A stretch of 34,427 bases of DNA, taken from the IMG/VR virus record IMGVR_UViG_3300005828_000057, positions 1 through 34,427 of that record, one strand, 5' to 3'. Under the pieces are notes generated by a model. That model was not told the origin of the DNA and did no database searches. It was given only the letters and a program-made list of their open reading frames with translations. Below are positions 1 through 34,427 of the stretch, one piece after another. The stretch is from a virus. Position numbers and translations under genes: made by a program. Positions within the stretch are counted from its first letter, which is position 1. Each line of letters begins with the position of its first letter.

Positions 1-8
1 AAGAGCTC
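1..8. repeat. 8-bp terminal direct repeat, left copy (map junction)
   Basis: The first eight bases, AAGAGCTC, are identical to the last eight at 34420-34427. Collapsing them to one copy joins the two parts of the large terminase gene in frame. This suggests a circular or circularly permuted map of 34,419 bp with an assembly overlap, not a biological terminal repeat. GAGCTC is common in this genome, so the repeat alone is weak; the gene continuity is the main support. Confidence 0.75.
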
Positions 9-680
9 AATGACGTTGTCCGGGTACTCGCCGTCGTAAATCGTATAGTGACTGTAATTTCCTTCAATCTCCGCTTGGTTCGCAATGTCGGTGAATTCGT
101 GAGCCGGAGTCCTTGGAGGGGAGCTTGCGACAATGAGCTTGCGACCTTCAACAATATTACCGTCCGGATCGAGGAATTGCGGAAGCGCAATGTCATCAAT
201 TACATAATTCAGATCTGATACGGAGCCTCCCTCGTCAATCAGGAATAGGTCGCACGCGGTTCCGCGAAGGTTGTCGGGATGCTTGTCGAGTCCAGCCAAG
301 TGAATTTCGGAACCATTGTGAGGGAAAAGGAATACCCGCTCCGAAGCCTTGTAAATTGGACGCAAATGCTCCGGGCATCCTCTTAAGACGATGCGCATAA
401 TGGGAAGAATGATTTTCTTAAGGCCCGTTGCCGTTGGAGCTCCATAGCGGACGAGAGCGAATTCCTTGCTCAAACAACACTCAACCGCAAGGGAGCACAA
501 AAGGAAGCTCTTACCGAGGCGTCTTGAGCATTTGATGATGTATTTGAAGCCCGGCCAATCATATATTTTGGCCTTCATTATGCGTTGAACGCGTTTGAAT
601 TTGTATGAGAGGTCTCCGACCTCCCAAGCCCCGGTAATCAGAGTGTCGAGGGTTGCCTCTTTTGGTTCGGGCAAACCCAA
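1..680 (-). CDS. terL: Terminase large subunit, N-terminal ATPase part (continues at 34419)
   Basis: This is the ATPase half of the DNA packaging motor, which docks on the portal and pumps DNA into the prohead. Residues about 51-58 (CSRRLGKS) form the Walker A loop, residues 144-150 (DLFLIDE) the Walker B with catalytic Glu, and IVASSPP near residue 182 looks like motif III. The start is a TTG at 680 preceded by GGAG 12 nt upstream. An in-frame TAG at 684-686 belongs to the previous gene, and the next in-frame ATG would leave only about 16 residues before Walker A. The frame runs off position 1 and resumes at the far end of the window after the 8-bp overlap is collapsed. Total length would then be 485 residues, typical for the family. 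Confidence 0.93.
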   Translation of the reverse strand, partial: MGLPEPKEATLDTLITGAWEVGDLSYKFKRVQRIMKAKIYDWPGFKYIIKCSRRLGKSFLLCSLAVECCLSKEFALVRYGAPTATGLKKIILPIMRIVLRGCPEHLRPIYKASERVFLFPHNGSEIHLAGLDKHPDNLRGTACDLFLIDEGGSVSDLNYVIDDIALPQFLDPDGNIVEGRKLIVASSPPRTPAHEFTDIANQAEIEGNYSHYTIYDGEYPDNVIEL

Positions 681-683
681 GGG

Positions 684-1055
684 CTAGTCCAACTCCAATT
701 TGAGCTTTGATTTCGGTCCAACGAGCTTACTCTCCATTTGTCCGGCTCTTGCGGAGTCGGTCTTGTTCCAAAGCCTTGAGGCCGCTTCCATTGCCTCTCT
801 CGAAGGGGCGGGCTTGCCTTCCATTTGACAAACGAATGAGAGCGTATGTAGGAAATGACCGCCTTTGCTCTCGGGGTCTCCCTCGTTGATTATGACCCGG
901 TCTCGGTGAGCATATGACGGGGTAATGTCTACGACCCTTCGAGCAACGCCGTCGTCACAAATGAGCGTCTTGTTGAGAGCTCCCGAGTAAATTTCGGGCA
1001 AGTCGGCGCTGATTACCTTCATTCTTTTCTTTTGTTCATTGTTCTTCCAACTCAT
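684..1055 (-). CDS. Hypothetical protein, 123 aa, directly upstream of terL and in its frame
   Basis: I do not recognise this 123-residue protein. It has a basic N-terminus, a middle with several Asp and Arg residues, and a Lys/Leu-rich end. The ATG at 1055 follows AAGGGGAAAA and overlaps the upstream stop as ATGA; a TTG at 1091 is less likely. It ends with TAG, and the large terminase begins in the same frame two codons later, so the two ORFs are separated by one amber codon. Its place between the small and large terminase genes suggests a packaging-related role, but this is inference from position only. Confidence 0.75.
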   Translation of the reverse strand: MSWKNNEQKKRMKVISADLPEIYSGALNKTLICDDGVARRVVDITPSYAHRDRVIINEGDPESKGGHFLHTLSFVCQMEGKPAPSREAMEAASRLWNKTDSARAGQMESKLVGPKSKLKLELD

Positions 1056-1243
1056 TTTTTCCCCTTTTTCTTGAGTCTTTTGAGGCCCCAAGATACGAAC
1101 CCGGCCAATAGTTGGGGTTGTTCAAGGACCAAGTCGGCCAATATGCCCAAGGCCTCGCGCATGTCTCCGGCTTTAATTTGGCTCTTTTTGGCTTCACGCT
1201 TACACAATGTCGATACGAGTTTATCAATTTGTTTTTTCGTCAT
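1052..1243 (-). CDS. Hypothetical small basic protein, 63 aa
   Basis: A 63-residue protein with a Lys-rich start (MTKKQIDKL), a central helical segment (residues about 27-50, REALGILADLVLEQPQL) and a very basic C-terminus (LKRLKKKGKK). No family was recognised. The ATG at 1243 has AAGGA four bases upstream and starts inside the end of the preceding membrane protein gene, with a 20-nt overlap. It ends in an ATGA overlap with the next gene, so the run looks translationally coupled. Confidence 0.65.
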   Translation of the reverse strand: MTKKQIDKLVSTLCKREAKKSQIKAGDMREALGILADLVLEQPQLLAGFVSWGLKRLKKKGKK

Positions 1244-1487
1244 TTGCTTCCTTTTTCTTTTGGTCATTGCGATAGGGAGCTCCCCAAAACAAATGACCGC
1301 ATACAAAACCGACAAGAAAACTCACGAATGCGAATTCGTTTGTCCAATCCCAAATTGCCCAAGAGACGGTTGATTCAAGCCCCCCAAATAGTTGAGCGGC
1401 GAGATCCCACAAAAGGACGATACCAAGAGCGGACAAAAATACCCATTTGGTTATTTTGTATAGAATTTGGGTCTTTTTTGAGCTCAT
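1224..1487 (-). CDS. Putative two-helix inner-membrane protein, 87 aa
   Basis: An 87-residue protein with two hydrophobic stretches, residues about 12-34 (TKWVFLSALGIVLLWDLAAQ) and about 52-70 (FAFVSFLVGFVCGHLF), followed by a charged Lys/Asn-rich tail. The ATG at 1487 overlaps the previous stop as ATGA. The layout of two transmembrane helices with a charged tail fits a holin-like or other small membrane protein, but it lies far from the endolysin, so a holin call is only one possibility. Confidence 0.65.
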   Translation of the reverse strand: MSSKKTQILYKITKWVFLSALGIVLLWDLAAQLFGGLESTVSWAIWDWTNEFAFVSFLVGFVCGHLFWGAPYRNDQKKKEANDEKTN

Positions 1488-1780
1488 AATTCCAAGCCTT
1501 CCGGCTTACGTATTGGTCGATTGCATTTGGTATCTGGGAAATAGTGTTTGCGGGCAATATTCTCAAGATCAACAAGGACGTGGTAAATGCGATTGTGCGC
1601 CTCGGTAATTGTCATGCCTTGCTCAAGGGGGCTCACTCCCTCCGGAAGCCAACGGTTGACGACGTCCATTATGCGGGCCTCGGCGTTGACTCCGACCGTA
1701 CGGGCCTTAATACAGGCTTTGCAAAAGCACTCTTCGGTTGAGATTGTTTGAGGCTCCGGCTTTGTTTGATTTGCTTCCAC
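1484..1780 (-). CDS. Hypothetical Cys-containing protein, 98 aa
   Basis: A 98-residue protein with a CFCKAC cluster near residues 18-23 that could bind a metal, followed by a predicted helical part containing ITEAHNRIYHVLVDLENIARKH. The chosen start is GTG at 1780, with GGAGG four bases upstream. A TTG or ATG further upstream would extend it by 15 residues without a ribosome binding site. The first 112 nt lie inside the 3' part of the upstream gene in another frame. It ends in an ATGA overlap. No family was recognised. Confidence 0.65.
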   Translation of the reverse strand: MEANQTKPEPQTISTEECFCKACIKARTVGVNAEARIMDVVNRWLPEGVSPLEQGMTITEAHNRIYHVLVDLENIARKHYFPDTKCNRPIRKPEGLEL

Positions 1781-2292
1781 ATTTCCTCCAAGTAAGTAAT
1801 AAATAAAGTTCTCCCAACCGACCAATCAGCGCGATAGGCAAGCTCCCAGTCTCTTGGAACCATGACCAACCCGCAAAGGTTTTTGATTGAACTATATAGC
1901 TTGTAAGGCGGTTGGGGCTCATACTTTTGATGAATGTAAATCTCTCCGGGGCCGTTTTCGTTGATTGTAAACTCATACCCGGCGTCCTTGACGTGCAAAG
2001 TGCTTCCGTCGATTTTCACTTGTCCAACGTCCGTAACTCTTGTGAATTCAGGGATACTGTCAAGCATCAATTCGGCGTAGACTTTACAAACCCACTTTTG
2101 GGAGTGCCCGGTTTTGAGTCGGAATACGATTGAGGTCCATACCGAGAGTACCGGCGAAAACCATTCCTTCCTTGGCGGGAAGAGTTGAAGGTTTTCGATT
2201 TCCTTTTGTTGCCGGTATCGCTTGTATGCGTCTTTTCGGAAGCCGGAGCGAATGAAGAACCCGAGCCATAGGAATGTGTGGACGACGATCAA
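1669..2292 (-). CDS. Putative membrane-anchored protein, 207 aa
   Basis: This 207-residue protein has one hydrophobic segment at the N-terminus (IVVHTFLWLGFFI), then a basic stretch (RSGFRKDAYKRYRQQKE) that would stay in the cytoplasm, and a soluble C-terminal part rich in short beta-like segments. I chose the TTG at 2292, which overlaps the preceding stop as TTGA like its neighbours; an ATG at 2337 would add 15 residues. Its last 112 nt overlap the next gene in another frame. No family was recognised, and the Ser/Pro/Lys-rich end looks disordered. Confidence 0.6.
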   Translation of the reverse strand: MIVVHTFLWLGFFIRSGFRKDAYKRYRQQKEIENLQLFPPRKEWFSPVLSVWTSIVFRLKTGHSQKWVCKVYAELMLDSIPEFTRVTDVGQVKIDGSTLHVKDAGYEFTINENGPGEIYIHQKYEPQPPYKLYSSIKNLCGLVMVPRDWELAYRADWSVGRTLFITYLEEMWKQIKQSRSLKQSQPKSAFAKPVLRPVRSESTPRPA

Positions 2293-2435
2293 AATAAATT
2301 CCCTTGTGAGTCGATTTGGCCTTTGTACCCGCACCATTTACACGCGGCGTATGTGAGGGGGCCTGTTTTCCCGAGGATTTCATAGCCGACAAAAAAGGAA
2401 TGCCAACTCATTCGGCAAAAGAATTTCTTGATCAT
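2289..2435 (-). CDS. Small Cys-motif protein, 48 aa, DUF1660-like
   Basis: A 48-residue ORF that standard length cut-offs miss. It starts with ATG at 2435, overlapping the preceding stop as ATGA, and ends in a TTGA overlap with the next gene. The sequence has FFCRMSWHSF near the start and CKWCGYKG towards the end, giving a C-x-x-C pair. The pattern resembles small prophage proteins of the DUF1660 type, which share a conserved Cys/His start and a terminal CxxCG. The family match is by eye and tentative; the coupling overlaps on both sides support a real gene. Confidence 0.6.
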   Translation of the reverse strand: MIKKFFCRMSWHSFFVGYEILGKTGPLTYAACKWCGYKGQIDSQGNLF

Positions 2436-2590
2436 TTGAATAGCTCCAATTGAGCGGGGTTTTCTTCGAGGTATTTTGCCAGTAAATCATTGGCTTTTTT
2501 TGCGGCTTGCTCGGCAATGCTTTGGCTGATTGCGGACGCGAAGCAATAATCCCAAATCGAACGGAAGTCCTTTGCGGTGAATTTGATCAT
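2432..2590 (-). CDS. Small acidic helical protein, 52 aa
   Basis: A 52-residue ORF starting MIKFTAKDFRSIW, with a predicted amphipathic helix rich in Ala, Glu and Lys through most of its length and ending QLELFK. The ATG at 2590 overlaps the small terminase stop as ATGA, and its own stop overlaps the next start in the same way. The Ala/Glu/Lys pattern suggests a short coiled coil. Position directly after the small terminase hints at a packaging accessory role, but there is no homology evidence. Confidence 0.6.
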   Translation of the reverse strand: MIKFTAKDFRSIWDYCFASAISQSIAEQAAKKANDLLAKYLEENPAQLELFK

Positions 2591-3129
2591 TTTTCGGCCT
2601 CTATTTCCTTTCTCAATCGGTCAATGCAAGCGGTGATTTCACTTCCAGTCAAGCCAAGATTGAGGGGTTGTTGCTTACCTTCCTCGTCCTCGGTTGTATG
2701 AGTCACCTTGTCTCGGTACCCGAATCGGTTTTTCATTGTGGTTTGCCAAACCGGGTTGTTGAATTTTGGAGCTCCCTCTCCGCCGGGACAAACGAGCCAT
2801 TCCATGCCTTTGGCCTCCCAATGCAAATGCGATGCGGTCTCCCCCATGCCTTTGGACTGTAAGAATTCAGGAAATTCCTCCGACCAATTAAATAGCGTTT
2901 TTTCGCAAACCCCTATAATTCCTCCAAAAGTCTTGAACGAGTGTCCTTTTTTCATATGCTCAATAAGCATTTGACAAAAGCGTGGTTCGTACTTCGTAGG
3001 TTGCCCCGGAGAATCATATTTAGGATCGGAAGGCGTCGCCCCATTTTCCGAGCCTTTTGCTTCGGATTTTTTGGCGCTCTTCGCTGAGTTTTTCCTTTTG
3101 GGCCTCGAGTTGGTTTTCGTTGTTTTCAA
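2587..3129 (-). CDS. terS: Terminase small subunit, DNA-recognition
   Basis: A 180-residue protein with a Lys/Ser-rich disordered start (residues 1-45), then a helix-turn-helix region, about residues 46-90, containing KYEPRFCQMLIEHMKKG, FGGIIGVCEKTLFNWSEEFPEF, followed by a W...KNRFGYRDK segment near residue 135 that is characteristic of small terminases of this type. Small terminase recognises the packaging site and recruits the large subunit. The start at 3129 is forced because no alternative start codon exists before the conserved domain. This puts the first 110 nt inside the end of the upstream gene in another frame. Confidence 0.85.
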   Translation of the reverse strand: MKTTKTNSRPKRKNSAKSAKKSEAKGSENGATPSDPKYDSPGQPTKYEPRFCQMLIEHMKKGHSFKTFGGIIGVCEKTLFNWSEEFPEFLQSKGMGETASHLHWEAKGMEWLVCPGGEGAPKFNNPVWQTTMKNRFGYRDKVTHTTEDEEGKQQPLNLGLTGSEITACIDRLRKEIEAEK

Positions 3130-3298
3130 TTTTTTCTCCGATCCGGTTCCCTATTGAGGTGATTACTAGTTTGCACCGATTGCAAACGAGGTCGCCGCAG
3201 AGAAAACGCCCGTCGATTGTTTTGGCTGTAAGAGGTTCTTGAATGACCTCTTCAAAGGCTTCGCAAGAATCGCAATAGATAAATCCAAATCCGCTCAA
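3020..3298 (-). CDS. Zinc-ribbon-like protein with coiled-coil tail, 92 aa
   Basis: A 92-residue protein with two Cys pairs, YCDSC near residue 10 and CGDLVCNRC near residues 34-42, typical of a small zinc ribbon. A highly charged helical tail follows (NENQLEAQKEKLSEERQKI). The start is TTG at 3298, overlapping the previous stop as TTGA. The tail-coding part overlaps the first 110 nt of the small terminase gene in another frame. No named family was recognised. A nucleic-acid or protein-binding role is an inference from the ribbon. Confidence 0.7.
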   Translation of the reverse strand: MSGFGFIYCDSCEAFEEVIQEPLTAKTIDGRFLCGDLVCNRCKLVITSIGNRIGEKIENNENQLEAQKEKLSEERQKIRSKRLGKWGDAFRS

Positions 3299-3561
3299 AC
3301 GGCCTCGTAGATTGAATTAAAAACGCTTTTGCTTATAACTTTCACGCCCTTTGTATTCGGGTCGTAAATCAAGTAAGCACTCTCTGTTTTCGTGTCCAGC
3401 TTTACGTCCTCTTGATTTTCGTCAATTTGAACGACGCCGGAATTTGTGACGAATTTACCAAGGGGAGCATCAAGCGTCTTGATCCAATCGGTGATCTCGG
3501 TATCGTTTGCCCCGGTATATTCGATTGCTTCAAGCGTTTCGCTTTTTTTTCTGATTTGCAT
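3295..3561 (-). CDS. Hypothetical phage protein, 88 aa
   Basis: An 88-residue protein starting MQIRKKSETLEAIEYTG. The pattern of an N-terminal RKK...EAI.YTG strand, a central DENQEDVKL segment and a C-terminal VISKSVFNSIYEAV resembles widespread small phage proteins with the form K.V.IEAI.WTG...P.DYI, whose function is unknown. The ATG at 3561 has GGAGG upstream at good spacing. It ends in a TTGA overlap with the zinc-ribbon gene. Confidence 0.7.
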   Translation of the reverse strand: MQIRKKSETLEAIEYTGANDTEITDWIKTLDAPLGKFVTNSGVVQIDENQEDVKLDTKTESAYLIYDPNTKGVKVISKSVFNSIYEAV

Positions 3562-3584
3562 TCGGCCTCCAATTTCAGAAAACC

Positions 3585-3797
3585 CTACCCGTTTTTGTAT
3601 TTGGCGTAAACCGCTTCAACGGGTCGAGAGTCTTTTGTTTTCTTCGCGACCTTGATTGCAACGCGTAATTCCTTGATTGCTTCACGTCGCCGCGTCTTGT
3701 CGGGAATGCCTTTGATGAGCCCGATTATTTTTAAAACGATTGCAATGATTTCAGGTAATGCCGAGAGCAATTGCAAAAGAATTGTGAGCCAACCCAT
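3585..3797 (-). CDS. Small membrane protein, 70 aa, first gene of the leftward unit
   Basis: A 70-residue protein with a hydrophobic N-terminal half (residues about 2-30, LLQLLSALPEIIAIVLKIIG) and a basic C-terminal half rich in Lys and Arg. Hydrophobic then strongly positive fits an inner-membrane protein with a cytoplasmic tail, or a membrane-active peptide. The ATG at 3797 has GGAGG four bases upstream; longer versions starting at 3965 would run across the promoter region. It is the first gene behind the leftward promoter candidate at 3861-3889. No family was recognised. Confidence 0.65.
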   Translation of the reverse strand: MGWLTILLQLLSALPEIIAIVLKIIGLIKGIPDKTRRREAIKELRVAIKVAKKTKDSRPVEAVYAKYKNG

Positions 3798-3827
3798 AGC
3801 GCCTCCATTTCTTATAAGCTTACCACG

Positions 3828-3838
3828 GCGTAATACGC
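3828..3838. promoter_or_regulatory. Palindrome between divergent genes, possible operator
   Basis: GCGTA-A-TACGC is a perfect inverted repeat with five-base arms and a one-base centre. It lies between the leftward promoter candidate and the first leftward gene, followed closely by two overlapping palindromes, CTTATAAG at 3811-3818 and TAAGCTTA at 3815-3822. The site could bind a dimeric regulator in the leader of the leftward transcript, for example the ribbon-helix-helix-like protein at 4580. This is inference from symmetry and position. Confidence 0.3.
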
Positions 3839-3860
3839 TTTGGCCTTCCGATGTAATTCT

Positions 3861-3889
3861 ATTGCATTCTATGACACGCTGGGTTACAA
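3861..3889 (-). promoter_or_regulatory. Candidate leftward promoter for the late/packaging unit
   Basis: On the minus strand TTGTAA (3889-3884) and TGCAAT (3866-3861) are separated by 17 bp, each matching four of six consensus bases. A transcript would start near 3854 and leave a leader of about 57 nt before the first gene at 3797. The element occupies almost the same bases as the rightward promoter candidate, so only one polymerase could bind at a time. Confidence 0.35.
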
Positions 3890-3890
3890 T
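3862..3890 (+). promoter_or_regulatory. Candidate rightward promoter for the 3910-4777 cluster
   Basis: TTGCAT (3862-3867) and TACAAT (3885-3890) are separated by 17 bp; the -10 box matches five of six consensus bases and the -35 box keeps TTG. Transcription would start near 3897, followed by GAGGTGAGG as ribosome binding site and the ATG at 3910. Spacing and leader length are ordinary for a sigma70-type promoter. Confidence 0.5.
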
Positions 3891-3909
3891 AGTATCAAGA
3901 GGTGAGGAA

Positions 3910-4128
3910 ATGAAAAACACAAAACGAATCAAAGGCACCGTTGCGCTTTTCAATTGGATTTTCACCGACGACGGTCGGTACGTTTGGGATGATAACTATG
4001 AAAAGACAAAATTCCCCCAATTTTCCCGCGTTGAGTTGAGTGTGCGCACAAGTGACGGCACCAAATGGCGCCCTCTCAGGGCTGTGGACGTGGCACTTTT
4101 GGGGCCAACAAAACGAGGTGAAAAATGA
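3910..4128 (+). CDS. Hypothetical protein, 72 aa, first gene of rightward cluster A
   Basis: A 72-residue protein with a likely beta-rich fold: MKNTKRIKGTVALFNW, DDGRYVWDDNY, FSRVELSVRTSDGTKWRPL. There are no Cys residues or membrane segments. The ATG at 3910 is preceded by GAGGTGAGG, and the stop overlaps the next gene as ATGA. It lies directly behind the rightward promoter candidate, so it may be expressed early. No family was recognised. Confidence 0.65.
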   Translation: MKNTKRIKGTVALFNWIFTDDGRYVWDDNYEKTKFPQFSRVELSVRTSDGTKWRPLRAVDVALLGPTKRGEK

Positions 4129-4583
4129 TACCAATTATAATTAAAACTCCGGTCGTAATCCTTACATTCCTTGCTTGGGTTATAGGCATTCAATTGGGGC
4201 ATGAGTACGAGGGAAAATGGCAATTCGTCGCTCTCGAATGCGGCGGAGTGATTACCGACATGCGGGGTTTTTCTGGACAAATCGAATTCGACAACGAGCG
4301 CCTCGTTGAAATTCGACATACCGCGAAGAACCAATGCAAAACGGAAATCAATTATAAATATCAGACTTCCGAGGACGGTCGCGTATTCGCCTATTACGAT
4401 TCAATCGTATGCTCCGAATGCGTTCACGAATGGGAGGAAAACGGGAAGGATAGAACCGCCAATTGCATGACCTCCGCTCCAAGTTCCCGAGTCTACGAGG
4501 TCAAAGTTGAAGGCGATATTCTCAAAAGGTCTTACAGCACAAACGGGCGACAATGCTCCGAAGCCTTTTCGAGGGACTCATGA
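4125..4583 (+). CDS. Secreted or membrane-anchored Cys-rich protein, 152 aa
   Basis: A 152-residue protein with an N-terminal hydrophobic segment (residues about 2-24, IIIKTPVVILTFLAWVIGIQ) that reads as a signal peptide or signal anchor. A beta-rich part with several Cys follows: GKWQFVALECGG, CKTEINYKYQ, IVCSECVHEW and GRQCSEAF. An even set of Cys after an export signal suggests disulfides in the periplasm or outside. The GKW start and repeated strands loosely recall lipocalin-like folds, but I cannot assign a family. It is coupled by ATGA overlaps on both sides. An envelope role, for example superinfection exclusion, is possible by analogy only. Confidence 0.65.
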   Translation: MIPIIIKTPVVILTFLAWVIGIQLGHEYEGKWQFVALECGGVITDMRGFSGQIEFDNERLVEIRHTAKNQCKTEINYKYQTSEDGRVFAYYDSIVCSECVHEWEENGKDRTANCMTSAPSSRVYEVKVEGDILKRSYSTNGRQCSEAFSRDS

Positions 4584-4777
4584 GAAAAAAGATATTCAAA
4601 AAGTACGTCAACATTCCGATCACCGAACAAATGGACAAGGAAATTGAGCGCCTGGTAGGTAAGATGCAAAAAATTCAACCCGGCTTCAACAAAACCCTTT
4701 GGGCTCGATCCGTACTTCAAAAGGAAATCGTACGGCGCCGCAAAAACGGCGAATTGAAGCAATTGATTGTTGAGTGA
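4580..4777 (+). CDS. Putative ribbon-helix-helix DNA-binding protein, 65 aa
   Basis: A 65-residue protein: a basic N-terminus with a short strand (KKYVNIPIT), then two helices (EQMDKEIERLVGKMQKI and FNKTLWARSVLQKEIVRRRK). The strand-helix-helix order, size and basic charge match CopG/Arc-type repressors, which bind operators as dimers through the strand. It starts with ATG at 4580, overlapping the upstream stop as ATGA. As the only obvious small regulator in the genome, it could act at the face-to-face promoters at 3861-3890. Function is inferred. Confidence 0.55.
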   Translation: MRKKIFKKYVNIPITEQMDKEIERLVGKMQKIQPGFNKTLWARSVLQKEIVRRRKNGELKQLIVE

Positions 4778-4841
4778 CCCATACACTGGAATGAGTGCGT
4801 TGCGACATGGCTCACGCCCTCCCCTCGGGTAGAATCGGGCC

Positions 4842-5165
4842 ATGACAAAAACTCAAATTGCGCTCAAGGAATGGCACGCCTCGGCAAGATTACTCGACAA
4901 CCTCGGTCGTTGTTGCTTCCGACGGCACGCTCCAAATTGGGGGCGGGGGTATCATCCCGACAACGAGGTTTGTGCTCGGGAAAACGCATGGAGAAATTAC
5001 GTGCGGCTTCGGGACAACAATCCGTTGTTCCCATTTGTTCAAAAAGAACCGGAGTTCCGGCCGGTCATCGTCAAACGACCTTACGGCGTTTCGCCTGAAT
5101 TGCGTGCGGCCGTTGAGGCCCGGCGAACAATGTTCATCCGTGTTGACGAGGATTACGAGGACTAG
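4842..5165 (+). CDS. Hypothetical protein, 107 aa, end of rightward cluster A
   Basis: A 107-residue protein rich in Arg, Asn and aromatic residues, with CCFRRHAPNWGRGYHPDNEVC near residues 24-44 and an acidic end, RVDEDYED. The Cys/His spacing could hold a metal but matches no motif I know. The ATG at 4842 has no clear ribosome binding site; TAGAAT lies six bases before the start, so a nearly leaderless transcript is possible. Its TAG stop overlaps the protease stop tail to tail through a shared CTAG. Confidence 0.6.
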   Translation: MTKTQIALKEWHASARLLDNLGRCCFRRHAPNWGRGYHPDNEVCARENAWRNYVRLRDNNPLFPFVQKEPEFRPVIVKRPYGVSPELRAAVEARRTMFIRVDEDYED

Positions 5166-6097
5166 TTTTCCAGAATTAAGGCTTCGGGAGCTCTCGACAT
5201 GGGAGGCTCTTTTTTCAAAAGGTAATCCATAACCATATTGAAAATCCCTTCAACCGCACTTGCCGAGTGCGGGTTGCCTTCCTTGAGCTCAATCGTTGTT
5301 TTGTAATATTTGTTTTCGAGAACAATCGCAACCGGCGGGGGCGGAGGAATAGGCGGAGCTCCGCAATCATCCGGCTTCGCGTTGAAGCCGCAAATCTCCG
5401 CTTTGTTGTTCTTCGACCAATCGCTCAAAAAATCTTGTGAATACGAAATATCGAGTCGTGAGAGATACGAGGTTGTTGAAATATTGCCCTTTGAATTCAC
5501 GCCAACAAGCTTTTTGTCCTTGAAAAGCGGACCCCCCGAATCGCCGTAGCAAAGTGCCGCGCCTCCGGGCTCTCTTGTGACTGTGTCATATGTGGTTCGA
5601 CCAACAACGACGGAGTCTCCAATGCGCAATATTCCGTCGTTGCCGCCGCCGCCTCCGGCCTTCACGCAACCGTATCCGGCAAGCGTGACGACCTCTTCGG
5701 TCTCGAGCCGTTTCGAATCAATGCTTGTGGGAACCGCCGCAAATTCCTTGTCCAAAAGTCCGAGCGCAATGTCGTTGTCTCGGTGCGGATATACAGGTGA
5801 GCGAGTCATCTTGGCGGAGTAATCAACGCCTTTGAACGAAAATTTTGAGGTCGCTCCGTCGCTTACACAATGCGATGCCGTGAGCAAAACCCACTTGCCA
5901 ACAACGGTTGCCGTGCAACCTGAATTGCCCGTTCGAATTCGTACGGTTGGCCAATACTGAGGATCTTTCAAATCAACCGGGGTTCCATTTATTAAGGCCT
6001 TTGATTTCGGCTCGACTGGAATTTGTTTTTGAATGGGTTCTTTTGCGCACGCACTTAAGATTGCGAGCAATGCGGTAAATATTAGAGCAAATTTCAT
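5162..6097 (-). CDS. Secreted lipoprotein serine protease, trypsin fold (S1 family)
   Basis: A 311-residue protein. Residues 1-16 are a lipoprotein signal peptide with lipobox LSAC17, so the mature protein would be lipid-anchored. LINGT near residue 35 resembles the activation site of S1 zymogens. The catalytic triad is His76 (TASHC), Asp109 (DNDIAL) and Ser187 (GDSGGP), and the classic Cys61-Cys77 disulfide pair is present. The base of the specificity pocket, six residues before Ser187, is Ala rather than Asp, so trypsin-like Arg/Lys cleavage is not expected; a small or hydrophobic preference is likelier. A PPIPPPPP linker near 248-255 leads to a C-terminal tail of about 55 residues of unknown role. 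The ATG at 6097 follows GAGG. Such proteases are rare in phages and common in predatory Bdellovibrionota. Confidence 0.92.
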   Translation of the reverse strand: MKFALIFTALLAILSACAKEPIQKQIPVEPKSKALINGTPVDLKDPQYWPTVRIRTGNSGCTATVVGKWVLLTASHCVSDGATSKFSFKGVDYSAKMTRSPVYPHRDNDIALGLLDKEFAAVPTSIDSKRLETEEVVTLAGYGCVKAGGGGGNDGILRIGDSVVVGRTTYDTVTREPGGAALCYGDSGGPLFKDKKLVGVNSKGNISTTSYLSRLDISYSQDFLSDWSKNNKAEICGFNAKPDDCGAPPIPPPPPVAIVLENKYYKTTIELKEGNPHSASAVEGIFNMVMDYLLKKEPPMSRAPEALILEN

Positions 6098-6245
6098 TAC
6101 GGCCCCTCGTTTCAAGTCGTCGCCTATTACGCCCCAAAAGCTCTTGTTTTGCAAGTCACTTAAAATGAGCCCTTGCCTCGGACGGTTTTGCAACCTCGAA
6201 GCAAGAGCCCGAGACGAATACCTGAAATTCGGTACGCTTGAAGCT
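6098..6245. other. Intergenic region between replication block and protease
   Basis: These 148 bp upstream of the protease hold no ORF I could support. On the minus strand the nonamer TTGCAAAAC occurs twice. The copy nearer the gene begins TTGCAA and is followed 19 bp later by TAATAG, a weak promoter candidate for the protease. No clear terminator hairpin follows the gene ending at 6246. Confidence 0.35.
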
Positions 6246-6716
6246 TTACGGGTTTTTGGTTTGTAGGGCAAGAGATTTTCCTTTGTTCATTTGCGCGTCG
6301 AAAAAATCGCAACCTTGTTTGAATTGTTTTTTTGAGATCACTCCGGTCGTCAAATCCTTCACAAGCTTGATTCTCCCCTCGATCCTCTCACGAACCGCCG
6401 GATCGTCGTATTCCTTCGGGTCGTATGCATTTTGTAATTGGTCGTAATAACTTCCCGCCCCCGCTTCCGCTTGGTATTGGCGCGTTTTGCGGTTGTTGAG
6501 TTCTTCGCTCCATTTGTCATAGAACCAACGCGGAAGCGGCGCGGTACGTTGCGTGTCGATTGCCTCTTCGATTATGTGGGAAAACCACGCATCGTCGGCA
6601 TCCTTACCAATTCGCTTCCAAAGCATAGCAATGCGGTGAGGGGTATAGAATTTGTCGCCTCCGGGGAATGTCTCTCGAAGTCGTTTGAGCTCCCGCTCGA
6701 AATGGTCAATCGTCAT
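6246..6716 (-). CDS. Putative helicase loader / replication accessory protein, 156 aa
   Basis: A 156-residue mainly helical protein. The N-terminal 75 residues (FERELKRLRETFPGGDKFYTPHRIAMLWKRIGKDADDAWF...PLPRWF) resemble the start of phage helicase loaders and the G40P loader/inhibitor family, where a W..L......F...V..... PP pattern is usual. The C-terminal part has an acidic then basic helical segment. It starts with ATG at 6716 inside the end of the winged-helix replication gene, with GGAGA at good spacing. The pairing with that gene is the lambda O/P arrangement: an initiator followed by a loader of the host DnaB helicase. The assignment is from pattern and context. Confidence 0.5.
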   Translation of the reverse strand: MTIDHFERELKRLRETFPGGDKFYTPHRIAMLWKRIGKDADDAWFSHIIEEAIDTQRTAPLPRWFYDKWSEELNNRKTRQYQAEAGAGSYYDQLQNAYDPKEYDDPAVRERIEGRIKLVKDLTTGVISKKQFKQGCDFFDAQMNKGKSLALQTKNP

Positions 6717-7425
6717 AATCGTCTCCAAATATGATTTTTTTCTCGCTCTTACTAAACCCAACGTCTCCGGCCTTGTTGGAAGGCATCGTTTTCCGATGCC
6801 GCTCCCAGCCTCTCGAAAACCAATTTGCAAGAAATCGTGCAAAGTTTGTTTTGGGTCGCCGTTGAGGGTTGGCATCAAGCCACGCGATCGCTTTGTGAAT
6901 TTCGTGAACGAGCCAATCGGCGTCGCCGTAGGTCTTATACCAAAGCGCAACGGTGCGTTGTTTAATACCCGCTTTTAAGAAAAAGTCCAATAGCTCGGGA
7001 GAATCAAAAGGCGGAGGAAGGGTTGAAAGGGTCGCAAGAGCGACCGAGTTTTTCGGTCGTTCTGCGTCTTTTGTATTCTTATGTTTTGTATTGTTTTGTT
7101 CTGTATTGTTATGTTCTGTATTGTATTGTGTGATCGAACTCGAACGAATTCGAACTATTTGATTCTCTTGTAGTTTTTCTAGTGCTGATTTTATGGTCTT
7201 TTCCGAGCAACCCGTTTGCCTCGAAACAAAATTGACTTTCAACTCCCAACTTTTCCCTTGTTTTTGCGAAGTTCGGCACAATATGTAAAAAAAGACAGTC
7301 CATTCGGCCGCATCCAATTCCGCGAAGTCCTCGTTTGCAAAAATATTGTTTTCAACCCGAAACCAATGGCAATGGTAATCCGACCTCGGATTAAATTTTT
7401 CCCAGCCCAAAACCTCAATTTTCAT
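6706..7425 (-). CDS. Winged-helix phage replication protein, 239 aa
   Basis: A 239-residue protein. Residues about 20-110 form a winged-helix domain (FRVENNIFANEDFAELDAAEWTVFFYILC... VSRQTGCSEKTIKSALEKLQENQIVRI) like phage replication initiators and DnaD-like N-domains. A low-complexity stretch rich in Asn, Thr and His (residues about 112-130, from a repeated TTGTTCTGTAT-like DNA run at 7070-7130) links it to a C-terminal helical domain (WYKTYGDADWLVHEIHKAIAWLD, FLANWFSRGW). This is the likely origin-binding protein; the genome encodes no polymerase or helicase. The ATG at 7425 is the first in a divergent region with the ERF cluster. Confidence 0.7.
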   Translation of the reverse strand: MKIEVLGWEKFNPRSDYHCHWFRVENNIFANEDFAELDAAEWTVFFYILCRTSQKQGKSWELKVNFVSRQTGCSEKTIKSALEKLQENQIVRIRSSSITQYNTEHNNTEQNNTKHKNTKDAERPKNSVALATLSTLPPPFDSPELLDFFLKAGIKQRTVALWYKTYGDADWLVHEIHKAIAWLDANPQRRPKTNFARFLANWFSRGWERHRKTMPSNKAGDVGFSKSEKKIIFGDDYDD

Positions 7426-7463
7426 TTCTCGGCCCCCGTCTTGTAGATCATCAATAGTTGCAC

Positions 7464-7497
7464 TTGACGGGAATTTAGGTAAGTATCAGCCCGTCAA
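7464..7497. promoter_or_regulatory. Perfect 8-bp inverted repeat in replication/ERF divergent region
   Basis: TTGACGGG at 7464-7471 and its exact reverse complement CCCGTCAA at 7490-7497 are separated by 18 bp. Both arms begin with TTGACG, a good -35 box, reading inward on opposite strands. No matching -10 box at 16-18 bp spacing was found inside. The site may be an operator, an origin iteron pair or a hairpin in the leader of a rightward transcript. Confidence 0.45.
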
Positions 7498-7522
7498 AAC
7501 ATCACGGGCAATCTAAGCCTTT

Positions 7523-7559
7523 GAGGTCCGGAAAGCAAAACTTTTCGGGCCTCTTTTTT
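7523..7559 (+). terminator. Rho-independent terminator upstream of the ERF gene
   Basis: GAGGTCCGGAAAG (7523-7535) pairs with CTTTTCGGGCCTC (7541-7553) over all 13 positions, two being G-U wobbles, with a CAAAA loop and six T residues (7554-7559). This is a textbook rightward intrinsic terminator. It lies 95 bp before the ERF start and after no rightward gene, so it either insulates the cluster, ends a short untranslated transcript started near 7464-7500, or acts as an attenuator for the ERF operon. Confidence 0.8.
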
Positions 7560-7612
7560 CTTGACGCCAACCCTCAAAAGTGTAGAACCCCCAATAGACG
7601 AAAACTTGGAGT

Positions 7613-7642
7613 TTGAGTTACGAGCCCAAATTCCCATACAAT
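7613..7642 (+). promoter_or_regulatory. Candidate promoter immediately before the ERF gene
   Basis: TTGAGT (7613-7618) and TACAAT (7637-7642) are separated by 18 bp; the -10 box is identical to that of the promoter candidate at 3885. Transcription would start near 7649, only about five bases before the ATG at 7654, which would remove most of the ribosome binding site. Either the transcript is nearly leaderless or this match is fortuitous. Confidence 0.3.
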
Positions 7643-7653
7643 TAGAGGTCGAA

Positions 7654-8364
7654 ATGGAAGCAAACCAACTGCAAGGGAGCTCCGTACCGTTGCCGTTTGA
7701 GCAACCCCAAAAGGTCGATAAAATCGCCGAGGCGCTCGCAAAGGCTCAAGAAGAGATTGGAACCGTTGCGAAAAATTCTAAGGGCGTGTACGGCATGTTT
7801 GCCAATCATGGAGATTGTTGGGAGGCCGTCCGGAAGATCCTTTCAAAAAACGGATTATGCCTCGTTCAACTCACGGCTCCGGACCCCCGAGGGATTATGC
7901 TCACGACGAAACTCGTCCATAAAACGGGCCAATTTTTTGAAATGGAAATGTTTATGCCCGCCCGCGATCCGAGCAATCCACAAACCTACGGATCGGCGCT
8001 CACTTACGCGAGACGATATTCACTTTGTAGCATTACGGGGCTTGTTGCGGACGAGGACGACGACGGGGAGCACGCGGTTCCAAAAGGTAAGCCCGCAACA
8101 AATACAACGTCCAAGGGGCCGAAGGCGACGAATTGGGACCCCAAATCGCCGGACGCCCCTTGGCGTTCTAAGCCCGCAACGGCAAAAGCGATAGGGCTTG
8201 CGGGTAAATTACTCCGTGAAAAGTTTGGCGACGAGGGAGCGATCACCGACTTCCTATTTAAGACATTCGGGCAAGAACTCGTTGGAACCGAAAACGGAGG
8301 GGCAACCCTTGCGAGGCTTACCGGCGGGAACGTGAGCGACATGATCGAGGAATTGAAAAAATGA
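7654..8364 (+). CDS. erf: ERF-family single-strand annealing recombinase
   Basis: A 236-residue protein of the ERF family, ring-forming annealing proteins such as P22 Erf that promote genome circularisation and recombination. The conserved core runs about residues 20-145; its hallmark GSALTYARRYSLCSI followed by ADEDDDG is present near residues 113-140. A basic, Pro/Lys-rich linker and a helical C-terminal domain (residues about 175-236) follow. The ATG at 7654 has AGAGGT at good spacing; a TTG at 7561 in the same frame has none and sits directly after the terminator T-run. It is the first gene of cluster B, coupled to the next by an ATGA overlap. Confidence 0.9.
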   Translation: MEANQLQGSSVPLPFEQPQKVDKIAEALAKAQEEIGTVAKNSKGVYGMFANHGDCWEAVRKILSKNGLCLVQLTAPDPRGIMLTTKLVHKTGQFFEMEMFMPARDPSNPQTYGSALTYARRYSLCSITGLVADEDDDGEHAVPKGKPATNTTSKGPKATNWDPKSPDAPWRSKPATAKAIGLAGKLLREKFGDEGAITDFLFKTFGQELVGTENGGATLARLTGGNVSDMIEELKK

Positions 8365-8591
8365 ACGACGAGCACGAGCCATTCCAAATAGAGGCGGAGT
8401 TGAGTAGGAAAATTACGAGAGACCTTCGAAAAGCGGCGGAGCATATGTTGGAGGCCGTACTTGTTCCGAGCGTTGAGGATCTCCCCGACGAGCTCAAGAT
8501 GACTCTTTTCATTGTTTGGAGAAATGCTGAAATAATGGCAAGAAAAGCGGAGTCGGAAATAGCTGAATTTGGTAGGATTTGGGTCGAGTGA
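8361..8591 (+). CDS. Hypothetical helical acidic protein, 76 aa
   Basis: A 76-residue, predicted all-helical protein with many Glu, Ala and Arg residues (AELSRKITRDLRKAAEHMLEAVLVP... IVWRNAEIMARKAESEIAEFG). No family was recognised. ATGA overlap with the ERF gene and GTGA overlap with the next gene indicate coupled translation. A role beside ERF in recombination is suggested only by the operon. Confidence 0.65.
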   Translation: MNDEHEPFQIEAELSRKITRDLRKAAEHMLEAVLVPSVEDLPDELKMTLFIVWRNAEIMARKAESEIAEFGRIWVE

Positions 8592-8959
8592 ATTTCCCTT
8601 GTTCGAAATGCGGAGCTTGTTGTCGGCGTGCCGGTAATTGGTCGAATGGAATTGTTCCAGTCAAAGCGGACGGATCGTGCGGGCACTTACTCCCCGACGA
8701 TACTTGCGGGATTTACGACGAGCGGCCCGTCGTATGTAACGTCACTCGTGGTTATGTCGAGCTCTTTTCCGGAGGGGGCTTGACCGAAAAGGAATTTTTC
8801 CGGCTGAATAGCATGGTTTGCAACGAAATGATCCGAGCCGACGGGCTTGATTCAAAGTTCTTGATTGACTTGGAAAAGGAATATGGGGAGACAAATGACA
8901 AAACAAGCAAAAAAGTTGGAGCCGACTTGGATAGAATCGGCGAAAAGAGCGAAGCCTGA
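8588..8959 (+). CDS. YkgJ-like CxxCxxCC metal-binding protein, 123 aa
   Basis: A 123-residue protein with PCSKCGACCR at residues about 4-13, then CGHLLPDDTCGIYDERPVVC, the layout of the YkgJ / zinc- or iron-chelating CxxCxxCC family (PF03692 type). Members bind a metal ion through conserved Cys; their biochemical role is poorly known, and phage copies exist. The start is GTG at 8588 overlapping the previous stop as GTGA; a TTG at 8579 would add three residues. The C-terminal third is acidic and Lys-rich. It overlaps the start of the next gene by 65 nt. Confidence 0.8.
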   Translation: MNFPCSKCGACCRRAGNWSNGIVPVKADGSCGHLLPDDTCGIYDERPVVCNVTRGYVELFSGGGLTEKEFFRLNSMVCNEMIRADGLDSKFLIDLEKEYGETNDKTSKKVGADLDRIGEKSEA

Positions 8960-9050
8960 AAGTTGGGAGCGAGGAAGTATCACAAAAGAATCGGTGCGCC
9001 GGAAGCGGCAATTGGCAAAAGCGGCGCGAAGGCGTAACCGGCGTAAATAG
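8895..9050 (+). CDS. Small very basic protein, 51 aa
   Basis: A 51-residue protein, strongly basic towards the end (SVRRKRQLAKAARRRNRRK). The ATG at 8895 follows GGGGAGA at good spacing, inside the end of the CxxCxxCC gene in another frame. Size and charge suggest nucleic-acid or ribosome binding, but nothing more specific can be said. It is the last gene of cluster B and is followed by the 268-bp non-coding region. Confidence 0.55.
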   Translation: MTKQAKKLEPTWIESAKRAKPESWERGSITKESVRRKRQLAKAARRRNRRK

Positions 9051-9318
9051 AATTGTTTTGGTTCTAATCGCGATCCCTAAATAGTAACTTCGCGAGCCAA
9101 ATCGGGGGAGAATGTTAGAATATAGACCTCGCGCAAACCGGCAAGGTGCTAACATCCTATGGGGCAAAGGATCACCGGGAAGCCCCTTTTTAAACTATTA
9201 CCAACCCACGGGTTGAAAATGGTTACAATGGTCTTGAGCGGGGGCTCCGGACTATTAAGCGGGTTAAGCGTAGACCGGGCTTGAGCTCTAAGTGACCCGC
9301 CCAAGGAAGCTTTACCGC
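9051..9318. other. Non-coding region with multiple short stems, candidate structured RNA
   Basis: These 268 bp lie between convergent genes and hold no ORF with a ribosome binding site. Perfect short stems include TCGCGA (9068-9073) with TCGCGA (9090-9095); GGTG and ATCCT (9145-9158) with AGGAT-CACC (9168-9176); CAACC (9202-9206) with GGTTG (9211-9215), loop CACG; GAGC (9236-9239) with GCTC (9244-9247), loop GGGG; and GCGGGT (9259-9264) with ACCCGC (9295-9300). No tRNA, tmRNA or known RNA family was recognised. In a genome where genes overlap nearly everywhere, a retained non-coding stretch of this size suggests a function: a structured RNA, origin or terminators. Confidence 0.45.
9161..9191 (+). 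terminator. Possible terminator of rightward cluster B
   Basis: GGGGC (9161-9165) can pair with GCCCC (9182-9186), followed immediately by TTTTT (9187-9191). The 16-base loop is large and the ATCCT/AGGAT stem competes for part of it, so the two folds are alternatives or a pseudoknot. It lies 110 bp after the last rightward gene. Confidence 0.4.
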
Positions 9319-9576
9319 TCACGGAGGGGGTCCAATTCCCCATTTTGAGGGGCTCACGCAACGCTCACCGTCCTTCGAGAGGCACAGGCCGTCCTTTTTG
9401 CACTCCGCCCCTTGTAGGGCCTTTGCGGCGAAATCCTCGTTTGTTTTTGAAGGGTCCGGAGCATGACAAAAACCGTCTCCAACTTTCATCGAGGGTCGAA
9501 ATTCGGCAACCCTCGGAGACTCAATCGCGTGGTAAATACCCGCGTACAAAAAAAGTATGCCTAGAATTGGGATCAT
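9319..9576 (-). CDS. Small exported Cys-containing protein, 85 aa
   Basis: An 85-residue protein with a short hydrophobic start (MIPILGILFLYAGIYHAI) acting as signal peptide or anchor. A hydrophilic part follows with four Cys (DGFCHAPD, GAECKKDGLCL, GERCVSP) and a Pro-rich end. Four Cys after an export signal suggest two disulfides outside the cytoplasm. The ATG at 9576 has GGAGG at good spacing. It is the last gene behind the LamG adhesin, 47 bp downstream. No family was recognised. Confidence 0.65.
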   Translation of the reverse strand: MIPILGILFLYAGIYHAIESPRVAEFRPSMKVGDGFCHAPDPSKTNEDFAAKALQGAECKKDGLCLSKDGERCVSPSKWGIGPPP

Positions 9577-9623
9577 TCAAAACCTCCGGTTGGAGGTCAT
9601 GCAAAGCAACTGCCAATTAATTC

Positions 9624-11855
9624 CTAGAACGCTTGGAGGTCTCCGGCTTCCATCGCTTGCGTCGAGCCGTGGTTCCCATTGCCGCTCGAATCGAGAACTC
9701 CGTTCGCGGAAATCGTGTCGCCCGACTCCATGAGTAATGCCATTGCGAAATCGTCCTTGCTTGTATACGCGCCGTGGTTTGAGGTTGGGTTCGTTGGGGT
9801 TCCGGAATTCCAAAGTTCCGCAAACTCGGCGGCCGTAAGAACCTCCGTATCCCAAAAGAGCACGCGGCCGAGCTTCCCAACAAAGAACGCTCCGGAGCCG
9901 TCTCCGAATGACCCAATGTTTACGTTGTCGTTGTTGGTACTGATTACGGTCATGGCATCGTCTATTGGTTTTGATGCTCCCGCCGTGACGTCCGCTCCGT
10001 CTACGAAAATTTTCAAAACCCCCGCTTCGAAGGTCATACCAAGTTGATGAGCCGCACCGTCGGCCATATTGGTTTGATGAATATATTGCTTGTCGTTCGC
10101 GCCGTCAGCAACGTACACGATAAAAAATCCAGTCGTATTTTCAATATAGAATTGGTACGCGATTGGAGTTCCGGCCGGTCGTTTTGACGCAATGAATAGG
10201 TTGGGCCCCGCCGGAGCCGAACTCAATTTGATTATGCTCTCAAATGAAAAGTTGTCCGAAATATCGAGGGAAGCATTATCGAGAACTTTAATATATTCGT
10301 CGGTACCCCCAAAATTCCAACACGATTGAAGAGTGTAAGACGGCACATCGGCCACGATATTCGCAGCGTTTGTCATGTTTTCGGCGGTCCCGTTGTTCCC
10401 CGCAATTTTGTCTACAACACCGTTGCTTACTTCAACGTCGTCGGGAGCCTCGCCCAATGGAGGGAAAAATTCAGTGTTTGCGGCGAGGTTGGTTCTCGGA
10501 TCTAATACAACCCCCGAATTATATAGAGCAAGAACTTCCGCCTGGCTCAACTCCTTGTCGAATATTGCGGCGCTTGTAGACCTTCCATTCCAGAATGACG
10601 AGGGAGTATCAAAGCGAGAACCGAGACGCATTGCCGCCGTGACGTCGATTGTCCCCGCCAAATCATCACGCACCACGCTTTTCGATTGGAGACCTCCGTT
10701 TTTGTAAACTTTAATTCCGGCCGCTGTACTAGATCCGTCGTAAGTAATTACCATGTGTACCCAAGTATTCAGGGTAAACATATTTGATACGGTATAATGA
10801 ATGAAGTTCTCACCGGGAGGGGAGGCGTCGTTGATTACGAAGCTCAAAAGATCGTTGACTCCCGTCGTAAGCAAATTCCAACCCGCGAAACTACCAACCC
10901 CCTCTTGTTTAGACCAAATGCACTTACTTACTTGAGAATCGGCTCCGGACTTAACCCAAATAGATTGGGACCAAACCGAGGTATTACTCTTCTTGAGGAC
11001 GTCCCCAAAAGAGATCGTTTCGTCTACTCCGTCGAAAATTATGGACTTGGTATCCGTGACGAGCGGAATACCCGGGTAATCAACAACAAAATCAGCGGTA
11101 CCAAGAGAGACTCCGACTTGGGTCGTATCTCCGTTGCCGCTTTGATCGACGAGGTCGTATTGAGATGCACCCAAAATTATGGCCGAAGAGATCCCCGGTT
11201 GGTAGCTATGTGTGAGATTTGCGGCCGAGACCAATGTTGTAGGGTTCACGCCAACGCCGGTTGCGAGAGCGGTAACGTCCGCCGCACTCAAGATCGCCGT
11301 ATCCCAGAAATTTAACATCGCCATATTTCCCTGATACGGGTTGTAAACTCCGGCGGCATCTTTTCCGATGAAAAAAGACGCCGAACTATTTTTAACCGTA
11401 TCGGGAATTGTCCCGAGAAAAACAATTCCCAAGTCCTCAACTCCGTCAACGTACAATTTTGCATTCGTTCCATTCGACCAAGTTGCGGCAATGTGATGCC
11501 AAGTATTGTCGAAAACGGTTACATTCCCTTGTGCTCGATATAGGGAGCCGGAGGTTGTTCCCACAATCCACAAGGTAAGCTTGTCGGTACCATTGACGGC
11601 CGCACGGCCCTTTTTGAGCGCCCAAGATCCAAGAGCCCCGGACGACCATTGAGAGGCCACAATTCCGTCCTCTTGTGCCGGTCCCTTCACCCAGCCCGAA
11701 ATACTGAAAAGCTCCGCCGCCGCCGGAATTGGGTTGTCTTGTTCGTTTGCGGTGAACCAATCGTTCACTCCGTCGAGTAGTACGGAGCCATTCCATACTA
11801 TTTGAGACGGCACGCCGCCGCCTCCGGGCCTTTTTGTGAAAAGAGGGATGATCAC
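9624..11855 (-). CDS. Triple LamG/concanavalin-like domain protein, putative adhesin, 743 aa
   Basis: A 743-residue protein with three repeated LamG-type beta-sandwich domains at about residues 22-200, 268-450 and 510-690. Each has an FDGV.D start, a central FS..W/E..... strand pattern, a TWHHIAATW- or TWVHMVITYDG-like strand pair with YVDG or YKNG, and an FWD..LS..EV..L closing motif. Such domains bind carbohydrates or surface proteins; in phages they sit on fibres or decorate the capsid. The start is GTG at 11855, directly after the TAA of the upstream gene. There is no signal peptide, consistent with a virion protein. It lies apart from the tail genes, behind its own promoter candidate, and is coupled to a virion-like protein. 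Confidence 0.85.
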   Translation of the reverse strand: MIIPLFTKRPGGGGVPSQIVWNGSVLLDGVNDWFTANEQDNPIPAAAELFSISGWVKGPAQEDGIVASQWSSGALGSWALKKGRAAVNGTDKLTLWIVGTTSGSLYRAQGNVTVFDNTWHHIAATWSNGTNAKLYVDGVEDLGIVFLGTIPDTVKNSSASFFIGKDAAGVYNPYQGNMAMLNFWDTAILSAADVTALATGVGVNPTTLVSAANLTHSYQPGISSAIILGASQYDLVDQSGNGDTTQVGVSLGTADFVVDYPGIPLVTDTKSIIFDGVDETISFGDVLKKSNTSVWSQSIWVKSGADSQVSKCIWSKQEGVGSFAGWNLLTTGVNDLLSFVINDASPPGENFIHYTVSNMFTLNTWVHMVITYDGSSTAAGIKVYKNGGLQSKSVVRDDLAGTIDVTAAMRLGSRFDTPSSFWNGRSTSAAIFDKELSQAEVLALYNSGVVLDPRTNLAANTEFFPPLGEAPDDVEVSNGVVDKIAGNNGTAENMTNAANIVADVPSYTLQSCWNFGGTDEYIKVLDNASLDISDNFSFESIIKLSSAPAGPNLFIASKRPAGTPIAYQFYIENTTGFFIVYVADGANDKQYIHQTNMADGAAHQLGMTFEAGVLKIFVDGADVTAGASKPIDDAMTVISTNNDNVNIGSFGDGSGAFFVGKLGRVLFWDTEVLTAAEFAELWNSGTPTNPTSNHGAYTSKDDFAMALLMESGDTISANGVLDSSGNGNHGSTQAMEAGDLQAF

Positions 11856-12275
11856 TTAATTGGCCTCAACCATTTGAAATATGACGCTTCCTTGCGCTGA
11901 ATTGACGGCATTATTTAAAATTTTGAGAGTATAGATACCCGGCGTAATGAAAACCGGAGTTGCCTCGTTTGTTCTTACGGGTTGAATGATTTCGCTCAAT
12001 GTCGCCGAACGATCAACGAGCTTACCTCCGAGTACGTCGAGAGCGGCGTCCTCCGGAGAACCCAATTCGACGTCATAGGAAGCGGTTGGGGCGGGGGTAT
12101 CTGGGTTTGTGATTACGTTGAGAATGAAGCCGCCCGGCATGTCAACGAGGAAATTCTCCGTTGCGTCCGCTGGGTTGTTGGCAACCCAATCGATCCTTAC
12201 CGTTTTGAGATGTTTTCGAGGGTGATTATACCCGTAATCTACAACTGAACTTGTGACGACTCTTGAATTTGCCAT
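11856..12275 (-). CDS. Putative virion-associated beta-sandwich protein, 139 aa
   Basis: A 139-residue protein, mostly beta: HLKTVRIDWVANNPADATENF, GGFILNVITNPDTPAPTASYDVEL, GGKLVDRSATLSEIIQPV, PGIYTLKILNN. This pattern of a W-containing first strand, a PT..YDV.L strand and a G..L.DRS segment recurs in small structural proteins of many tailed phages whose exact role is undefined, possibly a decoration or adaptor subunit. The ATG at 12275 follows CGGGGGAAATCAC; an upstream extension to 12341 would run into the promoter. The next gene, the LamG adhesin, starts one base after its stop, so it may anchor the adhesin to the particle. Confidence 0.6.
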   Translation of the reverse strand: MANSRVVTSSVVDYGYNHPRKHLKTVRIDWVANNPADATENFLVDMPGGFILNVITNPDTPAPTASYDVELGSPEDAALDVLGGKLVDRSATLSEIIQPVRTNEATPVFITPGIYTLKILNNAVNSAQGSVIFQMVEAN

Positions 12276-12300
12276 GTGATTTCCCCCGATTTGTGAAACT

Positions 12301-12329
12301 ATTCTTATTCTATCAGGGCTTACTTTCAA
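12301..12329 (-). promoter_or_regulatory. Candidate leftward promoter for the LamG block
   Basis: On the minus strand TTGAAA (12329-12324, five of six) and AAGAAT (12306-12301, four of six) are 17 bp apart. Start would be near 12294, leaving about 19 nt before the ATG at 12275, enough for the GGGGG ribosome binding site. A TAGAAT at 12312-12307 has no suitable -35 box. Confidence 0.4.
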
Positions 12330-12376
12330 ACAAAAACGCATTGAAGTTCAACGCGGCATGTTGGCTTGACCGGCGG

Positions 12377-12391
12377 CACAATATAATTGTG
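12377..12391 (+). promoter_or_regulatory. Palindromic operator over a perfect -10 box, cluster C promoter
   Basis: TATAAT at 12382-12387 is a perfect -10 box, embedded in the palindrome CACAAT-ATA-ATTGTG (12377-12391). The -35 region is poor (TGTTGG at 17 bp, TTGGCT at 15 bp), so an activator or a different promoter type may be needed. The palindrome would let a dimeric regulator cover the -10 box and control the rightward genes from 12429. Confidence 0.5.
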
Positions 12392-12428
12392 AGTCATTTC
12401 GTGCGAAGCTTACCTCCGGGGGCTTATT

Positions 12429-12629
12429 ATGGACGAAAAAAAAGCCATTCGAGACGCCGAGATTTTTGTTGATCGTCAACTCAAGGAATATGCGCTATGG
12501 AGTAGACGCCCCGCCTTTGAAGAATTAACAGATCGCCTTTTGGGGGCGTTCCTAATGGGATACCGCGCCGGTTACAAAAGCGCGGAAGCGGGAAGAGATG
12601 CGCAAGCGGAAATGGACGCCGAAGAATGA
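12429..12629 (+). CDS. Hypothetical helical protein, 66 aa, cluster C
   Basis: A 66-residue predicted helical protein with mixed charge (KKAIRDAEIFVDRQLKEYALW... LTDRLLGAFLMGYRAGYKSAE) and an acidic end. The GAF.MGYRAGY stretch recalls short phage proteins of unknown function. The ATG at 12429 follows CGGGGG, the same unusual site seen before virion genes. Its stop overlaps the next gene as ATGA. It lies behind the palindromic promoter at 12377. Confidence 0.65.
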   Translation: MDEKKAIRDAEIFVDRQLKEYALWSRRPAFEELTDRLLGAFLMGYRAGYKSAEAGRDAQAEMDAEE

Positions 12630-12916
12630 GTGAATCAACTCACCTAATAAAACAATACTTAATAGCACTCGCCCAACGGAGGCCTTTGAATTTGAAAACC
12701 GGAGCGGTGAATCATGCGATCCTATTAAAACTCCAAGAGGATGACCTACCAAAAATTTGCGAAATCATTGAACGCTTACACAAAACCGCTTACGATGCTC
12801 TCGGAAAACTAGACGACGAACTCGACCAAGAGGCCGTTGCGAGGGATCTCGTAATGGTCGAGGAATTAGTTGTCCAATCGGATCTTGCTCGTTGGGGAGA
12901 TACGGGGGGTCACTAG
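12626..12916 (+). CDS. Hypothetical helical protein, 96 aa, cluster C
   Basis: A 96-residue, all-helical protein (THLIKQYLIALAQRR, LPKICEIIERLHKTAYDALGKLDDELDQEAVARDLVMVEELVV). The DELDQEAVARDLVMVEELV helix is acidic. There is no membrane segment or motif of known function. It is coupled to the previous gene by ATGA. Its TAG stop is followed by a possible GTG start of a longer version of the next gene. Confidence 0.65.
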   Translation: MSESTHLIKQYLIALAQRRPLNLKTGAVNHAILLKLQEDDLPKICEIIERLHKTAYDALGKLDDELDQEAVARDLVMVEELVVQSDLARWGDTGGH

Positions 12917-13020
12917 TGGGAAGAGTTCTCAATTTTGATTACCGAAGGCGCTCCGATTACAACGGCATGATTGCCCGGAAATATCGGAAGTACCTCAAAC
13001 AAATACGAAAGGGTACCTAT

Positions 13021-13380
13021 ATGAAAATCGACGTAAATGCAAAAATCACGACAATGAAGGACGAGGATATCAATGCCGATATTGACGGAAAACAAGCTCC
13101 GCTCACTCTTGGCGTGCTCGCAAAATCCGCATTGCTCAACGAAATTCCGGACGACAAGCTCACGGGAGTTCAAAGGCATCATTACGCCAAAATGGCCGAG
13201 AATATTGACAAGGCAATGTGCAACGGAGGGTCGGTTGAGATCGATGCCGGTGAGGTTGAAATAATCAAACAACGAATTGGTAAGGTTGCAACGACTTGGA
13301 CTCTTTATCGTGCATGGAACCTAATAGAGAGCGCGGAGAGCAAGAGCAAGGCCGACGCCCAAGATCAACCCAAACCATAA
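13021..13380 (+). CDS. Conserved-looking phage protein, 119 aa, end of cluster C
   Basis: A 119-residue protein: a short N-terminal strand (MKIDVNAKI), a DGKQAPLTLGVLAKSALLNE segment, then a helix and GEVEIIKQRIGKVATTWTLYRAWNLIE. This order matches a recurrent small phage protein with pattern MKVDL...DVTLG..L..ALL...GE.....KLVGK.YTPLV.G.AW.LLE, of unknown function. I chose ATG at 13021 because the family usually starts there. A GTG at 12916 in the same frame, with GGGGGG upstream and one-base overlap with the previous stop, would add 35 basic residues and cannot be excluded. A strong terminator follows. Confidence 0.7.
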   Translation: MKIDVNAKITTMKDEDINADIDGKQAPLTLGVLAKSALLNEIPDDKLTGVQRHHYAKMAENIDKAMCNGGSVEIDAGEVEIIKQRIGKVATTWTLYRAWNLIESAESKSKADAQDQPKP

Positions 13381-13408
13381 CAGCGTTTTTTCCATATGAT
13401 CAAACCTC

Positions 13409-13446
13409 AAAAAGGGGGCGGTCCTTACCGGGATCGCCCTTTTTTT
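13409..13446. terminator. Bidirectional intrinsic terminator between converging operons
   Basis: GGGCGGTCC (13416-13424) pairs with GGATCGCCC (13431-13439) with one G-U, loop TTACCG, flanked by an A-run at 13409-13413 and a T-run at 13440-13446. It therefore works on both strands. Rightward it ends cluster C; leftward it ends the late unit, and the last leftward gene has its stop codon inside the hairpin loop. Confidence 0.85.
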
Positions 13447-13691
13447 GCACAATGGAGCTCAATTTCACGCGTTCTTGTTTTTAAATCATCAATATCTTTT
13501 CTCAGGAAATCATAGGCGGCGCCTTGAATAGCGCCTTGGGTTTGAAGGGAAATCATCGTTTCATTGAGTTTTGTGATTGATCCTCCGAGGTCTTGGAGTT
13601 CGACTCTTAAGAAAAATCCGACAATCGTGATCGCAACGGTGAGGACTGAAAAAAGGCCGCTAATGAGCCATTCAGCTTTGACGAAACTCAT
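13425..13691 (-). CDS. Membrane protein with coiled coil, 88 aa, possible inner-membrane spanin
   Basis: An 88-residue protein: N-terminal transmembrane segment (residues about 8-30, WLISGLFSVLTVAITIVGFFL), then a coiled-coil-like soluble part (LQDLGGSITKLNETMISLQ, FLRKDIDDLKTRTREIEL) and a basic end. An N-terminal anchor with a helical periplasmic tail is the form of Rz-type i-spanins; the lipoprotein at 14013 would be a partner candidate. Equally, it could be an ordinary small membrane protein. The ATG at 13691 overlaps the previous stop as ATGA. Its last codons encode one arm of the terminator hairpin. Confidence 0.65.
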   Translation of the reverse strand: MSFVKAEWLISGLFSVLTVAITIVGFFLRVELQDLGGSITKLNETMISLQTQGAIQGAAYDFLRKDIDDLKTRTREIELHCAKKGRSR

Positions 13692-13906
13692 TCGTTTCGC
13701 TCGCATTCACAAGGCCCCTCCCAAATAATCTTGGGGCCGCTCTTGCCTTGGACCGCCGCCGAGAGCGCACAAATAAAAGACAAGTAATTCTCACTCTCCA
13801 AACAAGAATCAAGCCGAACGCGCCAAGTATTTTTGCCGTCGAATTCGATTACGGAGTGAAATTCAAAGCCCCGATAGGGTTCTGGAAGATCGATCACTTC
13901 ACCCAT
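13688..13906 (-). CDS. Hypothetical protein, 72 aa
   Basis: A 72-residue soluble protein with beta-like strands (GFEFHSVIEFDGKNTWRVRL) and a helix (SENYLSFICALSAAVQ), ending in GPCECERNE. No family was recognised. The ATG at 13906 follows GGGGGG at four bases. It is coupled to the possible spanin gene by ATGA and lies in the lysis region. Confidence 0.6.
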   Translation of the reverse strand: MGEVIDLPEPYRGFEFHSVIEFDGKNTWRVRLDSCLESENYLSFICALSAAVQGKSGPKIIWEGPCECERNE

Positions 13907-13920
13907 TGGACCCCCCTTGT

Positions 13921-13998
13921 TTACGGCATCAAAAAAGCTTTAATAATCAAAAGGGCGAGCAACGCGAACAAAATTCCAAAGTTCCAGAAAACCCCCAA
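13921..13998 (-). CDS. Predicted 25-aa single-helix membrane microprotein
   Basis: A 25-residue ORF starting TTG at 13998 with AGGGGG four bases upstream. After a short start (MGVFWNFG) it encodes one continuous hydrophobic helix (ILFALLALLIIKAFLMP). It fills most of an otherwise empty 106-bp gap between the lipoprotein and the 72-residue gene, with its own ribosome binding site and a good follow-on site for the next gene. No clear holin was found near the amidase, so a pinholin-like or lysis-timing role is a possibility. Too short for homology; the evidence is composition, site and position. Confidence 0.45.
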   Translation of the reverse strand: MGVFWNFGILFALLALLIIKAFLMP

Positions 13999-14012
13999 TT
14001 GGCCCCCTAATA

Positions 14013-14243
14013 TCAGTCTATACGAAATAGCAAATTTGTATAATCATCCCATGACATGCAAACGAAATCGCCAATATTTTCGGCGGCGCACGATATCATC
14101 GCGTTTTCTTGTTGGCGACGAATTGCCATGATTTCCGGATCGGGTATCCAAAGGCGAGGAAGCCTCAAGGTTGAGTCCGGAGGCTTGTGAGCGCAACCAA
14201 GTACAAGAAAAAGGGTCAAAATTTGTAGCAAATTACGCCCCAT
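14013..14243 (-). CDS. Small lipoprotein, 76 aa, possible outer-membrane spanin
   Basis: A 76-residue protein with a lipoprotein signal peptide: MGRNLLQILTLFLVLGC, where LVLGC is the lipobox and Cys17 the lipidation site. The mature part starts CAHKPPDSTLRLPRL, then has two further Cys and an acidic end. A short lipoprotein in the lysis region of a Gram-negative phage suggests an Rz1-type o-spanin, although the mature part is less Pro-rich than usual. The ATG at 14243 has GGAG seven bases upstream and overlaps the previous gene by 11 nt. Confidence 0.7.
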   Translation of the reverse strand: MGRNLLQILTLFLVLGCAHKPPDSTLRLPRLWIPDPEIMAIRRQQENAMISCAAENIGDFVCMSWDDYTNLLFRID

Positions 14244-14484
14244 GCTTATACTCCAAAACTCGTTCGAGCGCCTCCCTTGTCATGTTTGGATCGCGGTCGT
14301 TTCGCTCGATGATTGCCTTCAAATAGACGCCCGTTCGTTTCACTCCAAATTGACCGGAGAGCATTTTGATGAATGCCCAAACCTCGTCCTCAATGAGAGC
14401 GAATTGCTCGGGAGTGAGCCCAACTTTACCCGCGACGTAACGAAGAGCCCACTTTTGAATCAAGTGTTCAAACCAAGCAACCAT
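14233..14484 (-). CDS. Hypothetical helical protein, 83 aa
   Basis: An 83-residue helical protein (MVAWFEHLIQKWALRYVAGKVGLTPEQFALIEDEVWAFIKM...). It lacks a clear membrane span. The GLTPEQFALIEDEVWAFI part resembles a small helical interaction domain. The ATG at 14484 follows GGAGG. It sits between the nuclease-like gene pair and the lipoprotein. No function can be assigned. Confidence 0.6.
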   Translation of the reverse strand: MVAWFEHLIQKWALRYVAGKVGLTPEQFALIEDEVWAFIKMLSGQFGVKRTGVYLKAIIERNDRDPNMTREALERVLEYKHGA

Positions 14485-14486
14485 AA

Positions 14487-14756
14487 TTATGCCTCCGACG
14501 GTACTTGTACGGGTTTTTTCTTCAATAGAGCGGCGGTGAGATTTCCCACTTGGGCTCCAATTGTTTGCAAGGCTACTTGCATGTTTTCGGATAACTCATC
14601 GTCAACTTGATCAACGCCGTCGATTGCAACAATGAGCTCATCAACGAGAGACGTTACTTGACCCTTTTCCTTGAGTACCGTCACTATTTGAACGAGTAAG
14701 TTCATTACGTCGTCAATTTCCTTCGCGTACTCAACTTGTTTTGTTTCGATTGCCAT
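14487..14756 (-). CDS. Hypothetical helical protein, 89 aa
   Basis: An 89-residue acidic helical protein (VEYAKEIDDVMNLLVQIVTVLKEKGQVTSLVDELIVAIDGVDQVDDEL... MQVALQTIGAQVGNLTAALLKKK). Long amphipathic helices suggest a bundle or coiled coil. The ATG at 14756 follows GGAGG at good spacing and lies inside the end of the DUF1064-like gene. No family was recognised. Confidence 0.65.
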   Translation of the reverse strand: MAIETKQVEYAKEIDDVMNLLVQIVTVLKEKGQVTSLVDELIVAIDGVDQVDDELSENMQVALQTIGAQVGNLTAALLKKKPVQVPSEA

Positions 14757-15162
14757 TTTTCCTCCGGTTTTTTGGGGTAATTGTTTCGCGGAGTTTTGGC
14801 CGACGCCAAGTGCCCTCCCAAACTTCCAATTGCCCCGGTCCTTGTTTTCTCCAAGTCCTTTCACGCTCAATATACGAACGCGTCCGGACGCCTTTTGCTT
14901 CAACCCATAATGTCTTACCATTCTTAAGGGTCACTGAAAAATCAACTTTGTAATTAAGAGGTGATGCTCCACAATGTGGACATTCCTCTCGAAGTCGAAC
15001 GACGGATTGCATCTTAATATCACTCAACTCGCCCGCGAGTTCGCGGAGCTTCAATAGTCCATACACGGCGGCTTCAAGAGCACTCGGGAATGTAATGCCG
15101 TCAACGACCGTTTCACGCGCACGGAACTTGTGCTTTTTCTTCGGCTTCCAGTTGTTTAGAAT
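14731..15162 (-). CDS. DUF1064-like endonuclease, 143 aa, probable ATT start
   Basis: A 143-residue protein: HKFRARETVVDGITFPSALEA near the start, VRLREECPHCGASPLNYKVDFSV in the middle and LWVEAKG later. The F.S.LEA...L, V.Y..DF and V.D/E.KG order matches the DUF1064 group of phage nucleases of the PD-(D/E)xK/VRR type, which act on branched or damaged DNA. An extra CPHC pair is inserted in the middle. The frame has no ATG near its beginning. An ATT at 15162, overlapping the amidase stop as TAATT and preceded by AGAGAGG at good spacing, is my choice. A TTG at 15210 without a ribosome binding site is the alternative and gives 159 residues. Confidence 0.7.
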   Translation of the reverse strand: MLNNWKPKKKHKFRARETVVDGITFPSALEAAVYGLLKLRELAGELSDIKMQSVVRLREECPHCGASPLNYKVDFSVTLKNGKTLWVEAKGVRTRSYIERERTWRKQGPGQLEVWEGTWRRPKLRETITPKNRRKNGNRNKTS

Positions 15163-15578
15163 TACGGCCTCTCTCGTTCGTTGTTCCCATTGAAATATTC
15201 TACGAGCCAACCATAGTCAAAGGCGGGGCATAATGTTGGTTCGAACTCACGATGCCCGTGCAATGACGCGTTGGGGAATGTAATTTTTAATACCGGCAAA
15301 AGAACGAATCGAAGCGAAGCCAATTGCTTTGGCGTCGGATGACCGTCGCCCGCATAACAGATCCCAACCGAGGTTGAATTGTAGCCCTTGCAATGAGCTC
15401 CCGTCTCTTGGAGAGGTCTCCCCATTTCGATATACCCATTCATTCTAATAAAATAATGATACCCGATCCCGTTGATAAACCCGCGTTGCGTGCGGTGAAT
15501 TCTATCTATCCAATCGGCGGTTTGATTCTCGTAAGTACTTGCCGAATGATGAATTATAATCCGGCGGATTTTTCTCAA
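15162..15578 (-). CDS. N-acetylmuramoyl-L-alanine amidase, endolysin (Amidase_2, T7 lysozyme-like)
   Basis: A 138-residue single-domain amidase. It hydrolyses the bond between N-acetylmuramic acid and L-alanine in peptidoglycan at the end of infection. Zinc ligands are in IIIHHS (His10 or His11) and HREFEPTLC (His109 and Cys117), with the T7-like seven-residue spacing. The catalytic Tyr is in GYHYF (Tyr40). The T7 catalytic Lys two before the Cys is Thr115, as in many relatives. There is no signal peptide, so a holin or other membrane factor is needed for release. The start is TTG at 15578 directly after the TAG of the upstream gene, with AGGGG before it. Confidence 0.92.
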   Translation of the reverse strand: MRKIRRIIIHHSASTYENQTADWIDRIHRTQRGFINGIGYHYFIRMNGYIEMGRPLQETGAHCKGYNSTSVGICYAGDGHPTPKQLASLRFVLLPVLKITFPNASLHGHREFEPTLCPAFDYGWLVEYFNGNNERERP

Positions 15579-17687
15579 CTATTCCCCTAATGCTTTTCGA
15601 AACTTCGGATCTTGAGAGAGAGAGTAATAGGTTGTTGCGTAAGAATGCGCCCCCCGGTTTGAGGCGTCTCTCAATACCTTTTCGTACGGCGTTCCGCGCA
15701 ATTTTTGAAAAGCCATTTCCGGATCGGTCGGAGCGGTATTGGGTTGCAAATATTTTTGAACGCCCTTTTGAGCCTCGTTGACTCCGAGCGCGGCGGGGGT
15801 TGCCATTTTTTGTATTCCACGACCGAGGCCTTCCATTTTTTCAAATAGCGGGGCAACCGTTTTCGTATCGGTTGCCGATTTCGGCGTGATGTAATTCAAG
15901 TAAGCTCGGTTTGCCATGCTCTTCATGTTTTGAGCCGGATTTCCAATATCCCCAAAATCAAGACGAACGCTTGTTCCGCTCGGGTTGATTTCTTGCGGGA
16001 TACCGGAAAATACATCAACAATGCTTTTTGCTTTTCCAACATTCTTACCGAAGAGCATTTCTTGTACTTCCGGGCTATATTTTTGGAGGTTGGTTGCAAG
16101 CCTTCGGGAGTTCATTACGCCGTCTTTTGAAGAGCGCGTAACGAGTCGTTGGAGCTCCAATTGTCGGAGCGTTGCGAATTGCTCCGGAAATTTACTTTGA
16201 AGAATTCGAAGCCTTCCGACGTCGTTCGTATTGAAGGCTTGCCTTGCGAGTTTTTCGGGAGGGATTTGCTCAAGGTATCTGGAAATTTGCCCCCGAACCG
16301 CTTGCGATTTACCGCCCTTGACGGGCAAGAGTTCGGTCATTTCGCGAAGAGCTCCCGAATACATCTTGTCCGCTGCAACCAATTCCTTCACGGCCTCAAG
16401 AGATCGTTGATCCCGACCTATCTTACTTGTCCCCTTCATTGCGTGAGCAAGTATGGAGCGATTGCGCTCACGCGAAAGGACTCCGTATACTTCACCCATT
16501 ACGGCGCGTTCGGCGTCGGTTGCTTCGGGGCCAAGGTATTTCCCTACTTGTGTTCTAAACTTCCGGAGGTCGCCAACGGTCTTGATGTTTTTGACGAACG
16601 TCTCGTTGAGGTCATCGAGCATTTTTCCAGATTTCCCGGTGAAATCATATTTTCCGACGTCCTTGGCAATCTTGGTCATTCCACGCTTCCAAGCCATTGT
16701 GTTGATCGGAAGCTTGGCATAGGCGTCCTCGACGCGTTCGTATACCATTTCGGCCGGTTTGAGCTTGCTTGCAAAAACTCGTTGGAAGCCCGATTTCACG
16801 CTCTCGCCCGCTTGAAAGGGTGAAAGAGTACCGGCGTCACTTACCAATTCTTTAGCGCCGCGTTCAATGCCTTCCTTGATAGGTTCCATTGTCGCTCTCT
16901 CGGCGGCTCCGGCAAGGGTCGGCTCCCTCAATAGGGTTGAGGCGAGATCGCCCGCCGTGCGGTCGTCGGTGAGCATGTAACCGGGGACTTTTGCTTCCGG
17001 CCCGGCCAAATCCTTCACTCCCGCCGTGACCTTGTCGGCAAACTCGGAGACGGGAGCAAAACGCTTCATTTTTCCCCCGACATAGCTCAATCCTTTTCCG
17101 GCATAACCGAGCCCTTTTTCGGCAACCTTTGGAAGGATCGCACCGGCCGTTGTCATTCCAACGTCTCCCATTGCGGTTTTGGAAGAGCTCTCGCCAAGGC
17201 CTCCCAAGCCCCCAATGATAGGGAGTGCCGCTTTACCAGTAGCTTGAAGAGCTTTAACTCCCGCGCCGCCGGAGACAAGCCCGCCCGCAACGGCGGAAGG
17301 GTAATAGGTATAAGGTTGATCGGCCGCCGCCTTGTCTTGTAGGTACCGATATAAGTCCCGCTTGGACTTGTATTTTGCAATGTCTTGATCCTCAAGTTGG
17401 AGGCCGTCGTAATTTTCTCCCGGTTCGTATCCGAAGTATTTGCGACCAATCTCTTTTGCCGCGCCAACCGGGCTCGCAATGGCTCCCCGCAATTCGTCCG
17501 AAAAACCCGCCGTGAGACCTTGAGTGCCCCCAACGAGTGCCGCCTCGGGTTTGCTCATTTCCTCTTGTGGTTTTGGCGCAAGAGGATGCCCCTCTTGGTA
17601 TGGACCCGTGCTCAAATATCGGTCGGGGTCAAAGGCTTGCGGCCCCTCGCTATTTGCCAAATATGCATCCGGGTCAAATTTTCCCAT
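15579..17687 (-). CDS. Large ejection-type internal virion protein, 702 aa
   Basis: A 702-residue protein with an N-terminal repeated motif, FDPDAYLA then FDPDRYLS, common at the start of podovirus internal proteins. A Gly/Ala-rich, moderately hydrophobic region follows (residues about 120-210) that could insert in a membrane, then a long helical part. Such proteins leave the capsid with the DNA and form a conduit through the envelope (functional analogues of P22 gp16/gp20 or T7 gp15/gp16). No lytic transglycosylase motif was recognised. The ATG at 17687 follows TGGGGGAAT. It is the last of four ejection-type genes, directly upstream of the endolysin. Confidence 0.75.
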   Translation of the reverse strand: MGKFDPDAYLANSEGPQAFDPDRYLSTGPYQEGHPLAPKPQEEMSKPEAALVGGTQGLTAGFSDELRGAIASPVGAAKEIGRKYFGYEPGENYDGLQLEDQDIAKYKSKRDLYRYLQDKAAADQPYTYYPSAVAGGLVSGGAGVKALQATGKAALPIIGGLGGLGESSSKTAMGDVGMTTAGAILPKVAEKGLGYAGKGLSYVGGKMKRFAPVSEFADKVTAGVKDLAGPEAKVPGYMLTDDRTAGDLASTLLREPTLAGAAERATMEPIKEGIERGAKELVSDAGTLSPFQAGESVKSGFQRVFASKLKPAEMVYERVEDAYAKLPINTMAWKRGMTKIAKDVGKYDFTGKSGKMLDDLNETFVKNIKTVGDLRKFRTQVGKYLGPEATDAERAVMGEVYGVLSRERNRSILAHAMKGTSKIGRDQRSLEAVKELVAADKMYSGALREMTELLPVKGGKSQAVRGQISRYLEQIPPEKLARQAFNTNDVGRLRILQSKFPEQFATLRQLELQRLVTRSSKDGVMNSRRLATNLQKYSPEVQEMLFGKNVGKAKSIVDVFSGIPQEINPSGTSVRLDFGDIGNPAQNMKSMANRAYLNYITPKSATDTKTVAPLFEKMEGLGRGIQKMATPAALGVNEAQKGVQKYLQPNTAPTDPEMAFQKLRGTPYEKVLRDASNRGAHSYATTYYSLSQDPKFRKALGE

Positions 17688-17688
17688 G

Positions 17689-18579
17689 CTATTCCCCCAA
17701 TCTATTCAAAATTTTTGCCGCTCTTGGGTCTTTTGGGTTTGCAATTGCCCAATCTTTTGCGTCTTGGTCGACCTTACTTAATTTCTTCCCGCCAACCAAA
17801 GGCACCTTTTCCCAAGCGGGACCGGCCGCAACCTTGAGGCCAACCATAGCTTGCTCACGATTCCTTTTCTTTTGGTCGAGAACCGATTGTTGATCTCCGG
17901 CTCTTGGGAAATATTGTTGTTCGGCATTCGAGAACTCGGCGGCGGAGATCGCGGCGCCGGACTCACGCCTCAATACAGCATTCACAAAGTTCCGCTCGGC
18001 TTGATCTTGCCGCTTTGTATTTTCGGAAGCAATTTCATTCGGGACATTCGCTTGAACCGACTCAATATACCCGGCGCGGTTGTAGCCTTTTTTCGCAAGA
18101 TCCTCAAAATCCTTTTCGGATTGCTCGATTCGTCGGCCAAAAAGTGCCGCGTCGTATTGTTTGTCCTTCGGTTTGTCTGCGGCGGCCGCATCTTTTTCGT
18201 GTTGGTAGGTCGTCTCTTTTTCCTTCCGATCAATATCCTCTTCCCGATTGGTCTTTTGGACGTCAATAGCACGTTCACGTTGGTCATAATTTAATTGCTT
18301 CCAATTCTCCGATGCCTTGTTTTTCAGGTAATCACTTATTTTGCTTCGGCGACCCTTGGAGTCGTTTGCTATTTGAGTATCAAGTGAGTCGTAGAATTTT
18401 TCTTGCGGTTGCGTTCCAGTGAGCCCGGCCGTAATCGTGCTCACTCCCCGTCCGAGGTTTGAATACAATTGTCGTTCGTCTTGAAGCTCTTGATCGGCTT
18501 GCATATTCGACGGATTGAATTGTTGCTCAAGGTATTTTTGGATCAAGTCCTTTTTCTCTTCTTCAGCCAATGGCAACAT
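17689..18579 (-). CDS. Internal virion / ejection protein, 296 aa
   Basis: A 296-residue, Gln- and Lys-rich helical protein with coiled-coil stretches (residues about 85-150). It contains FVNAVLRRESGAAISAAEF then QYFPRAGD and a Q.K..NR..A..GL pattern near residues 195-255, a conserved block in internal virion proteins of many tailed phages. This supports a role inside the capsid or in DNA ejection. The ATG at 18579 follows TAGGGGGACTC. It is separated by one base from the next gene. Confidence 0.75.
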   Translation of the reverse strand: MLPLAEEEKKDLIQKYLEQQFNPSNMQADQELQDERQLYSNLGRGVSTITAGLTGTQPQEKFYDSLDTQIANDSKGRRSKISDYLKNKASENWKQLNYDQRERAIDVQKTNREEDIDRKEKETTYQHEKDAAAADKPKDKQYDAALFGRRIEQSEKDFEDLAKKGYNRAGYIESVQANVPNEIASENTKRQDQAERNFVNAVLRRESGAAISAAEFSNAEQQYFPRAGDQQSVLDQKKRNREQAMVGLKVAAGPAWEKVPLVGGKKLSKVDQDAKDWAIANPKDPRAAKILNRLGE

Positions 18580-18591
18580 GAGTCCCCCTAT

Positions 18592-19611
18592 TTAAAATGG
18601 TTTGACGATACCTTTTTGCTTTTCCTCGTCGGTTTTTTCTTTTCCAGCGTAATAATTTGCAACGCCGGTCCCGATTTGTCCAACACCTTGCCCAACGCCT
18701 CCCCACATTGCGGCTTGCGATTTACCGCCCGCCGTGACGTTGGTTGCTTGTTGAGCTCTTGCGTTTGCCTTTGATTGTTCAAGAGCAAGCTTGTCTTGGA
18801 ATTCCTTGTTGACCAATTCCTTGTTGTATACCTCTTGTTGGTTTGCCGTATCGGTGTTTGCGTCGGAAATCCTTTGAGCATTGCGAAGGTTGTAATCTTG
18901 AGCCGCGTTCCGAGAGGCGACATTCCTTGATTGAACGTCTTGACGATTCGCCGTATTGAATCTCGAAATCGCGTCTTGAGCTCCCGCAACGGTGCCTTGT
19001 TCTCCGAATTCTTGACCCCTCACATTACCCGCAAGGCTTCCTTGGGCTTGAAGTGCCGCAAGGGCTCGATCTTGAGCCATGCCCGCCGTTTGAAGGCCCG
19101 CCGAATGCGAACGCGTTGCCGCGTCTTGTTGGCCCTGGAGTTGTTGAGCCAATTGGAGACCCGAACCATATGCGCCTTGAGCTTTGAGGTTTGAGGCAAT
19201 CGCTTCCCGCGCTCCCCTTTCATCGGCATTGATATCGCCTTGAATTCTCTCAAGGTTGGAGAGATCCGTTGCGGTCATGCCTCCCTCGTCGGAAATATTC
19301 CCAAGTTTATTAAGAGCCTCAAGTTGGGCTTTTTTGTAAGTGGGATCAACGTCGATGCCGGAAAACGCGGACTCGCCTTGTGAAATGGCTTGTTCGAGGT
19401 CCGGAGTGAGCACTCCGGCCGATTTGTATTCCTTCAAAACGATTTGTTGGGCTTCCGCCGACGGTACTCCGATTGCGGTGAGATTGTCGATGCTCTCTTG
19501 TATGAGCTTCAACGACGCCGCTCTTGCTTGCGACTCCGAGGCCGAACCCATGGCACCGGCCGCAATGCTTCCTACCGCCGCAATTCCCGCCGCAATCAAT
19601 GGTATAGCCAT
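18592..19611 (-). CDS. Internal virion protein with hydrophobic start, 339 aa
   Basis: A 339-residue protein beginning with a small-residue hydrophobic segment (AIPLIAAGIAAVGSIAAGAMG), then long Gln/Ala-rich helices and a Gly-rich end (AAMWGGVGQGVGQIGTGV). This composition is typical of T7 gp14-like and other podovirus internal or ejection proteins that embed in the host outer membrane. The ATG at 19611 follows TAAGGGGGAATT. It lies between two further ejection-type genes. The assignment is by composition and order. Confidence 0.7.
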   Translation of the reverse strand: MAIPLIAAGIAAVGSIAAGAMGSASESQARAASLKLIQESIDNLTAIGVPSAEAQQIVLKEYKSAGVLTPDLEQAISQGESAFSGIDVDPTYKKAQLEALNKLGNISDEGGMTATDLSNLERIQGDINADERGAREAIASNLKAQGAYGSGLQLAQQLQGQQDAATRSHSAGLQTAGMAQDRALAALQAQGSLAGNVRGQEFGEQGTVAGAQDAISRFNTANRQDVQSRNVASRNAAQDYNLRNAQRISDANTDTANQQEVYNKELVNKEFQDKLALEQSKANARAQQATNVTAGGKSQAAMWGGVGQGVGQIGTGVANYYAGKEKTDEEKQKGIVKPF

Positions 19612-19633
19612 AATTCCCCCTTAATATTTTTCA

Positions 19634-21082
19634 TCAAGCCTTCACCGTTTTGTTCGCCCCGTACTTGGCTCCAATTGCATCATATTTCGCTTTGAGGTCT
19701 TGATATTGTTTGACGTAAGGTCCGAAGAGATCCGGATATCCGCCTTGAGCAAGAGCTTGTTGAGCCCAATCATGAGTTCGTTTTGCAAGCGGCAACGCTT
19801 GCGGAAGCGTCATTTGAGCCGCTTGCGGGCCTTCCATTCCGGAGTTGATGAGACGTACCGGAGTGCTATTCAATTCGTTTGCGTATTGAGCTTTTTTGCT
19901 TCCAACCATTTGGTTGAGCTTGTCCTTGTCGTAAGCAAGGAAGTCCTCGTTGTCTTGAGTACCAAATTGACCTTGCCCGTATTTCGATTCGACGTCGGCC
20001 AAACTACTTAGAGCTTGAAGTTGAGCGCCTTGCTCTTCGCTTGAAGTTCCGGGAGCGGAGAGCTTGGTTGCGCTCAAGTACTTTGAAGGATCTACGTTGA
20101 AAAGAGAGCCCGTGCCGCCGCCTATTCCAACCATTGCCTTGAGCTTCGGGTCCAATTTCCTGTAATCGCCGGTTTTGAATGCCTTGTTGAGCTCCGCCAA
20201 TTGCTTACTTTGAAGCGCCGATCGGTCTTGAAATGCCTTGTCGATACCGCCGTATGCCGCGCCCAAGGCGCCTTGTCCTTCAACCAATTGGCCTTGTTCA
20301 TCTATTCCAATCGCTCCCCGTGCCGCCGCTCTTGCTTGCGCGGTCTCTTCCGCTTTTGATTGAGCGTAATTCTTCAAAGCGTCCTCAATTTTTGAAAACC
20401 TACCGGAGGTCTCTTCCGCTTGACCTCTTACTCCCTCAAAAGCTTGCCTTGCTCCGGGATCGTTTTGAATCAAAAGATTGTCGAGCTTTTTTTCGCCCGA
20501 AGTGTAATCGTATTTGCCAACTCCGGCTCCGTAGAACCTATCGAGTAATGCCTTGCGACCGCCTTCGCTTCCAGTGAGACCGGCGAGCTCGCTTGCTTCC
20601 GCCGTCTTTTGTTGAGCCGGGTTGTATAATTCTTCACGGTCCTCAAGAGCGTTTGGCCCCTTGTATTGGGCATCACGTAATGCTTTGAACCTTGCGGCTT
20701 CCGTTTCATCGGCGGCGAGACCTACGGCGTCGCTTCCAACGCGATCCAAGAGTCCTTGATCGGTTTGGTAAGAGCCCGTATCGGCCGCTTGCTTGAACCC
20801 TTGCTCCGCTGTGTCTTGAGCTTGTCGAGCGCCTTGAACGTCGCCTTCAACGTCTCCGGCGACCTTTTGGCCAAATTCGGTTGCGGCATTTGCATCAAGA
20901 TACGATTGAAGGTTCGTGAATGAGCCCGACTTGGAGGGTTGGTCGGCGCCGCCTTGTTGAGGACTCTCTTGCTCGACCATTCCGCCTTGAGAGGGGCCAA
21001 CTTGTTGTTGAGCCGCTTGGGGGGCTTGCGAGCTTCCGCCTTCGATATCCTCTTCATCATCTTTAAAAAAATCAAAAGCCAT
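19634..21082 (-). CDS. Internal virion / ejection-type protein, 482 aa
   Basis: A 482-residue protein with an acidic start (FDFFKDDEEDIEGG), a Gln/Gly/Pro-rich linker (residues about 15-55), and long Ala/Gln/Glu-rich helices with little hydrophobic core. It has no recognised enzyme motif. The linker plus helical bundle and position at the head of the ejection-gene group suggest an internal virion protein. The ATG at 21082 follows TAGGGGGACGA. Confidence 0.65.
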   Translation of the reverse strand: MAFDFFKDDEEDIEGGSSQAPQAAQQQVGPSQGGMVEQESPQQGGADQPSKSGSFTNLQSYLDANAATEFGQKVAGDVEGDVQGARQAQDTAEQGFKQAADTGSYQTDQGLLDRVGSDAVGLAADETEAARFKALRDAQYKGPNALEDREELYNPAQQKTAEASELAGLTGSEGGRKALLDRFYGAGVGKYDYTSGEKKLDNLLIQNDPGARQAFEGVRGQAEETSGRFSKIEDALKNYAQSKAEETAQARAAARGAIGIDEQGQLVEGQGALGAAYGGIDKAFQDRSALQSKQLAELNKAFKTGDYRKLDPKLKAMVGIGGGTGSLFNVDPSKYLSATKLSAPGTSSEEQGAQLQALSSLADVESKYGQGQFGTQDNEDFLAYDKDKLNQMVGSKKAQYANELNSTPVRLINSGMEGPQAAQMTLPQALPLAKRTHDWAQQALAQGGYPDLFGPYVKQYQDLKAKYDAIGAKYGANKTVKA

Positions 21083-21091
21083 TTCGTCCCC

Positions 21092-21520
21092 CTATGGTGT
21101 AATTCTAACTCGTATTGTGTAACGACTCGCCGCCGTAAGTGCCGAAATACTCGGAACCGACGGATCGATCTTCACGACATGGTCAAAAATAATCCCTTGC
21201 TCTTGTGTAAATCGCCAATCAACCAAAATAATCACCGGCCCCCCGTTCTCCGACGCGTAAACAACGCTCACCGCTCTCGGAGGTTTTGCAAGCCTCCAAG
21301 TTACCGTGAGCGGAAGTGTAACCGCGTCGCTTACATATTCGAAGTCGAAATCGTGCTCTTGCCCGAGAATGTTGGACTCGAACTCGATCCCAGAATTCAC
21401 CGCGCCAATGACTTGGTTGATGAATCGATTGACAATATAAAACATGCCCGCGAGCCATTTGCGTTGATCCTTCGGAAAATCCTCGACCTTCAACAATTGT
21501 TTTGCGTTTACTTTTCCCAT
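21092..21520 (-). CDS. Putative tail or head-completion protein, 142 aa
   Basis: A 142-residue protein: an N-terminal helical part (QRKWLAGMFYIVNRFINQVIGAVNSG), then several strands (FDFEYVSDAVTLPLTVTWRL, AVSVVYASENGG, PVIILVDW) and a YTIRVRITP end. It starts in a TAATG overlap with the stabilisation-type gene and follows it in the tail block, so it is likely structural. No named family was recognised. Confidence 0.65.
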   Translation of the reverse strand: MGKVNAKQLLKVEDFPKDQRKWLAGMFYIVNRFINQVIGAVNSGIEFESNILGQEHDFDFEYVSDAVTLPLTVTWRLAKPPRAVSVVYASENGGPVIILVDWRFTQEQGIIFDHVVKIDPSVPSISALTAASRYTIRVRITP

Positions 21521-24006
21521 TATTTTGCAATCTTAAAGTCCTTGAAGTCTCGAAGCGGCATCGAGAACCCATTCAAACGAAAATTTCCATACGCTTGCCG
21601 ATGTTCAAACTTGACCCGAATGAACGATCCGCGTTGCTTTTCAAGAGGGACATAAGTCCGAATAGGTTGGCTCACGGTTGTTCCTCCCCAAGGCGCTCCG
21701 CCCCAAGGAAAGCTCCCCCAAGTTCCGATCTTGTCGCCAACTATAGAGACCCCCTCAAATCCTTGAGAGCCGTCGGTTGCAAAAGAGAGCGTTGCGGTAT
21801 CGAAGGTTGCCTCTCGGAAGAGCATTGAAATTTCTGGGAATTGCTTCGAGCTTCCGGGGTTTTCTCCGGTGACGGGAGCGTATTCGACGACGCAATTGAT
21901 TGCCTTGTAAACTTGCAACGTACCGAGCGTCCAAGTGATTTGATCGCTCACCGTGACGGTACCGAGAGGGACATTGACCGAGGTAATAATAGAATACTTG
22001 GTTGCGCTCTCGTAGAACAAGTCACCGCTCTCAATGCCCGCAACCGAAGCAAGGTTGAGGACAAGCCCCGTTTGGACGGTGAGCGTCACGTCAAAAGAGC
22101 GATCGACGTAATCGGTATACGTACGGTCTTTTCGTTCTTTTTCGAGCCAATCCGAATCGCCGTCTCCAAAGTACAATTTGTCGTCAACGGGATTTACAAA
22201 AGCGGTTGATTTCGTCTCCGGCCAACGAGTGAACGTCTCGGTGAACGCATTGAATGCAAAGGCTTGGGTTGGAACCGTATCGTTCGGATCGCTTACCGTG
22301 TACAAAAGATACTTCCGGTCGGTCTCGTAAGAGACGCCAAAACTGAGCTTTTTCACGTCGTCAAGAGCGGCTCCGAATTGATCCAAAATCAAGTCCTCAA
22401 TAGGTCGGGAAACAACGCTCACTCCGGTCTCGGTGACGACCATAATTCCTTGATCGCTCAATGCCCAAATTTGGTTATTTACAAGAGCGATTGAATCGGG
22501 GGCCAAAAGGCGAGCGGAAGAATCGAAGAGCTCAACGGCAAAATTCTCCGGAGCGGTTCCAGTCATCCGATATATTCCGTCTCGTTCTTTAAAAATGAAA
22601 AGTGAGTTCCGGAGCGCAAAAATGCGCAAAATCCTATCGTTTCGAGAGCCAACAAAGCGGGCATTCACAAGAGGTACCGCCTCGGGTCGATTCGTTTTTG
22701 AAAACATGATTTGGTTTTGTAAGTCGTCGTTGTCCGAACTCACGGCCGTTCCCGAAGTGGGGAGCACGGGATTGTATGCGGTTCCGTTTGCCGAGGCCGT
22801 TACGGCATAACTTGACGCTCCAATCCCGCGCTCTTCAATTAGGATTTGCCCCGGTAGATCGTTCTCCCCGGACAAATAATAGGCGTAAACCAAAGTGTTT
22901 GTTGCATAGCGGTTGATTACCCTAATGAGACTCACGGCCGTATCGGCAATGTTTTGAGCCGGAGTTCCGGCGGTGACGAGAGCAAATTCTCCGTTCGTAA
23001 TCAATTCGGCGGCCTTTGCGGTATACGCGGTTCCGGCAATTGTGATCACGTCATTGAGTTGAATTCCGCCCGTGCCCCCAACCGATAGGATCGTGAATAT
23101 CCGGCGTTGTTTGCTCTCCGTATTGGCGTAAACAACGGAACCCTCAAACGAGGCGACATCCCAAGCAAGGGGCGGTCGTTCGTTTGCTTGCAAAATTCCC
23201 TCTTGTGAAGGTGACGTGTAAAGAGTCTCGCCTCTCAAGTCATCGGGAGTCGCGTCGATGAAAGTAAGAACGCCCGCCGTGATTTCGCCCGCCGTTGGGT
23301 TGTTTTCGTAGACAAGGCCGAGCTCGTCACTTGGGGAGACGGCAACGCCTCCGGAAGCTTTTGAGCGATAAACTTGGAAGAAATCAGCGGTCGTAATTCC
23401 GGTCGGAATGGTAATAGTGAGACTCGCGTCTCGGCTTCCTCCGGCATTGTTAATAAGAATTTCCCGACCTGAGGGGGCTCCCCTTACGAGGTTTTTGTTT
23501 GCATCCGTATAACCCCAAACGACGCGATAGGCGCATTGGTTCAAGTCTGGAAGGAAGCCCGAAGCTCCCGAGAGTACGGCCTCAATGTCGAGTGCCTTGA
23601 AAAACCCCGCAAGAACCGGAGTTCCATTGTATGCATCGAGCTTGTAAATCCCGCCGTCGGTCGTAAAGTATAGGTTTGAATTTTGGCGCTCGAAGCGAAG
23701 GCGAGCAAAATCGGCATCCGGATGATTGAAGGTTCCGGAGTAAGTCGTAAGCGTCGGATCGATGTAACCCAAATTACCGCCCGTATAATTGACGATTTGT
23801 TTTCCTTGATAGAACGCGAAGCGGGAGGCTCGATCCGTGCCGGTTGGGAGTTGAATCGTGCCTTCCTTCCCTCTCCGCGACTCCAAAATGTTGTTGTCGT
23901 TGATTACCGTGTTGTCGGCTTGAACGAGTGCCCCTTGAGGGATGCCCGAGAATTCATTGGGAGCCGTATACAAGCCCTTGTGTCGGATTTGAAGAGCTTG
24001 CCCCAT
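21520..24006 (-). CDS. Tail hub / stabilisation protein, 828 aa
   Basis: An 828-residue beta-rich protein. The start (KGLYTAPNEFSGIPQGALVQADN, ILESRRG) is typical of podovirus tail accessory proteins that plug and stabilise the DNA-filled head, analogous to P22 gp10. Later segments (NLYFTTDGGIYKLD, RNSLFIFKERDGIYRMTG, IWALSDQGIMVVTETG, YLLYTVSD) look like blades of a beta-propeller. It starts in a TAATG overlap with the adaptor gene at 24006 and ends in a TAATG overlap with the next gene. Confidence 0.75.
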   Translation of the reverse strand: MGQALQIRHKGLYTAPNEFSGIPQGALVQADNTVINDNNILESRRGKEGTIQLPTGTDRASRFAFYQGKQIVNYTGGNLGYIDPTLTTYSGTFNHPDADFARLRFERQNSNLYFTTDGGIYKLDAYNGTPVLAGFFKALDIEAVLSGASGFLPDLNQCAYRVVWGYTDANKNLVRGAPSGREILINNAGGSRDASLTITIPTGITTADFFQVYRSKASGGVAVSPSDELGLVYENNPTAGEITAGVLTFIDATPDDLRGETLYTSPSQEGILQANERPPLAWDVASFEGSVVYANTESKQRRIFTILSVGGTGGIQLNDVITIAGTAYTAKAAELITNGEFALVTAGTPAQNIADTAVSLIRVINRYATNTLVYAYYLSGENDLPGQILIEERGIGASSYAVTASANGTAYNPVLPTSGTAVSSDNDDLQNQIMFSKTNRPEAVPLVNARFVGSRNDRILRIFALRNSLFIFKERDGIYRMTGTAPENFAVELFDSSARLLAPDSIALVNNQIWALSDQGIMVVTETGVSVVSRPIEDLILDQFGAALDDVKKLSFGVSYETDRKYLLYTVSDPNDTVPTQAFAFNAFTETFTRWPETKSTAFVNPVDDKLYFGDGDSDWLEKERKDRTYTDYVDRSFDVTLTVQTGLVLNLASVAGIESGDLFYESATKYSIITSVNVPLGTVTVSDQITWTLGTLQVYKAINCVVEYAPVTGENPGSSKQFPEISMLFREATFDTATLSFATDGSQGFEGVSIVGDKIGTWGSFPWGGAPWGGTTVSQPIRTYVPLEKQRGSFIRVKFEHRQAYGNFRLNGFSMPLRDFKDFKIAK

Positions 24007-24920
24007 TACCAGCGCCCGCTTCGGCGTAGAATGCCCGTTCTATTGATTATTTTCCTACCCTCTTGTTTGATTCTTGGCTCAATGACAATCGTTGCGTCGT
24101 CGGTGAGCATTTTCAAGGCTTCAAGGCCCGCCTTGTAAGAGGAGGTATCACCTTGAGCCCTTAATACTGAATTCGCGGCATGTTGGGCAAGCACCGGGTT
24201 CCACTCAACCGGGACTTGGATTACCGGGGACTCGTTTTTGCGACATAACCAATCGCCAACGGCCAACCTTGAAGGAAGGGCGTTCGTGAAAATTGCGGAG
24301 GTCGCGGTCAAAGTCGTAATGGGTTGATCGATCACAAGAGAGTCAAAATGCGGCTCGGCTTGAACGAGGTCGAAAAGGTCGGAGTTGCTCCAACTCGACG
24401 GATGTGACGAGAATTCGACCGTCTTGGTACCCGTGTTGATTGAGGATATTTGCGACGCACTTGTGTTTGCGACAATGCTTCCGGGGCGTAAGAAAACCGA
24501 CAATCGAAGGTATGAGAACCCGTTGCCGTCCTTTGGAACCAAATATAGTTGATTGCGTTTGACGTAGACTCCCGAATACCCGTAATCGGTTCGGTCGTAA
24601 TTGGAGAGGTCGTCCTCCATAATCCAATTCACGTCCGCTCGTTGGCCGGTATTTGAATCGAGGTTGTTTACGAGAGCAACATTGACAACAGTACCACCCA
24701 AAGCTCGGGAGGGAATGTCGTAAATACCCGAAGCATTGATCGGGAGATCGAAGTCGAACTCATAGAACGCCTCTCGGGTTTTCAGTATTTTTGGAAGAAC
24801 AAACGAGCGCAAACCGGCGTTTGCAAAACTCAATAGACGCGGCTCGGTATACGTTGCTTGGGAGGTTGGCATTGCGGCCCGAGTCTTGATATCGTCGAGT
24901 AATTCATTCCAAGTATACAT
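24006..24920 (-). CDS. Head-tail adaptor / tail tubular-like protein, 304 aa
   Basis: A 304-residue protein. The start (MYTWNELLDDIKTRAAMP, EPRLLSFANAGLRSFVLPKI) is a helical region like those of P22 gp4- and T7 gp11-type adaptors that join portal and tail. A beta-rich middle follows, and a helical end has EWNPVLAQHAANSVLRAQGD and a KAGLEALKMLTDD motif common in this family. It directly precedes the stabilisation-type protein with a TAATG overlap. The ATG at 24920 follows GGGG. Confidence 0.7.
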   Translation of the reverse strand: MYTWNELLDDIKTRAAMPTSQATYTEPRLLSFANAGLRSFVLPKILKTREAFYEFDFDLPINASGIYDIPSRALGGTVVNVALVNNLDSNTGQRADVNWIMEDDLSNYDRTDYGYSGVYVKRNQLYLVPKDGNGFSYLRLSVFLRPGSIVANTSASQISSINTGTKTVEFSSHPSSWSNSDLFDLVQAEPHFDSLVIDQPITTLTATSAIFTNALPSRLAVGDWLCRKNESPVIQVPVEWNPVLAQHAANSVLRAQGDTSSYKAGLEALKMLTDDATIVIEPRIKQEGRKIINRTGILRRSGRW

Positions 24921-24923
24921 TTA

Positions 24924-25223
24924 TTACCCCATTAGAGATTCGTATTCGGAGCTCTCCATAATCATTTTCTCGTCGTCGTCGTAATCGTCGCCTTCAACGC
25001 CCTTTGCGCTCTCTTGACCGACAACGTCGCTTCCGCTCTCGGAAAATTCAATTCCGTCTTGAGATCCGTCTCCCGGAACCCAATCGGGCCTTGCTTTGTT
25101 TTGAGTTGGGTCCGAGCCCTCACTGGTTTTCTTTTTTCCTATTCTACCAACGAGGCGTTCGTCCATATTTTCCTTGAGATCCTCAAGGACTCCCATTTGC
25201 GTGTCCATTTCATCATGTGGCAT
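24924..25223 (-). CDS. Hypothetical acidic protein, 99 aa
   Basis: A 99-residue highly acidic, probably disordered protein, with GDDYDDDEKMIMES near the end and a Met-rich start. It lies between the fibre and the adaptor. Its ATG at 25223 follows GGGAGG. Acidic small proteins at such positions may be assembly factors, but nothing specific supports this here. Confidence 0.6.
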   Translation of the reverse strand: MPHDEMDTQMGVLEDLKENMDERLVGRIGKKKTSEGSDPTQNKARPDWVPGDGSQDGIEFSESGSDVVGQESAKGVEGDDYDDDEKMIMESSEYESLMG

Positions 25224-25244
25224 TGTTTTCCTCCCTTTTAAAAA

Positions 25245-28200
25245 TTAATTTCCGACCCGCCGTATTTGAACCCAAGCCCGATCTTGCCCCGAGTTGTTAA
25301 AATTCCTATTCCCGCCTGAATTTTGAAAATACCTTACGCTAATGAAATCGGTTGCAACCAACCTCACAAAGCAAACCAAATACATTGCTTCACTTCCCGT
25401 ACCGGCGGGGGCGGGCCGTTGCTCAAATCGTTTTTCGACGACTCCATTTTTGTATAAGTATGTGAGCCGGTCGCCGGTCGTACTCCCAGCGATTGCTCCC
25501 CTTGAAATGACCTGATAAACCCCGTCACCGCCCGCAATGCAAGTGTACTTCCAAGCCGCGCCGGTCGTAACCCGTGACGAGACGTCCTCAACGGAGGTAT
25601 CAAAATCAAGCTGCAAAATTGTGTTATTTGTGAGAGTCGGCGTTGCCGTTGCTCCGCTCATCCAATAGTGAGCATAATAAGCGTTTGAACCGCCGCCCGG
25701 AGCCGCGACTTGGGTCTCAAGTCCCGTATCGTCGAGCATGTATAACCCGTCGGTTTTGAAATAGAGTCCCCAATCGTTTGTTGCCGGAGTTGTTGGCGTT
25801 GTAATCTCATCCCAGTAGGTTGCGGCATTGAATTTGTGATCAACGAGGGTTGTCCAAGTCGTATCATTGTAACTACCTACCGTGACGGAATTGATTGTTG
25901 CGCCGTGAGAAAAGAGCATTATATCCGCGTCGGAATTGTCCATTCCGATGCAAGCTTGACCAAGGCCCTCAAAATAGATGTAAGCATCTCCGCCCGATAC
26001 CGGAGTGCTCAATCTCAATACGGCGTCGGACCCGGCGGTATTTGAAGAGTTGGCAATTGTGAATCGAACTTGGGCTCCGGATAGGGATGACAATTGAGTG
26101 ACTTGCCCGTCGTCAATCCTAAAACGCTCAACTCCGCCCGTTGCAAATGACATTTCGTCGAGTGCGGCGGTGTATATTCCAGTGTTTTGATCGTTCGTGA
26201 ATCGAATCGCCGGAGCGCCGACGGTGCCGTCGGGCAAGTTGATCGGTACTTCGTATGTAACCGCCGTTGACGCAACTCGGAAGGCTTGCACTCCGTCCTT
26301 GGCAAAACGCATCGTTCCGGCGGAGAGGTAAATCCCCGTATCGGTATCCGATCCAAATGAAATACCGGGCAATGTTACCGTGCCGTCGGCGAATCGGACG
26401 ACCGTATAGAATTGTTGATCCGCCGTTCCGGCGTCGTAGACCAACCCTCCGCCCGAGGAAATTCCAATTCTATTGGCTGAAACCCTATATATTCCCGTGT
26501 CGGTATCAGCGGAAAAACTATACGAGGGAGCCGCCGCACTTCCGTCGGCGAGTTGGAGAGTTGTAAACGACGGAGCGAATGAAGGGATTGTGACGACTCC
26601 GGCGGGAGTAATAGTAATTGCGGTCGTGCCGCCGCCAATGGTTGCGCTCGTTCCAATTATTAGGTTGTCGGATACGTTGTTGTCTATTCCCATGTGGTAA
26701 TGTTGGCCAACCGTATCAATTGTCCAAACGATGATCGGATCACCGGCTCCGGAACCTTCAACCCTTAAGTTGAGTTCCGATCCGGAAGCTACGTTTGTCG
26801 TATCCAAATTTTCAATAGTGAAGCGATGATTTGACCCTATGGTTGTTGAACGATGAAACCAAAGGCCGCCCGTGAGAACGCCCGAGCTTGAGTTGTCCTT
26901 GCCAATTCCAATTGCATTGCTCGAATTGTTGATTCGAAGCCAATTATTTGTTCCCAAGGTAGAACCGGAGGAAATGACAAATGCGTCAACGTCATTGTTG
27001 TCCATTCCCAATGACCAAGAATCGGTCCCGCTTCCAGTGAATACGACCTTTGGATCGCCTCCGGAAGAGCCGCCGCACTCCAACTTCAAGACGGCATTAG
27101 AGGAATTGCTCGTATTGTCCAAATTGTATACTCGTAATATGACATCGCCCGCTATATTTGTCCTTTGAACGTGAACGTCATTGCCAACAAAACGCCAAGT
27201 GAGATCCGCCTCGTATTGGGCAACAATCTCGGAGTTGAGGTCTATATCGTGAGTAAATTTGACCTTGTCCGCGTCGGAATTGTCCATTCCGATCGAGGCT
27301 TGTCCGGCGGCCTGAAAACGAATATATGCGTCTCCGGCGGCGCTCGAAGCCGTTTCGAGAGAAAGCACTAGCCCGGAAGAGGCGGCGACATTTGAATTCA
27401 AAAAGCGAACCGAGGCGTCACTTCCCGCAACGTCTTGAACAACAAGGAATGGTTTGAATACCCGAACGTCGGTTGCTCCGACTTGAACGAATTGAACGCC
27501 GCCGGAAGCGACTGAAACTTGATTCGTTGTTGAAAGGTATAGGCCGGTATCGGTATCCGATCCAAAAGCCATGCTTGGAAGGGCTACGGTTCCGTTCGTG
27601 AACCTTACCGGGCCGCCGAAGAATTGATGAGCCGTTGCCGTAATGTGAAGGGCTTGAACGCCCGCGACTGCGACCGCGACCTCGTCATTTGCAGGGGAGT
27701 AAATCCCGGTGTTTTGATCGTCCGCAAAAGTGAGGGTAGGACTTGGGGCGGTACCGTCTGGAAGGGCTATTTTCACTTCGGAGGTAATAGACGTACTTCC
27801 GAATCGGACGACTTGAGCGCCTCCAAAGCCGAGGCGCATGGTTCCGGCTTCGAGATATAGGCCGGTATCGGGATCGGAATTAAAACTATAGGCCGGAAGG
27901 GCCACGGTTCCGTCGGGTACCAATATTTGATCAAGCAAATAATTGAAATTTCCGGTCGTAAGTTGACCACTTGCCGCTTCGGTAATGACAACCTTGCCCG
28001 ATGCGAGAGGCGTTGAGGGGACAATAGGGTTGCCGTTGAAAGTAAGTTCGTCGGAAGTGTTTACGCCAAGCTCAAGGTCCGAAGCATCGGCGAAATCACG
28101 CCAAGCGATGATCTCCGTATTTCCCAATCGGACGACGCCGGATTGAGCAACGTCGGAAGCTCTTGATTTGTAATAAATTGATTTGAGGCCCGCCGTAGGA

Positions 28201-28367
28201 CCGAAGTCCACATCCGCGAGCAAAAAGAAATTCCCGCCGTCGGTTTTAAATGAATTGTTCGCAAGAGATATTAAGAGCCCGTCAACGCCGGTTGACCCCG
28301 CCCAATCTCGCTCGCCCTCGGAGGGGACCGCGTAAACAATACCGTTGAAAGTGACGTTGGTTGACAT
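25245..28367 (-). CDS. Long repeat tail fibre with C1q-like tip, 1040 aa
   Basis: A 1040-residue fibre. Six copies of a roughly 43-residue unit (DGTvalPa.sFgsDtDTGiYl....v.....GvQ..r) begin near residues 151, 203, 257, 607, 660 and 712. Between and after them, four GMDN-type units (GMDNSDAD, GMDNNDVD, GIDNNVSD, GMDNSDAD) lie near residues 360, 454, 559 and 808. The end (residues about 897-1040, with WKYTCIAGGDGVYQVI and FISVRYFQNSGG) resembles a C1q/TNF-like trimeric jelly roll and is the likely receptor-binding tip. No S74 autocleaving chaperone was seen. The repeats suggest a trimeric shaft. It follows the capsid terminator and begins with ATG at 28367. Confidence 0.85.
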   Translation of the reverse strand: MSTNVTFNGIVYAVPSEGERDWAGSTGVDGLLISLANNSFKTDGGNFFLLADVDFGPTAGLKSIYYKSRASDVAQSGVVRLGNTEIIAWRDFADASDLELGVNTSDELTFNGNPIVPSTPLASGKVVITEAASGQLTTGNFNYLLDQILVPDGTVALPAYSFNSDPDTGLYLEAGTMRLGFGGAQVVRFGSTSITSEVKIALPDGTAPSPTLTFADDQNTGIYSPANDEVAVAVAGVQALHITATAHQFFGGPVRFTNGTVALPSMAFGSDTDTGLYLSTTNQVSVASGGVQFVQVGATDVRVFKPFLVVQDVAGSDASVRFLNSNVAASSGLVLSLETASSAAGDAYIRFQAAGQASIGMDNSDADKVKFTHDIDLNSEIVAQYEADLTWRFVGNDVHVQRTNIAGDVILRVYNLDNTSNSSNAVLKLECGGSSGGDPKVVFTGSGTDSWSLGMDNNDVDAFVISSGSTLGTNNWLRINNSSNAIGIGKDNSSSGVLTGGLWFHRSTTIGSNHRFTIENLDTTNVASGSELNLRVEGSGAGDPIIVWTIDTVGQHYHMGIDNNVSDNLIIGTSATIGGGTTAITITPAGVVTIPSFAPSFTTLQLADGSAAAPSYSFSADTDTGIYRVSANRIGISSGGGLVYDAGTADQQFYTVVRFADGTVTLPGISFGSDTDTGIYLSAGTMRFAKDGVQAFRVASTAVTYEVPINLPDGTVGAPAIRFTNDQNTGIYTAALDEMSFATGGVERFRIDDGQVTQLSSLSGAQVRFTIANSSNTAGSDAVLRLSTPVSGGDAYIYFEGLGQACIGMDNSDADIMLFSHGATINSVTVGSYNDTTWTTLVDHKFNAATYWDEITTPTTPATNDWGLYFKTDGLYMLDDTGLETQVAAPGGGSNAYYAHYWMSGATATPTLTNNTILQLDFDTSVEDVSSRVTTGAAWKYTCIAGGDGVYQVISRGAIAGSTTGDRLTYLYKNGVVEKRFEQRPAPAGTGSEAMYLVCFVRLVATDFISVRYFQNSGGNRNFNNSGQDRAWVQIRRVGN

Positions 28368-28380
28368 GCTAGTACCTCAC

Positions 28381-28420
28381 GCAAAAAAGAGAAAATAAGA
28401 GAGGGGAGCATGAGCTCCCC
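28381..28420 (-). terminator. Hairpin terminator after the capsid gene
   Basis: On the minus strand GGGGAGC pairs perfectly with GCTCCCC (28403-28420) with a four-base loop, followed by a T-rich run with TTATTTTCTCTTTTTT down to about 28383. It lies just after the capsid stop. Partial termination here would give more capsid than tail transcript. Confidence 0.7.
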
Positions 28421-28432
28421 CCAACTTAATTA

Positions 28433-29656
28433 CTAGGTTATGCCCGTGTACTTGGTGCAATGTGCTGGAATTTGAGACATGATCGCTTGATCGGCGAATG
28501 CTCTAAGTTCCAATCCTGCATTGTCATCCAACTCGCGGAAGATCGTCTCGCTCATGCCGGGGCGACGGAATGTGATATCCGTTGCTCCAACGCGAACCAA
28601 TCGTTTCGCTGGGTTCGGAACCAAGAACGCCTCGCCTTCCTTCACAAAGGGATGCGCTTCCATTTCGGTCGCACCGTTTGTGGAGTAGTACTTGATCGCT
28701 TTTGTTCCGGTTTTTGCCCGCTCGGACAACTCGGCTCCGTATCGGCGAAGAGCCGATTCATCGGAGTTGAGTTTGTTCCATTTAATTGCCGCAAGGTAGA
28801 CGCAAGCATCTTCCATGAGACCCATATTTACCGCGTCGGAAATTCCGTTGAGAATTGCCAATAGGGTAATGGCGCCGCCAACATTGCGAGTATTGGACTT
28901 CCAAAGCTCGTACAATGAAGCGTCGATATTAAATAGAACGCCCGTGTTGGTCATGATTTTATCAATGCCCGCACATTCCTTGAAGGCCGTTGCCGTTCGA
29001 GCCCCTTTAAAAAAGAGGTAATCGGTTGCAACAACCGCCGCCGAAGTTCCCGAGACGGTGACTTCCCGAGCCGAAATGTCAACACTGACAACCGTAAGGT
29101 CGGCGTTGTGTTGAGTATCCGTTCCGGTGATACCGTCAAAGGCTTCGAGGATTGCGTCCTTCATTCCCGACCAAATGCCGGGAGCCCAACTTGCCGCTGT
29201 AAGCACAAGTGCTCCGGCGGTATTGGTAAGAACGATCCCAAGGCCTTGTTGACCGTAAATGAACGCCAACTCTTGCCGCTTGGCAAAAGAGCGTTGCATG
29301 TTGTCAACAACAAGGGAAGTTGCGCTCTCAAAAGCGGCCGCTCCGGCTTCCGATGCCTTGAATACGTCCTCGTAAGAGAGACGTGAACGAAGGACAATCA
29401 TCGAGCCCGCGATTTTCGCTTTGAGTACCTTACCGGCAACGGCGGCATTGAGAGCGAAATCGCTATCACCGCTCGCGCCGTACGAAAACCCGTGCTCATG
29501 TTGTAGAACAACGGGAATTACGTATTGGTCTCCAAGCTTTTCACGTTTGGAGAAAGGTACGCGTTTCATTAGTTTTGCAAAGTCGGGAACGGCACGAATC
29601 GCACCGTCACCGTATACCTCTTTAAATAAGGCATCGAGTGTATTTGTAGCTGCCAT
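28433..29656 (-). CDS. Major capsid protein, HK97-fold type, 407 aa
   Basis: A 407-residue major capsid protein. The start (ATNTLDALFKEVYGDGAI, LMKRVPFSKREKLGDQYVIPV) gives the N-arm and E-loop-like region. A long helix, SLVVDNMQRSFAKRQELAFIYGQQGLG, near residues 125-160 is the spine-type helix, and the end has ITFRRPGMSETIFRELDDNAGLELR. This matches capsid proteins of podoviruses that follow a separate scaffold. It lies in the order portal, scaffold, capsid. The ATG at 29656 follows TAAGGGGGCTTCCAA, and the stop is TAG. Confidence 0.85.
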   Translation of the reverse strand: MAATNTLDALFKEVYGDGAIRAVPDFAKLMKRVPFSKREKLGDQYVIPVVLQHEHGFSYGASGDSDFALNAAVAGKVLKAKIAGSMIVLRSRLSYEDVFKASEAGAAAFESATSLVVDNMQRSFAKRQELAFIYGQQGLGIVLTNTAGALVLTAASWAPGIWSGMKDAILEAFDGITGTDTQHNADLTVVSVDISAREVTVSGTSAAVVATDYLFFKGARTATAFKECAGIDKIMTNTGVLFNIDASLYELWKSNTRNVGGAITLLAILNGISDAVNMGLMEDACVYLAAIKWNKLNSDESALRRYGAELSERAKTGTKAIKYYSTNGATEMEAHPFVKEGEAFLVPNPAKRLVRVGATDITFRRPGMSETIFRELDDNAGLELRAFADQAIMSQIPAHCTKYTGIT

Positions 29657-29821
29657 TTGGAAGCCCCCTTATTAAGTTTACGAACGAAAATCGTCCGCAT
29701 GGTTTTCGGTTGTTGGTTTGTGCGCGTGCTCTTGGTTTGGCCCTTGGGGTTGGACGTGTCGGGTCCGTGGCCTTGGATACCCGTATCGCCCCTATTGGCG
29801 CCGTGAGTGCTTTAAATTTTT
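29657..29821. other. 165-bp gap between scaffold and capsid genes
   Basis: No supported ORF. On the coding strand the middle of the gap is rich in C and A and poor in G and T, a composition associated with Rho loading or an unstructured leader. A short inverted repeat GATAC-GG-GTATC lies near its upstream end. No convincing promoter was found. The gap may hold signals that raise capsid expression. Confidence 0.4.
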
Positions 29822-30985
29822 CTAACGTCTCAAAAGATTGCGCTTTTGATCGGCGGCTTGAACCCGTTGTTTACGCCAATCCAAGTATTCGTCCTCGGAA
29901 TTGAAATAATTGTTCTCCCCTTCGGCGTTCCCGTTGGACGGTTTTTGCGTCTCGGGAGGTTGCCCTAATGGAGAACCTTGCGGCAAATGGCCCGATTTGA
30001 GTCGGGTTACATCGTACCTACGGATTGCCTTTGCAACGTCGTCACCGAGCATCGTCACCAATTGTTGCCCCGACGTCAAGATTGCACTTGTGTTGCCCTC
30101 TTTATGAGCCGAGAGAATTGAATTGGCGAGTCCTCCGGTGAAGGACGCTACATTTGTCATCATATCATCTCTTACGTAATCCGCTAATGACGAAGCGTCC
30201 GGAGTGACGCCGCGCCGTATTTGCTTTTGCATGAGCGAAGCGACTTGAGCAACCATTGCCTCGTTTTTTGGAAGCCCCGACTTGTCGAGCGCCTCAATGA
30301 TTGTCTTTTGAAATTGATCTCGGTAATGCTCCGTTGCGGCCTCTTGTTTTTGTTGCTCGGCTTGGGCGGCTCGTTCGGTATCCGCTTTTTTGAGTCGGTC
30401 GATTTCCGATTGCGCTTCATGGAGCCTTCGCTCGCCTTCGGGCATTTGGTCTTTTTGGAGCAATCCATACAGCCAACTCTCGACATGCTCACGCACTTGA
30501 GAGGGGTCCGCTCCGGCTTCAAGGGCGGCGGAGATGAAATCCGTTTTGAGCTTGTCTTGAAGGTCTCGCATTTGTTGTTCGCGATCTTGAATACTTTGGA
30601 ACCGACCGTCGGCGTCCTTGCGGAGCTTCGCGGCCTCTTGCATTTTTTGAGTCGCGACGATTCCCATCTGGACAAGCTCTTGCTTTTTCTCTTGAGTGAG
30701 TTCGAGCTCCATTTCCCGACCGTGAACTTTGACTTTCATTTTCTCCATTGGCTTCGGAGCTTCGGGCTCTTCGGCTTTGAGCGGCTCGTCCGCAACAACC
30801 TCGCCCTTGACGGCGGGAGCTTCGGCACCGGCTTCGGGAGCCGGAGCCTTGGTCAACGGTTCGCCGTATTGTCCATACTTCGACGCTTCCTTTTGGGTAT
30901 TGGGCTGGAATTGTTCCGCTCCGGGGGCTACTTCATTTCCTACGTTGACGGGGGCGCTCTCGGCGCCTGATACGGCCTCGCTCAT
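29822..30985 (-). CDS. Scaffolding protein, 387 aa
   Basis: A 387-residue Glu/Lys/Gln-rich protein with a disordered Pro/Ala/Glu-rich start (residues 1-90), a long coiled coil (residues about 95-230) and a basic, Gln/Arg-rich end (LDWRKQRVQAADQKRNLLRR). The end is like the capsid-binding helix-turn-helix of podovirus scaffolds. Scaffolds direct prohead assembly and leave before packaging. The ATG at 30985 has GGAGG upstream at eight bases; a TTG at 31000 is too close to that site. It lies between portal and capsid genes, as expected. Confidence 0.8.
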   Translation of the reverse strand: MSEAVSGAESAPVNVGNEVAPGAEQFQPNTQKEASKYGQYGEPLTKAPAPEAGAEAPAVKGEVVADEPLKAEEPEAPKPMEKMKVKVHGREMELELTQEKKQELVQMGIVATQKMQEAAKLRKDADGRFQSIQDREQQMRDLQDKLKTDFISAALEAGADPSQVREHVESWLYGLLQKDQMPEGERRLHEAQSEIDRLKKADTERAAQAEQQKQEAATEHYRDQFQKTIIEALDKSGLPKNEAMVAQVASLMQKQIRRGVTPDASSLADYVRDDMMTNVASFTGGLANSILSAHKEGNTSAILTSGQQLVTMLGDDVAKAIRRYDVTRLKSGHLPQGSPLGQPPETQKPSNGNAEGENNYFNSEDEYLDWRKQRVQAADQKRNLLRR

Positions 30986-30986
30986 A

Positions 30987-33038
30987 CTATTGTCCTCCAA
31001 TTGTTGCTATTGAGTCCGGGGGTAATCCGCCGTCCTCCAAATTAAATTTTTCGCCCGACATTGGGTTTTGCGGCAAGTTGGGCAAGTTGAGTTCATTGGG
31101 TTGAGGAAGAGCTCGAAGGCCTCCCTTTGACGGCACGGAACCCCCTCCCGGAGTTCCGGGCACCGGCCCCGGTCCAATTTGGCCTTGCGGCGCAAGTGAG
31201 CCCGGAGGCGGCGGCGGAGGCGCAAGAGGTTCTTGTCCTAATATTTGGAGAGAGTTGGGATCGGATGTTTGGAGAGCGTAAATATGCTCTTGAATATGCT
31301 CGGTGACTCGTTGAATGAGACCGGCATCCTTGCGGGCTTCGGGATTGGATAGGACTTCCTTGTGCGCTTGAATATGTTTTGCGTGAGCGTCGGTCCAAAC
31401 AACCGGGACTTGCTCGCCTTCAACAAAAGCCTCGTTTTCCGCTCGCATGAGCAAGAGCTCGTTTTGCGGCCCTTCGATCATCGGTTCGAGCTTGCCGGTC
31501 TCAAGAACCTCAAGGTACTCGTCCGGGCGGGTAATGAGCCCCGCCTTGAGTAAGTCTTGAGCAATGACGGTGCGTCCGGAGACGGTTTTCGTAAGAGGGT
31601 TTGCTTGGTTGACGTAGACCCTTTGTAGCTTGTCTATTTTGTCCGACGAGTAGGTTCTTGCCATGTATTTGCGGGATTTCCCGGCAACAAAAGCAACGCG
31701 TTCGGTTTTCGCGAAGTCTTGCAATTGCATAATGATTTGAGTTCCAGTCTCTTCGATTGACTCCGTATAGGCTTGTTGCAAGCCGGAATTGAATTGAATA
31801 GCCATTGATTGCAAAAGAGCCATTGCGGCTCCGCTCAAGTCCTTACCTTGTAAATCTCCCCGAGCAACGGAATTCACTCCGGAGATCGTTTGCATTCGTT
31901 GGATCATAAAGTCCAAGAGCTTGAACGTCTCGGGGGCGACCTTGTTGAGAATGAGGGGCTCGGGCTTTTCGTCCGACTCAATGAGATTCATTCCTTGGGC
32001 GAGTTGTTGAAAATCAATATTTGAGGCCTTTTTGACCCAAATATTGTTGACGCCCGTTGAAGTGATATTCGTCACGGCCGCCGAGATGCACGAATCAATT
32101 ACGTCTTGGAGCGACAAAAGGTCATTTCCATTCGAGTACCCGAATGTGCTCAATATTTGCTCCGTTGGGCATACACGAATTGCGGGGAGCTCACGGAAGG
32201 GAAGGGGACCGTCGAATAGGGCAACGTCGTTTTCACAATACGAGAGCATTCTCCCTTGAGGCACGGCCGGAGTCCGAGCGTGCAAAAGCGTGAATCGGTC
32301 TATTTCGTCGGTTGTAAATTGGTCGGTTGGAGGAATGTCCCCAAAGCGGAAAATAGCATCTCTCGAATAGTCCCGTTGAATAGCAATAATGTCTTGTCGC
32401 TTTTCCGGGTATTGAGCGGCAAGGTCAAACTTGTTCACGTAATCATGGACGATAACCCAGTCACGGTTATTTGCATCGATTCGAGTGAAGTCCATAATGA
32501 CGTCAATCGGCGTACGAGCAACGGCTCGAATGTCGCCTTCCTTCACGGAGTCGAACGAATCGGGATCAACCGCAATGTCTTGGCCGACCGAAAAATCCCA
32601 CATTGGGAAGATCCAAGCCATGTCGAGGACGAGGGAAATTTCAAGGGCGTCCTTGATTACCTTCCCAATTTTCTTTTGCTTGAAATAGTGCTCAACAAGC
32701 GCGTTGCCGAGTACGGTTTGGGTTTGGGATCGGAAGTCTGAATTGACCGCGACGCAATCAACGGCGGGGCGTTCTCTTGCGGCGAGGTTGAGCAAATGTT
32801 GCAAAAGGTTGCGGTATTCGTTGCTCATGAGCATGGAGAGCTCGCCTTGTTCGCCTCCCGAAGTGACCCAACTTGAATTGTGTTGTCCCCGTTGGCCGTA
32901 ATAAGTGTCATAAGCAATTCGCCAACGAGCCAAGCGGCCCGAGGTCAACGTCCAATTATAATAGGCGTCGGTTTTGCGAACGCATTCAGCGCGAAGATCA
33001 ACCGTAGGTAATGCCGCAAAATATTTGTCGTTCCCCAT
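30987..33038 (-). CDS. Portal protein, 683 aa
   Basis: A 683-residue portal, which forms the dodecameric ring at the packaging vertex. The N-terminal wing (WRIAYDTYYGQRGQ, MSNEYRNLLQHLLNLAARERP), the middle (PIDVIMDFTRID, RELPAIRVCPTEQ) and the stem/crown part (SGVNSVARGDLQ, LSGAAMALLQSMAIQFNSGLQQAYTE) follow podovirus portals. The last 80 residues form a Pro/Gly-rich tail (PPPPPPGSLAP and following), not usual in the family and probably disordered. The ATG at 33038 follows TAAGGGGGCTTGA. Confidence 0.88.
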   Translation of the reverse strand: MGNDKYFAALPTVDLRAECVRKTDAYYNWTLTSGRLARWRIAYDTYYGQRGQHNSSWVTSGGEQGELSMLMSNEYRNLLQHLLNLAARERPAVDCVAVNSDFRSQTQTVLGNALVEHYFKQKKIGKVIKDALEISLVLDMAWIFPMWDFSVGQDIAVDPDSFDSVKEGDIRAVARTPIDVIMDFTRIDANNRDWVIVHDYVNKFDLAAQYPEKRQDIIAIQRDYSRDAIFRFGDIPPTDQFTTDEIDRFTLLHARTPAVPQGRMLSYCENDVALFDGPLPFRELPAIRVCPTEQILSTFGYSNGNDLLSLQDVIDSCISAAVTNITSTGVNNIWVKKASNIDFQQLAQGMNLIESDEKPEPLILNKVAPETFKLLDFMIQRMQTISGVNSVARGDLQGKDLSGAAMALLQSMAIQFNSGLQQAYTESIEETGTQIIMQLQDFAKTERVAFVAGKSRKYMARTYSSDKIDKLQRVYVNQANPLTKTVSGRTVIAQDLLKAGLITRPDEYLEVLETGKLEPMIEGPQNELLLMRAENEAFVEGEQVPVVWTDAHAKHIQAHKEVLSNPEARKDAGLIQRVTEHIQEHIYALQTSDPNSLQILGQEPLAPPPPPPGSLAPQGQIGPGPVPGTPGGGSVPSKGGLRALPQPNELNLPNLPQNPMSGEKFNLEDGGLPPDSIATIGGQ

Positions 33039-33048
33039 TCAAGCCCCC

Positions 33049-33324
33049 TTAAGTTCGAAAACCAAGTTTGAGTGCAAATCCTCCGACCTTGTCATTCACG
33101 GCCTTAAGTTGCCCCCCAAGATTCGTAATCGCATTACGCATTTCGTCAACGTCGTTCTTGGAAGCGGGAGGTTGAACTTTAGGTTCGAAAAACCAACGGC
33201 CCGCAAATAATGCGAGCCCGCCAATCAATTCTACCGCACTTATCCAACTTGGTTGAAGCCATGATTTCGCAAGTAGGACAACGACAACGCAAATCGTCAC
33301 GATTGCTTGAATGCCTATTTTCAT
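33049..33324 (-). CDS. Two-helix membrane protein, 91 aa, holin candidate
   Basis: A 91-residue protein with two transmembrane segments, residues about 4-22 (GIQAIVTICVVVVLLAKSW) and about 28-47 (SAVELIGGLALFAGRWFF). A polar, helical C-terminus follows (ASKNDVDEMRNAITNLGGQLKAVNDKV). Size, two hairpin helices and a charged tail fit class II holins or tail-associated membrane proteins. It lies between terminase and portal, not beside the endolysin, so the call is tentative. The ATG at 33324 overlaps the previous stop as ATGA. Confidence 0.6.
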   Translation of the reverse strand: MKIGIQAIVTICVVVVLLAKSWLQPSWISAVELIGGLALFAGRWFFEPKVQPPASKNDVDEMRNAITNLGGQLKAVNDKVGGFALKLGFRT

Positions 33325-33611
33325 TTTCCGTTTGCCCTTGGGTCAACGAGCTCCATTGCCCTTGAGAATGCGTATGCGACGAGGTTTGCGTCTCCAACGA
33401 ACTTCCTCTCCGCAACGACGCCGTCAACGATTCGTACCATTTCCGGACGATACCCTTTGTTGAGGGATCTCCCTTTGGTCACGTCGGCGACTCTTACGAA
33501 TATGTCACCCTCTCCATGATCGACCTCGTTGAAGGTCTCCGGGAATTGAACCGCCGCTTTGAGAGGCGGCGCTTTTTTGGTTGTTTTGGTTTTCTTTTTC
33601 AATGCACTCAT
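33321..33611 (-). CDS. Hypothetical protein, 96 aa
   Basis: A 96-residue protein with a Lys-rich start (MSALKKKTKTTKKAPP) and a folded part (GEGDIFVRVADVTKGRSLNKGYRPEMVRIVDGVVAERKFVGD, VAYAFSRAMELVDPRANGK). No family was recognised. It lies 30 bp after the large terminase stop and is coupled to the membrane protein by ATGA. The ATG at 33611 follows AAGGG. Confidence 0.6.
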   Translation of the reverse strand: MSALKKKTKTTKKAPPLKAAVQFPETFNEVDHGEGDIFVRVADVTKGRSLNKGYRPEMVRIVDGVVAERKFVGDANLVAYAFSRAMELVDPRANGK

Positions 33612-33641
33612 TTCGGCCCTTTCATTTTTTGAGGTTATATC

Positions 33642-34427
33642 TCAACGGCGCGGCTTTTTCACGCCGAACCCTTCACGAATTTTTTGCGCTGTGTTTTTTT
33701 CTTCCTCAACAAAAAACCGATCCTTGTTTGATTTACCGTATCGAGGCGGCACTGGGTTCTTATAATCGTTGACATTGCGAATCAAATACATGAGCGCCGC
33801 AAAAGCATCAAAATGCCCGTACGCTTTTGTTCGAGCGAAATCCGTTCGTTTGTCGTTCCATACTCCAAACCGGAGGCAACCGAGCAATTGTTTGCACTTT
33901 GGAGAGACTCGAAGCCTTCCGTCTCCAACCCAAACCCGAACCTTGTTGACCATTTCGTCAAGCGATCCCTTGTTCGTTGCTTGGAAGCGAATCTCATGGA
34001 GAATTCTTAAGTCGTTGATGAGCTTCAAATCAATATCGGAGACCCTTGTGATTGAGCGTTCGAGCTCTCTCGGGTCGTCTCCGTCAAAATTGAGTTCGAA
34101 ATTTACGCGTTCGAGCTCTTTGATGCCGTTGGCGACCGTGAGGGTCGTCATGTCCGGGCCGGAGACGGAAAACTCGTCATGTATAAAGAGACAAGCCCGG
34201 CGGAAATCATAATGCCCAACGAGGCATACAGTGAGATCGCGCACGCCAATATCGAGAGCGTCATATTTGAAATAGAAGCGGAAGTATTCATCGAGTTCAA
34301 TCTCCGTTTCGTATGAGTCATCCCATTCCCTCACAAGTGCAAAGTTCTCGTCAACGACGTCTTGCGCCAAATATTCCCGCTTCCAAGTCGTTGAGTTTTT
34401 GCCGCCAGCCTCTTTTTTGAAGAGCTC
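33642..34427 (-). CDS. terL: Terminase large subunit, C-terminal nuclease part (continues from position 1)
   Basis: This is the rest of the large terminase frame, starting with a TWKREYLAQDVVDENF segment that normally links ATPase and nuclease domains. The nuclease has RNase H-fold features: YDALDIGVRD with a first acidic residue, SDIDLKLIND in the middle, and GHFDAFAALMYLI with a last Asp, as in other large terminases. It cuts concatemeric DNA at the start and end of packaging. An internal ATG at 34370 is not the start; the frame is open to the window end and joins position 1 after the 8-bp overlap is removed. The gene ends with TGA at 33642. Confidence 0.92.
   Translation of the reverse strand, partial: ELFKKEAGGKNSTTWKREYLAQDVVDENFALVREWDDSYETEIELDEYFRFYFKYDALDIGVRDLTVCLVGHYDFRRACLFIHDEFSVSGPDMTTLTVANGIKELERVNFELNFDGDDPRELERSITRVSDIDLKLINDLRILHEIRFQATNKGSLDEMVNKVRVWVGDGRLRVSPKCKQLLGCLRFGVWNDKRTDFARTKAYGHFDAFAALMYLIRNVNDYKNPVPPRYGKSNKDRFFVEEEKNTAQKIREGFGVKKPRR
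34420..34427. repeat. 8-bp terminal direct repeat, right copy (map junction)
   Basis: AAGAGCTC, identical to positions 1-8. Removing one copy restores the large terminase reading frame; a simple head-to-tail join without overlap would shift it. Confidence 0.75.

Follow-up and report, generated by a model that had tools for sequence, protein, structure and literature searches.

The protease gene and its genome

A gene for a predicted S1A protease zymogen of 311 residues lies on the minus strand at positions 5162..6097 of the window, the whole stretch of 34,427 nucleotides that was analysed. The frame, read from 6097 to the stop codon at 5162-5164, is intact, and the plus strand over the same span is full of stops. 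The original prediction had set the limits of this ORF exactly and left the strand unstated. The sequence GAGGGG (6103..6108, minus strand), 5 nt before the ATG, is a likely ribosome-binding site. The gene overlaps by 4 nt the end of a convergent plus-strand ORF at 4842-5165. A promoter scan near the protease gene found fewer sites than were found in shuffles.

The window is an entire IMG/VR virus record, and its two ends have 8 bp in common. Joining them restores a single intact terminase frame, in which the C-terminal part of the large subunit (33642..34427, minus strand) continues across the circular ends into 680..1. The window thus represents the whole of a circular genome of about 34.4 kb. 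The genome also encodes a portal, a capsid, an Erf-like annealing protein and a DnaD-like loader, as well as an amidase endolysin (15162..15578, minus strand) that is not adjacent to the protease gene, and a small lipoprotein with a weak match to spanins (14013..14243, minus strand; phrog_812, E=0.0037). No tyrosine integrase was found in the window.

CTG and CAG are five-fold depleted over positions 1-34427 (0.21 of expected) and in all three gene frames, and CTGCAG is absent (3.7 expected). This depletion was seen in no relative or putative host contig examined; possible causes are the avoidance of a short DNA motif, or a codon or tRNA effect. The protease gene has six occurrences of CTG plus CAG, as compared with a genome mean of 3.9 (sd 2.2) per 936 nt and about 20 expected per 936 nt without depletion. 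Because the depletion matches that of the genome, the gene appears to have resided there for long, as had been predicted from the rarity of the two triplets, and not to be a recent capture.

The protein is a member of peptidase family S1A with an uncharged pocket

The window protein matches the Pfam family Trypsin (PF00089) with E=1.8e-16 and 61.1 bits, the cut-off being 20.6 bits. An AlphaFold model, for which 12 phage homologues served as input, has a mean pLDDT of 77, with most of the protease core at 90-97. A Foldseek comparison of the model with the PDB ranked S1A proteases and homologous proteins first (E about 1e-11 to 1e-9, TM-score by target about 0.7), the best being crab collagenase, neutrophil elastase, chymotrypsin and trypsins. 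Pfam, the alignment, the model and Foldseek together place the catalytic domain at residues 35-246 (5360..5995, minus strand). Within it, the triad of His76 (5870..5872), Asp109 (5771..5773) and Ser187, in GDSGG (5537..5539), and Ala181 (5555..5557), the counterpart of chymotrypsin position 189 at the base of the S1 pocket, all on the minus strand, were read from the sequence, aligned with 17 distinct phage homologues. As had been noted, Ala181 lies six residues before Ser187, and position 189 is Ala in 15, Val in two and Asn in one of the 18 phage members. The Asp that marks trypsin-type specificity is replaced by this Ala in the window copy; an identity as a trypsin was therefore rejected, and the proposed non-trypsin pocket stands. 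By its motifs and modelled fold the protein is a member of family S1A, with a predicted proteolytic activity. It has in common with chymotrypsin, elastase and trypsin (PF00089) the fold, the triad, the GDSGG motif and an activation site with the motif of a new N-terminus. Unlike typical S1A enzymes, it has Ala and not Asp at position 189, a cysteine set of its own (GYGC; C-terminal CG..C), a lipobox in the propeptide and a phage tail segment.

The anchored form should be the zymogen

Residues 1-16 (MKFALIFTALLAILSA; 6050..6097, minus strand) form a predicted signal peptide, with a helix at residues 3-15 in the model. Lipoboxes are recognized by a consensus rule, which L-S-A-C at residues 14-17 follows, so that Cys17 (6047..6049, minus strand) is the predicted site of lipid attachment. 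From the lipid anchor to the activation site runs a propeptide, delimited by alignment at residues 18-34 (5996..6046, minus strand). The predicted activation cleavage, between Ala34 and Leu35 (5993..5998, minus strand), was placed by alignment and by a table of the residues before the cut. It precedes the motif LING, the counterpart of chymotrypsin IVGG, of which L35, I36 and G38 are invariant in the 12 phage members aligned. In chymotrypsin-type activation, a cut before residue 16 yields a free N-terminus that pairs with Asp194. The window protein has the layout of such a zymogen, a propeptide followed by Ala34 and the LING motif common to the family, and its cleavage is predicted on that ground.

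Cys17, with its putative lipid, lies on the N-terminal side of the predicted cut. All six remaining cysteines belong to the conserved set of the catalytic domain, which would leave none to link the propeptide to the enzyme. Since the lipobox lies before this cut, it is the zymogen that should be anchored, and activation should set the active enzyme free. A clear lipobox was found in four of the 18 phage members (the window, L127, L133 and L148), most of the others having a plain signal peptide; thus, export signals are found throughout the family but the lipidation signal is not conserved across it. The protein had been described as a lipid-anchored protease. The lipobox is indeed present, but the anchor is predicted on the zymogen and not on the active enzyme, and is a trait of a minority of the phage copies.

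Among the 18 phage copies, 14 have Thr, Ala, Val or Gly immediately before the cut and one has Arg or Lys; of the 10 bacterial copies, which are not all independent, six have Arg or Lys there (the excess of Arg or Lys weakens to p=0.05 with one bacterial clade counted once). A site with Thr, Ala, Val or Gly before the cut could be cleavable by the enzyme itself, given its uncharged pocket.

The C-terminal tail

The model divides the tail, residues 246-311 (5165..5362, minus strand), into a polyproline linker and a predicted beta-beta-alpha segment, the latter with a pLDDT of about 85 when folded together with similar tails. Similar tails occur in L125, L133, L134, L148, the bacterial L053 and perhaps L151. 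Another type, Cys-helix-Cys, is present in L126, L129, L130, L131, L146, L150 and L153, and in the remaining phage members the tail is absent or short. The window tail matched no Pfam family or PDB fold. In leave-one-out tests of a shared beta-beta-alpha tail, support was strong for L133 and L053 and weak for the window and L125 (3 and 1 of 1000 shuffles, respectively, were as good); L151 had no support, so that the case for a common origin of all the beta-beta-alpha tails is uneven. Any role of the tail in targeting or binding is a guess. Altogether, the sequence, Pfam, the AlphaFold model and the alignment confirm the predicted S1 protease with a lipobox, an activation site, a full triad and a proline-linked tail.

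A subfamily of phage-borne proteases

Profile searches of viral contigs identified 18 distinct phage members of one subfamily, the window included and two near-identical records merged; the scans match exact short patterns, so that member counts are lower bounds, and the status of the members as phages rests partly on IMG/VR. The triad is intact in all 18. The mature enzyme begins with Leu-Ile in all members, followed by [GN]-G in nearly all, L147 being an exception. Further signatures of the subfamily are six kept cysteines, one in G[YF]GC and two in the C-terminal CG...C, and the motif CxGDSGG.

With the window protein and L126 as queries, no match was found among 50,697 annotated phage records, and a third member (L130) gave one distant match in annotated phages. 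The serine protease of the Rhodococcus phage Shagrat (OQ938576) is S1-like and shows 24% identity to L130 only, with no match to the window protein, and the phage-encoded, S1-like PHROG 9683 'protease' gave a distant, partial match (E=6.6e-7). Scans of viral and genome contigs with single sequences gave no match, because this method detects close relatives only; the profiles succeeded. A protease of this kind had been thought very unusual in a phage. This agrees with the annotated records as searched with the window protein and L126, but not with IMG/VR, in which at least 17 other distinct records carry the subfamily. In the window's own phage group, the protease was present in one of 30 virus records sharing a tail gene, that of the window; it was not found in the Silvanigrella phage, and one further record of the group gave a weak match of 27 residues only.

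L152 is similar to the members but was left out of the count. It has no catalytic His in its S1 part and runs into a subtilase-like part, the two appearing fused in an 890-aa protein (L152:10756-13428). S1 relatives followed immediately by a gene of one cluster were also seen at L011, L013, L057, L059, L060 and L061; the member of this cluster that was scanned, L059, is a subtilase (S8). Such pairs of an S1 gene and a gene of the subtilase cluster occur in Pseudomonadota and in an Acidobacteria MAG.

Exchange of the gene with bacteria

The best bacterial matches were to Bdellovibrionales, Oligoflexales and 'Deltaproteobacteria' MAGs, and the neighbours of several bacterial copies are ordinary chromosomal genes. 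A maximum-likelihood tree placed the window copy in a clade with 100/96 support, together with eight bacterial copies, the phage copies L125, L129 and L134, and one unclear contig. The bacterial copies in this clade (L045-L051, L055) belong to the same subfamily, the nearest being 44-50% identical to the window protein. They differ from it in that several have extensions of about 300 aa, putatively Ig-like, that most have Arg or Lys before the cut, that the nearest ones are without a lipobox, and that their neighbours are chromosomal. A single phage origin of the proteases was rejected (p-AU about 6e-48 against keeping the phage copies together), and strongly supported branches force at least four phage/bacterium changes. 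From this rejection and from the interspersed phage and Bdellovibrionota copies in the tree we conclude that the gene has been exchanged repeatedly and, on these sequence comparisons, that it moves between hosts and phages. Structure prediction and a phylogeny with bacterial S1 proteases had been suggested as a check on the original prediction; the former returned an S1A fold, and in the latter the window copy clusters with chromosomal copies of Bdellovibrionota.

The host of the phage

Two sister phages have capsid proteins 66-68% identical to that of the window. Among the 50,697 annotated phage records, only one, a phage recorded for Silvanigrella aquatica, matched the capsid and portal. A profile of the 828-aa tail protein gave two matches in 369 genomes of the phylum of L047, a Bdellovibrionales bacterium. 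On both contigs the phage genes are flanked by housekeeping genes (apparently pyruvate kinase, genes of guanine synthesis and dnaE on one contig, glmS/glmU on the other, as judged by eye). The two prophages, both in Bdellovibrionota chromosomes, are the closest cell-linked relatives of the window's phage; their residue identity to the window is 40-42% for the capsid and 46-48% for the tail protein. The profile also matched one of 58 genomes in a second phylum, which contains Oligoflexales, and gave two weaker matches in a sample of 398 genomes of Pseudomonadota; the matches do not single out one exclusive host phylum for the phage group. We consider a Bdellovibrionota-type host likely. The original prediction had raised the possibility that the host is a bacterial predator. 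The prophages and the tail profile point to a phylum that contains predators, and the host itself may be one.

Separately, a prophage of the window's group in a chromosome of the Bdellovibrionota phylum (L193; G275:C4:25000-44500) reads TAG as a sense codon. Its tail gene has 13 in-frame TAG, and its coding density rises from 0.66 with the standard code to 0.92 with TAG read-through, while the flanks gain nothing.

Position of the gene relative to lysis genes

In L127 and L131 the protease gene comes immediately after that of an SLT lysozyme. Its position in L146 and L150 is between the structural genes and a lysis set formed by an Rz-like protein (a weak match, in L150), a holin-like small membrane protein and an M15 endolysin. 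In total, it is on the same strand as, and within 1.5 kb of, a cell-wall hydrolase gene in four of the 11 phages with a located hydrolase, a placement with a chance of about 0.003, or of 0.02 with L146 and L150 counted once, the enrichment resting on three independent lineages. In the window, the protease gene is about 9 kb from that of the endolysin and outside the lysis region. In L153 its direct neighbour, on the opposite strand, encodes an NlpC/P60 protein that may belong to the tail. The protease is frequently a lone gene whose neighbours are on the other strand, as in L010, L128, L130, L132 and L133. No operon partner common to all the phages was found. Several functions had been proposed originally; the position of the gene in relatives favours lysis or egress among them, but does not narrow the list to one.

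Possible roles of the protease

In the known lysis systems of phages that infect Gram-negative bacteria, the wall is cut and membranes are fused or disrupted. We tentatively propose that the phage protein is an exported S1A zymogen that serves at egress and whose gene has passed between phages and hosts of the Bdellovibrionota type. We infer the activation, release, timing, substrate and lysis role of the enzyme as follows. The signal peptide would export the protein, Cys17 would be lipidated, and the inactive zymogen would be tethered to the membrane. Cleavage before Leu35 would activate the enzyme through its new N-terminus, in the manner of chymotrypsin, and would also free it from its anchor, since no spare cysteine links the propeptide to the catalytic domain. 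Most phage copies have Thr, Ala, Val or Gly ahead of the cut, which together with the uncharged pocket would permit self-activation. The freed protease would then break envelope proteins and so help to open the host; if the host sits inside prey, it would also open the prey ghost.

In support of a use at egress we count the S1A fold, the triad kept in every phage member, the export signals, the lysis-region placement in four of 11 phages, the residues before the cut, and the precedent of Bd2269, a secreted protease of Bdellovibrio bacteriovorus by which E. coli is lysed from within and exit from the prey is hastened (PMC12546842). Bd2269 resembles the proposed enzyme as a secreted serine protease that helps exit, but it is an analogue only, a subtilase (S8) encoded by a bacterial gene and not homologous to the window protease. 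Spanins and other outer-membrane lysis proteins (PMC6139136) are likewise exported, some are lipoproteins, and they are encoded in the lysis region and needed after the wall is cut; spanins are not enzymes, whereas the window protein would act by proteolysis. Against egress count the 9 kb that separate the gene from the window endolysin, the lone copies on the opposite strand, and the lack of conservation of lipidation. The lysis reading is therefore favoured, but not as general across phages, and in the window's group the protease is not needed for lysis, because a single one of the 30 virus records has it. It is unlikely, in our estimate, that the more specific form of the proposal applies, in which phages of Bdellovibrionota, possibly of predatory ones, employ for lysis a proteolytic factor that is kept on the envelope as an S1 zymogen, activates and releases itself by its own cleavage and, when the host lyses, attacks envelope proteins, those of the prey ghost around it included, so that virions escape two nested cells. 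The literature searched yielded no phage enzyme of this tethered, self-activating kind, and neither a phage S1 lysis protease nor proteases of Bdellovibrio phages.

Possible, if somewhat doubtful, is that the gene is a digestive auxiliary gene, by which a host-type protease would sustain the breakdown of prey or external protein during host shut-off and feed phage production. Its nearest bacterial relatives are found on chromosomes of Bdellovibrionota, in which secreted proteases abound (PMC7174725), the gene was exchanged with hosts repeatedly, and three S1-bearing records also have a papain-like protease, one of these records a gene with a metzincin motif as well, as if proteolysis were selected. 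Constant secretion into prey would, however, agree poorly with how the window copy is built, as a zymogen with a lipid anchor, the lysis-region position in several relatives argues against this role, and that the hosts are predators had no support in this analysis.

Rather unlikely is a moron, an independently expressed, exported enzyme that trims surface receptors or alters the infected or lysogenic cell, by superinfection exclusion or lysogenic conversion. The frequent occurrence of the protease as a lone gene opposite to the strand of its neighbours, and its patchiness in the window's phage group, would agree with a moron, as would the tyrosine integrase in the L128 and L131 records, the occurrence of relatives of the window phage as prophages, and the known involvement of phage lipoproteins in superinfection exclusion in other systems (PMC3952083). 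Yet no tyrosine integrase was found in the window or in most carriers, there is no shared partner gene, and a released enzyme would be a poor receptor guard.

It is very improbable that the gene is a captured passenger, useless to the phage and little expressed. It is an accessory gene within the window's phage group, as a passenger would be, but its frame, ribosome-binding site and triad are intact, the triad is so in all phage members, and a depletion of CTG and CAG like that of the genome argues for a long time under the phage's own sequence bias. Finally, although structural proteases are common in phages, a virion or prohead maturation protease can be dismissed almost entirely, as the original prediction implied: the signal peptide and lipobox would direct the protein out of the cytoplasm, where virions are built, which makes a role inside the virion unlikely, and the gene is absent from 29 of the 30 group records, including both phages with a capsid 66-68% identical to that of the window.

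The enzyme belongs to an old family; what appears undescribed in the literature searched is the subfamily borne by phages, together with its exchange with Bdellovibrionota and its tethered-zymogen layout. If the use at egress is borne out, a recurrent, exchangeable, exported protease would add a proteolytic step to the known lysis systems. Phages of predatory bacteria have hardly been studied, as the single match to the window capsid and portal among the annotated records illustrates. Its signature cysteines, activation site and tails define the subfamily well enough for expression testing, which makes testable the question of how a phage leaves a host that is possibly inside prey.

Other proteins encoded near the protease or by its carriers

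A family of proteins of about 320 aa without a Pfam match is encoded at L146:6678-7640, L150:709-1668 and L131:6033-7031. It has a lipobox in L146 and L150, where its gene lies directly before the S1 gene; in L131 it lies 2 kb before. L125 and L126, otherwise different phages, share beside the S1 gene an exported-looking family (L125:8786-9478, L126:8966-9868), also without a Pfam match. Loci of papain-like or zinc-motif proteins of S1-bearing phages are L125:7755-8705, L133:8026-9165, L190:1297-2169 and L147:12857-13762. The numbers are too small to make a case for a regular co-carriage of papain-like proteases (three of about 20 S1-bearing and no S1-negative records). Of the papain-like proteases in these three phages, one is a likely lipoprotein and one has a C-terminal membrane segment. 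The L147 phage also encodes a signal-peptide protein with the metzincin zinc motif HELGHEMGLGH, for which Pfam gave no match.
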